Part shown: piece by piece, positions 1 through 64,000 of the stretch
How positions within the stretch are numbered: position 1 is the first letter of the stretch
Layout of the letters: the number at the start of each line of letters is the position of its first letter
Source: Mycoplasma ovis str. Michigan
GTDB lineage: Bacteria; Bacillota_I; Bacilli_A; Mycoplasmatales; Mycoplasmoidaceae
Length of the DNA stretch: 64,000 nt
NCBI RefSeq assembly: GCF_000508245.1
Contig: NC_023062.1
Coordinates: 1-64,000 of the forward strand
Direction of reading: 5' to 3'
Notes under the pieces: generated by a model
Seen by the model: only the letters and a program-made list of their open reading frames with translations
Databases searched by the model: none
Told to the model about the DNA's origin: nothing
Made by a program: the position numbers and the translations under genes

Positions 1-1023
1 TTGGAAGATGAGGCAGAGATTGCATTTAAAAATCAATTAGAAAGTGATCTCAAAGAATTTAAGACTCAATCTAAGTTTGACTTCTATATTGAGAACAAAG
101 ATAACTATTTAGTAATTAACAAGTTAAAAGAGTTTTTAGAAAACTCTACTACAAATTCCATATTACTAATAGGTTCTAAAGGTTCAGGAAAAAGTTATCT
201 AGTAAGAGAACTATTGAGGGAAACTGAATATGTGTACCTAAATCTAGAGACTTTTTCTGAAAAACTATTCAGATTCAAAACTAATAAAAAAGTTTTTATT
301 AATTACTTTAGTGACTTCAAATTAATTGTTTTTGACAACTTAGAGTCAATAAACAAAAACTCAGACTCATACAAGCTATTACAAAAAATAGAAATTTCTA
401 GAAAAGAATTAGGGAATAAAAACATATTTATTATTGGTACCGAAAAATTTGAATCTAAGAAAACAATTACTAATAACTTATTGGTATTACCTCCACCAAG
501 TCAAAGTTTTGTTCTCCAATTAACTAAAGAGTTACTTAAAAGACATCATCCTGATTTAAAAATAACTGAATCAGCTATTGAGTTTCTCTCTTATCTTTTA
601 GGTAATAATCTAAAAGAATTAATTAATAAATTATTTAAGTTCTTAATATTCTTAGATGGTTATTCTTATCAAACAAATATATTAGATAAAGAAGAACTAA
701 ACAATATATTTAATAACTTATTCAATAAATCTGAGAAAAAAAGTCTAATTAATTATGAACAAAATTCACAACTAAAAGCTCTTTGTGACAAAAAAAGATT
801 TATTCTAGATGTAATTAAAAGTAAATCAAAAACTAAAAAAGAAGTTTTTGAAAGAGATCAAATAATTCACATATTAAAAGAAAAATTCAATTTTTCTATT
901 AAGGATATCTCTTTAATACTTTCTAGAAGTAAATCTTCTATTCACTATTCTTTGAAAAAAATAAAAAATAAAAAGGAGAGTGAAACTTTTAAAAATTACT
1001 TTGATTATCTAACAAAAATTTAA
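1..1023 (+). CDS. dnaA: Chromosomal replication initiator protein DnaA (short form)
   Basis: DnaA binds DnaA boxes and opens the origin. Seen: an AAA+ core with Walker A GSKGSGKS at about residues 58-65, Walker B LIVFDN at about 108-113, and a C-terminal helix-turn-helix region (ISLILSRSKSSIHYSLKKI) typical of domain IV. At 340 residues it is shorter than the usual 440-470, with only about 35 residues before the ATPase core, so domain I is reduced or missing. The frame opens with TTG at base 1, so the true start could lie before the window. dnaN follows, the common origin arrangement. Confidence 0.9.
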   Translation: MEDEAEIAFKNQLESDLKEFKTQSKFDFYIENKDNYLVINKLKEFLENSTTNSILLIGSKGSGKSYLVRELLRETEYVYLNLETFSEKLFRFKTNKKVFINYFSDFKLIVFDNLESINKNSDSYKLLQKIEISRKELGNKNIFIIGTEKFESKKTITNNLLVLPPPSQSFVLQLTKELLKRHHPDLKITESAIEFLSYLLGNNLKELINKLFKFLIFLDGYSYQTNILDKEELNNIFNNLFNKSEKKSLINYEQNSQLKALCDKKRFILDVIKSKSKTKKEVFERDQIIHILKEKFNFSIKDISLILSRSKSSIHYSLKKIKNKKESETFKNYFDYLTKI

Positions 1024-1109
1024 ACGTACACGTATAATGAATTAATTTATTTATTAATTAATAAATGAAATAACAAATAATAAATAAAAAAATAATTATT
1101 TATTAATTT
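1024..1109. other. dnaA-dnaN spacer, possible origin element
   Basis: This 86-base gap is almost pure A/T, with repeated TTATTAATT-like stretches. Its position between dnaA and dnaN would suit an unwinding element. I found no consensus DnaA box (TTATCCACA) here, so an origin function is inference from position and composition only. Confidence 0.25.
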
Positions 1110-2258
1110 ATGTATTTTTTTATTAATAACAAGATAAATCTAAAGATAAGAGAATTTATTTACTCAAATATAAATACCAATTTACTTCTTAAAGAAGAAG
1201 AAATACTTATTAAATGCAAAGATAAAAAATTAATTCTTTACTCTAATAACAGTTACACTGAATCAAAACTAATTCTTAATGAAGATGAAATCAAATACAA
1301 AAAACAAGGTGAAATTGTTTTAAGTTCTAAAACTCTTTTATCTTTATTAGAAAACTTAAAACATCAAACAGAAATAGAATTTCAAAGAATTGAAAACTCA
1401 CTAATAAAAGTTAGTTCAGAAAAATTTGAATGTAACTTAATTTCTCTACCTAAAAAATCTTTATTTGAAGAAAATCTAGTTATTCCTGAAGACTCAAAAA
1501 AAATAACTTTAGAATTTGAATTCCTGAATTTAATAAATAACAGATTTAAAGATTTTTATAAAAACTTAGGAAGTAGTCTACAAAAAAATGCAATCTACAA
1601 CATTATTAATTTCAAAAAAAATCAATCCTCTAATGAAATAAATGTTTTAGTAACTGATTCTTTTAGAATACTTTTCGCTTCTTTCAGTTTTATAAACATA
1701 TTGGAAGAAGAATTCCAATTTAACTTACACACAGAAATATTAAGTTGCATAATACTTTTGTTTAAAGATAAATTTGAATCTAAAAGACTTAATTTTTATA
1801 TAAAAGGTGATATCTTACTAATAAATTCAGAAGGTTTAATTTTTAGAACAAAATTAAACTCTTCAAATTATCCCAATTTATCTAATCTTTTTAACCAAGA
1901 AGAGCAATTAAGTTTTACTGTTAATAAAAACTTATTAATCTCAGCTATTGATAGAAATCTATTATTATCTGAACAAAACTTACATATAACTTCTTACAAA
2001 ATATTAGAAGACAATTTAGTACTAGAGTACAGAGATTCTTCTAGAGGATTTACAAGAGAAGAAATAAAAATAATCAAACATAAGGGAGAGAATATTTATT
2101 TCTCTCTTAATAGTCTATTTCTAAAGCAGTTAATAAAGAATATATCTGATGAAGAGATAATCTTTAATATCTCTGAGTCTTATAAGCCAATAATCTTATT
2201 TGGAAAAAATGAAGGTATAAATTTTAAACAGATAATATTGCCACTGAAATACAGTTAA
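1110..2258 (+). CDS. dnaN: DNA polymerase III beta subunit (sliding clamp)
   Basis: The clamp encircles DNA and tethers the replicative polymerase. The product is 382 residues, close to the usual 365-390. It is divergent in sequence, but position directly after dnaA, length and alternating strand/helix composition fit the clamp. The C-terminus (KQIILPLKYS) resembles the family's closing (LPMR-like) strand. ATG start; no in-frame TGA. Assignment leans partly on synteny. Confidence 0.85.
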   Translation: MYFFINNKINLKIREFIYSNINTNLLLKEEEILIKCKDKKLILYSNNSYTESKLILNEDEIKYKKQGEIVLSSKTLLSLLENLKHQTEIEFQRIENSLIKVSSEKFECNLISLPKKSLFEENLVIPEDSKKITLEFEFLNLINNRFKDFYKNLGSSLQKNAIYNIINFKKNQSSNEINVLVTDSFRILFASFSFINILEEEFQFNLHTEILSCIILLFKDKFESKRLNFYIKGDILLINSEGLIFRTKLNSSNYPNLSNLFNQEEQLSFTVNKNLLISAIDRNLLLSEQNLHITSYKILEDNLVLEYRDSSRGFTREEIKIIKHKGENIYFSLNSLFLKQLIKNISDEEIIFNISESYKPIILFGKNEGINFKQIILPLKYS

Positions 2259-2268
2259 TTTACAAGTT

Positions 2269-3180
2269 ATGAAATTAATAAATACTCAGTTATTTAATTA
2301 TCAAACAGATTTCAATAGTTTTTTTAAAAATGAAAAAAACTCTAAATTATGTATTCAGATATTTTTAATAATCTCCTCATTAGTAATAGCAATTCTTGCA
2401 TCTTCAAAAGTTCAAAAACTTTTATTTAACTATGTATTCAGTTTTTTTGTACCATTCAGAATTTTTGAATACTTTTCAGAGTTATTGAATGATTTTTTGA
2501 TAAACAATAGTAAAAAAACTTTTAGTAAGTTTGTAACTATCTTTACTGATTATAGAACTTATGTCTATGGTGCAATATTTATATTCACCATAGAAAAGAT
2601 AAGACTATTTATTAAATACAGGAGAGTTATGAAAAAGTGAAATAAATTTTCACTTTCTTATGGAATATATGAAAACAAAAGGTTTTTAAAAGTCAAGAAA
2701 GAGTTACTAAAAACATTAGGTAATGTATTAGCTTTTGGAGTAACTCTCCTAATATATTGTGGTATTCTTCTTTTTGCAGTTTATAAAGAATTAATCAAGA
2801 AATTTAACTTTGAAAATAATTTCATATTTGAGGGAATAATATTTGCATTTTTCTTCTGAATATCTTTTGTAGTTTTCTATTGTCTAAATATTTATCAAAG
2901 AACACACAACTACTATAGAAACTACCTAAAGAACAATAAGATAAACCAAAAGAAAGATGCTTTTATTGTTATAAAAAGTCTATTTTGACATTATCTTTTA
3001 AATCTATTTAGTCTATTTATGATAGCTTTGAATGTTCCAATAGATTTATTCATTATCTTTATGAGTTTGAAGTTTTTACCTTGAGTTCAAATAGCTTCAA
3101 GAATAAAAAGATTATTTGTTGTTAATAGAGAAGAGTTAATATACAGTAGTTCTAGAAGAACTCTTTTGAATATTGCTTAA
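2269..3180 (+). CDS. Integral membrane protein of unknown function
   Basis: With UGA as Trp the reading frame continues through TGA codons, including one at 2638, to a TAA at 3178, giving 303 residues. At least four hydrophobic segments are visible: near residues 25-45, 95-110, 145-165 and 180-200, with another near 245-265. Arg/Lys-rich stretches lie between them. The gene starts 10 bases after dnaN and ends just before hrcA, so it is probably cotranscribed. I do not recognise a family. Confidence 0.75.
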
Positions 3181-3181
3181 T

Positions 3182-4267
3182 ATGTCTAACTCTATAGTTG
3201 AATCTTCCAGTTCAGTAGAGTTACTATCTGATGATAATCAGGATTTACTGAATGAAAGACAAAGGGAAATATTAAGAACAGTAGTTGAGTTTTATATAAG
3301 TGAAAAAGAAGCTATTAGTAGCTTAAATATTAAGTCCAAGAAGTTTTTGGGTTGATCTTCTGGAACTATAAGAAATGAGATGATGTTCTTAGAACGTAGA
3401 GGATTTTTAAGAAAAGAACATCAATCCTCAGGAAGAATACCAACTAAAGAGGGTTACAAGATGTATATTTGTCATTTAATGGATAACTTAAAAAATGTAA
3501 ATGAAGATATCAAGTATAAGTTAATAGAGTTATTTGCAAATAGAAATGAATCAATAGATGTAACTCTTAATAAGAGTGCAGAGATTATTTCTAATTTCCT
3601 TAACTTACCTATTATTCTTTCAGGAAGTAATCACTTAAGTAAGGAGATACTTAAGAGATTAGATTTAGTTGAACTATCTGAAAAAGAGTTTGTTATATAT
3701 GCAATAACTTCTTCGGGAGAGATTTATAAGGACAAGATAATGATAGATAACTTTAAAGAAAGAGAGGATTTAAGTATCTGTGTTAAATTACTAAATGAGA
3801 ATTTAGTAGGTTGTACTGTTTCTAATATAGATAGTGAAACTGTTAAGTTATTACCAAAGATAAGAATCAGTGTTCATAAATATGAGTTTGTTTACGAAAA
3901 AATTATTGCAAAAATTTGTTCAGGTGTAGTTAATAAACAACAATCCTTGTATAGGATTTACAACAAGAATTCTATAATTTCCCAACCGGAGGTTAGAAAT
4001 AATCAAATTAGTTTAGAAAAAATATTTAATATATTAGAGAGTTACTCTACATTCTCTCAATTAAATACCAATTACTTTAAAACAGGAAAGACTTTAATTA
4101 ATTTGGATAATGCAATAGACGGAGTCTCTGTAGCAACAACTACAGTCTTAAATACTAAAGATAAGACTAGAAGTTTATCTGTAATAGGTCCTACTAGAAT
4201 GAATTATTCTCTTATTAGGAGTTTGTTTGAGTTTATTAATGAAAAGTTAGTAGAGTTACCTAATTAA
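3182..4267 (+). CDS. hrcA: Heat-inducible transcription repressor HrcA
   Basis: HrcA represses chaperone operons by binding CIRCE operators. Seen: the N-terminal winged-helix signature LNERQREIL, then SGTIRNEM..LE..GFL and SSGRIPTKEGYK, all hallmarks of the family. The frame crosses a TGA (Trp) at 3353. The product is 361 residues, near the family norm of about 340. ATG 3182 is preferred; a TTG nine bases upstream is also in frame. It overlaps the next gene by one base (TAATG). I saw no CIRCE repeat in the window, so its targets lie elsewhere. Confidence 0.93.
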
Positions 4268-5481
4268 TGAGTCTTATAGAAGAAAAGAAGAAAAAAGGTC
4301 TTAAATTAGAGGAATTACTTAATTTAAGAAAGGAACATAAAGAGATTGAGGAGAAATCTAAGAGATTAAGTGATTATTTGAATCAAAATATCTTTAGTGT
4401 TTTTGATAGAACTCAACAAACTTCAGATATTAAATTAGAGGAATTATTAGATGTAAGTGATAACTCCTTTAATTTCTTTAAGAAGTTATCAAAAAGTGGA
4501 GTATTTGAATATAGCTTTCCAGCTTTAGAGATAAATCACTTAACTAAATACTATGGAAACAAAAACATTGCTTCCTTAGTAAATGTTTCACTAAAAGTTT
4601 ATTTTGGTGATTTACACATAATAGTAGGGTCTTATTCTTCGGGAAAAACAACGTTGTTTAACTGTATTGCTGGTAAAGAGGAATATGAAGGAGAGATACT
4701 ATTTAACTCACAAAACTACAAGGGTGATATTTTGAGAATAAATAAAGTATGTGGATTTATAGGTTATGAACATGAGTTTGACTTGTTTAGTACCTTAGAA
4801 GAAGTAATTAACACTAAGTTACAACTAATGGGAGTTGAAGAAAGTACTATTAGAAATTATTTGTCACTTAAGTTAAAAACTTTTGGGTTAGAGAATAAAA
4901 GAAAAACTTGCATTATTGACTTAAAACTATTAGAAATTAGAAAGGTTCAACTATTAATTTCTTTAATATTTGACCCTAATATATTAGTTCTAGATCAACC
5001 TTTATTAGGTCTTCAACACACTGAGAGAATTGAATTTTTGGATTTGCTAGTTAAATTCAAAACACCTGAAAGAGCAGTTATTTTGTTTTCACATGAGCTT
5101 GCAGATTTGGTTAATTACTTTAATTCTTGTACTTTGTTAGTAGAAGGAAAAACTTATTATTCAGGCTCTATGGACAATTTATTGTTGGAAAGTAAAAATA
5201 AATACACCATTGTGACTTCAGATAATGAAGTTTGTCTAAAGTTCTTACCTAAATATGCAACATCACATTCAGTTAACCTTTTAAAAAATGTGATCTTTTG
5301 TACTTTTGATGGACAAATGAATTTCCTACTATTTCAAAGAGAATGTTCTGCCAAGAACATTATCTTGTTAGAAATTAAAAAGATTAGTTTGGATTTAGAA
5401 GATGTGTACCATTCTGTTTCTAAAGTAGGAAGTAAAACTGCTAGAGTAGAAATAAATAAACAAAGGTTCTTTTCTACTTAG
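4267..5481 (+). CDS. ABC transporter-type ATPase with N-terminal coiled coil
   Basis: The first ~85 residues are charged and coiled-coil-like (KKKKGLKLEELLNLRKEHKE). An ABC ATPase domain follows: Walker A GSYSSGKTT at about 121-129, Walker B with ILVLDQP, and an H-loop LFSHEL. The LSGGQ signature is not recognisable (DLKLLEIRKVQ sits in its place), and Walker B has DQ instead of DE, so activity may be altered. No membrane segment is present. It is translationally coupled to hrcA. Substrate and partner permease are unknown. Confidence 0.75.
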   Translation: MSLIEEKKKKGLKLEELLNLRKEHKEIEEKSKRLSDYLNQNIFSVFDRTQQTSDIKLEELLDVSDNSFNFFKKLSKSGVFEYSFPALEINHLTKYYGNKNIASLVNVSLKVYFGDLHIIVGSYSSGKTTLFNCIAGKEEYEGEILFNSQNYKGDILRINKVCGFIGYEHEFDLFSTLEEVINTKLQLMGVEESTIRNYLSLKLKTFGLENKRKTCIIDLKLLEIRKVQLLISLIFDPNILVLDQPLLGLQHTERIEFLDLLVKFKTPERAVILFSHELADLVNYFNSCTLLVEGKTYYSGSMDNLLLESKNKYTIVTSDNEVCLKFLPKYATSHSVNLLKNVIFCTFDGQMNFLLFQRECSAKNIILLEIKKISLDLEDVYHSVSKVGSKTARVEINKQRFFST

Positions 5482-5492
5482 TTAAAGATTTT

Positions 5493-6016
5493 TCAGCGAG
5501 GGATTTCTCCCTCTCTGATTATTTCTTTATTGTCATAGTCATAAATAGTTGAAAAAACTCCTGAGCTTATACAACCAGATTTGACAATCATAAATTTATC
5601 CTTATGTTCTCTAAAGACTTTTTTGGCTTCTTGTAAATCTTTGATTGGTTGCTCTCCAGAGATATTGGCACTAGTTGAATATAAGGGCCCTAAATGTTCA
5701 GACAGTTGTAGGAGAACTGGATTATCTGGCATTCTGTAAGCCCAACCCTTATATATTATTGTTAAGGGTCCAGGCCAGAATCTTTCTAAAAGAAGCTTTA
5801 AGTCAGTCGGAATCTTGTGAGGTAATTGTTCAATCTTACCAACAAAAGAAATTAGTTTTTTTTTAAGGGTCTATTCTTTATTTGGTAAAGAACTTTACTA
5901 TCGAGAGCAGCTAACGCTATTAAAGTATCAGTTTCAATAACAATAGCCTTGCCCATCAATAAATTTTTGCAAATTCCTAAATAATTTTCTAAATATTTTC
6001 TAATGAACTTATTCAA
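5493..6016 (-). pseudogene. tsaC: TsaC/Sua5 (YrdC) threonylcarbamoyl-AMP synthase, frame broken at an A9 tract
   Basis: TsaC makes threonylcarbamoyl-AMP for the t6A37 modification of tRNAs. The N-terminal frame encodes IETDTLIALAAL and IKNRPLKKK, matching the family's ETDTVYGL and KxRP elements. The C-terminal frame gives FWPGPLTIIYKG and LGPLYSTSANISG, the family's PGPlT and STSAN signatures. The halves are joined at a run of nine T (plus strand, 5856-5864); ten would restore one frame. This could be a sequencing error, a true pseudogene or a gene rescued by polymerase slippage. The start is uncertain (TTG at 6016 or a later ATG at 5956). Confidence 0.65.
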
Positions 6017-6077
6017 GATAAAGTTTTTCTTTTTTAATAATTTAAAAATGAAAGTATATTAAATAATCAAATATAAA

Positions 6078-6151
6078 TGGAGCAGAATATGAGAATCAAA
6101 CTCACGACTCAACCTTGGCAAGGTTGTGTTTTATCACTAAACTAATTCTGC
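6078..6151 (-). tRNA. tRNA-Gly (GCC)
   Basis: Cloverleaf on the minus strand: acceptor GCAGAAT paired with ATTCTGC, anticodon loop TTGCCAA within a CAACC/GGTTG stem, a TTGATTC T-loop, and an encoded CCA. Confidence 0.92.
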
Positions 6152-6222
6152 GATGAATTTAAAAACAAGCTTAAAAGCTTGTCTGATTTATATATTTAAA
6201 TAATTAAATAAAGCTAAAAATA

Positions 6223-6471
6223 ATGAATTTAGAAACTAACAATCAGGGATCAATAGTTAATCAAGAGGAATACTCTTGATTTAAGATGCACTATAGAAAC
6301 TTTAAGAATAAGTCAGTTTCTTTTTTAGAGGAATTTATTAAAAATTTTCATAGGATACAGTGAAGTAGCAGTAAAAAAGTATTTAAGGAAACTTGCTTTG
6401 TATTGGCCATCACAGGAGTGTTAACTTTGTTTTTTTATTTGATATTCCTGTTTATGTGACTTATTACATAA
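6223..6471 (+). CDS. secE: Preprotein translocase subunit SecE
   Basis: SecE is a small clamp subunit of the SecYEG channel. The product is 82 residues with one C-terminal membrane segment (about residues 52-80: VLAITGVLTLFFYLIFLFMW). Before it lies an amphipathic region with VFKETCF, as in minimal SecE proteins. Three TGA codons are read as Trp. The call rests on size, topology and the secE-nusG order, because SecE sequence is poorly conserved. Confidence 0.75.
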
Positions 6472-6497
6472 GTTAATTGGAAATGGAGTGGTTACTG

Positions 6498-7370
6498 ATG
6501 GGTGACTTTGATGAATTTGAAGACGATTTAATTAGTCTTCAAATAGACCAAGAAGATGAGGGAAATAAAATTGGTTGATTTACAGCTAGAACTTATGTTT
6601 CTAATGAGGATAGATTAATAGAACAATTGTGAGATAAGGTAAGACAATATAGGTTAGGTGAAGAAGTTTTGGAAATACTCTCTATTAAAGAGACTGTGAT
6701 AGATGAATCCAAAGAATATCTTCCTGATTCTTTAGAACTTCCAAAAACAGAATTTAGAAATAGTAAGACTTCTATTTGAGTAAAGACTAATGGCGGTTAC
6801 TTTAAAAAAATTAGATTGAAAGTTGTCAGACCATTTAAGAGTTTTATCTTTATCAAAATGTTGGGAGATACTGAGTTGTTTGAGCAAATTCAAAGATGGT
6901 CTTTAGGACTTTCTTTTTTGGGATATCCAAATCCCAATTTGGTATCTGAGGATGAAGTGTTGAGAATGAAAAAAATGTTCTCTGAAAAAGCTCCTTCTTT
7001 AGAAGACTATATAGCTGAAAAGGAATATCAAATAGTAAGCGGGCCTGTTTCCAACTTTGTTAAGAGCAGTATTTCTTCTGCGAAGTCACCTGAGGAAGAA
7101 GGATTGGGTTATGACCCTGAGGAAGGAAGAGAAGAAATTAAGACAGTAGAAGAAATTGAAGATAAATATGATTCCTCAATTATTCAAGATAGAAGAGATA
7201 TAGTTATTGAAAAATTGAGAGTTAATGACTTTGTCTTTCTAGTAGAGATGGGAGCTAGGGGAGTTGTTAAGGAAGTAGATCTTAAAAACAAGATAGTAAC
7301 TGTAGATATTAATCTGTTTGGTAGAAACCAAACACTTAGATGTAGTCCTCAACAATTGAAAGAGTTTTAA
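6498..7370 (+). CDS. nusG: Transcription termination/antitermination factor NusG
   Basis: NusG binds RNA polymerase and modulates elongation and termination. Seen: an N-terminal NGN domain beginning IGWFTARTY, the RPFKSFIFIKM core and the GYPNPN element. A KOW domain follows near the C-terminus (VNDFVFLVEMGARGVVKEVD). About 290 residues, longer than the usual 180-200, with acidic insertions (about residues 145-205). ATG 6498 is chosen because GGAG sits nine bases upstream; ATG 6483 is also in frame. Confidence 0.9.
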
Positions 7371-7387
7371 AATTTAGTGAGGCTTTC

Positions 7388-7954
7388 ATGAATATAATAA
7401 AGGATTTCATAAATAAAAAATTTGTTGCAAGGTTTAAGGATAAAAAAGACTCCTTTTCCGCAAAGAAAGAAATAAGAGTTTATTCTCCCATAACAGGTCT
7501 TATTGTTGATCAAAAAAACATTCCAGATGAAGGTTTTTCTGAGGGTTATATGGGAGTTGGAGTTGGGATTCAACCCAAAGAAGACGAAGAAGTTGTTTGC
7601 CCTTTAACTGGTAATCTGGAAGTTTTATTTAAGACTCAACACGCTTATATCATTAGAGAATTAAATACGCAAGTTGCAGTTATGTTGCACATTGGAATAA
7701 ACACAGTTAATATTCCAGCAGAATTAAAGGCTTTTACTACTCCTTTAACTCAAGGTTTGCCAGTACAAGCAAAAGATCCTCTTTGCAAAATGTCACTGGA
7801 AGTTATTAGAAAAAATGCAACTAGTGACATTTCTGCACTATTAGTTCAAAACGAAAATATGGAAAATAAGGAAGTAAAAATTCACAAGAAAGAAGGAGAG
7901 TCAGTGAATAAGGGAGATCTAGTTATGAGTATTTTCTATAAGGCATCTGAATAG
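7388..7954 (+). CDS. crr: Glucose PTS enzyme IIA component (Crr-type)
   Basis: EIIA-Glc accepts phosphate from HPr and passes it to EIIB. Seen: VYSPITGLIV at the start of the domain, the TQHAYIIR histidine, and the active-site motif VMLHIGINTV, followed by LTQGLPVQAKDPL. 188 residues, with a ~30-residue N-terminal extension. It is a stand-alone IIA; the matching EIICB gene lies at 40.3-42.1 kb. Ends with TAG at 7952, overlapping the proposed proS start. Confidence 0.92.
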   Translation: MNIIKDFINKKFVARFKDKKDSFSAKKEIRVYSPITGLIVDQKNIPDEGFSEGYMGVGVGIQPKEDEEVVCPLTGNLEVLFKTQHAYIIRELNTQVAVMLHIGINTVNIPAELKAFTTPLTQGLPVQAKDPLCKMSLEVIRKNATSDISALLVQNENMENKEVKIHKKEGESVNKGDLVMSIFYKASE

Positions 7955-9347
7955 TGAACACCTCAAATACGAAACTCTCTTACTAGAGGGAGGATTAGCT
8001 AGTCCGGGGCTTGTCTCCGGAACTTTTTTTCTCCACCCTAGAGGTTGTTTCATTTGAGAACAAATTCAATCTTTTATTAACAGAGAATTCGCAAAGTTAA
8101 AAGTTCAGAATGTTTTATTTCCTAGCTTAATTCCCTATTCTGGTTTTGTTAATGAACAACAAAAAGAAGAGAATTTAGATCTCAGTGAAATTATCAGATT
8201 ACATTCTGATAAAGATGATCTAAATAGTATTGTTGCTTTAAGACCTACTAGTGAGTTACTTTTTACTCACTTTTTTAAAGAAAGAATACAAGAAAGAAAA
8301 AATAAGTTACCTATTCTTTTAAATCAGTGATCTTCTGTTTATAGGTCAGAAAAAAATACAAAACTATTTTTTAGAAGTAAAGAATTTTATTGACAAGAAT
8401 TACATTCCATTCATATTTCTGAAGATGAAGCAAAAGAATATTTGCTCCTAATAGATGAAATTTACAAAAAACTTTTAAAACATTTTCTTTGCATTAATTA
8501 TTTGGGAGGAGAAAAAACTATATTAGAAAGATTTCCTGGGGCTGAAAAAACTTTAACTAATGAGTGTATCTTGCCTGATGGGCAAGTACTTCAATTAACT
8601 ACAACTCATTATCTTTCTTCTTTTTTTTCTAATCTTTTGGAAATAAAGTATTGAGTTAATAACTCAACTGCTTTAACTCCAGTCCAATTATCTGCTGGTT
8701 GCTCCACTAGACTTATTGGTGCAATAGTTCAAATGCATAGTGATAATTCAGGTTTAATTTTGCCTTGAGAATTATCTCAAGAGCAAATAGTAGTTGTGGT
8801 TTTCAAAGATTTACATCAAGATGATTTGCAAATATATCTTTCTTCTTTAGAAAGAGAGTTAAGTATTTATAGGTTTACTATTGAAATTATTACAGGATCT
8901 TTAGGACAAACTATGTATAGACTAGAGAAATTGGGTATTCCTCTAGTCATAATAGTTGGTAGAAGTGAAGTAGAGAATTCTAAAGTAACTCTCAAGTTAA
9001 GAACATGTGAGGATAAATTTAGATGTAATCTTTCTGAACTTAAGCAAGAAATACATCAAATCAAAAAGAATTACAAACAAGAACTATTAAATAGAAGTAG
9101 AAAGCATAACTCTAATTTTTTAGTTAAAACTAGAGATTGAAGGGAACTAATTAAATTGATTTCTAATGGAAAAGTTGTCTTGGCTCCCTGAAGAGATGAA
9201 TTGGAGAATGAAACACGCTTTAAATCTCAAAAATATAATTTCTCTATTAGATGTATTAAGGAGAAGTTGGCTCCAAATACTAACTTTAAATGTGTATTTA
9301 GCGGACAAACAGCTAATTGTTTAGCTTATTTTGGTAGAAGTTATTAA
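7947..9347 (+). CDS. proS: Prolyl-tRNA synthetase (archaeal/eukaryal-like type)
   Basis: Charges tRNA-Pro. Seen: class II motif 1 with GLVSGTFFLHPRGCFIWEQIQ, motif 2 RPTSELLFTHFF...LPILLNQWSSVYR, the HSIHISEDEA segment, and an anticodon-binding domain. It lacks the bacterial editing insertion and fits the short archaeal-type ProRS used by mycoplasmas. Five or more TGA are read as Trp. No ATG, GTG or TTG lies between the upstream in-frame stop (7920) and the conserved N-terminus; CTG at 7947 is the best candidate, with ATA 7938 possible. Confidence 0.88.
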
Positions 9348-9352
9348 TTAGT

Positions 9353-10663
9353 ATGTCTGTACATCTTGATGTAAGTTTTCTTAGAACAGTTAATCCAGAT
9401 GAAATAAGAACACTTTATTCAAGTAAGTTAAAAGAAATCTTTAGTGATTTGCAACTGAAACAAGCAAAGGGAGTTGAGATGACAGGTTGAATTCCCTGAA
9501 TTTTTGAAGACCATAAGGAAATATTTGTTAAGGCTAGAGAAATTAGACAAAAGTGAGTTGATAGTAAGGTAGAGGTTGTAGTAATAATAGGAACAGGTGG
9601 TTCCTATTTAGGAAGTAAAGCTTGTTTGGAGTTTGTGGAACCTAGGTTTAATAACAAGAAGTTTTTTGAGTTTTTGTTTGTACCTTATTTTTCTTCGAGA
9701 TTTATTGAAAGTACCATCAATTATTTAAAAAATAAAAAGTTTGCTATTGTAGTAGTGTCTAAATCTGGAGGAACTTTAGAAAGCGCAGTATCTTTTAGAT
9801 TTTTAAGAGATTTGTTATTTGAAAAAGAAAGAGAGAAGCACTTTGAATATGTAATTGCAGTAACTACCAATGGCGAGGGTTCTTTATATGAATTAGCTAA
9901 AAGACATAATTACTATATTTTCGGAATAGAAAAAAGTATTGGCGGAAGATACTCTGCTTTAACTCCTGTTGGGTTAATTCCAGCAATATTAAATAATATT
10001 TCTGGAGAAGAATTAATTGCAGGAGCTAAGGCCTGCTATGAAGATTTCTATCACTTAGATTACACAGCTAATGTTCCATTTCAATATGCGGCATATAGAA
10101 ATTATTTATTTGAGGAAAGAAAATTAAGTTCTGAATGCTTAATCACTTATGATTCTGAAGCTAATGGAATGCTTCATAAGATGAAGCAATTATTTGCTGA
10201 GTCTGAGGGAAAAGGAGATAAAGGATTAATGCCTGTTATTCTAGACTTTACTCCTGATCTTCACTCTGTAGGTCAATTATTGCAGGAGGGAAATACTTCT
10301 TTTTTCCAAACTATAGTTTGGATTAGAGATGAAAATAGGGCAGAAGAATTAAAGATTAAAAGCAGTATCTTCGGCAACGAAGATAAATTAGATTGGTTAA
10401 AGGGAACTACATTAAGAGAGATAAACCAAGCAGCTTTTTTGGGAACTGTTAATGCCCATAAAGATTTGAAAAATATAGATATATTAGTTTTGAACGTGAA
10501 AGATTGATCTGCATTCTCATTTGGTTATTTATATTTCTTCTTGTGTCTTTCAGCTATGTTTTCTGCTTACTTATTTGGTCAAAATCCTTTTGACCAACCT
10601 GGAGTTGAAGCTTATAAATCTAGAATGATAGATAATTTAAGAATAAGAAGTAAATACAACTAA
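9353..10663 (+). CDS. pgi: Glucose-6-phosphate isomerase
   Basis: Interconverts glucose-6-P and fructose-6-P in glycolysis. Seen: IGTGGSYLGSKACLEF (phosphosugar-binding loop), the SKSGGTLESAVSFR signature, GGRYSALTPVG, and EGNTSFFQTI near the middle. 436 residues once TGA at 10505 and others are read as Trp, matching short Firmicutes-type enzymes of about 430-450. Starts six bases after proS, so probably in the same operon. Confidence 0.95.
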
Positions 10664-10669
10664 TTTACG

Positions 10670-12289
10670 ATTGAACACTTAGAAAGCTTTAGATCTCTTA
10701 AATCTTTTAAGAGATGCGGCTTAACCCTTTCAACATTATTTGTTAGTCTTTTCATAACTAGTCTTCCTTTTCTGGGACAACCAGAAATAGGAGTTAGTTT
10801 ACTATTCATATCTTTAATAGGTAACTATCTTTTAAGTTCCTATACAGTATTTAGACTGTTTGGAAATTTCAATAGAAGTAATGTACATTTAATTTTTTAT
10901 GTTGCTTCATTTGTATTTGTACCCTTCTTATTCTCCATTGGTTATTTTTGACTGTGAATGGATAAGGTAAATAGTGATTTACTTAGAAAGTACTTAAAAG
11001 ATCTAAAGAGACACCAAGAATATGAAGGTCAATTCTTAGCTTTTAATAGATATAAAACTGAACCAGTTGTTTGCTTGCCTAAGGATCAAGATCAAAACTT
11101 TAATAGATTAGTTAGATATAACCAGCTGGCTGGTTATAGACATTTAACTAAATACAATTCAGTCAAGGTTATAGACAATGCTAAAGATTGTCTATTCTGT
11201 ATTGTTCAGTTAATAAAGAGAGCTAAAAGATTTATACACATTGAGTATTACATATTCTCAGAAGGATATGTATTCAATTATTTAATTCGACTTTTAAAAA
11301 GAAAAGTTAATCAGGGAGTCGAAGTAAGAATAATAGTTGATGGTTGGGGGAATTACTTTAAGATCTCTCGTAAAACTCTAAGAAAAATTAGAGAATCTGG
11401 AATTCAACTAAAAATTTTTAATCCACTATTAACTAGGGGAAATGAGTTATGATGGAATTTCAGAAATCACAATAAGTTATTAGTAGTAGATAATGACTAT
11501 GCATTATTTGGAAGTTGCAATATTTCTGATGAATATTTCAACATAACTGATAAATTTTTTCCTACTTCTGAGTTATCTCTCCTTTTGGAAGGAGAGATAG
11601 TTAACTCACTAAATATATTGTTTGCATTCCATTGAGGTTTAGTGGATAGTACCAAACCTCCTAGGAAGAAGAGAGAAGAACCAGATATGTTGATAGATAA
11701 ACAACATTATTTTGGACTTAATAATCAAAAGAAAGGAAAACTAGATTTACAATTAATTCCTTCTTCTCCGTTGCTGGAAGAAAGATTAATTAAGACTAAT
11801 CTTTTGAATTTAATTCTTTCTGCAAAGAAAGTAGTAAGAATAACAACTCCTTACTTTTACCCTCCAAAAGATATATTGAATGCTCTTAAATTCGTTAGTC
11901 GGATTGGAGTGAAAGTTCAAATTATTTTGCCCAAAGAAGCAGACTTTAAAGATAAAGTCTTGAGAGTTCACAGAAAATTATTATCTAGTTTGGCTCCTAG
12001 CACAATAGAAATTTATGAGTATTTAGGATTCAATCATGAAAAACTAACCATAATAGACGATGAAATAGTCTATTTTGGTACTTACAATTGGGACTATAGA
12101 TCTCTTTATTTGAATTTTGAAAGCTCTTTATTGATTAAAGATAAAGAGATTGGATTAAAAATGAAAATATTATTTTTAAAAAGACTAAAAAACAGTCACT
12201 TAATTCAATTAACTGACTGTGATTACAAACACAAAGTATTACCAAATATATTTACTAGTATTTCTAAGTGGTGTCAATTGTTAGCCTAA
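10670..12289 (+). CDS. cls: Cardiolipin synthase (phospholipase D family)
   Basis: Joins two phosphatidylglycerols into cardiolipin at the membrane. Two PLD catalytic motifs are visible: HNKLLVVD...FGSCN and HEKLTIIDDE...FGTYN. Two or three hydrophobic segments lie in the first ~95 residues, as in bacterial Cls. If translation began at the first ATG (10958) these membrane segments would be lost, so an ATT start at 10670 is proposed. 539 residues, slightly longer than typical. Confidence 0.88.
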
Positions 12290-12319
12290 GAGTTGACAAC
12301 TATTAATAGAGCAAAGAAA

Positions 12320-12356
12320 AGATCTCAAATTGTTTTTCAAATTTGTTTTGAGATCT
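12320..12356 (+). terminator. Stem-loop after cls, possible terminator
   Basis: A perfect 10-bp inverted repeat (AGATCTCAAA / TTTGAGATCT) with a 17-base loop sits 30 bases after the cls stop. A clean T-run is lacking after the stem, so termination is inferred. The rest of the cls-prs gap (12357-12468) shows no gene. Confidence 0.4.
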
Positions 12357-12468
12357 ATTTACTTAGAGTTCCATTTTTATTGGACTCACTGACTTTTAGT
12401 GAAGTAGATATAGATATTAAGCACTGGACTTAAATAATGTATAGAGTGTCGAAAAATTAGATTTAAAA

Positions 12469-13467
12469 GTGATCTCACAAGAAAGTCTTTACTTTTACAT
12501 AAATATTTCTCAGTCTCTAAAGGATAATCTTGAGAAAAAATTTAAGTTAACTTTTTCAGAATTAAATTTATTGTCTTTTCCTGATGGAGAATACTTTGTT
12601 CAACCCAAAGTTTCTGTAAGGGGTAAGAAAGTATTTATTTTGCACAGTCTTTCTTATCCTGTTAATGACAATTTGATGAAATTATTGATTTCAATAGATG
12701 CAATCAAAAGATCTGCCGCTAAAGAAATTAATTTAATTATTACGTATTTAGCCTATTCTAGACAGGATAGAAAAACACATGAAAGATCTCCAATAACTTC
12801 TAAATTGATTTCTAATCTTATTAGCGCTTCAGGTGCAAATAAGATTACAACTGTAGATTTGCATTGCGATCAAATCGAAGGATTTTTTGATATAACGATA
12901 GATCACTTGTATTCTGTTCCACTATTTGCCGAGTATCTAATTAGAACTTACGGCAATGAACTTAAAAATTTTGTTATAGTTTCACCAGATTTTGGAGCAA
13001 CTAAGAGAGCAAGAATGCTCTCACATTTACTCTCAATTCCTATGGTGATTATGGAAAAGATTAGAAATACAGATGGAGAAATTAATGAACATAACATTTA
13101 CGGAGATGTCAAGCACAAAAGATGTTTAATTTTTGATGACATTATTGGAACTGGAGGAACTGTAATACTAGCCACAAGAACTTTAAAAAAAATGGGAGCA
13201 GAGTCTATTACTATCTGCTCCACTCACGGATTGTTTAGTGGAGGAGCTTGAAAACTATTTGATTCTTCTTATAAAGAGAAGTTATTCTCCGAAATATTAG
13301 TTTCTGATAGTATTCCCTTACAGGAAAATAGAGAATATGTTAAAGTAATTAGCTTGGCTAAATTACTTTCACAAGTAATAGATGTTTATTCCAAGGGAAT
13401 AGGATCTTTGTCTAGTATATATGAATCTCTTAAATCTGAAGTATTACAGTTAAGTTCAAAGCTTTAA
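12469..13467 (+). CDS. prs: Ribose-phosphate pyrophosphokinase
   Basis: Makes PRPP from ribose-5-P and ATP for nucleotide salvage. Seen: FPDGEYFVQ near the start, YLAYSRQDRKT (ATP site), TVDLHCDQIEGFF, the VSPDFGATKRARM segment, and the PRPP-binding loop CLIFDDIIGTGGT. 332 residues with a GTG start and Trp encoded by TGA at 13249. Length and motifs are standard. Confidence 0.95.
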
Positions 13468-13477
13468 TAATTTTTCT

Positions 13478-14722
13478 ATAGTTTTTTCCAAAAAAAGTAA
13501 TTTTTTAAGGGAACTTAAGAGTAGAGGTGTACTTTACAACTCTACACCTATAGAAAACTTAGAAAAGTTATTAGATTCTGGTTGAGGTATTTATGTTGGT
13601 TTTGATTTAACTGCTAACTCTCTTCACTGAGGTCACTATTTATTATTGGCTATATTAAATAGGGCATCTGAGTATCAAATACCAACAGTAATAGTTATTG
13701 GTGATTTCACAACACCTATAGGTGATGCCTCTTGAAGAGCAGATGATAGAAAAAAAATTACTAATTCTGAATTAAGTGAAAATCTTGAGAAAATTAGAGA
13801 ACAATTGAAAAGATTGTCTCCTAATTCTGAATTAATTCAGAATTCACAATTTTATTCTTCTTTTTCAATTAATTCTGTCTTTGATCTATTGCCTTTTTTC
13901 AATGCAAATAGCTTATTAAATAAAGATTTCTTGAAGATGAGATGAGACAAAGAAAGCCTAACTTTAAAAGATATTTTTTATCCTGTTTTGCAATCTTATG
14001 ACTTTTATTCTTTGGTTAAGAATAAAAATATAGGCATTCAATTAGGGGGTCAAGACCAGTGGGGAAATATTACTACAGGAATTGAATTCATAAAAAGAAA
14101 ACAAGAAAATTTATCAGTTGGAGGATTTACAATCCCATTATTGACTGACTCATCTGGCTCGAAGTTTGGTAAAAGCACCAAAGGAGCTTTGTTTTTAGAC
14201 AACAAATTAAGTTCTGAATACAAAGTTTTTCAATATTTCTGAAATCTTTCAGATCAACAATTAAAAAATTTGTCTAATTTTGTATTTTCTATTTCTTTGG
14301 AAGAATTAGAATTACCTCCTCAAGAACTAAAACAGAAAATTATTAGAGAATTATTTACTAATGTCTATTCACTAGAAAAATTTCAAAGAGTTCAAAAGAT
14401 TTCTGATTTCTTATTTGATGTTCAAAAACAATCAGAAAATTATCAATGAACTCAAGAAGAATTAGAACTATTAATGGAAGAGATTCCCTCTTACAGTTCT
14501 AGTGAGTTAATGAATGTGTCTAACATATTAATTCAATTAGGGTTATCTAATTCTCACAGCGAATCCAAAAGATTAGTTGAACAAGATGGGTGTATATTTG
14601 GTTTTGGAAAGAAATTAACTAATCACAAAGAAAAATTAGATATTTCTTTGTTTCAACATAGTTTTTTTTTAATTAGAAAGGGGGAAAAAGATTTTGGAAT
14701 TTTTAAGCTAATTACTAATTAA
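13478..14722 (+). CDS. tyrS: Tyrosyl-tRNA synthetase
   Basis: Charges tRNA-Tyr. Seen: LTANSLHWGHYLLL (HIGH motif as HWGH, its Trp encoded by TGA), the tyrosine-binding IGIQLGGQDQWGN segment, KFGKS (KMSKS motif), and a C-terminal S4-like RNA-binding domain (LIQLGLSNSHSESKRLV). 414 residues, as expected. No ATG/GTG/TTG exists between the upstream stop at 13451 and the conserved RELKSRG start region; ATA 13478 is the only plausible initiator. Confidence 0.92.
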
Positions 14723-14724
14723 AT

Positions 14725-16101
14725 ATGTTGCTTCTCTCCAAGATAATTCAGAAGATTCTAGCTAGAAAGATTAAACATAATTTTCTAGCTAGAGTAATTG
14801 GAGAGAAAGAAATGGAATTAATCTTTGAAGAATTGAAGAGTGAATTTATTAAGTCAGATGTGAACTATGAGGTAGTAGAACAATTCTTTAAGGAGATTCA
14901 AGATTCTATTAGAGAAGAAAAGAGAATCTTTATGGGGAAAGAGGAAGTTCAATTGGAACTCTATGAAAAGATCAGAGATAAATTAATTAATTCTTTGGGA
15001 GTTGAGGCTGAACCCTTGAAACTGAGAAAAAAAGGAAGAAACAAGATTCTTTTGATAGGGACTAATGGAGCTGGGAAAACCACTACTGTAGCTAAGTTAG
15101 CTTACTATCTGAAGACCAAGAAAAATATTGAAAATATTGAGACAGTAAGCTTGGATGCTAATAGAGCAGCAGCTTTTGAGCAATTACAACAATTAGTTAC
15201 TCCCTTTGGAATAAAGAGTCACTTTATTAAAGAATTAACTGGTTCAGCAGGTCTTCAAGAATTTGAAAATCAAGCGAATTCAAGAGAAGTCAACTTAGTT
15301 CTTTATGACAGTGGTGGCGTTCTTCCCAAGGATGCAGAAGGTTTAAGTTATCTGAAAAAACTTAGTTCTATAGTTAACCCGACTGAGACTATTTTAGTTC
15401 TGGATGCTTTAGCTGGCCAGGAGTCTCTAGAAATAGTTAAGTTATTCTGTGAGAGTATAAATGTAGACAGTTTTATAGTAACTAAATCAGATTCTATGTC
15501 TCCGCTGGGAGCGGCATTATCTGCTCACTATTTTTATAAGTTACCCATTAAGTTTTTGGGAGAAGGTGAAAAAATAGAAGATTTAGTAGTCTTTTACCCT
15601 GACAGAATTGTGTCTAAATTGCTAGGAGAAGGTGATGTTCAAACTTTGGCGGAAAAAATAGAAGAAAAGGAAGTTGATACCAACATAGCTGAAAAGTCAA
15701 TCTACAAATTTTTGAAGGGAAAGTTTGATTTAGAAGATTTAATTATTCAGTTAAGAGAAGTTAAAAAATTAGGTTCTTTAGGAGGTCTCCTTAAAATGTT
15801 TCCAATGTTTAGTAATATGTCTGAAAGACTGATGAGTAAGTCTTCAGAAGTTGAAGAAGAGTTTGCAAAGTGGGAGGTATTAATTCAATCAATGACTCCA
15901 TATGAAAAGAAAAATCCAAAGATTATTAAAGCTGAGAGTAGTAGAAGAGCTAGAATAGTTAAAGGTTCTGGTAGAAAGGTAGAAGAATTAAATAGATTAC
16001 TGAATAAATGAGAACAAACAAAGAAAAAAGCTCAAGAGATCGGAAAAAAGTTGTTAAATAAACAAGTGGATTTAACTAGTTTATTAGACTATTTCAAATA
16101 G
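14725..16101 (+). CDS. ffh: Signal recognition particle protein Ffh
   Basis: Binds signal sequences and, with 4.5S RNA and FtsY, delivers nascent membrane proteins to Sec. Seen: N domain, G1 GTNGAGKTT at about 112-119, G4 TKSD, and an M domain with LGSLGGLLKMFPM and SRRARIVKGSGRKVEE. G-domain motifs are divergent: DANRAAAFEQL (usually DTYRPAA) and YDSGGV (usually DTAGR). 458 residues after reading TGA at 16012 as Trp. Two bases separate it from tyrS. Confidence 0.92.
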
Positions 16102-16153
16102 TTATTAAATAATCTTTAAATTAGAAAATAAAATAATTCAAGAAGGTAGAGTT

Positions 16154-16231
16154 GTAGCAATAGCTCAATTGGGATAGAGCACAAACCTTCTAAGTTTGCG
16201 GTTGTAGGTTCGAGTCCTTCTTGCTACGCCA
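16154..16231 (+). tRNA. tRNA-Arg (UCU)
   Basis: Acceptor GTAGCAA/TTGCTAC, anticodon stem CAAAC/GTTTG with loop CTTCTAA giving anticodon TCT, T-loop TTCGAGT, encoded CCA. Confidence 0.92.
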
Positions 16232-16244
16232 GATTTAATTAATT

Positions 16245-16658
16245 TTGCCTAAATATGAGATCATGTTCTTGGTTGATTCTAGTTGCACAGAAGAAGAGTC
16301 AACAAAAGAAGTAGCACCTTTAATAGATCTTTTTAAGGAAGAAGAGGGTTACGGTTTAAGTGTTTCTTGATCAGATAAGTTAGCTTATCCCATTAAGCAT
16401 AAAAAAGAAGCTCATAGATATCTTTTAAACTTCAATACTACTGATTCAGAAAAGTTAGTAAAGTTTAGAACTTTATCAAGTCTGAATCCAAAAATACTTA
16501 GACATTTAATTATTAATATAGAGAAAAACTATGGATATAGAAGTAGTGTTAATCCCAAGAAAATACGAGCCGCAGAGCTTAGAGCAAAAAAATATCAAGA
16601 ATTCAAAGCAAGAAAACAAAGAGCTGGTTTTAAGCCGGGGATCAATAAAATTGTTTAA
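16245..16658 (+). CDS. rpsF: 30S ribosomal protein S6
   Basis: S6 binds S18 on the small-subunit platform. The start KYEIMFLVDSS matches the family's first strand, followed by LAYPIKHKKEAHRYLLNF, the conserved central strand. 137 residues. TTG at 16245 is chosen because the conserved KYEIMF begins three codons later. First gene of the classic rpsF-ssb-rpsR-dnaB block. Confidence 0.92.
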
Positions 16659-16672
16659 TTTTTGATAACTCA

Positions 16673-17200
16673 ATGTTGCCAAAAGGATATTTAATAGGAA
16701 ACTTTACAGCGGATCCAGTTCCAGGGATTACAAGTAGTTCTCAAGATTACTCTAGATTTTCAGTAGCTTGTAGCGAAAACTATACTAGAGTAAATCAATC
16801 AGCTAAAACGCATTATTACAACTGTATTGCTTGGGGAAAAAGAGCTCAATACATTTCTACATATCTAAAAAAAGGAGATAGTGTATTTATTGAGTTCACT
16901 TTGTTAACCAATAATTACACAAATATAGAAGGAAGAGTGATTAAGAGAGTGGATCTACAAGTAGATAAGATAGAAATGTTGTATCAAAGATTGAATAAAG
17001 TCTTTGATTCAGGAATCTTGAGTTCTGATACTAATGTAGAAGATAAATATCTACTAAAGAATCATGAGGAACATTTGGTAGATAATAACCTTTCTCCTCT
17101 GCCTGAGTTTACCAAGTCTGAGGAAGTTAAGGAAGAATCTGTTGTTCCAGATCTTGAGCTAGAGGATATTTACAATATGAAAAAAGAAGTGGACAGTTAG
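16673..17200 (+). CDS. ssb: Single-stranded DNA-binding protein
   Basis: OB-fold protein coating ssDNA in replication. Seen: GNFTADPVPGIT, FSVACSENY, the YYNCIAWGKRAQYISTYLKKGD core, and a long acidic C-terminal tail. The usual DDIPF tip is not evident (it ends NMKKEVDS), so contact with partner proteins may differ. 175 residues; located between rpsF and rpsR. Confidence 0.93.
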   Translation: MLPKGYLIGNFTADPVPGITSSSQDYSRFSVACSENYTRVNQSAKTHYYNCIAWGKRAQYISTYLKKGDSVFIEFTLLTNNYTNIEGRVIKRVDLQVDKIEMLYQRLNKVFDSGILSSDTNVEDKYLLKNHEEHLVDNNLSPLPEFTKSEEVKEESVVPDLELEDIYNMKKEVDS

Positions 17201-17203
17201 GGG

Positions 17204-17527
17204 ATGGAAGATTCTACAGAAAAAACAGAAAATTCAACAACTTCAACTACAGAAACAACACCTGTAACTCCCCCAAGTAAGCCTACAGAGACTCCTCCAC
17301 AAAAACCCTTTAGAAAACACAGATTCAAAAAACCTTGTTGAATTTGTAGACAAGGAAAGTTATTAATTGATTACAAAGAAGTCGAATTCTTGCAAAACTA
17401 CTTAAAGAAATACAACAAGATATTGATCCACAAAATTTCTGGAAACTGTCTGAAACACCAACATCAATTAACTCAAGCTATAAAAAGAGCCAGATACATT
17501 GGTTTATTACCATTTGTGGCAGATTAG
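17204..17527 (+). CDS. rpsR: 30S ribosomal protein S18
   Basis: The core KKPCWICRQGKLLIDYKEVEFLQNYL..YNKIL and QHQLTQAIKRARYIGLLPF match S18. Its Trp is encoded by TGA, so the gene is truncated under the standard code. 107 residues with a Thr/Pro/Glu-rich N-terminal extension of about 35 residues not found in typical S18 (about 75-80). GGGG precedes ATG 17204. Confidence 0.92.
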
Positions 17528-17549
17528 TTTTTCTTCTTAGTTATTAAGT

Positions 17550-19082
17550 ATTTTTTTACCAGAGAAAGAGAAGGAGAGCAAGAAATCTCTTTTTATAGAT
17601 GGAGATATTTCTTGGGTAGAAAAGGCAATTCTTTCTTCTTATATCTATAATTATTCAGAAGTAATTAATTTTGCAGAAGTAGAGACTGTTCCGCCTGAGT
17701 TTTTCCAAAATCAAGTACCTAGACATATATTTCAAGCTTTATCAAGTCTTGATACTAAGAATGGGACTTTTGATCCCATTCTTATATATGAATCTTTAAA
17801 AAGTAATCACAATTCCAATCAATCTTTTTTAGATAATTGTTTAGAATATCTAACTAATCTTCCAAGAAGAGCTAGTTATTTTAATTTCAGAAAATATCTA
17901 GAGATACTTAAAAACCATTGAATCAAAAAAGAATTAAATAGTTTATCTCAAGAAATTTTGCAAACAAGATGAAATGTAGAAGTTATCAATGACTTAATAG
18001 AAAAATGAGAGAAATCTTTTTTAGACATTACTCTAAAAGACAGAACACTTAATTTTCTTAGTTCTAAGGAAGTCGTTAGATCTTATGAGAATTTAATAGA
18101 AAATAGTCAGTTACAGGATTTTGAACTTTATTTAACTACGGGGTATAACCTTTTAGATAAAAAGATTAAAGGTTTTAAGCCTGGTCATTTAATAGTTATT
18201 GCTTCTAGACCTGGAGTAGGAAAAACTACTTTTGCACTTAATTTAATTAGTAATAACTTCCATAAGATTGCTCCCCCCTTTAAATCTGAAAAAGAAAATG
18301 CTATAGGCATTTTCTCTCTAGAAATGATTAACGAAATCATCATTGAGAAGTTGATTGCCATTGATTCCAAAATAGACTTATTTACCTTACAAGGATTATC
18401 TGAAGGTAAGAAAGTTGAAGAAATAGATTTAAAGGTTATTGAAGCTTCGAAAAAAAAGATTTCTCAAGCTAATTTATTATTTTGCGATGATGCAAATATT
18501 ACTTTGGGAAAAATAATTGCAACAATTAAATTGTGATCTCGTAAATATTTATTAAAGCTAGTTATTATTGATTACTTACAATTAATCAATTTACCACTAG
18601 AAAAGGAATTAAGTAGTTGAAACCCTAATCAAAAGATTAGTCACATATCTAGACAATTAAAAATTCTTGCTATAGATCTAAATATTTGCATTCTTACCTT
18701 ATCACAATTAAATAGAAAGTTAGAAGAAAGAAAAGGGTCAGACAAAGTCCCTGTTCTTTCTGACCTCAGAGATTCTGGATCTATTGAGCAAGATTCAGAT
18801 GTAGTTATCTTTTTATTTCCAACCCCCAGTTCTAAAAAGGTGAAGGATTCCCCTTCATCCAAAAAATCTTCTTATAAATCAAAAAAATATAGATTTGAAG
18901 AAGATGATGAAGAGCTAGAAGAAGATATAGAGGAAATACTTGTTGAAGAGGAAGAATTTAAAAAAATTGAAGATATTTCACTAAAGATTGGGAAGAATAG
19001 ACACGGACCAATAGGAACCATCAAATTTACTTTAGACAAGGAAATAGGCAAATTCCTTTCCGTAAAGCAAACCCCTTATTAA
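17550..19082 (+). CDS. dnaB: Replicative DNA helicase DnaB
   Basis: Unwinds the fork ahead of the polymerase. Seen: N-terminal [11 protein letters not shown], Walker [20 protein letters not shown], the IIDYLQLIN Walker [29 protein letters not shown], and C-terminal [13 protein letters not shown]. An acidic/basic insertion of about 55 residues (18840-18975) interrupts the last conserved block. No standard start is available upstream; ATT 17550 (or ATA 17595) is proposed. About 510 residues. Confidence 0.92.
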
Positions 19083-19084
19083 AA

Positions 19085-19173
19085 TGGTGCGTTTAGAGGG
19101 GATCGAACCCACACATCTTTCTAAGATACTAGCTCCTAAGGCTAGCGCGTCTGCCAATTCCGCCATAAACGCA
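19085..19173 (-). tRNA. tRNA-Leu (UAG)
   Basis: Minus-strand cloverleaf with long variable arm. Acceptor TGCGTTT/AAACGCA, anticodon stem CTAGC/GCTAG with loop CTTAGGA, T-loop TTCGATC, CCA encoded. Its 3' end is two bases from the convergent dnaB stop. Confidence 0.92.
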
Positions 19174-19186
19174 TATAAACGTAAAT

Positions 19187-19261
19187 TGGTGCCGAATACA
19201 GGATTCTAACCCATCTCAATCGATTACAAGTCGACCGCTTTTACCACTAAGCTAATCCGGC
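19187..19261 (-). tRNA. tRNA-Thr (UGU)
   Basis: Acceptor GCCGGAT/ATTCGGC, anticodon stem TCGA/TCGA with loop CTTGTAA, T-arm with TTAGAAT, CCA encoded. Confidence 0.9.
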
Positions 19262-19263
19262 TT

Positions 19264-19338
19264 TGGTGGGTTGTGAGGGATTTGAACCCCCGACCTACTG
19301 CTTGTAAGGCAGTTGCTCTCCCACTGAGCTAACAACCC
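19264..19338 (-). tRNA. tRNA-Val (UAC)
   Basis: Acceptor GGGTTGT/ACAACCC, anticodon stem ACTGC/GCAGT with loop CTTACAA, T-loop TTCAAAT, CCA encoded. Confidence 0.93.
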
Positions 19339-19340
19339 CT

Positions 19341-19416
19341 TGGCGATCTGTATGGGATTCAAACCCATGCATGCATGCGTGAAAGGCATGTGTGTTAATC
19401 ACTTCACCAACAGACC
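19341..19416 (-). tRNA. tRNA-Glu (UUC)
   Basis: Acceptor GGTCTGT/ACAGATC (one G-T pair), anticodon loop CTTTCAC giving TTC, T-loop TTTGAAT, CCA encoded. The 14 bases before the T-arm carry a GCATGCATGCATG alternation. Confidence 0.9.
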
Positions 19417-19425
19417 TTAATAAAT

Positions 19426-19500
19426 TGGCGGCCACAGCAGGGATCGAACCTGCGACCAAACGGTTAACAGCCGTTTGCTCTACCACTGAGCTATATGGCC
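19426..19500 (-). tRNA. tRNA-Asn (GUU)
   Basis: Acceptor GGCCATA/TGTGGCC, anticodon stem AACGG/CCGTT with loop CTGTTAA, T-loop TTCGATC, CCA encoded. First tRNA of the minus-strand cluster. Confidence 0.92.
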
Positions 19501-19527
19501 TTCAAGAGTTCACAAATCAATACCATT

Positions 19528-19544
19528 TGGTCTCTTAGAGACCA
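19528..19544. repeat. Short perfect hairpin between tRNA cluster and yitT-like gene
   Basis: TGGTCTC and GAGACCA flank a TTA loop in the divergent region between the minus-strand tRNAs and the plus-strand membrane gene. Its role is unknown; it could be an operator or part of a leader. Confidence 0.35.
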
Positions 19545-19579
19545 TATGAGCCTCAAACTGATTGTAAATTCTATTTGAA

Positions 19580-19585
19580 TATAAT
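19580..19585 (+). promoter_or_regulatory. Candidate -10 box for the yitT-like gene
   Basis: A perfect TATAAT lies 16 bases before the GTG at 19602, in a divergent intergenic region where a promoter must exist. No convincing -35 is seen, which is common in mycoplasmas. In AT-rich DNA such hexamers also occur by chance. Confidence 0.3.
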
Positions 19586-19601
19586 TTTCAGCTAATTTCT
19601 A

Positions 19602-20777
19602 GTGTCTTCGTTTAATCTGAATTACCAAAATTCGAACCTTTCAGATGTAGTAGATACTAGAAATCTTTCTTTTAAAACCACTGGAGGTTTATCTTTTCAA
19701 AAAGTTTGATCACTAAAAAATCAAAAAGCAAAGATTGCTTTAGTTATTTTTTTGGGTTTTTGTTCAGGGTGTTTGAACTTTTTTTTTGTTGAAAGAGTAG
19801 CAATATATAACCCTGGATTATTGTCCATATGACAAGCAATAGGTAGATGCGTTAAAAGTGTTTCTTCTGATCAAGAAACAACAAAGATAATTTATTTAAT
19901 TTTTTTCTGAGTTTTTAACTCCATTATTAACTTAGTATTGGCACTAAGTACTTACAGGGTAATAGGAAAAGAAATGACAAGATTAAGTGTCTTGTTTATA
20001 GTTGGATCTTCAGTTACTGGTTTAGCTTTGTCTTATTTACCTGACGGTTGAAAACTAAAAGAGTTTTTTTTATTTTCTAGTCCATTTTCAAATACAGAAC
20101 AAAATGGAAATGGAAAAAATCATTTTTTAGTTTGAGAGGCTGTTACTCAACCTCCTCCACCTCCACCCAATTCCATTAAAAATGGAGTTCTTATTTTGTT
20201 TCTTTATGCAATAGTCTTTTCATTTTTAAATGCTTTAATAACTTCACTTTTGTATGCTTTGGGAGGTTGTGGAGGAGGAGTTGATTGAATTATCTTTTAT
20301 TTATTTAGAGCAAAGTCGTACTTTGCTAATAAATTAATCTTTTATACTGGGTTTTGCTTTCTAATATTCTCGTATATAACGGGAAGTTATATACCTTGAG
20401 CAGTAAGCAAAGGAAAAAATGGATCCAGTTTAATCTCTAATTTCTTTTCTCCACTCTTCTTTGCACTACTTATTTCTTTATTTGTAAGAAGATTTATATT
20501 TAATGTTTTTTATCCTAGATTTAAATTCATTAATGTAAAAATTTTTACAAATAAATTCTTAGATATTAGAAAAGAATTAATAGAAAGAAAGTTTCCACAC
20601 AGTTTTACAATAGTTCCCTCTTTTGGAAGTTATAGTTTAAGATCTCAAGCACAGCTTGAGTTCATTTGTCTTTTGATTGAGTTACAAGAATTAACTAAGT
20701 TAGTGAGAACAATAGATAAGGATTGCTTTATTTGCTCAGTTCCTATTAGATCTTTAAATGCAAGAATAAAAATGTAG
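19602..20777 (+). CDS. YitT-like (DUF161/DUF2179) membrane protein
   Basis: 391 residues with about six membrane segments followed by a soluble C-terminal domain. YNPGLLSIWQAIGR and LGGCGGGVDWIIFYLFRAK resemble the YitT family's NPG and GGssGG-D elements, and the C-terminal RKFPHSFTIVPSFGSY looks like DUF2179. Eight or more TGA are read as Trp. A proline-run loop (about residues 185-195) is unusual. Transport substrate is unknown for the family. GTG start. Confidence 0.65.
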
Positions 20778-20781
20778 CAAT

Positions 20782-22272
20782 ATGTATAAAGCTAACAGCT
20801 ATATACATGGAGAGGTTGTAACTGCTAAATTACCAGAAGAAAAACTTTATTCTCCTTTAACTGGGGAATGTATAGGGACCATTCCTATATTAGATGAAAA
20901 ACATAAAAGATGGATTTTTGAATCAGCTCAACAGGGTTTTGAAAAGTGAAAGCAAGTGGATTACAAAACCAGAGAGAAGTTTATGTTTTTGTTTGGTTCT
21001 AAATTAAAAGAACACTCTAGACTTTTAGTTCAGCTAATTAGGCTAGAAACAGGAAAGACTGAAAAAGATGCTCAAGAAGAGGTTGATAGAAGTATCGATT
21101 ATATTACTGAAACTGTACATGCTTTTGATAAGTTAATTCAAAATCCTAAGAGTTTTAATTCTGAGAAATATCCATTAATGTCTGATGATTTAGAAGGAAT
21201 ATTCTATAGAGTACCTTTAGGAGTAGCTTTGATAGTTACTCCATATAATTATCCTGTAAATACTGTAATTATTAAGATGGCACCAGCCATCTTAATGGGA
21301 AATTCAGTAGTACTAAAGAGTTCTTTGTCAGGATCTTTATCGGGATGATTAATTTCAAAGATATTTAATGAACTTTCAATAGATGATCATTTAATTACTC
21401 CTGGAGTTTTGAATTTCTATACTGGAAGGGGTTCAGAACTATCTAAATATTTGACAGAGTCAAAACCAAATATTTCTGCATTATCTTTTACAGGAGGAAG
21501 AGAAGCTGGAATTGAACTTTCAAGATCTTTACCTGCAGTACCACAGTCCTTGGAATTAAGTGCTTTGAATGTAGCCATAGTTCTGGAAGACTATGGCATT
21601 GATTCAATAAAAGAAATTATTAAGGGATCATTTAGTTTAAGTGGCCAAAGATGCACTTCTATTCAATTAGTTTGTGTTGAGGAAACTGCATTTGATAAGT
21701 TTTGTGATGAATTAATAGAACAACTTGGAAGTTTTAAGCCTTCTCAAATGCCTATGAATAGCCAAAGGGCTATTAAAAGGTTGAGAGAAATTTATGAAGA
21801 GTGTTTGTTTAGTTGTGCGGAATTGTTAACTCCGAAAATTGATTGAGACCGTATCAATGATAATACTGTTTCAAATATAGTTTTCAAGGGAGTTACCTTT
21901 GAAAATTTATTGGCAAAAGAGGAGGCATTTGGACCAATATTAGGAATCATTAGTTTTCAAGATGTTCGAGCAGTTATTGAAAAAATAAATGATTTGGGTT
22001 ATGGATTACAAGCTTCTATATTTAGTGAGAATTTGGAGAAAGCTTCTGAATTGGCTCACTATTTAGAAGTTAGTAGAATTCACCTAAATTTAGCTCCATC
22101 TAGAAGTCCAGATATTCTTCCATTTCCTTCTTCAAGGAAATCAGGAAATAGTGAACAAGGGATAGTTAACTCCTTGTATTTCTTTTCCAAATACAAGGGA
22201 GTTTTATGTAAAAAAGTTTTGGAAGAAAAAAGTGAAGAAGATACTAGTGAAAATAGTGAGTTAAAGAACTAA
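20782..22272 (+). CDS. gapN: NADP-dependent non-phosphorylating glyceraldehyde-3-phosphate dehydrogenase
   Basis: Oxidises glyceraldehyde-3-P directly to 3-phosphoglycerate, making NADPH and bypassing gapA and pgk. An aldehyde dehydrogenase fold is visible: TPYNYPVNTVIIKMAPAI, the LELSALN segment, and the catalytic Cys in LSGQRCTSIQ at about residue 291, the GapN-type context. KEEAFGPILGII is the cofactor-domain motif. 496 residues with TGA-Trp. In a parasite lacking an evident pentose phosphate branch here, it could be a main NADPH source (inference). Confidence 0.88.
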
Positions 22273-22335
22273 TCTTTATTTTCATTAAAAATAAAGAATA
22301 GTTAAACAAACTGCACCAAATATCAATAAAGTCTA

Positions 22336-22887
22336 GTGTTACTTATTGAACTAGTTAAATATCAAAAACAATTAGATTCAAAGGTTTTAGAACTACAAAA
22401 ACCAAATTTAGATGATTATCACCTATTAATAGCTAGAAAAACAGCTTTAGTTTCAGAATATTTTGAGTTTTTAAATGAAACTAAGTTATTTAAGTATTGA
22501 ACTAATAAAGAGATAGAGTTAGAAAAACTCTATGAGGAATTTATAGATTTAGTTCATTTCACTTTATCTCTCTTATATATCTATCAATTAGCAGATGAAT
22601 TGGGAACTAAATATAGTCTAGGAACTACTTCTTCTGATAGTCGAGAAAATTTATTTTTAAAAGCACAAAAAGATAATAGATTGAGAGTAGAACTTCTCAA
22701 TATTAACTATGACTGAATAAGAGAAATTTATTCCGCCATAGAAAAAAATAATTTTGCTGAATGATTAGGTTGACTTTCTCAGATCAGTATTTGGTTAGCT
22801 CTTACTGGAGAAGAAATAAAAAAGAGATATTTAGTTAAATGACAAAAAAACTTTGAAAGGTTGGGAGTTGTGTTTAATTCCCTTTAG
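22336..22887 (+). CDS. dut: dUTPase-like protein (all-alpha dUTPase_2 family)
   Basis: Hydrolyses dUTP to dUMP. The metal-binding helices are visible: TALVSEYFEFLNETKLFKYW and YEEFIDLVHFTLSLLYI, matching the E-x2-E...KYW and E-x2-D...HF pattern of dimeric all-alpha dUTPases. 183 residues, GTG start at 22336, six TGA-Trp codons. Related MazG-like pyrophosphatases are the main alternative. Confidence 0.75.
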
Positions 22888-22913
22888 GGGCAATAGGAAT
22901 TTGTTATTTATTT

Positions 22914-22953
22914 CAAAAACTTTAAATTGCTTTACAATTAAAAAAAGTTTTTG
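22914..22953 (+). promoter_or_regulatory. Leader hairpin abutting the start of the 22956 gene
   Basis: CAAAAACTTT pairs with AAAGTTTTTG, with a further inner AATTG/CAATT stem. The stem ends two bases before ATG 22956, so it would cover the initiation region. It could also end dut transcription, though no T-run follows. Confidence 0.45.
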
Positions 22954-22955
22954 AG

Positions 22956-23525
22956 ATGATTCTAAAAAGTATTTTGGGAATTGTTACTGCTGGGGTTGGG
23001 GCAGTTGTGCCTATAGCAAAAACTTCTATTTCTACTGCGTCTAAAATTGTAGATGCCGGCAAGAGTAGTTTGGTTAGTTTAAATAAGAATCAAGCTTTGT
23101 CAAGTTTGACTCAAAAGGATTGCAAATTAGTGAAAAATGAAAAATCAAGTGAAGTTTGATTTGATGCACTATGAATCTGTAAAGAATCTACGGATAAGGT
23201 TTCTTTCCATTACTTAGATAAGGCAGAATCTTTTGAAAAAGATTTAAGTTTGAATTCCCCTAAAAAGGTTGTATCTGTGAATTATAATGAGACAACAGAT
23301 AATTCTCATGCAAATCTTTCATTGACTTTGGAAGGGGGGGGCAATAACAATAAAGCAGATGTTGGTGTTTATAAGAAGGGGATGTGAGAATACTTTTTAA
23401 ATGTAAATCCTTCAGATAAGTGTAATTGATTAATTCCCGAAGCAGGGAAAGAAATGTTGAAGTGCCAGTTAACTGATTCTAAAAATAGTAATTCTTTCTT
23501 TACTTACGTTTTTTCACCTTTTTAG
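22956..23525 (+). CDS. Secreted/surface four-cysteine protein, haemoplasma-type
   Basis: 189 residues with a hydrophobic N-terminal signal or anchor (ILGIVTAGVGAVVPIA). Four cysteines are spaced in two pairs: DCKLV...WICKE and KCNWLI...LKCQL. The same plan recurs in the minus-strand genes that follow, so I place it in that family. Five TGA are read as Trp. A run of eight G at 23334-23341 lies inside the frame, so slippage there would switch the protein off. Not recognised outside this family. Confidence 0.7.
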
Positions 23526-23558
23526 AAGGGTAGAGGGGTTCAAGAACCCCAGATTTAT

Positions 23559-24102
23559 TTAAAGGTTATTCTCAGAGATCTCAAAAGGAGTTAATTTAAT
23601 TTGAAAGTAATTTTCTAATTGTTCTTCTGGAGGATTTTTGACTTGAGAACAAAATAGTATATCAGAATATCCCTTTTCCAAATCTCCTAACAAGATATAG
23701 CAAATTCCATCCCCTCGGTCTGCACTAATAAGGTTTAGAGGAAGATTTTTTGGAAAATTTTCCCAATCTTCTAGATCATCTAGATTCCAAGTCTGTTCTT
23801 CCTCTTTGGAGTTCACTAACTTTGCTGAAAGTTGATTATTATTTTTAAGTTGTAGATCTTTCAATTCTTCTAGTTTTGTTGAGTCACTATTGTAAAGGAA
23901 ATACTTATTATTTGCACAAACTAATAATTTTTTTTGTGCCACTAGAAGAACTTGAAGTCAAGATTTCGTAACAATTTTTCTCTGGAGGTAAAGTTGCTTT
24001 ATTGTAAGAGTTTGTAATTATAGAAATTTGTGAAGTAGTTACAACAACAACACCTGTGGTGGCCAGCAAAGGAATAAATTTAGCTAAATTTAAGAAATTC
24101 AC
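23559..24102 (-). pseudogene. Four-cysteine family member, frame broken at an A8 tract
   Basis: The first frame (from 24102) gives a signal segment (LNLAKFIPLLATTGVVVVTT) and NCYEILTSSSSSGTKK, then stops. The second frame continues exactly where its paralogues do: KLLVCANNKYFLYNSD, then ICYILLG...ILFCS and KLTPF at the end. The switch is at eight T on the plus strand (23928-23935). Seven or ten would join the frames into about 180 residues, matching the intact neighbours. Phase-variable, decayed or a sequencing error. Confidence 0.6.
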
Positions 24103-24162
24103 TTAAGGTTTATTCTTTTCTAGTTAAGAATTAATTATTTCAGTTTAGAAAAAATTAACTTC

Positions 24163-24675
24163 TTAAAAAGGAATTAATTTGATGAATCCTGCATCTTTAG
24201 TTGAACTTCAAGAGCAGAAAATCTTTGCATCTCTATTGTCGTTTAATTCATAAACTAGAAAACAATAGTTTTCTTCTTTAGGTAGACCACTTCCTTCTAT
24301 AGGTTTAATTGAACTAAGCGCTAGTGAAATATCTTGAGAAGAAGGTTCTCACTCTTGATTTTCAATTTCTCAGCTGAAAGTTTTATCTTCTTCTTGAGTT
24401 TGAGTCTGATTTGCTAATTTTGCCAAGATCTTATTATTGTTAATCTTTACATCCGTTAACTCTTCCAGAGAGTTTTTATATAAATAGTACTTATTATTTG
24501 AACAAACTAATAATTTTCCATCGGAATTGACCTTTGTACTAATTGAATAACAATTGTGTTTTGACAATACACTTGAGTTAATTAAGGGTGTTTTGGGCAA
24601 AAGAACTATTGGAATAGAAATTGTTGCCCCAGAAACAGATAAAACAACAAATTTAGATAAATTCAGAAGATTCAT
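24163..24675 (-). CDS. Four-cysteine family signal-peptide protein
   Basis: 170 residues when TGA at 24370 and two others are read as Trp. The N-terminal hydrophobic segment LNLSKFVVLSVSGATISIPIVLL is a signal or anchor. The pairs HNCYSI...LLVCSNNKYYLY and NYCFLVYEL...IFCSW match the neighbours, and the end is IKLIPF. Upstream carries a TTTTTATAAATAA-like stretch also found before the 25298 gene. Function unknown; likely exported. Confidence 0.7.
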
Positions 24676-24776
24676 TATTTATAAAAAACAAGTAATTTAA
24701 TTTGTTGAAAACTTTGATTGATTAAAGGTTTGAAAATTAGTTTAGAACAGTAGAAAACTTAACCTGTTTTAATTTA

Positions 24777-25298
24777 TTACTTTAAAGGAGTAAGGTGAAT
24801 GATATTTCCAGTTTTGTCTCCATCAGAGTCTTTGAAAGAACAAAATATTTCAGGCTTGTCTTTAGTATCACCCAAACTATTTAAAAGATAACAGTAATTT
24901 TCTTCTGAAGTTGTCTCAAGTTCTTCCCCTGAATCTTCCAATTTAAGGGATAGCCCTTCGAGAAAATGCTCAAAACCTTTTGATGTAATTTTTAGAGTTT
25001 CACTCTTTCCCGCTGAAAGTGTAGCTAAAGCCTCTGCATTCCCTTGAGTCTTTAAGTCTTCCAGCTCGTGCATCACATTTTGCTTATTGTTGTATAAGTA
25101 ATATTTATCATCTTCGCAAACTAGTAGTTTTTGTCCCAAGTTAGATTCAGTATCAATTCCATAACAGTCTTTTTCTTTTAAAAAATCTTCTAAAGCGTTA
25201 ATAGGAGTTGTTCTTGAAATTGAAAAAGTCATTGGTGTAGCAACAGAAACACCAACTAAAGACAAAATGACAAATTTGGATAAACCTAAAAGACTCAT
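24777..25298 (-). CDS. Four-cysteine family signal-peptide protein
   Basis: 173 residues, no internal TGA. Signal-like start MSLLGLSKFVILSLVGVSVA. The cysteine pairs DCYGI...LLVCEDDKYYLY (15 residues between) and NYCYLL...IFCSF (16 between) suggest two related half-domains. C-terminus IIHLTPLK matches the paralogues. It is the cleanest intact member, useful as the family reference. Function unknown. Confidence 0.72.
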   Translation of the reverse strand: MSLLGLSKFVILSLVGVSVATPMTFSISRTTPINALEDFLKEKDCYGIDTESNLGQKLLVCEDDKYYLYNNKQNVMHELEDLKTQGNAEALATLSAGKSETLKITSKGFEHFLEGLSLKLEDSGEELETTSEENYCYLLNSLGDTKDKPEIFCSFKDSDGDKTGNIIHLTPLK

Positions 25299-25415
25299 TG
25301 ATTGTTATTTATAAAAATTACTTAAGTTTATGGAACCTTGAGGTTAATTTTTATTAGTTATTTTATATAGGATAGTCTGGAAGTTAATGATCCCATGGAT
25401 TATTGGATCAAAACT

Positions 25416-28400
25416 TTAAAGAATAATTGAAGAGAATTGATCTTTTAAGTAATAATCATCGGAGACAAGATTGTAGACCTTACCTCCAGCATAATTACCT
25501 CTCATTAGGTAATGGTTAATAGCTTTAGCTTGTAATCCTGGATCTTGCGCTTTCTTTACTATATCCTTAATTACTGCATCTGGAGTTAACTTTTCCTTCA
25601 GGAATTTTGCAAATTTTTCTGTACTTTGTACATCATCTGCGCTATATTGAATTAGATAAACTACCGCAGAACCCTCATCAGAGTCTTTGGTTGAGAAAAC
25701 ATGTGCTTTTTTATCACCGGAAGAATTTCACATTAATCCTGAGAAAGCTTTTTTGTCATGTGTGCCATTGGAGCTATCAGTAGTTGAAGAGCTTGCTAGA
25801 GTTAATTGAATATCGTTAACTCCTGTTGTTATTTTTTCTTTAATAAATTTTTTTAGCAGTTCTTTTCTTTCGGTTAAGCCGTACCATTCTAGCATTTCAA
25901 CTTTTTTAGATTCATCCACATCCTCTTTTAAATTTTTGTAATCCGGCAACTTAAATATTTCTCCCAGAGAACTATTAATTTTGCTTAGTTGCTGGATAAC
26001 ACTATAGAGTTGTCTATTTGACTTAATTAGATCTATTTGTTTTGTTATATCTGTCCAATTTATATGACCTTCTTTCAAGAGGAAAGAAATGATTTTTTCA
26101 TAAAGATCTCCTGGAAGTTGTAATTGAGAATTTCTAGTTAGAGAGCCTTTGTAACCCATTAATTGAATTTCTGAATTTGTAGAACCATTTCCTCCAGAAC
26201 CATTGGCAGGTTTTTTAATGGTCGAGACGGAATATCTGTCTGGGGTTTTTATACATCTTCTTGGATCTAGTGTCTTTGTGTCCCATTCTTTTCCATTAGA
26301 GCTCGGATCCGGAGTTGATGCAGTTGCAGAAGAAGCAATTGGAGTTCAGAAGCTTTTTTTCCCTCCAGAACCTCCACCATTCGCTTCCCCATTAGAAGGA
26401 TCAATAGGATTTTTATCATCACTTTGAGTACAGAATTTATTTCAACTTAGGGAGAAAGCATAACCACCAAATAGTTGTTCTTTAATAATATTTTTGAGCA
26501 ATTCTCTGTATTCTTTTAGAGAATCTTCCAATAGATACAGAGAAGTAACTAAAAGCCTAGTTTGAGATCTTTCTAAAGTATTGGCTTCCTGTAATGGCCG
26601 TTTAGAAAGATTATTTATAGTTAATAAGTTCTTGATAGCCCCAAATTTATCTGAACCATTTTTTGCAGGCTCTGTTCCTGCAGAAGATAACTTATAAAGT
26701 AAAGTGTCAGAGACATGTGACAATTGTGAAACTGACAATTCTTCCTTAATAGCCTTGTGAAGCATATCAATTAATTTGTTTTGAGATGTTTGAGGCGCAG
26801 GAGCTGATCTCCTTTTTCTTCTCGCTCCTTCTCCTGAAAAATTAAAGAATCCGTTGTAGTTTTTTGTTAGTGTTTTTTCTAGTTCTGAAAGAGGATTAGG
26901 AGATTCTTTTTCACCTTTAGTTGAAATTTGTTGAGTTAAATCGGAGATTTTCTCAAAAGAAAAGGGAAGTAACAATGTTTTTTTGAGTAAATCCATAGTT
27001 GAAATTTTTTCTAGAAGGAATTCCGCTATTTGCCTTTTCATACATTCTTTATGATCTTTAGAATTCTTGGTATCTTCAAAAGATCAATATTTGTCATCTT
27101 TATGGTCTCCTGAACCATGATTCTCTTTTCCCTTTAACTCAGCATGTTCAATCTTTTTCCCCTGATTCTGAGCCCCTTCTGACTTCTTGTCAAAATAGTC
27201 CCCCAGCTTTTTTAGGTGCTCACTTACAGAATTACTAATAGTTTCTAAATTAGTTTTTTTAGAAACTTCTTTTAAAAATTCGGGAGGGTTAGCATCAACT
27301 GTACCTAATTTATAAAGATAATTAGATCCCTCTCCAGAGTAATCAACCATTTTCAAAACATCATTATTTACTTTTCTAATGTCTCAAATTTTTAAGTTGT
27401 CATTAAGTTCTGTAAGCTCTCCATTAAGTTTTCAAAGTTTCACCAAACTTTCTATAACTTCCTTGCAAAAGCAAGGAATAGTTTCCTTTTCTCCGTTTTT
27501 GAAACCACCTTGATTAATAAATAAGTAATACTGTAGTAGAAGATATGAAAAATTCTTTTTTATATATTCTTTGAATTCATCAACCATTTGTTGTTTACTT
27601 TTTTCAAAGTTTTCCTTTGGACCTTCCTTCTTCTTTTTAGAACCATTTGAATGTGCGAGCAAAAAGTTGAATCCATTCGCATCTCTTCAGAAAATTTTCT
27701 TTTGCTTTCCTTGGCCATTGCAAACTACAAATTCAACACTATTTGTGCCATTAGATGGACCACTCTCTCCATTAGAAATACAAAAAAGTTTTAATGGCCC
27801 ATCTTCTGGTTTTTTGTCTTTACAAGTTGTATTGCTTGTATTATCTTCATTTCCTTGAGAAAGATATTTCAAAACTAAGTTGGTTTGCGGAGTATTTTTT
27901 GAAGAAACTCATTTAATAGTTATTTTTTGCTCTCCCTTTCCTTCTTCTCCATTACCATTTGCAACCTTCTTTCATTCTTCTAATTTCTTCTGTTCAAAAT
28001 CAGGGAATCAAAAGTTAGGTTTATTAGGAAGTGTTATGTTGTTGAATTTATCTTTATAATTTTTGCTGGTTTCTTCTTGAAATGTTTCAGCATAGGGGAA
28101 AATATGGTGAATAAAAGTACCAGCTTTGACTCCCTTCAATCACTGGGACATTAAAAACCCGATAAAAGAGAAAGAATTCGAAGGAACAGGCCCTTTTAGT
28201 GGTGCGAATAAATGATCTTGAGAGTTGTAGTAGGATTCGATACTTCTAGTATCTATTTTTCCTAAAACAAAATTTTCTAGAGCTGAAAGATATTTTTCTT
28301 CATCAGAGACTCAATCCCTCTTAACTCTTTTGGTGTCTTTCCTTTTTTGTTTAATGAATCCTTCAGCTTGGGCTTTAACTCCTTTTAGATAACTAGAAAA

Positions 28401-28736
28401 ATGTTGTTTTTGTTGAGTGTGTTTTTTGTCTTTAAATAAACTTCCATCAACAATATGCTTAGCGACTTGAGTCGCAAAACCTCTCATTAAGAGAGGTATA
28501 GAATTAGGATCTTTAACTAATTCTGAAACTAACTTGACTGGAGTAAAATCACCCTGTTCTTGATCTCCCCCCCCGAGTGATTTAATAAACTTGCTTACTT
28601 CTTTTTTGAGAGAATGTTTGAAATTAATCTTTCCAAAATTTCCAGTGAGTTCTGAGGCAACTACGGAACCAATAGTTGGACCTCCAAAAAACGGAAGCAG
28701 CAGTCACAGCAGTCTCTTCCTCCATTTGGGAGTCAT
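25416..28736 (-). CDS. Very large (1106-residue) exported protein, haemoplasma-specific
   Basis: Under the standard code this region looks like six or more fragments. All lie in one frame and are joined only by TGA (Trp) codons into 1106 residues. The start MTPKWRKRLLWLLLPFFGG is a basic plus hydrophobic signal segment. The rest is hydrophilic, Lys/Glu/Ser/Asn-rich and helical, with Gly/Ser/Asn-rich linkers (about residues 765-860), where RRKRRS-like basic runs precede. A C8 run (plus strand, 28567-28574) sits in codons ~55-57. No domain is recognised; a surface antigen or adhesin is inference. Confidence 0.75.
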
Positions 28737-28738
28737 TA

Positions 28739-28756
28739 GATAGGATTACTCCTATC
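28739..28756 (-). promoter_or_regulatory. Leader hairpin covering the ribosome-binding site of the 1106-residue gene
   Basis: A 7-bp stem (GATAGGA/TCCTATC) with a four-base loop ends two bases before the ATG at 28736. On the minus strand its 5' arm and loop contain AGGAG, the only good Shine-Dalgarno sequence for this gene, so folding would hide it. Confidence 0.45.
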
Positions 28757-28886
28757 CAAGACTAAGAACAAAATTGCATAATGGCTATAACAATTTGTGT
28801 AGAAATCTAGATAAATCCTTTTAATAGACTATAGTGTCTGTTAAAGTCTTGTGGAATTAAATGATTATTCTAAAGTTGAATTTCAA

Positions 28887-29601
28887 TTATTTTTCTAGAT
28901 ATTGGTGTAGTTTAGTAGCAATATAAATGTAGTCTTGGCCAAAATCAACCTCAGGTTTTTGGATCTTAATAGCTTTAAATTGGTCCTCTCCAGATTGAGT
29001 CACTTCTCCCCTCCATTCACCTATGATTTCAGACTTTTGAAAGTCATTACTGGTGAAGAATATTTTGTAGTCCTCTGTTTCACTCTCTTGTTTTTCTACT
29101 TTCATTTTTATTTCAACTCTTTTACCTACCTGAAGAGCATCTCTTCATGTAAATAATTTATTTGGGAATAATTCTGCCCAATCGTTTGGAAAATTGGAGT
29201 CTGTATTCTCATTAGCATTTTCACAAAGAATTGTGTAGTAATCATTTACAAGACCTCCTTTATTTCATAACATTTTTTCTAAGTCATCTTTTTCTTTATC
29301 TTTATAAGATACTATTTGGCAATTTCCCTTCTCTTCTTGAAGTTGCTTAGGTTCCGGAGATTTAGGAGGAGTTTCTAGTTGTGGTTTTGTATCCTCGGTT
29401 GATTCTTGACTTTGTTGATCTCCCAATTCTTCTGTTGCTTGGCTTTCTGATCCAGAGGCAACTTCAGTCACAGTAGATGGTTGACATAATTTCAGAATTT
29501 CCTGTTCCAAAAGAATTTCAATTAGAAATCAATCAAGGAATTCCTCCACAACCTCCGCCTACTCCAGCAAATAAAGTAAGAGCCTTAGCGCTTAAAGACA
29601 T
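28887..29601 (-). pseudogene. Signal-peptide family protein with a frame break near its N-terminus
   Basis: The start (MSLSAKALTLFAGVGGGCGG from 29601) closely matches the intact neighbour at 30229 (MSLGPKAFVLCSGLVGGSC), but its frame fails to reach the body. The body frame, open from GTG 29549, encodes an acidic Ser/Glu/Gln/Pro-rich stretch. KGNCQIVSYKD and YYTILCENANENTD follow, then a C-terminal domain ending KLHQYLEK. The break lies around 29500-29550. The body alone could be translated from GTG 29549 as about 220 residues without a signal. Confidence 0.5.
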
Positions 29602-29635
29602 TGTTAGAAAATCTTAGATGATTCCAAAATTACTT

Positions 29636-30229
29636 TTAACTTGGTATTAAGTAGATTATGTTATCCTGAGTGTTAGTAGATGGGGAAGTGACATCAATAA
29701 TTATTGCAATCTCTCCATCCTCACCTTCGCTTATTTTTTGCATTTTGTAACCTCACTCACCAGTTATGGCAGATGCAAATTTATTTCCTGTGAATACTAC
29801 TTGTCCGTAATTAGATTTCTCTTCTTCATTTTCAGGAATTACATTCATCTTGATATTTATTTTTGATTCTTTTGTTATTTCTTCTCCTACTTTAAAAAAG
29901 TCTCTTGCAAATAAACCCGATCAGTTTTTGGGAAGATGTGATATTTCATTTGCGCTAGTGTCTATACAAGAAAAAGAGTAGTAAGAATCTTTACTTAAAT
30001 AAAGATTCTTAGAGATCTCGTCTAAACCTATTCCAGCAATTGAATCTACTAACTTACAATTACCAACACCATCTGTTTCCGAAGAAACACTAGTCTTTTC
30101 AACAGGATTAGAAGCTTGCTCACTTTGATCAGTTGTAGAGCTACTTCGAGACAACATAAAAGGCACTCCTACACAGCTCCCTCCAACTAGTCCAGAACAT
30201 AAAACAAAAGCTTTAGGGCCTAAAGACAT
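29636..30229 (-). CDS. Signal-peptide family protein
   Basis: 197 residues with TGA-Trp. N-terminus SLGPKAFVLCSGLVGGSCVGVPFML is a signal or lipoprotein-like segment with cysteines. After a Ser/Thr-rich linker come NCKLVDSI and YYSFSCIDTS, the first cysteine pair of the island family. A C-terminal domain with FARDFFKVGEEITKESKI and TGEWGYKMQ resembles that of the 28887-29601 gene (FTWRDALQVGKRVEIK, IGEWRGEV). So the two form a subfamily. Function unknown. Confidence 0.68.
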
Positions 30230-30399
30230 ATCTTACAAAATTTTTTAATTTCTTGTATTTTAACCATTTCTATGGATTACATGCTAACAGTATAGAACAT
30301 CTCTACTGTTGTGTAGGTCGTAGTTACAGAAACTTTTGTTTTTGAAACTTATCAGGTAAACAGTTTAATGCTCATTTAGACAATAGTCCCATTCAATCA

Positions 30400-32169
30400 T
30401 TAAGCAACAAATTTAGTTTCCTCTTTAGATAAAAATGCTTTTTGTATTTTTTGCAATAATACTGTATCTCTTGTAGAATCAAGAGTTGTGTTCTCTTGAA
30501 CTTTAAAGCTCTTATTATTTCTAATAGCAGATTGAAGTTCTAATAGAGTTATTCCCTTTCAATTAATAGAGTTATTAAAAATTTTGTGAAGTTTTTTCTT
30601 GATGTCTAAGTTTTTTACTTTTAAGTTAAAGTAGTTAGACTTAGACTCATTAGAAAACACAACTATACAAGAAAAATCTTTAGAACAAATTAACTCATAT
30701 TTGGAAATCATATTTTCAAATAATTGAGAGACAACTAAGTCTTTTTGCTCAAACTCTTCTTCTCCTTTTAAATAATTGTTTAGTAAAGAGTAGTATTCTT
30801 TACTAACTTCCTTATCAGCTTTTCTCAAAAGTAAGATAATTTCCTTTTCATTAGCCAATAATTGGCTGAATTTAAATTGTGGTAGATCAACACTCTCAAA
30901 TTTGATAAGAGAGTGTCTAAATAAGCTTGTTGATTTAGGTAAATCTGAAACTTTAGTTTTTTGAACTATAGCTTCGCTTAGTAGTGCACCTAAAGATAAG
31001 CTCTCGTGATTATTTTGTTCTTGCTTTTGAGAACTGGCAGCTTGAACAACTTTAGGTATTTCTTGTTTTTTATCTGTTTGGGCTTTTTCTTTTATTAATT
31101 TGTTAATAGTTGGCTGGAATGAGGAATGACAACATTCAAATAAATTAACTAGTAGATATTTTGAGTAAGAAAAAGAGAATATATTAGTTCCAGTTGAAAC
31201 AGATGGAGCTAAAAAGTTAATCATTTTATTTAAATTAGGATTTTGTTTCAGTAAAGACTGAGCCCTATCTTCAGAAATAGAACTTAAGACTTCTTTAGAA
31301 GAACTTAATTGATAGAACGAAAGTTCTAATAATCTATCTAAAGTTAACTCAAATAGTCTATTGGAGTTAGTTAGATTTTTTTTAATTTTTTCTATTGCTT
31401 GTAGATAGTTAGAGCTGCAGATTAAATCTAATAACTCTAATGACTCTTCTTCTAGATTAGAAAGATTTTGCAATAATTCTTCGTTAGAAGTTTGAGTATC
31501 AGTTAATAATTTTTCTAAAGAGACAATAGCTTCTCTAGCTGAACCTTTAGAGTTCTCAGAAAGTTTAGAAATAATCTCTGAGGTTATTTCTCTATTTTCA
31601 GCTTTAGAGATATTTGAAAGAAGTTGATTTAAATCTTCATATTGAATAGGTGAGAAAAACAACTTCTGGCATCTACTCAGAATAGTGGGAATAATCTTGT
31701 GTATAGCTGTGGTAAGAAAAATAAGTATTAGATGTGAAGGCGGCTCTTCTATTAACTTAAGTAAGGCATTTCATGCCTGATAACTTAAGCAATGTGCCTC
31801 ATCTATTACATATATCTTCTTAGAGAGTAATAATGGAGGATAGACAGAGTTCTTAATCATTTCTCTAATATATTCCACTCCATTATGTGTTGCACCATCA
31901 ATTTCTATTAGATCTGTACACTCTCGTTTTTCTATAGCCTGACAGTATTCACAATTTCTACACAATTCTTTGTTTTCAGAAAATTTAGAACAATTAATGG
32001 CTTGCGAAAACAACCTAGCGGTGGTTGTTTTTCCTGTACCATTTGGACCATAGAAGATAAAAGAATGTATATCTTCTTTATTAGTTAAAAAATTAATTAA
32101 TAGATTTTTAGTTAATTCTTGACCTATTAAATCTTTAAAGTATTTAGGTCTGTGTTTGTTGTATAGCAC
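30400..32169 (-). CDS. dnaX: DNA polymerase III gamma/tau subunit
   Basis: Clamp-loader ATPase. Seen: YNKHRPKYFKDLIGQE, Walker A YGPNGTGKTTTARLF, a zinc module with four Cys (CSKF..CRNCEYC), YVIDEAHCLS, then LLKLIEEPP joined through TGA-Trp, and the sensor LSRCQKLFF. 589 residues including a long C-terminal tau-like region. The gap 30230-30399 upstream of the island shows no gene. Confidence 0.95.
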
Positions 32170-32294
32170 AGAAATCTATAAATTATTGGATTATTAATCA
32201 AAAAGTTAGTAGGAAAAAAGACTATTCTGTGAGAATAGCTTTAGTGAATCAATTTAATTTAAGTTCATTAAGAGTTCTAAGATTATAAATTGAA

Positions 32295-32531
32295 ATGTCT
32301 GCACACAAAAAAGATTTAATTAATAAGCTTGTAACTTATAGTTGTAACTCCTGTGGATCAACCTATAAGTTACTTAGTGGAGATACTTCTCAAAAGACAG
32401 TTCCTTTAGATATTTGTGCAGCTTGTCATCCTTTTTACCTAGGAAAATTGTCTTCTGAATCAACTTTGGGACTTGCAGAAAAACTTAAAGATAAATTCTC
32501 TTCAGGAAGAAAGCATTTGGGCAATCTTTAG
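32295..32531 (+). CDS. rpmE: 50S ribosomal protein L31
   Basis: 78 residues. Two CxxC pairs (SCNSCG and CAACHPFYLG) form the zinc site of C+ type L31, and CHPFY matches the family's conserved core. Divergent from dnaX. Confidence 0.85.
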   Translation: MSAHKKDLINKLVTYSCNSCGSTYKLLSGDTSQKTVPLDICAACHPFYLGKLSSESTLGLAEKLKDKFSSGRKHLGNL

Positions 32532-32660
32532 GTATAGAAGTTCAGAGTATAAAAATAACAATAATTTAAAAAGATAGTTTTTATTAGGTTTAATTAGGTA
32601 AAAGGGATAAAAATCTTTCAATTAGTTTAGGAATTTTAAATTAATTATTAATTAAAAGAT

Positions 32661-33758
32661 ATGATTTACAACTCTAAACTTTATGCATTTTTAAATTCAA
32701 TCACTGAAAAACAAAAACAACTAGAAGAAAAAGTCTTACTAGATTCTTCTAGCTTTAAGAATGTATCACTGCAAAAAGAACTTTCTAGAAATAGAGAATT
32801 AATTTCTAAATTTGCTATTTATAAAAAGCTAATTTCTGATTATGAAGAGTGTAAAAACTCTTCAGTTAAAGAAAAGAATATGGAGTTAAAGCTTTTATTG
32901 GATGAAGAGTGTTCTGAGTTAACTAAAAAAATCTCACAATTAGAAAATGACTTCAAGTCTGAGTTACTCCCAGACAACAAATATGATGAAAAAAATATAG
33001 TTATTGAAATGCACTCGGCCGCAGGCGGGGAAGAAGCGGCTATATTTGTTGCAGATTTATTTGATTCCTATAAGAAATATGCACAGGAAAATAAGTGAAA
33101 ACTTAGCGTTGTGGAATTAAGAGAAAGTGAAAAAGGCTTGGCTTTTGTCACATTTCGACTTTCTGGAAAAAAAGTCTATTCCAAGATGAAGTATGAATCA
33201 GGAGTTCACAGAGTTCAGAGAGTTCCTGAAACTGAATCAAAAGGTAGAGTTCACACTTCTACCATTACAGTAAGTGTTCTTCCCGAGGAGGATGAAATTG
33301 AAGTTCAGATAGACCTGTCTGAACTAAGAATAGATGTTTATAGAGCCAGCGGAGCTGGAGGACAACATGTTAATAAAACTGAATCTGCTGTACGAATTAT
33401 TCATATTCCAACCAATATTATGGTTGCTTGCCAGCAAGAAAGATCTCAGTTGTTAAACAAGGAAATTGCTTTGAAAATTCTTAAGGCCAAAATAAGAGAT
33501 CGAGAAAGAAAGTTACAACAAGAAAAACAATTTATTAACTTGAAACAACAAATTGGTAAAGGGGAAAGAGCTGAAAAGATTAGAACATATAACTATCCCC
33601 AAAATAGAATGACTGATCACAGAATTCTATTAACTATTAACAACTTAACTTCCATTATGGAAGGCAATCTCTCTCAAATTCATCAACAATTATCTTTAAA
33701 AGAACAAGAAGATTGGTTTAACAATTTAGCAGATAATTATTCAACTCTAGATAAATAG
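32661..33758 (+). CDS. prfA: Peptide chain release factor 1
   Basis: RF1 terminates at UAA and UAG. Seen: [35 protein letters not shown], and the GGQ loop [18 protein letters not shown] at about residue 233. 365 residues. In-frame TGA at 33096 is read as Trp. No RF2 is seen in the window, consistent with UGA reassignment. Confidence 0.96.
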
Positions 33759-34599
33759 GAAAAGAAAAACTCTTTCTTTTAGAGAATTAGTTTCTTCTTT
33801 TCCTAAAGAACTGTCTTATAGAATCTTTGAATATATTTTTTTATCTTCCAGTAAAGTTAACAACTTAACTGAATATGAATTATTCCAAGATGAGCCAATA
33901 GATTTTAGTTGTAAATTAACTGAAAAGTTAAAGAAAAGACTTTTTGATACAAAATATCCAATTCCACGAATAACTAAATGTACTTTTTTTAATAACAGAA
34001 AAATTCAGTTATTCGATGGAGTTTTTGATCCTAGGACAGAAACAGAACAATTAATAAAAATAGCTAAGGAATTAGTAGAAGAATTAAAGATTAATTCTTT
34101 TACCTATTTAGATCTTTGCTCTGGATCAGGAGCCATTTACTTTTCTTTGTTATTGGAGCTAGGGAACAAAATTTCTTGTTCTGCAGGAGTCGATTCTTCT
34201 TTTAGAGCTTGTCAAAATATCTTAGAAAACTTGTCTAATCTAAAAATTCAAGGAAACCATAAAGTGTATTTGTCTAATTGAGATAGTTTTTTAGACAAAA
34301 ATAATAACTGAGAATTAATAACTATAAATCCACCATATTTGTCTTCAGAAGAATGAAGTGAAAAACTTCAATATGATCCAAAGAATAGCCTAGTGGCTAA
34401 ACAACAAGGTTTAGCTCACTATAGAAAATTCTTGGATTACTTAAAAAAGAATGAGCATTGAAAAGTAATAATTCTAGAGTGCAGTGAGTTTCATGAGGAA
34501 TATTGAAAAAACATAGAAGAAACCAATTCAAATTGGTCTTTAAAGAGATATAGAGACTATCTAGGTAAATTTAGGATAGTCTCTATAGTTAGGAAATAG
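33751..34599 (+). CDS. prmC: Release factor glutamine methyltransferase PrmC
   Basis: Methylates the GGQ glutamine of RF1 using SAM. Seen: [11 protein letters not shown], the SAM-binding [13 protein letters not shown], and the catalytic [10 protein letters not shown]. 282 residues with eight or so TGA-Trp codons, so it is invisible under the standard code. No ATG/GTG/TTG is available upstream of the conserved region; ATA 33751, overlapping the prfA stop, is the likely start and implies translational coupling. Confidence 0.88.
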
Positions 34600-35461
34600 T
34601 TAATTGATATTTATCAACCTTAAATCCTTCTCTAAGTATTATTGGTTGAATATCTACTGCTTTGTAAGTATCAGTATTAAAAGTCAGTAGTACTGAACAA
34701 AATTGTCTAGGCCCCTCTTGGGGCTCTAGAATAAATTTTTTTTCAGGATAAAAGAATTTTTCTATTATGTCATGTTTTGCCCCTCCTATGACTCCACAAG
34801 AAGGACCAGTCATCCCCACATCAGTAATATAGGCAGTTCCTTCTTGAGTTATTACATAGTCATTAGTAGGAATATGTGTGTGTGTTCCTAAGACTGCAGA
34901 AATCTTTCCATTAAAAGCTCAAAGAAATGCATTCTTTTCGCTTGTGGTTTCTGCATGTAGATCTACTATATGTATTCCCTTAAAGTTATTGGAATTAAGT
35001 TGATCCAATAACTTACTAAAAGTCAAAAAACAATTGGTTTGATTGTTTTTGAACATAACACTATTACCAATCAAATTGGTAATTCTTATTTTTAATCCTT
35101 TGTAATCCATTTCTTTGCTCCCTATTCCTAGGGAAAAAAAATTAAAAGATTCTCTTAAATTAAGTGGCCTAATTAAATTACTGTAAGTTTCAAAAAGTTC
35201 TTTTAGACTTTCTTTCTTTGATCAAGAATGATTTCCTAAAGTAAAGAAGTTTACCCCAACTTCCATTAATTGACTAAGGATTTTGGGAGTAGTTCCTTTT
35301 CCATGTGCTGAATTTTCAGCATTCGCAATAACGAAATCAATGGAATGTTCTTTTTTAAGTCTTGGGAGATTTTCTTTAATAATGTCTCTACCGGGTTTTC
35401 CAAATATATCTCCAATAAACAAAATTTTTAGTAAATTACTATTTTGGTTGTCTTGTGTCAC
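34589..35461 (-). CDS. ymdB: YmdB-like metallophosphoesterase
   Basis: Members hydrolyse 2',3'-cyclic nucleotides and affect RNA turnover. Metal-site motifs seen: FIGDIFGKPGRDII, IANAENSAHGKG, TLGNHSWSK (Trp by TGA), VDLHAETTSEK, LGTHTHIPTND and YITDVGMTGP. 290 residues, GTG start. Converges on prmC with an 11-base overlap. Confidence 0.92.
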
Positions 35462-35616
35462 CTAGGGTCTAGAAAAACAGTAATTTAGCTTTAAATTTAA
35501 AAAATTTATAAGCCTTCCAATCTATTAAATTTGAAACTTTTAAGTATAAATTGTTCCAATATAGTGCGGTCCAAAAAGTAAAATTTAAAAAAATTTTGTT
35601 TTAGTTTTTTACTGAT

Positions 35617-36072
35617 ATGGCGACTGCTATTTGTGCTGTAGTATTTACTGGCTGTCTTGCTTTAAGTGTTATTGTTTCTTTTGCCTTCCAAGCCTACAAT
35701 ATGTGAAAAACTAAGAACTTCAGGTTTCTACATAAAGATATTTTTTCCTTGTTCTTTGCAGGAGCTTTGTTGTTTAGCATAGCTCTTGTTGCAGGTCAAA
35801 CAAGTATTTTGAATGGTTTTAGTGATAGTTCATGAGCTTGCAATCCAGTTCGTTGAACTTGAGTAGGTTTTAGTATTTTCATTAGCATTGTGTGTTTGGG
35901 AATGCTTGCTTTTGCAACTATGAATAATGGAAAGAAATTGGGAAGTCAAACTTCTGATGGCGTATCTGATCTTCACAGTTACAGTGTTGATGAAGAGGAA
36001 GAAGAATCTTTTGAGCCCGTTGCAGAAATATTGGGGGGGGATCTCTCTTCCAATTTGCAAGGTAATATTTAG
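35617..36072 (+). CDS. Membrane protein, cassette copy 1, first gene
   Basis: 151 residues with four hydrophobic segments and an acidic tail (VDEEEEESFEPVAEI). The WKTKNFRFL...DIFSLFFAGALLFSIALVAG section resembles the 42841 gene (WKTKDTKFL...KLFALFLLAGALMTAGSIAG), and both end in acidic tails with EESF. The second gene of each pair is also homologous, so this is a duplicated two-gene cassette. A run of eight G at 36033-36040 lies in the acidic tail. Function unknown. Confidence 0.75.
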
Positions 36073-36074
36073 GT

Positions 36075-36497
36075 ATGGCTTTAGATGTAGCTATTTTTTC
36101 ATTATGAGATGCAACACCTAAAATACTTTATGGTTTTGGAGTTTTTGCTTTTTCCTCAATCATTTACTGACAGTATAAGAAAGTAAATGAAACCAGAAAT
36201 ACAGTAGGTTTTAGTAAGGGTTTTCTTGTTGGACAATTATTTTTTAGTATTTTCTTAATATTGGGCTCAATATTCAGATGATTGCAAAACAATCCTTTTG
36301 ACGCAACTTCTATTAACTCTCCTTTGATTCTTATTGGTCTTTCTCTTTTCTGCGTTAATCTTTATACGTTAAAGATGAAGTTGGAAAATACAGATTTAGC
36401 TAGAAAAGCTGGTTTAACTGAAGCTCAACACTATGAAAGAATTATTTTTCCTTCCTTGGAACCAAATGAAATGAATAATGTTACTCTTCTGTCCTAG
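36075..36497 (+). CDS. Membrane protein, cassette copy 1, second gene
   Basis: 140 residues, about four membrane segments, starting three bases after the previous gene's stop. LILIGLSLFCVNLYTLKMKLEN and ARKAGLTEAQHYERIIFPSLEP match the 43275 gene (LVMINICLFCTNFYTLRVKIIN, AKKAGMTEAEYYEKVIVPTLTS). Three TGA are read as Trp. The conserved cytosolic-looking tail suggests a binding partner. Function unknown. Confidence 0.75.
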
Positions 36498-36826
36498 TCC
36501 CAAGTAAGTTAATAGTAAGAAAAATAAATTAATTAGTTGAGATCAATTAAATAATTATTCTGATTAACTAATAGGTCTCTAAAACTTAGTTTTTGGTTTT
36601 TTAAATAAACAAATAATAAAAGCTGTTTATTAGACATTTGGATTAATTTTTTGACACAACAACAAATAATCTAAAAACACTTTTCAATTTCATTACATAC
36701 TCTTAATAAAATCCTCTTGTTTAACCTTAAAAACTCTTAATAATTCTTTTCTGCCTATAAATTTATATTTCTACAAATTTCGCCAAACTATCTCAAACTC
36801 TACTAAAACAACAATAAATGCACTAT
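36498..36826. other. Gene-free AT-rich stretch
   Basis: 329 bases between converging genes. I see no open frame with coding character, no tRNA and no strong terminator, only A/T-rich sequence. Confidence 0.5.
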
Positions 36827-37420
36827 TTAATAGTTAGGTATTAATTGTTCTCTAAAACACTTAGAAAACAACAATCTAGCCTTTAATTTCAAAAATTGTG
36901 CAGGACTAACAATCTTTATAGATTTTGGACCTCCAATATTAGACAATCTACCATTAATTCTTAAGCTAAATAGTCCTCCCAATACAGGTAGTAATAAATT
37001 AGCTAAGCAAGAGACTAAGTAATTAAAGTCTCTTGCTTTAAAGAAGCAAAATAGAGATACTAGTGTAAAAGCGAGGTTAAGAGAAGAAGAAATAATTGAT
37101 ATTAAATATATGGGTTGAATAAAAGATCAAAAACCTCGCTCACTAAAGAAGGAACCTAAACCATTTTGAGCTATAAAAGAAGATGCATATTGATGAGTTG
37201 ATTGCACTGAAGAAACAGGAACCCTTGTTCTTAAATTTATAAAGGGATTGAGTATAAAGTTTTTTAGCGGAAAACCTTTATAGTATTCATTTCCATCACT
37301 AAGAACTCATATATGGTAGTAACTTATTAACGAAACTAAAGAGATTCATCCAAAAGAACTAATAAGGTTCAGATAAGAAGAAAAAAAATTTATTTTTTTA
37401 GATAAGTAAAGATAGTTCAT
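36827..37420 (-). CDS. Membrane protein of unknown function
   Basis: 197 residues in one frame with TGA read as Trp, hidden under the standard code. Hydrophobic segments near residues 10-45, about 105-130 and 140-160. The C-terminus is basic (SIKIVSPAQFLKLKARLLF). It is head-to-head with the 37441 gene, 20 bases apart, so the two probably share a control region. No family recognised. Confidence 0.55.
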
Positions 37421-37440
37421 AAGTTACTAACTAATAATTA

Positions 37441-39330
37441 ATGGCTAAGTATCTTAACTTAAAAATGATTTTGTTAACTGGAACTCCCTGTTGTTCTCCC
37501 TCCTTTATTGCTCTTAAAGGAAGTGAAACTGAATTTCACTATAAGATATTAGCCAACTATAATGGTCAAGCAGAATTACTTTTGAGTTTACAAATACCAC
37601 CAGATTATTTTCCTTATCAATTTAAGCAAAGAGGTTTATATGATTACTTAACTCATATAAACAGATATTTAGTTACTGAAGGATCTTCAGCAGAAAAACA
37701 AGGACTAGGAGACAAGATTCAAGGAAGAATCAATCAATTAGTTGGTAAGGTAACTACTTTTGGTCCTAGTCTTTGAAATGAAGATCTTTATGCAGGTGGA
37801 TTAGTTAACAGAAATGTACAGTTTTGGAATACTAAAAGTGCAGACTATTTATTTCTGGAGCAATTCATATTAGATGATTCTTCAGATTTTTTATTTTTAA
37901 TTCAAAGACTTCCTAAACATAGTCACTTAGCTGTTACTAACTTTAGAGCTGCAAGGGACCCTTACAGCTTATTCGGGGAAGATGTTTATAGACATTTTGT
38001 AAAAAATGGACGAAATGGTTCTAATGCATTTGCAACTAAACTCCTTGAATACTACAGAAAGTATTCAAAGATATCTCCTAATAGCTTATTTAGAAGTGCT
38101 AAATATATAGAGTTTTGATCTGATTTTTGTAGTGATTTGCAACAAAAATCAAAAGAAAATGGTTACTCCGGAGATCTTTCTAGTTTATTTAGTATACCTA
38201 GTTCAAAAGAGCAATTGTTTGCTCCTTTTGGAAAAAAGGAACATGATAGACATATTGCCCAAAAGTTTTTTGAGGCCATATTCACCGAAGAAGAGTTGAA
38301 TTGGCTAAACGATAATGGAAACCGAAATGGAGGAGGAGAACAGAAATTTGAATTTAATTATTTAAAGCAAAATGGACAAGTTCAAGGAAACGGTAGCGAA
38401 CATGTTTGCCCCTCAGCACTACACAGTCAATTTGAACAAGTTCATCACCCAGCTTTAGAGCATCAAACTATGAAAGGCAGCAGTCCAGTTTCTGAGGGAA
38501 CTCAAAAAGAATTATTTGTCTATTTAGCTCAAATGGCAATAGCTTTGGACAAAATGTTCAAAACAAGCAATTTTAGTTCTGTTTTTAATGGGGATTCAAG
38601 ACAAGAATTTATAAAGAAGGCCTGGTCTAATGCCATTGAAATAGCTAAGAACTACAGAGAGAGACTAAAGAATGTTAGAAGTTATTTGCAAAAAATCAAA
38701 GTGGTAGATGAAGGATTTGATCCTGAACAGAAAAAATATTCTAAGAACAATTCCAAAACTTTAGCTATTATCTCCTATCCCCCTTCACAATTGGGGGCTG
38801 GGGATGCAACTATTCAAACAATTTCTAAATATCCATTTCTTTATACAGAGTTAGGCTTGAAGGAAGTAATTCCTAAAAACCTAACTGAAAATGGCGAAAA
38901 ACACGAGATGGATGAAGATTTGTTGGGAGTTGACGACAACGGTTGATGGTGAAAATTAGGAGACTTTAATTTTTCCAGTAAGGGTTTAGATAGTTTTAGT
39001 AAGACAGCAGATTCAATCATTTTATTGGCAACCGAAGATGATTGAAATATATTAAATGCTTGGGATAGTCCTAAATTAAGATCTCTGAAATCTCTCTTGA
39101 ATCATCAAGAAGACAAATATATAACTACTAGCAATTATCACTTGTGAAATGAGGGATTAAGATCCCCTATTGCACTGAACCTACTATTAGATGTTTTAGT
39201 AAAAAGTTTGACTAAGCAGTTTGGTACCAATGGAAGTCATCAAGAAGAATATAAAAAAGCTTTAAGCTGAGGAAACTATTGAGAAACAACTTTTGTGAAT
39301 GGAACTACTTCTAACTTGAAGAAAAGTTAA
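37441..39330 (+). CDS. Large exported protein, possible ligand-binding (TroA-like) protein
   Basis: 629 residues with nine or more TGA-Trp codons. The N-terminus MAKYLNLKMILLTGTPCC is a weak signal with a lipobox-like Cys pair. Middle and C-terminal parts contain TLAIISYPPSQLGAGD, YPFLYTELGLKEVIP and KTADSIILLATEDDWNILNAW. That order recalls siderophore/haem-binding proteins of ABC importers, but the resemblance is by eye only. Adjacent genes do not encode an importer. Alternative: a haemoplasma-specific surface protein. Confidence 0.6.
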
Positions 39331-40316
39331 CTTTTAATAGGATTCTCCAATAGATATTTAAAGACTTCCTCTATTTTCCCTTTTTTTAGCTGTTCCATCA
39401 AAGAGTCATATTTGTCCTGAGGATAACTATCCTTCTTTAGAGGTTCTAGTTTGTCTGCAACAACTAAAGATTTACCTATTATATCTAAATCAGCAATAGG
39501 TTTAGTGTGATGCTCTATTGCAGTCAATACAGAATCATCTAATCTAAAAGCTTTAGATAGATAGTTTCTTGCTACAGGTCCATGTAAATTTCAAATTTCA
39601 TTTTCTAATTCTTGCTTAGGTTTGGAGTACATTCTTGATGCTAATTGGAGTAGTTTATCTTTAGTTCAGTCCTTTGCAAAATCATGATACGCACAACTTA
39701 GAAGTAATTTATTCTTAGTAACTGGATCCATAGAAGATCAATTAGCAATTTGATTTGCAAATTTCAAAACTCTTATAGTGTGATCAAATCTGGGATCAGA
39801 TTGTTCTTTATGTACTCTTTTTATTGCTCCCATTAGAGTTCTTTCTGCTTCTGTACGTACCATATGAATTCTTTTCCAGTTTTGACTACCCAAAGAAAGA
39901 TCCAAGTTACCTTTGTGCTTGTTAGTGAACAGTAGAAAGTTTCAAGAGTTAGAGATATTTTCCAATGCCAACTTTATATGGTTTATTGCTAAGGTTTCAA
40001 TTAAGTAGGCAATTTCTTCCTTTGGAAGATCACTATATTCACTCTGAATCACAGATTCAATATATTCTTTAAATTTTTTGGGATCTTTTATGTCTTGATC
40101 TTGTGGAATTTCTCGAAATTCTACAGAAATAAAAGGATCAATAAGACTAAGTTGTAACTCTACTTGTTTTCTGAAGAGTACTAATTTTTTATAAGCAATA
40201 TCTTGACTTAAACCCCTCTTGTAATAGACAACTTCCTCTATCTTAAAGTGTTGACTCAGAGTCTTTAATACTTCTGGATAAACCAAGGAATAACTGTTAA
40301 AGTAAATTAGTTTCAT
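39327..40316 (-). CDS. yqeK: YqeK-like HD-domain phosphohydrolase with degenerate N-terminal domain
   Basis: The C-terminal half has HD-domain motifs: FDHTIRVLKFA, CAYHDFAKDW, LHGPVA, AIEHHTKPIADLD and VADKLEP, the YqeK (Ap4A hydrolase) pattern. The N-terminal ~160 residues sit where mycoplasmas often have a fused NadD nucleotidyltransferase. No GxFDPxHxGH or SxTxxR motif is seen, so that domain is replaced or decayed. 329 residues. Its ATG overlaps the ptsG stop by one base. Confidence 0.78.
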
Positions 40317-42139
40317 TACTCTTCTACTTTATTACTTTTATTTGCGAAACTCAAGAGAGTTGTGTTAATTTCTTCAGCTTTTGGACCAACAATAAGTTGA
40401 ACATGATTATCACTAATTCACTTAATAGCTATCACTCCTCCCTTCTTAAGTTCTGATTCTATCACTTTGGTTTTATCTTGTATGTCATATCTCAGTCTTG
40501 AAGCGCAATTCTTGTAGTTTGTTACATTTTCTCACCCCCCTAGACCTTTCTTAAATGAAGATACTCAAGCAGGAAGATCGCTATCTTCTTTTGAAGTTTC
40601 TTCTTGTTGGTTTTGTGGCTCTAAAGGTTGAAGTTGCATTTCTTCTTCAAAATGTTTCTTTCTGAAAAAGTAATAGAATACTGCAAAGTATACTATTGCT
40701 AATCCACCTCCTACAGCAGCTCAGTAGTAGAACTTTGTACCTTTTTGAATTGGAATAGCTCCATTTATTAATAGTTCAATAATACCTCCAGAGAAAGCTG
40801 TAGGTATATGAGCTCCAGCTAATTTCATAGCTAAGAATGATACCCCACACATAGTTGTGTGGAATCAGTAGAAGAGTCTAGGTATGGAATACATAAAGCT
40901 GAACTCTATAGGTTCAGTAATACCCAATACTACAGAGTTCATAATTCCTGGAAATAGAGTTTTAGATAGTTCTTTTCTTTTTTCGCCTCTCTTAGAGGCA
41001 GAAAAATATATAGCTAAAGCTGCTGCAGGTAAAGCAAATTGCATTATTGGGAATTTACCTTGAGTTAGTCTGCCTATGTGTAAGGAACTCAATGCTTCAA
41101 ATAATTTAGTTCCATTGTGTAATGATAGTGCTGAAGCGCCCATTAAAGCATCACCTTGTCATTGGAGTGAATTGCTATTTCCAAAGCAAAGACAGCAACA
41201 AGTCGTTCCACCAGAGCAAGAGGATGCACAACATTCCTTTAATGTTTCTGTAACATTATGTAGAGCGTTTCCTCCTAAAGGTGTGTACCAAAATAAAGAA
41301 GCAAATAAGTGGTGAAATCCAGTAGGAATTAATAGCTTTTCTAGAAAACCAAATAAGAAGGCATCAGCCCCTTGACCCTTAGCTATATAGTTTCCTGCAT
41401 AGGATAAACCAATCCCTATTCAGGGATAAAAGACCAAGAATAATAAAGCTAACGGAATTACTGCCAAAGTTGTTAATAAAGGCATTAGCCTTTTTCCAGA
41501 AAAATAAGCCAAACAATTTGGCAGCTTTATTTCTGATCAATTCTTAAACAAATATGGAATTATTATGCCTCCAATTATCATTGGAGCAAATATAGAGCAA
41601 TTTAGAGTAGTAATTCCAAAAAATCTATGTATTAAGCTGTTGGCTTTTTCCCTGCCAGCACCTCCGAATAGAATATTTAGTCCATTGTCTTTTTCTGCGC
41701 AACAGGGGAGAAGAAAACAACATTTATCGTTGGTACAACACCCTCCTTTTCCTCCGCAAACGCATTTACAGTCTCCGTTTTTAGTGCAACTAATAAAAGC
41801 TGAATTAAAGTAAGTAAAAGTTAGAAATCCTAATATGGCGCATCAAACAGCAATTCCTTCATGTTTTTTAGTAAAAGCCAAAGCAAAAGAAACACATATC
41901 AATAGTGGAAATGCTTGCAATAATGGCAAAGCAATAGATTGTATTGCTTTTCCAATTTTCGATAAAGTATCTCCATTACAGTTTTGGTTGATTACTCCTC
42001 CAACGGAGAGAAAAAGGCTCGTGATGGCCATGGATGCAATCGGGAGCATGAAGGCTCCCGAAATTCCTGAAAGCTTGAGTTTTAAATTACTTTTATTGAG
42101 ATTGACAAAACTTAACTTAGTATTTGAGCCTTTGACCAC
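40316..42139 (-). CDS. ptsG: Glucose PTS enzyme IICB with cysteine-rich insertions
   Basis: Imports and phosphorylates glucose. Seen: ~10 membrane segments; IIC motifs FHHLFASLFWYTPLGG, FPIMQFALPAAALAIY and LGITEPIEFSF; and a C-terminal IIB domain with phosphorylatable Cys in NYKNCASRLRYDI. 607 residues, GTG start, eight or more TGA-Trp. Two insertions are remarkable: ten Cys within about 30 residues (coding 41700-41800) and seven Cys within about 16 residues (coding 41190-41235). IIA is encoded by crr at 7.4 kb. Confidence 0.9.
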
Positions 42140-42274
42140 TAGAACATATTAATTTAATTCCCAATAGAATTAATATTTTTAATATTTATGACTTTTTGGA
42201 AGTTATAGAATATTAGTCAAATAAATGATGTATACTTTTTTTAAATTTTTAAATAAGTTTTAGAAAAACTTAAT

Positions 42275-42700
42275 TTGACTAGTTATTCAGAAGAAGAACT
42301 TCTTTCAAAAGATGAAAAATTAAGAAAGGCAAAGGAAAATAAAAGAAAAATAGAAAATACATTTTTGTCTTTTCATAGTGCGAGTATATTTAAACAAAGA
42401 CTAAACAATAAGGTTTTCTTCACTAAGTTGTTTATTCAACTTTGTGAACTTTATTTGAGTGAATTGCAGATAGCTTTATCTTCTTTGGAAGAGCATGAAA
42501 GGGAATTCTTAGAAGATTACTATCAATACAAATTAAGACACAAAGATATGTTCTTTTCTAAAGCAAATTACTACAGTTGTTTGAATAAATATTCAGATAA
42601 ATTCCTAAAGTTATTTGATTATGAGTTGTTTCAAGAGTGTCTTAATCTTCTTCGTAAAAATATTCGTTTTATGATTGCCTCTTATTTAATTGGTGAATAA
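42275..42700 (+). CDS. Helical protein of unknown function
   Basis: 141 residues, TTG start, all helical and charged. The stretch YYQYKLRHKDMFFSKANYYSCLNKYSDKFLKLF has the rhythm of small sigma-like or ArpU-type helix-turn-helix proteins found in mycoplasmas, but this is a weak impression. No membrane segment. Confidence 0.55.
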   Translation: MTSYSEEELLSKDEKLRKAKENKRKIENTFLSFHSASIFKQRLNNKVFFTKLFIQLCELYLSELQIALSSLEEHEREFLEDYYQYKLRHKDMFFSKANYYSCLNKYSDKFLKLFDYELFQECLNLLRKNIRFMIASYLIGE

Positions 42701-42840
42701 TTAGTTAAATTAGTTCGATTATCCACAAAACTATTAGTTTTTAAAAATTAGCTTTTTAAAGTTCAAAAGTCTTGTTTTTTCGGGATTAATTTATCTAAAA
42801 TTCAATTTGAGATTTTTGTTTTGTTCACGTTATAGATAGG

Positions 42841-43272
42841 ATGGCAGCATGGAATGAACATCTTTCAGTATTTTTTGCATTTTTGGGAATGATTTCAGTT
42901 GGTTTAGCCTTTTGACCAGGTTTTTATAAGACTTGAAAAACTAAGGACACAAAGTTTTTACCAATTAAATTATTTGCTCTATTTTTATTAGCGGGAGCTT
43001 TGATGACGGCCGGATCAATTGCAGGAGTTTGTACAGATGTTCAACTGTCAAATATGTACGTAAGAGGGTGATTCTTCGTGTTATTGAATGCTTTTGTGTT
43101 ATTTACAAATCTTTACACTGTTTGTTTGTGATGCAAGAATAAAGTGAAAGAGCGAGTTAGGGGTTATGACAGTTTGGAAGATTATATCCCGGAAGAAGAG
43201 GAATCTTTTGATGAAGAATCTTTGGATTCTCCTAGCCCTCTTGATCCAGAAGAACTAGAAGAAGCTGTTTAA
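42841..43272 (+). CDS. Membrane protein, cassette copy 2, first gene
   Basis: 143 residues with four hydrophobic segments and an acidic tail (EEEESFDEESLDSPSPLDPEELEE). It resembles the 35617 gene in the WKTK-x3-FL motif, the following AGAL segment and the tail. Two bases separate its stop from the next gene. Four TGA are read as Trp. This copy lacks the G8 tract of copy 1. Function unknown. Confidence 0.75.
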
Positions 43273-43274
43273 TT

Positions 43275-43700
43275 ATGTTAATGAACTTTTTTTCTCAAAT
43301 GGTTCTTGTTTTTCAAGAAAATAGTGTAGCTAAGACAGTTGCACCTTGCTTGATTGGAGTTGGTGCTCTTGTTTTAGTTTTAATTACCTACTCTCAATTT
43401 CAACAGGTAAGAAAAACTTCTAACACTATTGCTTTGGATAAGAAATTCATGTTCTTCCAAATTTATGCTTGTTTTTTCTTGGGCTCTGCTTCAGTTTATG
43501 GTTTATGCGGAAAGTGGGATAATACTTGAGGTCCTATAGATATTGCATTAGTTATGATAAATATTTGTCTTTTCTGCACTAACTTCTATACATTAAGAGT
43601 TAAAATTATAAATTCTGAATCCGCAAAGAAGGCAGGAATGACTGAGGCCGAATATTATGAAAAAGTAATTGTTCCTACTCTGACAAGTCAAGTAAATTAA
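43275..43700 (+). CDS. Membrane protein, cassette copy 2, second gene
   Basis: 141 residues, four membrane segments, homologous to the 36075 gene through LFCTNFYTLRVKI and KKAGMTEAEYYEKVIVPTL. One TGA-Trp at 43529. Followed directly by tRNA-Ser. Function unknown. Confidence 0.75.
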
Positions 43701-43718
43701 GATAATTAAGAAAACCTA

Positions 43719-43811
43719 GGGAGACTTACCCAAGTGGTTAAGGGGGCATCCTGCTAAGATGCTAGGTGGCTTATTTGCTGCGCAAGAGTTCGAATCTCTT
43801 AGTTTCCGCCA
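43719..43811 (+). tRNA. tRNA-Ser (GCU)
   Basis: Acceptor GGAGACT/AGTTTCC, anticodon stem GCATC/GATGC with loop CTGCTAA, long variable arm, T-loop TTCGAAT, CCA encoded. Confidence 0.92.
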
Positions 43812-43832
43812 GTTTAATTAACTCTTAATTTT

Positions 43833-44207
43833 TTAACTAAAGAGATTCATTCAAAAGGGTTTAGATTCTAGAAAATATTTAATAATTTTGTTAGTGTTTT
43901 CCAAATTAGTTTGAAGATAACTTCCTTGGTTGCTTAAAGAAAGTTGTATATATTCCGCTTCCTCGGAACTTTTTGGAGAAATAACTTTAATATCAGTAAT
44001 TTTTAGTACTTTAGACTTTTCATTCTCTAAATAATAAAAATTACTACCTTTTCTTAGTTGTAATTTCCTATAACTTTCTACAGACAAATTCAACTCATTA
44101 GAAACTAAGTAGTTGTATTCAAATTTATCTACTTTAATTGCAAATCCAGAAATTCCTAAAGTAGATGCTCCAAAAATCAATATTGAAATAGCCTCTTTTA
44201 AAAACAC
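43833..44207 (-). CDS. Small membrane-anchored partner of the C39 exporter
   Basis: 124 residues, GTG start one base after the exporter stop. One N-terminal membrane segment (ISILIFGASTLGISGFAI) is followed by an external-looking domain with EYNYLVSNELNLSVESYRKL. Tight coupling suggests a role in the same export process. The adaptor-like topology is HlyD-like only in a loose sense. No family recognised. Confidence 0.65.
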
Positions 44208-44208
44208 C

Positions 44209-46236
44209 TTAGGAGTTCAGGGATATTTTTTGTTCTAAATCAATATGATTTACAAAAAATTTCTTTAACTCTAAGTTGTGTTCAGAACAAATTACAAAAT
44301 TCTTTTGAAAAATTATGGGAAATAAATGTTCAAATACTATTTCTCTAATTGAGGAATTGATGTGAGAAGTTACTTCATCCAATAGAAGTATTTTTCCTGA
44401 AAGAGTGCATAGGTAAAGACAATTTGCAAATTGTCTTTGACCATCACTCAATTCTTTCCCACTTAAGTTTTGATAGTCATAAATTCCTATTTGACTTGCT
44501 AAATAAAGCAATAACTCTAATTTTTCTCCAATCAAAGACTGTCTAAGTTTTATTCAGTCAAACTCTAATGGTTCTGATTTAGAGTTTTGATAAATAACTA
44601 ATTTATTTAGGGAATTCTCTCAAAGATTAGAGAGACTTGTTCCATTAATGAAGATTGAACCAATTGAATCAGGTAGTTGTGCAGAAATTAATTTGTACAA
44701 AGTACTTTTCCCAATACCAGAAGGCCCATAAATGAAGCTATTGGGATAAATTAACAGATTTAAGTTATTAAATATGATCTTTTCTCCATTGTGATAAGTA
44801 AGTCCCTTAATTTCAATGAACTTTGGACTTATAGTTCGAACTTTTAAGTTTTCTCTAACTTCTGGTAAGTTGTCATTAAATAACAAATGTTTAAATTGGG
44901 TTACTGCATTTGAATATTTAGTTCAATGAAAACTATTGAGTATTAACTTATCTAATGCATTGCTCAGTTGCATATAAGCTAGTCCGGACGATATTAATGT
45001 AGCAATGGTAATATTCTTTTGCAAATACAAGTATGCTCCTATAAAGTAAATGGAGCAATTTATTAACTGAGTCATAAAAAAATTAAGTTTCAAAAATAAA
45101 GTCTTTCTAGATTGAAAGAATTGATCTGTTAATTGTCAATCGGATATTTCAGAACTCAGAGAACTATTTAAGAGTGAGAATTTACTGAAATCTCATTCAG
45201 TTTTCAAAAATTGATTGAGTTTAAAAATAAGTTTTTGAATGTTTACATTATGTTTCAATAATTTTTCTATTCCGGTGTTATCTAATTTATGAACAATATA
45301 GAAATTTATTGTCTTAGTCAAAATCAAGACAATAATTAGAACTAAAAATCAAAACTGTAAATAAATTAGATAAAGACTTATTAAAGATGCAATGATAACA
45401 CTAGAGACCAGAATACTTAATAATTCGCTGTAGAAAAGAGAAATAGTTTCTGAATACTCTTTAATCATTAAGTATTGATTCTCAGATAACTTAGAGAAGA
45501 AGTAATTCTTCTTCTTTTCTAATCTATCTATTAGTACTCCATATAGTTCTTTGAAATATCATTGTCTATCTTTGAGATAGTAAATAGACTTAATGTACTC
45601 TAATAGAGATCAGATCAAAACAACTAGCATAGTAACAAAAATAATTGAGGCAATATTTCCCAAATATTGACTCTGCATAACATCCTCAAAAATTAATTTG
45701 TTTATTGAAAAACTAGTTATTAGTAGAAAGAAGACTATTAGCTCTAAAGATATATTTCTCAGTAATTTAGGAAATTTCAGAATAGATATTTCCTTTTCTG
45801 AATAATTAACTAGTATTTTTGACTTATCAGAAGAGTCAATTTTTTCTACTAGTAATATCTTTCCTGAAAATATAGAAGCTAACTTTTGATAGTTAACTCT
45901 TAATTTTCCTAATTCAGAGTCATAAAGAATGCAAGAGTTTTGTAATTTTCTGGCTATAACAAAATGTTCACTATTGTTTCTATACAAGAGCATTACAAAA
46001 AACCCTTGTAATGGGTTCTTTTGTAATTCTTTAATAGATAATTTGTAAGCCTCTAGATGTATTCCATATTTTTTGTTAACAGTTTCTAACTCAAAGATAG
46101 AGATTCCTCGTTCGCTTATATTTAGTTGGTTAAATATTTCTGTTCTACTAACTTCTTTCTTAAGAAAGTGATTAATGAGAGATCTTGTGACTGATATTCC
46201 ACAGTCATTTTCACTCTCTTGATAGTAAATCTTCAT
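44209..46236 (-). CDS. Peptidase C39-containing ABC exporter
   Basis: Such exporters cut the leader from a peptide and export the rest. Seen: an N-terminal C39 domain with ESENDCGISV (Cys12), SEHFVIARK (His91) and YDSELG (Asp106); a transmembrane domain; and an ATPase with Walker A YGPSGIGKST at about 504-511, signature LSDGQRQ (for LSGGQ) and LLLDEVTSH. 675 residues; ten or more TGA-Trp codons hide it under the standard code. Divergent to a Cys/His-rich peptide gene, a candidate substrate by position only. Confidence 0.88.
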
Positions 46237-46248
46237 AAAAATAGACCT

Positions 46249-46268
46249 TCTAATTTATTAATTACTCG
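46249..46268. promoter_or_regulatory. 20-base motif shared with the recA/tmk intergenic region
   Basis: TCTAATTTATTAATTACTCG lies in the divergent gap between the C39 exporter and the Cys/His-rich peptide gene. It is repeated exactly at 59931-59950. A GACAAA follows both copies within a few bases. A shared operator or promoter element is inferred. Confidence 0.45.
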
Positions 46269-46314
46269 GACAAAGGAAAAAAGATCAAAAATATCTAAAA
46301 AATTTTTTATTTTT

Positions 46315-46320
46315 TATAAT
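46315..46320 (+). promoter_or_regulatory. Candidate -10 box for the Cys/His-rich peptide gene
   Basis: TATAAT sits 8 bases before ATG 46329 in an otherwise A/T stretch. If it is the -10 box the message would be almost leaderless. Confidence 0.3.
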
Positions 46321-46328
46321 TAAGACAG

Positions 46329-46523
46329 ATGTCAGGTTGTTGTAGTTGTAAATGTATGAGTCATTGCCATTGTGGCAGTTCTTGCTGTTCTTCCGGTTGT
46401 TGCGCAAATCACCACCATCATCACCATTGTTGTTGTTCAAAAACTGCAAGTTGTTGTTCGAGTTGTGAGGAAGAGTCTTGCGGTAGTTGTTGCACAGACT
46501 GTTCTACTCACAAAGGAGATTAG
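46329..46523 (+). CDS. Cys/His-rich metal-binding-like small protein
   Basis: 64 residues with 20 cysteines and nine histidines, including a natural run of six His at about 28-33 and many CC, CxC and CxxC pairs. That composition is metallothionein-like; Zn, Cu, Ni or haem-iron handling is inference. There is no signal peptide and no Gly-Gly leader, so a role as substrate of the neighbouring C39 exporter is not supported by sequence alone. Base use is richer in G/C than neighbours because of TGT/TGC codons. Confidence 0.8.
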   Translation: MSGCCSCKCMSHCHCGSSCCSSGCCANHHHHHHCCCSKTASCCSSCEEESCGSCCTDCSTHKGD

Positions 46524-46540
46524 GTTAATTTAGGCTTTTT

Positions 46541-46559
46541 ACTTGGCTTTTAGCCAAGT
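46541..46559 (+). terminator. Hairpin after the Cys/His-rich gene
   Basis: ACTTGGC and GCCAAGT form a 7-bp stem with a TTTTA loop. An outer AGGCT/AGCCT pair can extend it. It lies 18 bases after the stop. The T-run is weak. Confidence 0.5.
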
Positions 46560-46572
46560 TAATTAGCCTTTA

Positions 46573-46980
46573 ATGTATCAAGATAGTATTTATTGACTAT
46601 CAGGTCTTAAAAAATTTAGTTCAAAAGAACAAAGAAAAGGGATTTTAATTCAACCTAATCAGGAATTAGGTTGTCAAGATAGTATTCAAGTATCTCTTAA
46701 TTCAAAACCAATCATTTCTAGTATTCAATTAGAAATGCAAGGTTGTGTTTTACTAAAAGCCACTACCAATGCTCTTTGCTTATGCATTGAGAAAAAAAAT
46801 AAATTAGAGGGTTTGGAAATTATTGATAATTTTCTTAGTATGATTCGAGGAGAAAAATTTAATTCAAACTTACTGGATGAAAACTTAAAGCTATTTGAGA
46901 AATTTAAATTAGCCTTAAGTAGGAGAAATTGTTTAATAATGGGAGCATTGGAATTGAAGAAAGCTTTAGAAAATAATTAA
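46573..46980 (+). CDS. sufU: Fe-S scaffold protein SufU/IscU-type
   Basis: Assembles Fe-S clusters or takes sulfur from the desulfurase. The three ligand cysteines are visible: LGCQDSIQV, QGCVLLKAT and RRNCLIMGALELKKAL, matching the U-type GCGD, GC-x-SxAS and R-x2-C pattern, though divergent. 135 residues with TGA-Trp. The likely partner csd is at 52.1 kb. Confidence 0.85.
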
Positions 46981-46983
46981 ACT

Positions 46984-47961
46984 ATTGCTATTAAAAAACG
47001 ATTAATACTCGGCTCACACATATCACTAAATAAGCCTAATAATTATCTTTTAGGAGCAGTCAGGGAATCCATATATAATGGAGCAGATTGCTTCATGATT
47101 TTTACTGGTCCACCCCAAAACAAAAAAAGAGTTCCTGTAGAACAATTATTTTTATTAGAAAGTCAAAAAGAGGCACAAAAGGCCAATATTGACTTTAAAA
47201 ATTGTGTTATTCACGCTCCCTATATCTTTAATCTTGCAAGGCCAGATGAAGATGGTTTTATTCATTCTTTGTTAGTTAATGAAATTAAAAGAACTGTTCA
47301 ACTGGGGTGTAAGATTTTTGTTGTTCACCCCGGATCTTTTCTTTCAACAACCAAAGATTCTGAACAACTATTAGTTGACCATAAACAGGGAATTCAAGAA
47401 GTTATTAAAAATATCAAAGGAATATTAAATGCAACAGAAGATTTAGATTACTTCTTTGCATTAGAAACTATGGCAGGCAAAAAGAATCAATTAGGAAGTA
47501 AGTTAGAGGAACTCAAAGAAATATTTGAAGGTTGCGAGTGGCATCCTAAGCTAGCTGTTTGTTTAGATACAGTTCACTTACATGATAGTGGTTACGATCT
47601 TTCAGATGTTGAGGGATTCAAGAAACAATTGGATTCTTTGATAGGACTTCCAAGAGTAAAGACTTTACACTTGGGAGATTCAATGAATCCTAGGGGATCT
47701 AAAAAAGATAGACATGCAAATTTAAATTATGGTCATATCGGATTTGATACTTTAATTAAATGGGCTTATGATGAATATTTTTCAACTTTACCAATAATAG
47801 TTGAAACTCCATTTTGAATTCAAGAAAAAGGAGTTAAAAAGGAATTGGTGTCTCCCTATAAGTGAGAGATTCAATTAATTAGAGACAAAGTTTGAAAACC
47901 TATTCCTAATGAAGAATACAAACCGATTTATAATCGATTTTTAGTTAATGAAAATGAATAA
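46984..47961 (+). CDS. nfo: Endonuclease IV (AP endonuclease)
   Basis: Cuts abasic sites in base excision repair. Seen: LGSHIS, IHAPYIFNLA, VVHPGSF, FALETMAG, VCLDTVHLHDSGYD, TLHLGDSMNPRGSKKDRHANLN and IIVETPF, the zinc ligands of the TIM barrel. About 325 residues. No ATG/GTG/TTG precedes LGSHIS in frame; ATT 46984, four bases after the sufU stop (or 46990), is proposed. Confidence 0.92.
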
Positions 47962-48007
47962 TTTGAAGTCTATATGAGTACAAATAACTAATTTTTTCTC
48001 AGAATGC

Positions 48008-48280
48008 ATGAAAACTTATTCCTTTTGGCTAGAACAGAAAAAGATTCAAAGACATTCTAGACTCACAAAAAGACAATTTAATTTTCAATGTAAGATAAAA
48101 AACTTAGACAACAAATTAGTTAAATTTATTCAGAAAATTCAAATGAAAAAACAAAGATGTCAGGAAAAACTAGATAGAGTTAATAGAAAATTAGATAGGT
48201 TGGACAAAGTCCAACAAGTTGAGGTTGTCACAAAAAAGACAAGGAGTGAAAATAAAAGAATTTCACTCCCCTCTTTTTAA
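48008..48280 (+). CDS. Small basic coiled-coil protein
   Basis: 90 residues, strongly basic, with heptad-like repeats (LDRVNRKLDRLDKV). It looks like a nucleic-acid or ribosome-associated protein, but I recognise no family. Followed by the tRNA cluster. Confidence 0.5.
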   Translation: MKTYSFWLEQKKIQRHSRLTKRQFNFQCKIKNLDNKLVKFIQKIQMKKQRCQEKLDRVNRKLDRLDKVQQVEVVTKKTRSENKRISLPSF

Positions 48281-48302
48281 AGTTTTATAGGATATAAAAT
48301 AA

Positions 48303-48378
48303 GGTGTCTTAGCCAAGTTGGTAAGGCATGGAGCTGCAACCTCCATATGCATCAGTTCGAATCTGATAGACACCTCCA
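48303..48378 (+). tRNA. tRNA-Cys (GCA)
   Basis: Acceptor GGTGTCT/AGACACC, anticodon stem GGAG/CTCC with loop CTGCAAC, CCA encoded. Confidence 0.92.
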
Positions 48379-48382
48379 AAAT

Positions 48383-48458
48383 CTCCTAATAGCTCAATGG
48401 ACAGAGCACTAGCTTGCGGTGCTAGAGGTTATAAGTTCGACTCTTATTTAGGAGGCCA
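48383..48458 (+). tRNA. tRNA-Arg (GCG)
   Basis: Acceptor CTCCTAA/TTAGGAG, anticodon stem CTAGC/GCTAG, loop TTGCGGT giving anticodon GCG, with G37. The CGN-box tRNA is normally ACG (inosine) in bacteria, so G34 is unusual. T-loop TTCGACT, CCA encoded. Confidence 0.88.
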
Positions 48459-48463
48459 TAAAA

Positions 48464-48541
48464 CGGGACATAGCTCAGTTTGATTAGAGTGCTTGGTTTG
48501 GGACCAAGAGGTCGCAGGTTTGAATCCTGTTGTCCCGACCA
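48464..48541 (+). tRNA. tRNA-Pro (UGG)
   Basis: Acceptor CGGGACA/TGTCCCG, anticodon stem CTTGG/CCAAG with loop TTTGGGA, CCA encoded. Confidence 0.92.
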
Positions 48542-48548
48542 CTAATTT

Positions 48549-48625
48549 GGCAGGATATCTCAGTTGGTTAGAGGGATCGGTTCATATCCGATAGGTCGCG
48601 GGTTCGAGCCCCGCTCCTGCTACCA
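48549..48625 (+). tRNA. tRNA-Met (CAU), elongator
   Basis: Acceptor GGCAGGA/TCCTGCT, anticodon stem ATCGG/CCGAT with loop TTCATAT. Overall sequence resembles mycoplasma elongator tRNA-Met more than tRNA-Ile2. The lysidine-modified tRNA-Ile(CAU) is the alternative. Confidence 0.8.
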
Positions 48626-48631
48626 TTTATA

Positions 48632-48723
48632 GGAAGCTTACCCAAGTGGACGAAGGGGTCAGTCTTGAAAACTGAGAGGCATCTAGTAGGTGCGCAGGGG
48701 TTCGAATCCCTTAGCTTCCGCCA
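48632..48723 (+). tRNA. tRNA-Ser (UGA)
   Basis: Acceptor GGAAGCT/AGCTTCC, anticodon stem TCAGT/ACTGA with loop CTTGAAA, long variable arm, CCA encoded. Confidence 0.92.
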
Positions 48724-48806
48724 TTTATTTGTTAACATCTCCTATGAGTGAGCTTTCTAATTAAGGGAATATTTTTTCCCTCAGGGAGCTTTTGTTTCTA
48801 TAGTAT

Positions 48807-48884
48807 CGCGGGGTAGAGCAGTTTGGTTAGCTCGTCAGGCTCATAATCTGAAGGTCGTAGGTTCAAATCCTACCCCCGCTACCA
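48807..48884 (+). tRNA. Initiator tRNA-fMet (CAU)
   Basis: Acceptor begins CGCGGGG with an unpaired first base, typical of initiators, and the GCTCGTCAGGCTCATAA region matches bacterial fMet. CCA encoded. Confidence 0.92.
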
Positions 48885-48887
48885 ATA

Positions 48888-48965
48888 GGGGCTTTTAGTG
48901 TAGAGACCTAACATACCACACTGTCACTGTGGAGATCGCGGGTTTGAATCCCGTAAGGCCCGCCA
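48888..48965 (+). tRNA. tRNA-Asp (GUC)
   Basis: Acceptor GGGGCTT/AAGGCCC, anticodon stem CCACA/TGTGG with loop CTGTCAC, T-loop TTTGAAT, CCA encoded. Confidence 0.92.
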
Positions 48966-48982
48966 TATATGGATTTTGGGTA

Positions 48983-49058
48983 GGCTTCGTAGCTCAGTCG
49001 GTAGAGCAACGGTCTGAAGCACCGTGTGTCGGCAGTTCGATTCTGCCCGAAGCCACCA
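48983..49058 (+). tRNA. tRNA-Phe (GAA)
   Basis: Acceptor GGCTTCG/CGAAGCC, anticodon stem ACGGT/ACCGT with loop CTGAAGC, CCA encoded. Confidence 0.92.
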
Positions 49059-49115
49059 TAATAAAAACATTTAGTATTCTTTAAATTAGTTAGTAATTTT
49101 TATTTCTTTTTTTTA

Positions 49116-49283
49116 ATGGCTCCTAGGATAGCTATCCTTTTGCAGTGTTCTGAATGTAACTTCAGATACTACTTAAGTCAGAAAAAAATAGACAAAACAG
49201 CAGTCAATAAAAAATTAGAGTTGAATAAGTTTTGCAAAAAATGTAAAAAACATTGCAAGCATATAGAACATAAAGTAGATTAA
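49116..49283 (+). CDS. rpmG: 50S ribosomal protein L33
   Basis: 55 residues. LLQCSECNFRYY and FCKKCKKHCKHIEHKV give the two CxxC zinc pairs of L33, with YY in the usual NY-like position. Followed by secG-rnr as in other mollicutes. Confidence 0.85.
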   Translation: MAPRIAILLQCSECNFRYYLSQKKIDKTAVNKKLELNKFCKKCKKHCKHIEHKVD

Positions 49284-49308
49284 TTTAGTGCCGTTGAGCT
49301 AGTTAACA

Positions 49309-49524
49309 ATGAAGAGTATATTTATAGATACTCCATTGTTCATAAAGATATTTGCTTCAGCATTTACCTGTTTAGCTGGTTTAGCTACTGGAGCTTTTTA
49401 TTATGTCGGAAACAAAATACAGACATCCTATAAGGCTGATTTACTCAAAGTACATAAATCTAAAGAGATAGTTAATGCTCAACGAAAACAATTGGCTGAG
49501 TTGAGAAGGAAAACCATTGCTTAG
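49309..49524 (+). CDS. Small single-span membrane protein
   Basis: 71 residues: one membrane segment (IKIFASAFTCLAGLATGAFYYVG) and a basic cytosolic tail. Its TAG overlaps the next gene's GTG by one base, so it is coupled to secG. Function unknown. Confidence 0.6.
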   Translation: MKSIFIDTPLFIKIFASAFTCLAGLATGAFYYVGNKIQTSYKADLLKVHKSKEIVNAQRKQLAELRRKTIA

Positions 49525-49751
49525 TGATTGCTGTTATCTACAGCCTTTCTTTTGTCCTTTTAATCTTAGGTTTACTTCTTTCTTCTTCAGGTTCTACTGG
49601 AGGTTTTTCTGTTCTTTCTGGTTATGATATAGAACTGTTCAAAAAAACAAAAGATTATGGAGTAGTAAAGATTCTAAAGTTGCTAATGTTCTTGTTTACT
49701 TTACTACTTTTTATTCTTTGTATTAGTTATGTGAAAAAATTAAAAGGGTAG
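49524..49751 (+). CDS. secG: Preprotein translocase subunit SecG
   Basis: 75 residues, two membrane segments joined by a Gly/Ser-rich loop (SSSGSTGGFSVLSGYDIELFKKTKDYG), which matches SecG topology and its Gly-rich loop plus DLF element. The rpmG-secG-rnr-smpB order supports it. GTG start overlapping the previous stop. Confidence 0.8.
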   Translation: MIAVIYSLSFVLLILGLLLSSSGSTGGFSVLSGYDIELFKKTKDYGVVKILKLLMFLFTLLLFILCISYVKKLKG

Positions 49752-49763
49752 CTTTAATGTTTC

Positions 49764-51653
49764 TTGAATCGGAGTCACTTTTACAAAAGAGTAAAAGTTA
49801 ATAGATTTAGCGGATCGGGGTTTATTCCCCGATTAAAGCTAAAGATTAGTAAAGAAAATTTAAAAGGAGCTCTCAACAATGATTTAGTTTTATGCAAATT
49901 TCCAGATCTCAGGAAAGGCTCTACAGATAACCAACCTAGGGTATTAAGGATAGTTGAGAGATTCAAAGTTAATTTTGTAGTTGAAGTCATCTCTCTATTA
50001 AGACAAGGGATAGTTGTTTTTTTTGATGATCCCCAAATATCTGGAAAGAGAATTATATTTGGAGTTTTTCCTTTAATTCAAGTTGGTCACAAAATTCTCG
50101 TTCAACTTAAAAGCTTTCCTCCCGAGAAAATATATGGAAAACTCTTAGAGATAATCGGATTTAAAGGAAAACCAGAAGTTGAGTTTAAATCTTTAGTTCT
50201 AGATTTAAAGCTTCCATTAAATTTTGAGAGAAAAAGTATTAATGATGAAATAGAGCAACTTAAATCTAGGAGAGAATCTGTTCTACAAAACACACATCTT
50301 TATCAATCTTTAGAGGATAAATACTTTTTCACTATAGATGGTGAAAAAGCTAAAGATTTTGATGATGCAATTTGTACAGAAAAGACTCAAAGCGGATTTA
50401 AATTGTACATAGCAATTGCGGATGTATGGGGATATCTCAGACATTTACCTTCTATAGAAGAGGAGGCAAATCAAAGAGGAACTTCTATTTACTTACTAAA
50501 TAGAGTTATCACTATGCTTCCTGCTATATTATCTGAAGACCTTTGCTCCCTTAGAGAGGGAGAAAAAAGAAATACTATTTGCGTTGCTTTAGAAATCACA
50601 GAAAAAGCAGAATTAAAAAAGTCCACTTTAAAAATTTTTCCTGCTTTTATTCGTTCTAAAAAACGATTTACATATGAGCAACTCAATAGGTATATGAGCG
50701 GAAAAGAGAGAGATTTTTTTGAAGATGAACGGCTCAAAGAAGCCGTTATAAATAGTTATTTGGTTGCAAAAAGATTTTTAGAAAAAGAAAGATTTGGGAA
50801 TAAAGAAACTCTGAGAATCTCCAGAGATAAACTGGAATACCAAACAGATGAGAAAGAAAGAATCATAGGAGTCTCGAGAGTAAACGAAGACTCTGACGAC
50901 TTCTTAAGTTTTGAAAAAGTTATAGAGAAATATATGGTTTTGGCAAATAATTTAGTTGGAGAGTGATTTAAAAGTCATAACTTAAAAACAATCTATAGAA
51001 TCCACAAGACTCCAGAACACTCTAGAATAAATAACTTTTTGTACGAAATGCAACATTTCAGGTGCTCTGGAGCCCCTATATTTTTAGATTCTCCTAGTTT
51101 AACTACCCCAATACTCAATAGATTATTAAATATTTTTAGAAATCATGAAAAATTTTCACTAATTCAATATAACTTCCTTTTGACTCTGCCAAAGGCAGAG
51201 TATAGTTTGATGAATATAGGTCATTTTGGATTAAATAGTCAAAATTATTTACACTTTACTTCCCCCATCAGAAGACTTCCAGATTTATTAGTTCATAAAG
51301 CTTTATGGATGCACTTTCTTTCTCCTAAAAGTTATTCCAATCAAGAAAGAGAAGTGAGTTTAGAAAATTTAGACAAATTAGTTTATCTTTCCAATCTCGG
51401 AGAACAAAGAGCTGTTTCGGCTGAAAGAAGATTTATTTCTAGAAAGCTTTATCAATACTTATTAACTAAATTCCCCAAACAAGAATTTGTTGGGGTTATA
51501 TTAGTTAAAACAGAATGAGGATACAATGTGCGAATAGAAAATTGTTATGAGGGGTATATTAGAAGAGAGAATTGTAAGAATAATAAAAAGTTAGGTGATA
51601 TTATTCATCTAAAAAAAGTTGAATATTCTTGAGATGAATTTATAGAGATTTAG
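49764..51653 (+). CDS. rnr: Ribonuclease R
   Basis: 3'-5' exoribonuclease. Seen: cold-shock-like N-terminus, RNB catalytic motifs FTIDGEKAKDFDDAI, YIAIADVWGYL, RGTSIYLLNRVITMLP, LSEDLCSLREGEKR, then FTSPIRRLPDLLVHK, and a C-terminal S1 domain. 629 residues, TTG start, five TGA-Trp codons. Slightly shorter than typical (about 700). Confidence 0.94.
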
Positions 51654-51659
51654 TAGAAC

Positions 51660-52061
51660 ATTCACTTACAAAGTAATAAAAAAAGACTTTATAAATATCA
51701 ATCCTTTGACAGTTATGTTGCAGGATTGAGTCTAAGTTCTACTATAGTTAGGGGGATACTTAGGGGAGAACTATCTTTTGGAAATAGCTACATTAAACCA
51801 ATAGATTCTGAATTATTTTTAGTAGGTTTTTGTTCTGAACCTATAAAGTTGTTACTTCATAAAAGAGAGATAAGGAAGATTATTGAATCTTCTAAAAAAC
51901 AAGGATATTCTATACTCCCACATTCTTTTTTCTTGAAGAACAGAAGAATTAAATTAGAGATTCATCTTTGTAAATACAACAAAGAACATTTAAGGGAAAA
52001 GAAAAATAAAAAGTATCTAAGGTCTAAGGATGAGAACAAATTCTTAGATTTTGATTATTAA
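51660..52061 (+). CDS. smpB: SsrA-binding protein SmpB
   Basis: Partner of tmRNA in ribosome rescue. VRGILRGELSFGNSYIKPID and LLLHKREIRKIIESSKKQGYSILPHSFFLKNRRIKLEI match SmpB's core strands. 133 residues, about 15-20 shorter than usual. The frame before the core has no ATG/GTG/TTG except TTG 51726, which would cut the N-terminal strand; ATT 51660 is proposed. tmRNA itself is not in the window. Confidence 0.85.
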   Translation: MHLQSNKKRLYKYQSFDSYVAGLSLSSTIVRGILRGELSFGNSYIKPIDSELFLVGFCSEPIKLLLHKREIRKIIESSKKQGYSILPHSFFLKNRRIKLEIHLCKYNKEHLREKKNKKYLRSKDENKFLDFDY

Positions 52062-53097
52062 ACCTAAAGAATTAATTTATTTTGATAATGCAACAACTTC
52101 TCTTAAATTACCTTCCTTCATTGAGAAGCTACTTAAGAGTTATTCTGATACTAGTTGAGTAAAGAAAAAAGAAAAATATCTTTTTTCTTTAGTTAAAAAA
52201 CTTTCAAATTGGTTAAATGTTTTGGCCGATCAAATACTTTTGGTCCCTTCTTCAACTTATGCTATTAATGAAATCTTTAATAGCATAATTGGTAATTGAA
52301 ATGGACAAATATTAAAGGTTTATATTTTTGAGGGAGAACACATTTCAAATTGATCTAGTCTTTGAAACTTTAAAGAAATAAACAAAGAACTAATAGAGAT
52401 ACATCACTATTCTTTAGACAAAGAAATTGTCAATAATCTTCAGAATGAACAAGGGATTCTTTTAATAACTTTTAGAGATAACTTAGGGAATTGCATTTGA
52501 GCTCCAGAAGAAATTTCAAAAATTAATCAAAGGAACAAAGAACTAATAATTATTGGAGATTTGACTCAATCAATGATGAATGATGATATCTCCAAAATTA
52601 AAGAACACTTTGATTATTTGTATTTTTCAGCACATAAAGTTTTAGGACCATTTGGGATAGGTTGCATAATAACTAAAAAACACAACCATTTGAGAAAAGA
52701 TGATTCATTTTCCCTAGATTGAAGATCAATTTATGTGTGAGAACAAGAGTTTGACAACATATTGAGATTTTTAAAAAAATCTAGGGAAAAATCCAAAGAT
52801 TTAGTTAATTATTGAGTTAAAAATTTTCCAATAAGTTCAGGTTTTAGCTATATACATTACCCTAATTCTTTGATTTTTTTAGTAAAAGTGAATAGTCATT
52901 CAATTCATGACTTTGCATATTTATTAGAAGAATGCAAATTTGTATTTAGATTCAATGATCTTTGCTCTTCTAATTCTTTATTGGCAAATAAATCAATTAT
53001 GAGATTTTCACTCTCGCCCTTAAACAAAATTGAGGAGATTGAAAAACTTTTTGAATTAATGAAATATTTTCAAAAAACCATGGAAGGTTTAAATTAA
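52051..53097 (+). CDS. csd: Cysteine desulfurase (SufS/NifS-like, class V aminotransferase)
   Basis: Supplies sulfur from cysteine for Fe-S clusters and tRNA thiolation, using PLP. Seen: IYFDNATTSLKLP at the start, FSAHKVLGPFGIGC with the PLP lysine, and GDLTQSM in the Asp-x-Gln region. The catalytic-Cys loop reads FNDLCSSNS. 348 residues, shorter than usual (about 400), and divergent. TTG start overlaps smpB by 11 bases. More than ten TGA-Trp codons. Confidence 0.82.
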
Positions 53098-53111
53098 AAT
53101 AGAAATTGTTG

Positions 53112-64000: not shown

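Follow-up and report, generated by a model that had tools for sequence, protein, structure and literature searches.

The first 64 kb of the Mycoplasma ovis genome, which consists of one contig of 702,511 bp, were analysed and are referred to here as the window. An overview of the locus is given in Table 1. A small Cys/His-rich ORF and the gene for a C39 peptidase-containing ABC exporter are arranged divergently and are separated by an intergenic gap of 92 bp. Positions 46249-46328 are the intergenic portion of the stretch that was originally flagged (46249-46523). The Cys-rich ORF is followed by a hairpin, sufU and an nfo-like gene. Further downstream, an eight-tRNA gene cluster that begins with tRNA-Cys occupies positions 48303-49058 of the window, and a sufS-like gene is found at 52051.

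Table 1 Features at the Cys/His-rich locus of M. ovis (positions refer to the window)
Feature	Position	Strand	Remarks
Exporter partner, mini HlyD-like membrane fusion protein	43833..44207	-	124 aa
C39 peptidase-containing ABC exporter	44209..46236	-	675 aa; Pfam Peptidase_C39 1.5e-20, ABC_tran 3e-12
TATAAT, presumed -10 box	46315..46320	+	from sequence
Cys/His-rich metallothionein-like ORF	46329..46523	+	ATG to TAG, 64 aa; counterparts in 9 other haemoplasmas
Hairpin between Cys-rich ORF and sufU	46530..46572	+	inner stem 46541-46559
sufU, Fe-S sulfur-transfer scaffold	46573..46980	+	135 aa; TIGR01994 E 1e-8, under curated cut-off
AP endonuclease, TIM barrel, nfo-like	47005..47961	+	Pfam AP_endonuc_2 1.1e-39; start codon uncertain
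tRNA-Cys(GCA)	48303..48378	+	first of the eight-tRNA cluster; context only

The Cys-rich ORF and its counterparts in haemoplasmas

The M. ovis peptide starts with MSGCC, ends with HKGD and contains 20 Cys, 14 Ser and 9 His, among them an HHHHHH run, so that the composition given in the initial annotation (64 residues, 20 Cys, nine His, a natural His6) is borne out by the ORF. Cys makes up 31% of the peptide, compared with 1.2% across window ORFs of at least 150 aa, and no second ORF within the 64-kb window exceeds 11% Cys. V, I, L, F, W and Y are entirely missing, which leaves nothing from which a Sec signal or a C39 leader helix could be built. In 60 simulated windows (order-1), the highest Cys share among ORFs of at least 50 aa was 12.5%. 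A second Cys-rich gene was not found by similarity search of the M. ovis genome, and the readable matches to a CCxxCC pattern were other frames or simple repeats and yielded no further Cys-rich gene.

The haemoplasmas compared were M. wenyonii INIFAP02, Ca. M. haemominutum, Ca. M. haemolamae, M. haemocanis, Ca. M. haematobovis and M. haemofelis, together with three further genomes that we take to be M. suis Illinois, M. parvum and M. wenyonii Massachusetts. The M. ovis/suis genus is denoted g1 and the M. haemofelis genus g5. A similarity search with the peptide returned a single clear relative; a match in genome G025 turned out not to be a Cys-rich ORF. When the DNA beside sufU and the exporter was read, a Cys-rich ORF with an ATG start was found adjoining the orthologous exporter locus in all ten haemoplasmas, which do not count as ten independent events because the genomes share ancestry. 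The ten peptides have 50-103 aa and 15-33 Cys (25-37%), and Cys and Ser are their dominant residues. The M. ovis peptide has no V/I/L/F/W/Y residue, that of M. parvum has 11, and the remaining eight have 1-5 each. As in metallothioneins, the peptides are small and high in Cys, with CC, CxC and CxxC clusters throughout and few or no aromatic and hydrophobic residues. When the M. haemofelis peptide is aligned with that of Ca. M. haematobovis, none of the 18 aligned Cys differs, compared with 16 of the 32 other residues (hypergeometric P = 1.2e-4 for preferential Cys conservation), and seven TGT/TGC switches are seen.

The frame is of low complexity, and the +1 frame and some reverse frames are likewise open or almost open, as would be expected of a spurious ORF within repetitive TGT/TGC sequence. 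This is extremely improbable in view of the ATG-start counterparts in 10/10 genomes, a TATAAT-like box directly 5' of the ORF in nine of them, the synonymous TGT/TGC switches alongside full Cys conservation, and the simulations, none of which (0/60) came near the observed Cys share. The Cys-rich ORF is a genuine, fast-evolving gene common to all sampled haemoplasmas.

The nearest outgroup, genome G007, lies outside the haemoplasmas by 16S; its exporter nevertheless groups with the haemoplasma exporters. It encodes a stand-alone Cys-rich ORF of 63 aa with 14 Cys (MNKKCCDTCTCANCTCV...CCHSCQ; L136:2807-2997, + strand), which has its own SD, TATAAT and terminator and is located ~4.8 kb from the exporter. 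This gene is similar to the haemoplasma gene and may be an orthologue. Used as a query against 95 family genomes, it gave no further strong match. sufU was not found in G007. The frame of the G007 exporter is interrupted (L044:1483-3505) into 487 aa and a separate ATPase piece, by sequencing error or decay.

Promoter, hairpin and sufU

From the TATAAT box of M. ovis, we infer that transcription would begin no more than a few nt from the ATG. A hairpin 3' of the Cys-rich ORF is present in the six g1 species examined besides Ca. M. haemolamae; its sequence differs and its pairing is kept, and the hairpins of M. suis and Ca. M. haemominutum are followed by a T-run. The M. haemofelis orthologue of sufU passes Pfam NifU_N.

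Polycysteine leader ORFs are known from mycobacteria. The haemoplasma ORF resembles them as a Cys-dense ORF 5' of a sulfur-related gene, and it could accordingly be read as a cis-acting leader, in which ribosome stalling at Cys codons would sense Cys-tRNA and control sufU via the downstream hairpin. The order Cys-rich ORF, hairpin, sufU that is seen in g1 species, and that in four of them directly abuts the start of sufU, fits this reading, as does the function of sufU, which deals with cysteine sulfur. However, the Cys-rich ORF is not always immediately 5' of sufU across haemoplasmas. In Ca. M. haemolamae, the Cys-rich gene has remained with the exporter while sufU is ~400 kb away, and no sufU follows the Cys-rich gene. 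ORFs intervene in M. suis (119 aa) and in the haemofelis group (a membrane ORF of ~150 aa, between the Cys-rich gene and sufU), and G007 has the Cys-rich gene without sufU. The ORF is also much longer than a sensor requires and longer than the mycobacterial leaders, and its spacing is conserved as in a protein. A role as leader is therefore very unlikely.

The intervening ORF of M. suis (L009:1931-2290, - strand) is rich in Tyr, Gly, Pro and Cys and coat-like.

The C39 exporter and its partner

The initial annotation had described the peptide gene as divergent to a C39 exporter with an intact triad (Cys12, His91, Asp106) and a coupled small membrane partner. Both points hold: Gln6 can be added to the triad, all four residues are invariant in the ten haemoplasmas, and the partner begins 1 nt beyond the exporter stop. 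Among 30 sequences of the wider exporter family, the catalytic Cys and His are invariant, and the D106 column holds C in four. The fused ABC ATPase carries Walker motifs. The best family is NCBIfam NF045998 (Mbov_0121 family) at 226 bits, under the curated cut-off of 500, and the nearest solved structure is PCAT1 (4ry2, E 4e-16); the exporter is like both in its C39, membrane and ATPase parts and in its Q-C-H-D site. Known PCAT substrates carry a Gly-Gly leader, whereas the neighbouring M. ovis peptide does not. The absence of this leader, already remarked on in the initial annotation, extends to all ten haemoplasma peptides (no GG/GA/GS after spaced hydrophobics). A search of 14 genomes for Gly-Gly leader substrates with TIGR01847 gave none over the cut-off, a weak null result because the model has 15 positions and just 1/14 controls pass.

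The AlphaFold2 model of the partner (pLDDT 90.8) predicts one N-terminal helix and a small, membrane-proximal beta domain, as in HlyD-type membrane fusion proteins. Its top Foldseek match is HlyD of the HlyB/D complex (7sgr, prob 1.00, TMq 0.53), a likeness of fold only because E is 0.03. It differs from HlyD-type proteins in its length of only 124 aa and in lacking the long coiled-coil and the lipoyl domains, since the model shows no other long helix. The MAG1140 family NF045999 is matched by 7/18 relatives. The exporter is present in 79/95 family genomes (45/46 among good genomes), and the exporter/partner pair is found throughout the family with no peptide gene next to it. At 20 non-haemoplasma loci, no Cys-rich ORF adjoins the exporter, and no common candidate was found among the small ORFs beside the non-haemoplasma exporters. 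Since the exporter is widespread in the family, the partner is HlyD-like and seven relatives match NF045999, exporter and partner are an old mollicute secretion pair (Mbov_0121/MAG1140) that is ancestral in the family.

Synteny in other haemoplasmas, which the initial annotation had raised as a check, was found: peptide and exporter genes lie within ~1.5 kb of each other in 10/10 genomes. The peptide may thus be imagined as cargo of the adjacent exporter and HlyD-like partner, secreted with or without C39 cleavage, and binding metals or thiols or forming disulfides outside. The retention of the peptide gene beside the exporter in Ca. M. haemolamae, away from sufU, speaks for it, as do the complete exporter with its invariant catalytic site, the HlyD-like partner, and a Cys-rich, possibly extracellular loop that the M. 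ovis/suis clade carries in its glucose PTS protein. Against it stand the missing Gly-Gly leader and the near lack of hydrophobic residues for a leader helix, an exporter that is ancestral to the family and elsewhere has no such neighbour, and the haemofelis group, in which other genes lie between exporter and peptide. The stand-alone gene of G007, apart from the exporter and with no sufU in the genome, weakens both the export and the sufU-leader reading. The linkage to the exporter is real, yet may reflect positional inertia, because sufU and nfo share the same neighbourhood. Export of the peptide is possible on this evidence, though doubtful. More specifically, and less probably, a leaderless 20-Cys metal- or thiol-binding peptide might be exported via the C39/mini-HlyD pair and capture metals or cross-link the wall-less cell surface on red cells; if true, such leaderless Cys-rich peptides would be a class of cargo that is not known from exporters of this kind.

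Two side observations concern these neighbourhoods. In the haemofelis group only, an ORF of 101 aa that matches no known family is directly divergent to the exporter, between it and the Cys-rich gene (L127, G010:225058-225360). The glucose PTS EIIC of M. ovis (window 40316-42139, - strand) contains the Cys-rich inserts CTKNGDCKCVCGGKGGCCTNDKCCFLLPCC and CCASSCSGGTTCCCLC at ~41670-41790, which are present in the M. ovis/suis clade and absent from the haemofelis group and other mycoplasmas; if the topology of E. coli PtsG applies, the first of them presumably faces outwards.

A proposed metallothionein-like peptide

With a probability of about one half, the peptide is a small, disordered, cytosolic metallothionein-like metal/thiol buffer and not a standard C39 substrate. 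This reading is favoured because composition, CC/CxC spacing, His runs and missing hydrophobic residues are metallothionein traits. We infer metal binding and a cytosolic site from these traits. The clustered Cys (CC, CxC, CxxC) would act as ligands for soft metal ions, with Zn2+ or Cu+ the probable ones, although the choice of metal is a guess; His would assist in the M. ovis clade, and the peptide would buffer thiol-reactive metal. The gene would be transcribed alone from the promoter beside its start codon, with the transcript ending at the hairpin, and exporter and partner would be a separate, older secretion unit. The initial annotation had left a choice between an intracellular metal or haem-iron buffer and an exported metal-binding peptide. 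The metal buffer fits better, given the lack of leader and hydrophobic residues, exporters without the peptide elsewhere and the separate gene in G007, and the haem-iron part has gained no specific support. On the other hand, adjacency to the exporter in 10/10 genomes would also fit cargo, and the rapid change in length and sequence would fit a secreted, host-exposed peptide, too.

No match to P1B heavy-metal ATPases was found in the ten haemoplasmas and G007, and none to CDF efflux proteins in 13 genomes (one model each; 14/14 controls found in both cases). The lack of matches to these efflux pumps suits a buffer peptide circumstantially; the M. genitalium-type genome G020 is likewise without a CDF match.

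Among bacterial metallothioneins, SmtA is a Zn-binding protein, MymT gives protection against Cu and a Pseudomonas metallothionein forms a Zn3Cys9His cluster (PMC7387436). These proteins are similarly small and Cys-rich, and some are His-rich. The gene smtA is divergent to that of its repressor, smtB (PMC7387436), an arrangement like that of the haemoplasma peptide gene, whose divergent partner is an exporter instead of a metal repressor. The haemoplasma peptides differ in their 25-37% Cys, His runs and many CC pairs. No homology or credible match was found in Pfam, NCBIfam or among PDB metallothioneins, and the peptide, a putative metal binder, is accordingly not assigned to any metallothionein family.

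Alternatively, the Cys might not be metal ligands and might instead form disulfides or a thiol pool against erythrocyte oxidants. Such a structural or redox role would agree with life on red cells, with the predominance of Cys and Ser and with the Tyr/Gly/Cys-rich coat-like ORF next door in M. suis. It is unlikely, because metal ligands typically show such His clusters and CxC/CC spacing and because the cytosol is a reducing environment.

The observation of a Cys/His-rich peptide beside the exporter is confirmed and is stronger than could be told from one sequence. Judged by its composition, the buffer candidate looks like a previously unrecognised metallothionein-like peptide that matches no known family; in the literature searched, no pairing of haemoplasmas with Cys-rich or metallothionein terms was found, and none of mycoplasma with C39 peptidase. 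The exporter and its partner constitute an uncharacterised, near-universal secretion pair of this mycoplasma family. Haemoplasmas are uncultured. A conserved Cys-rich peptide may bear on the way in which they cope with iron, zinc, copper and oxidants on red cells, and in genomes without a detected heavy-metal P-type ATPase or CDF protein it is a small, synthesizable object.
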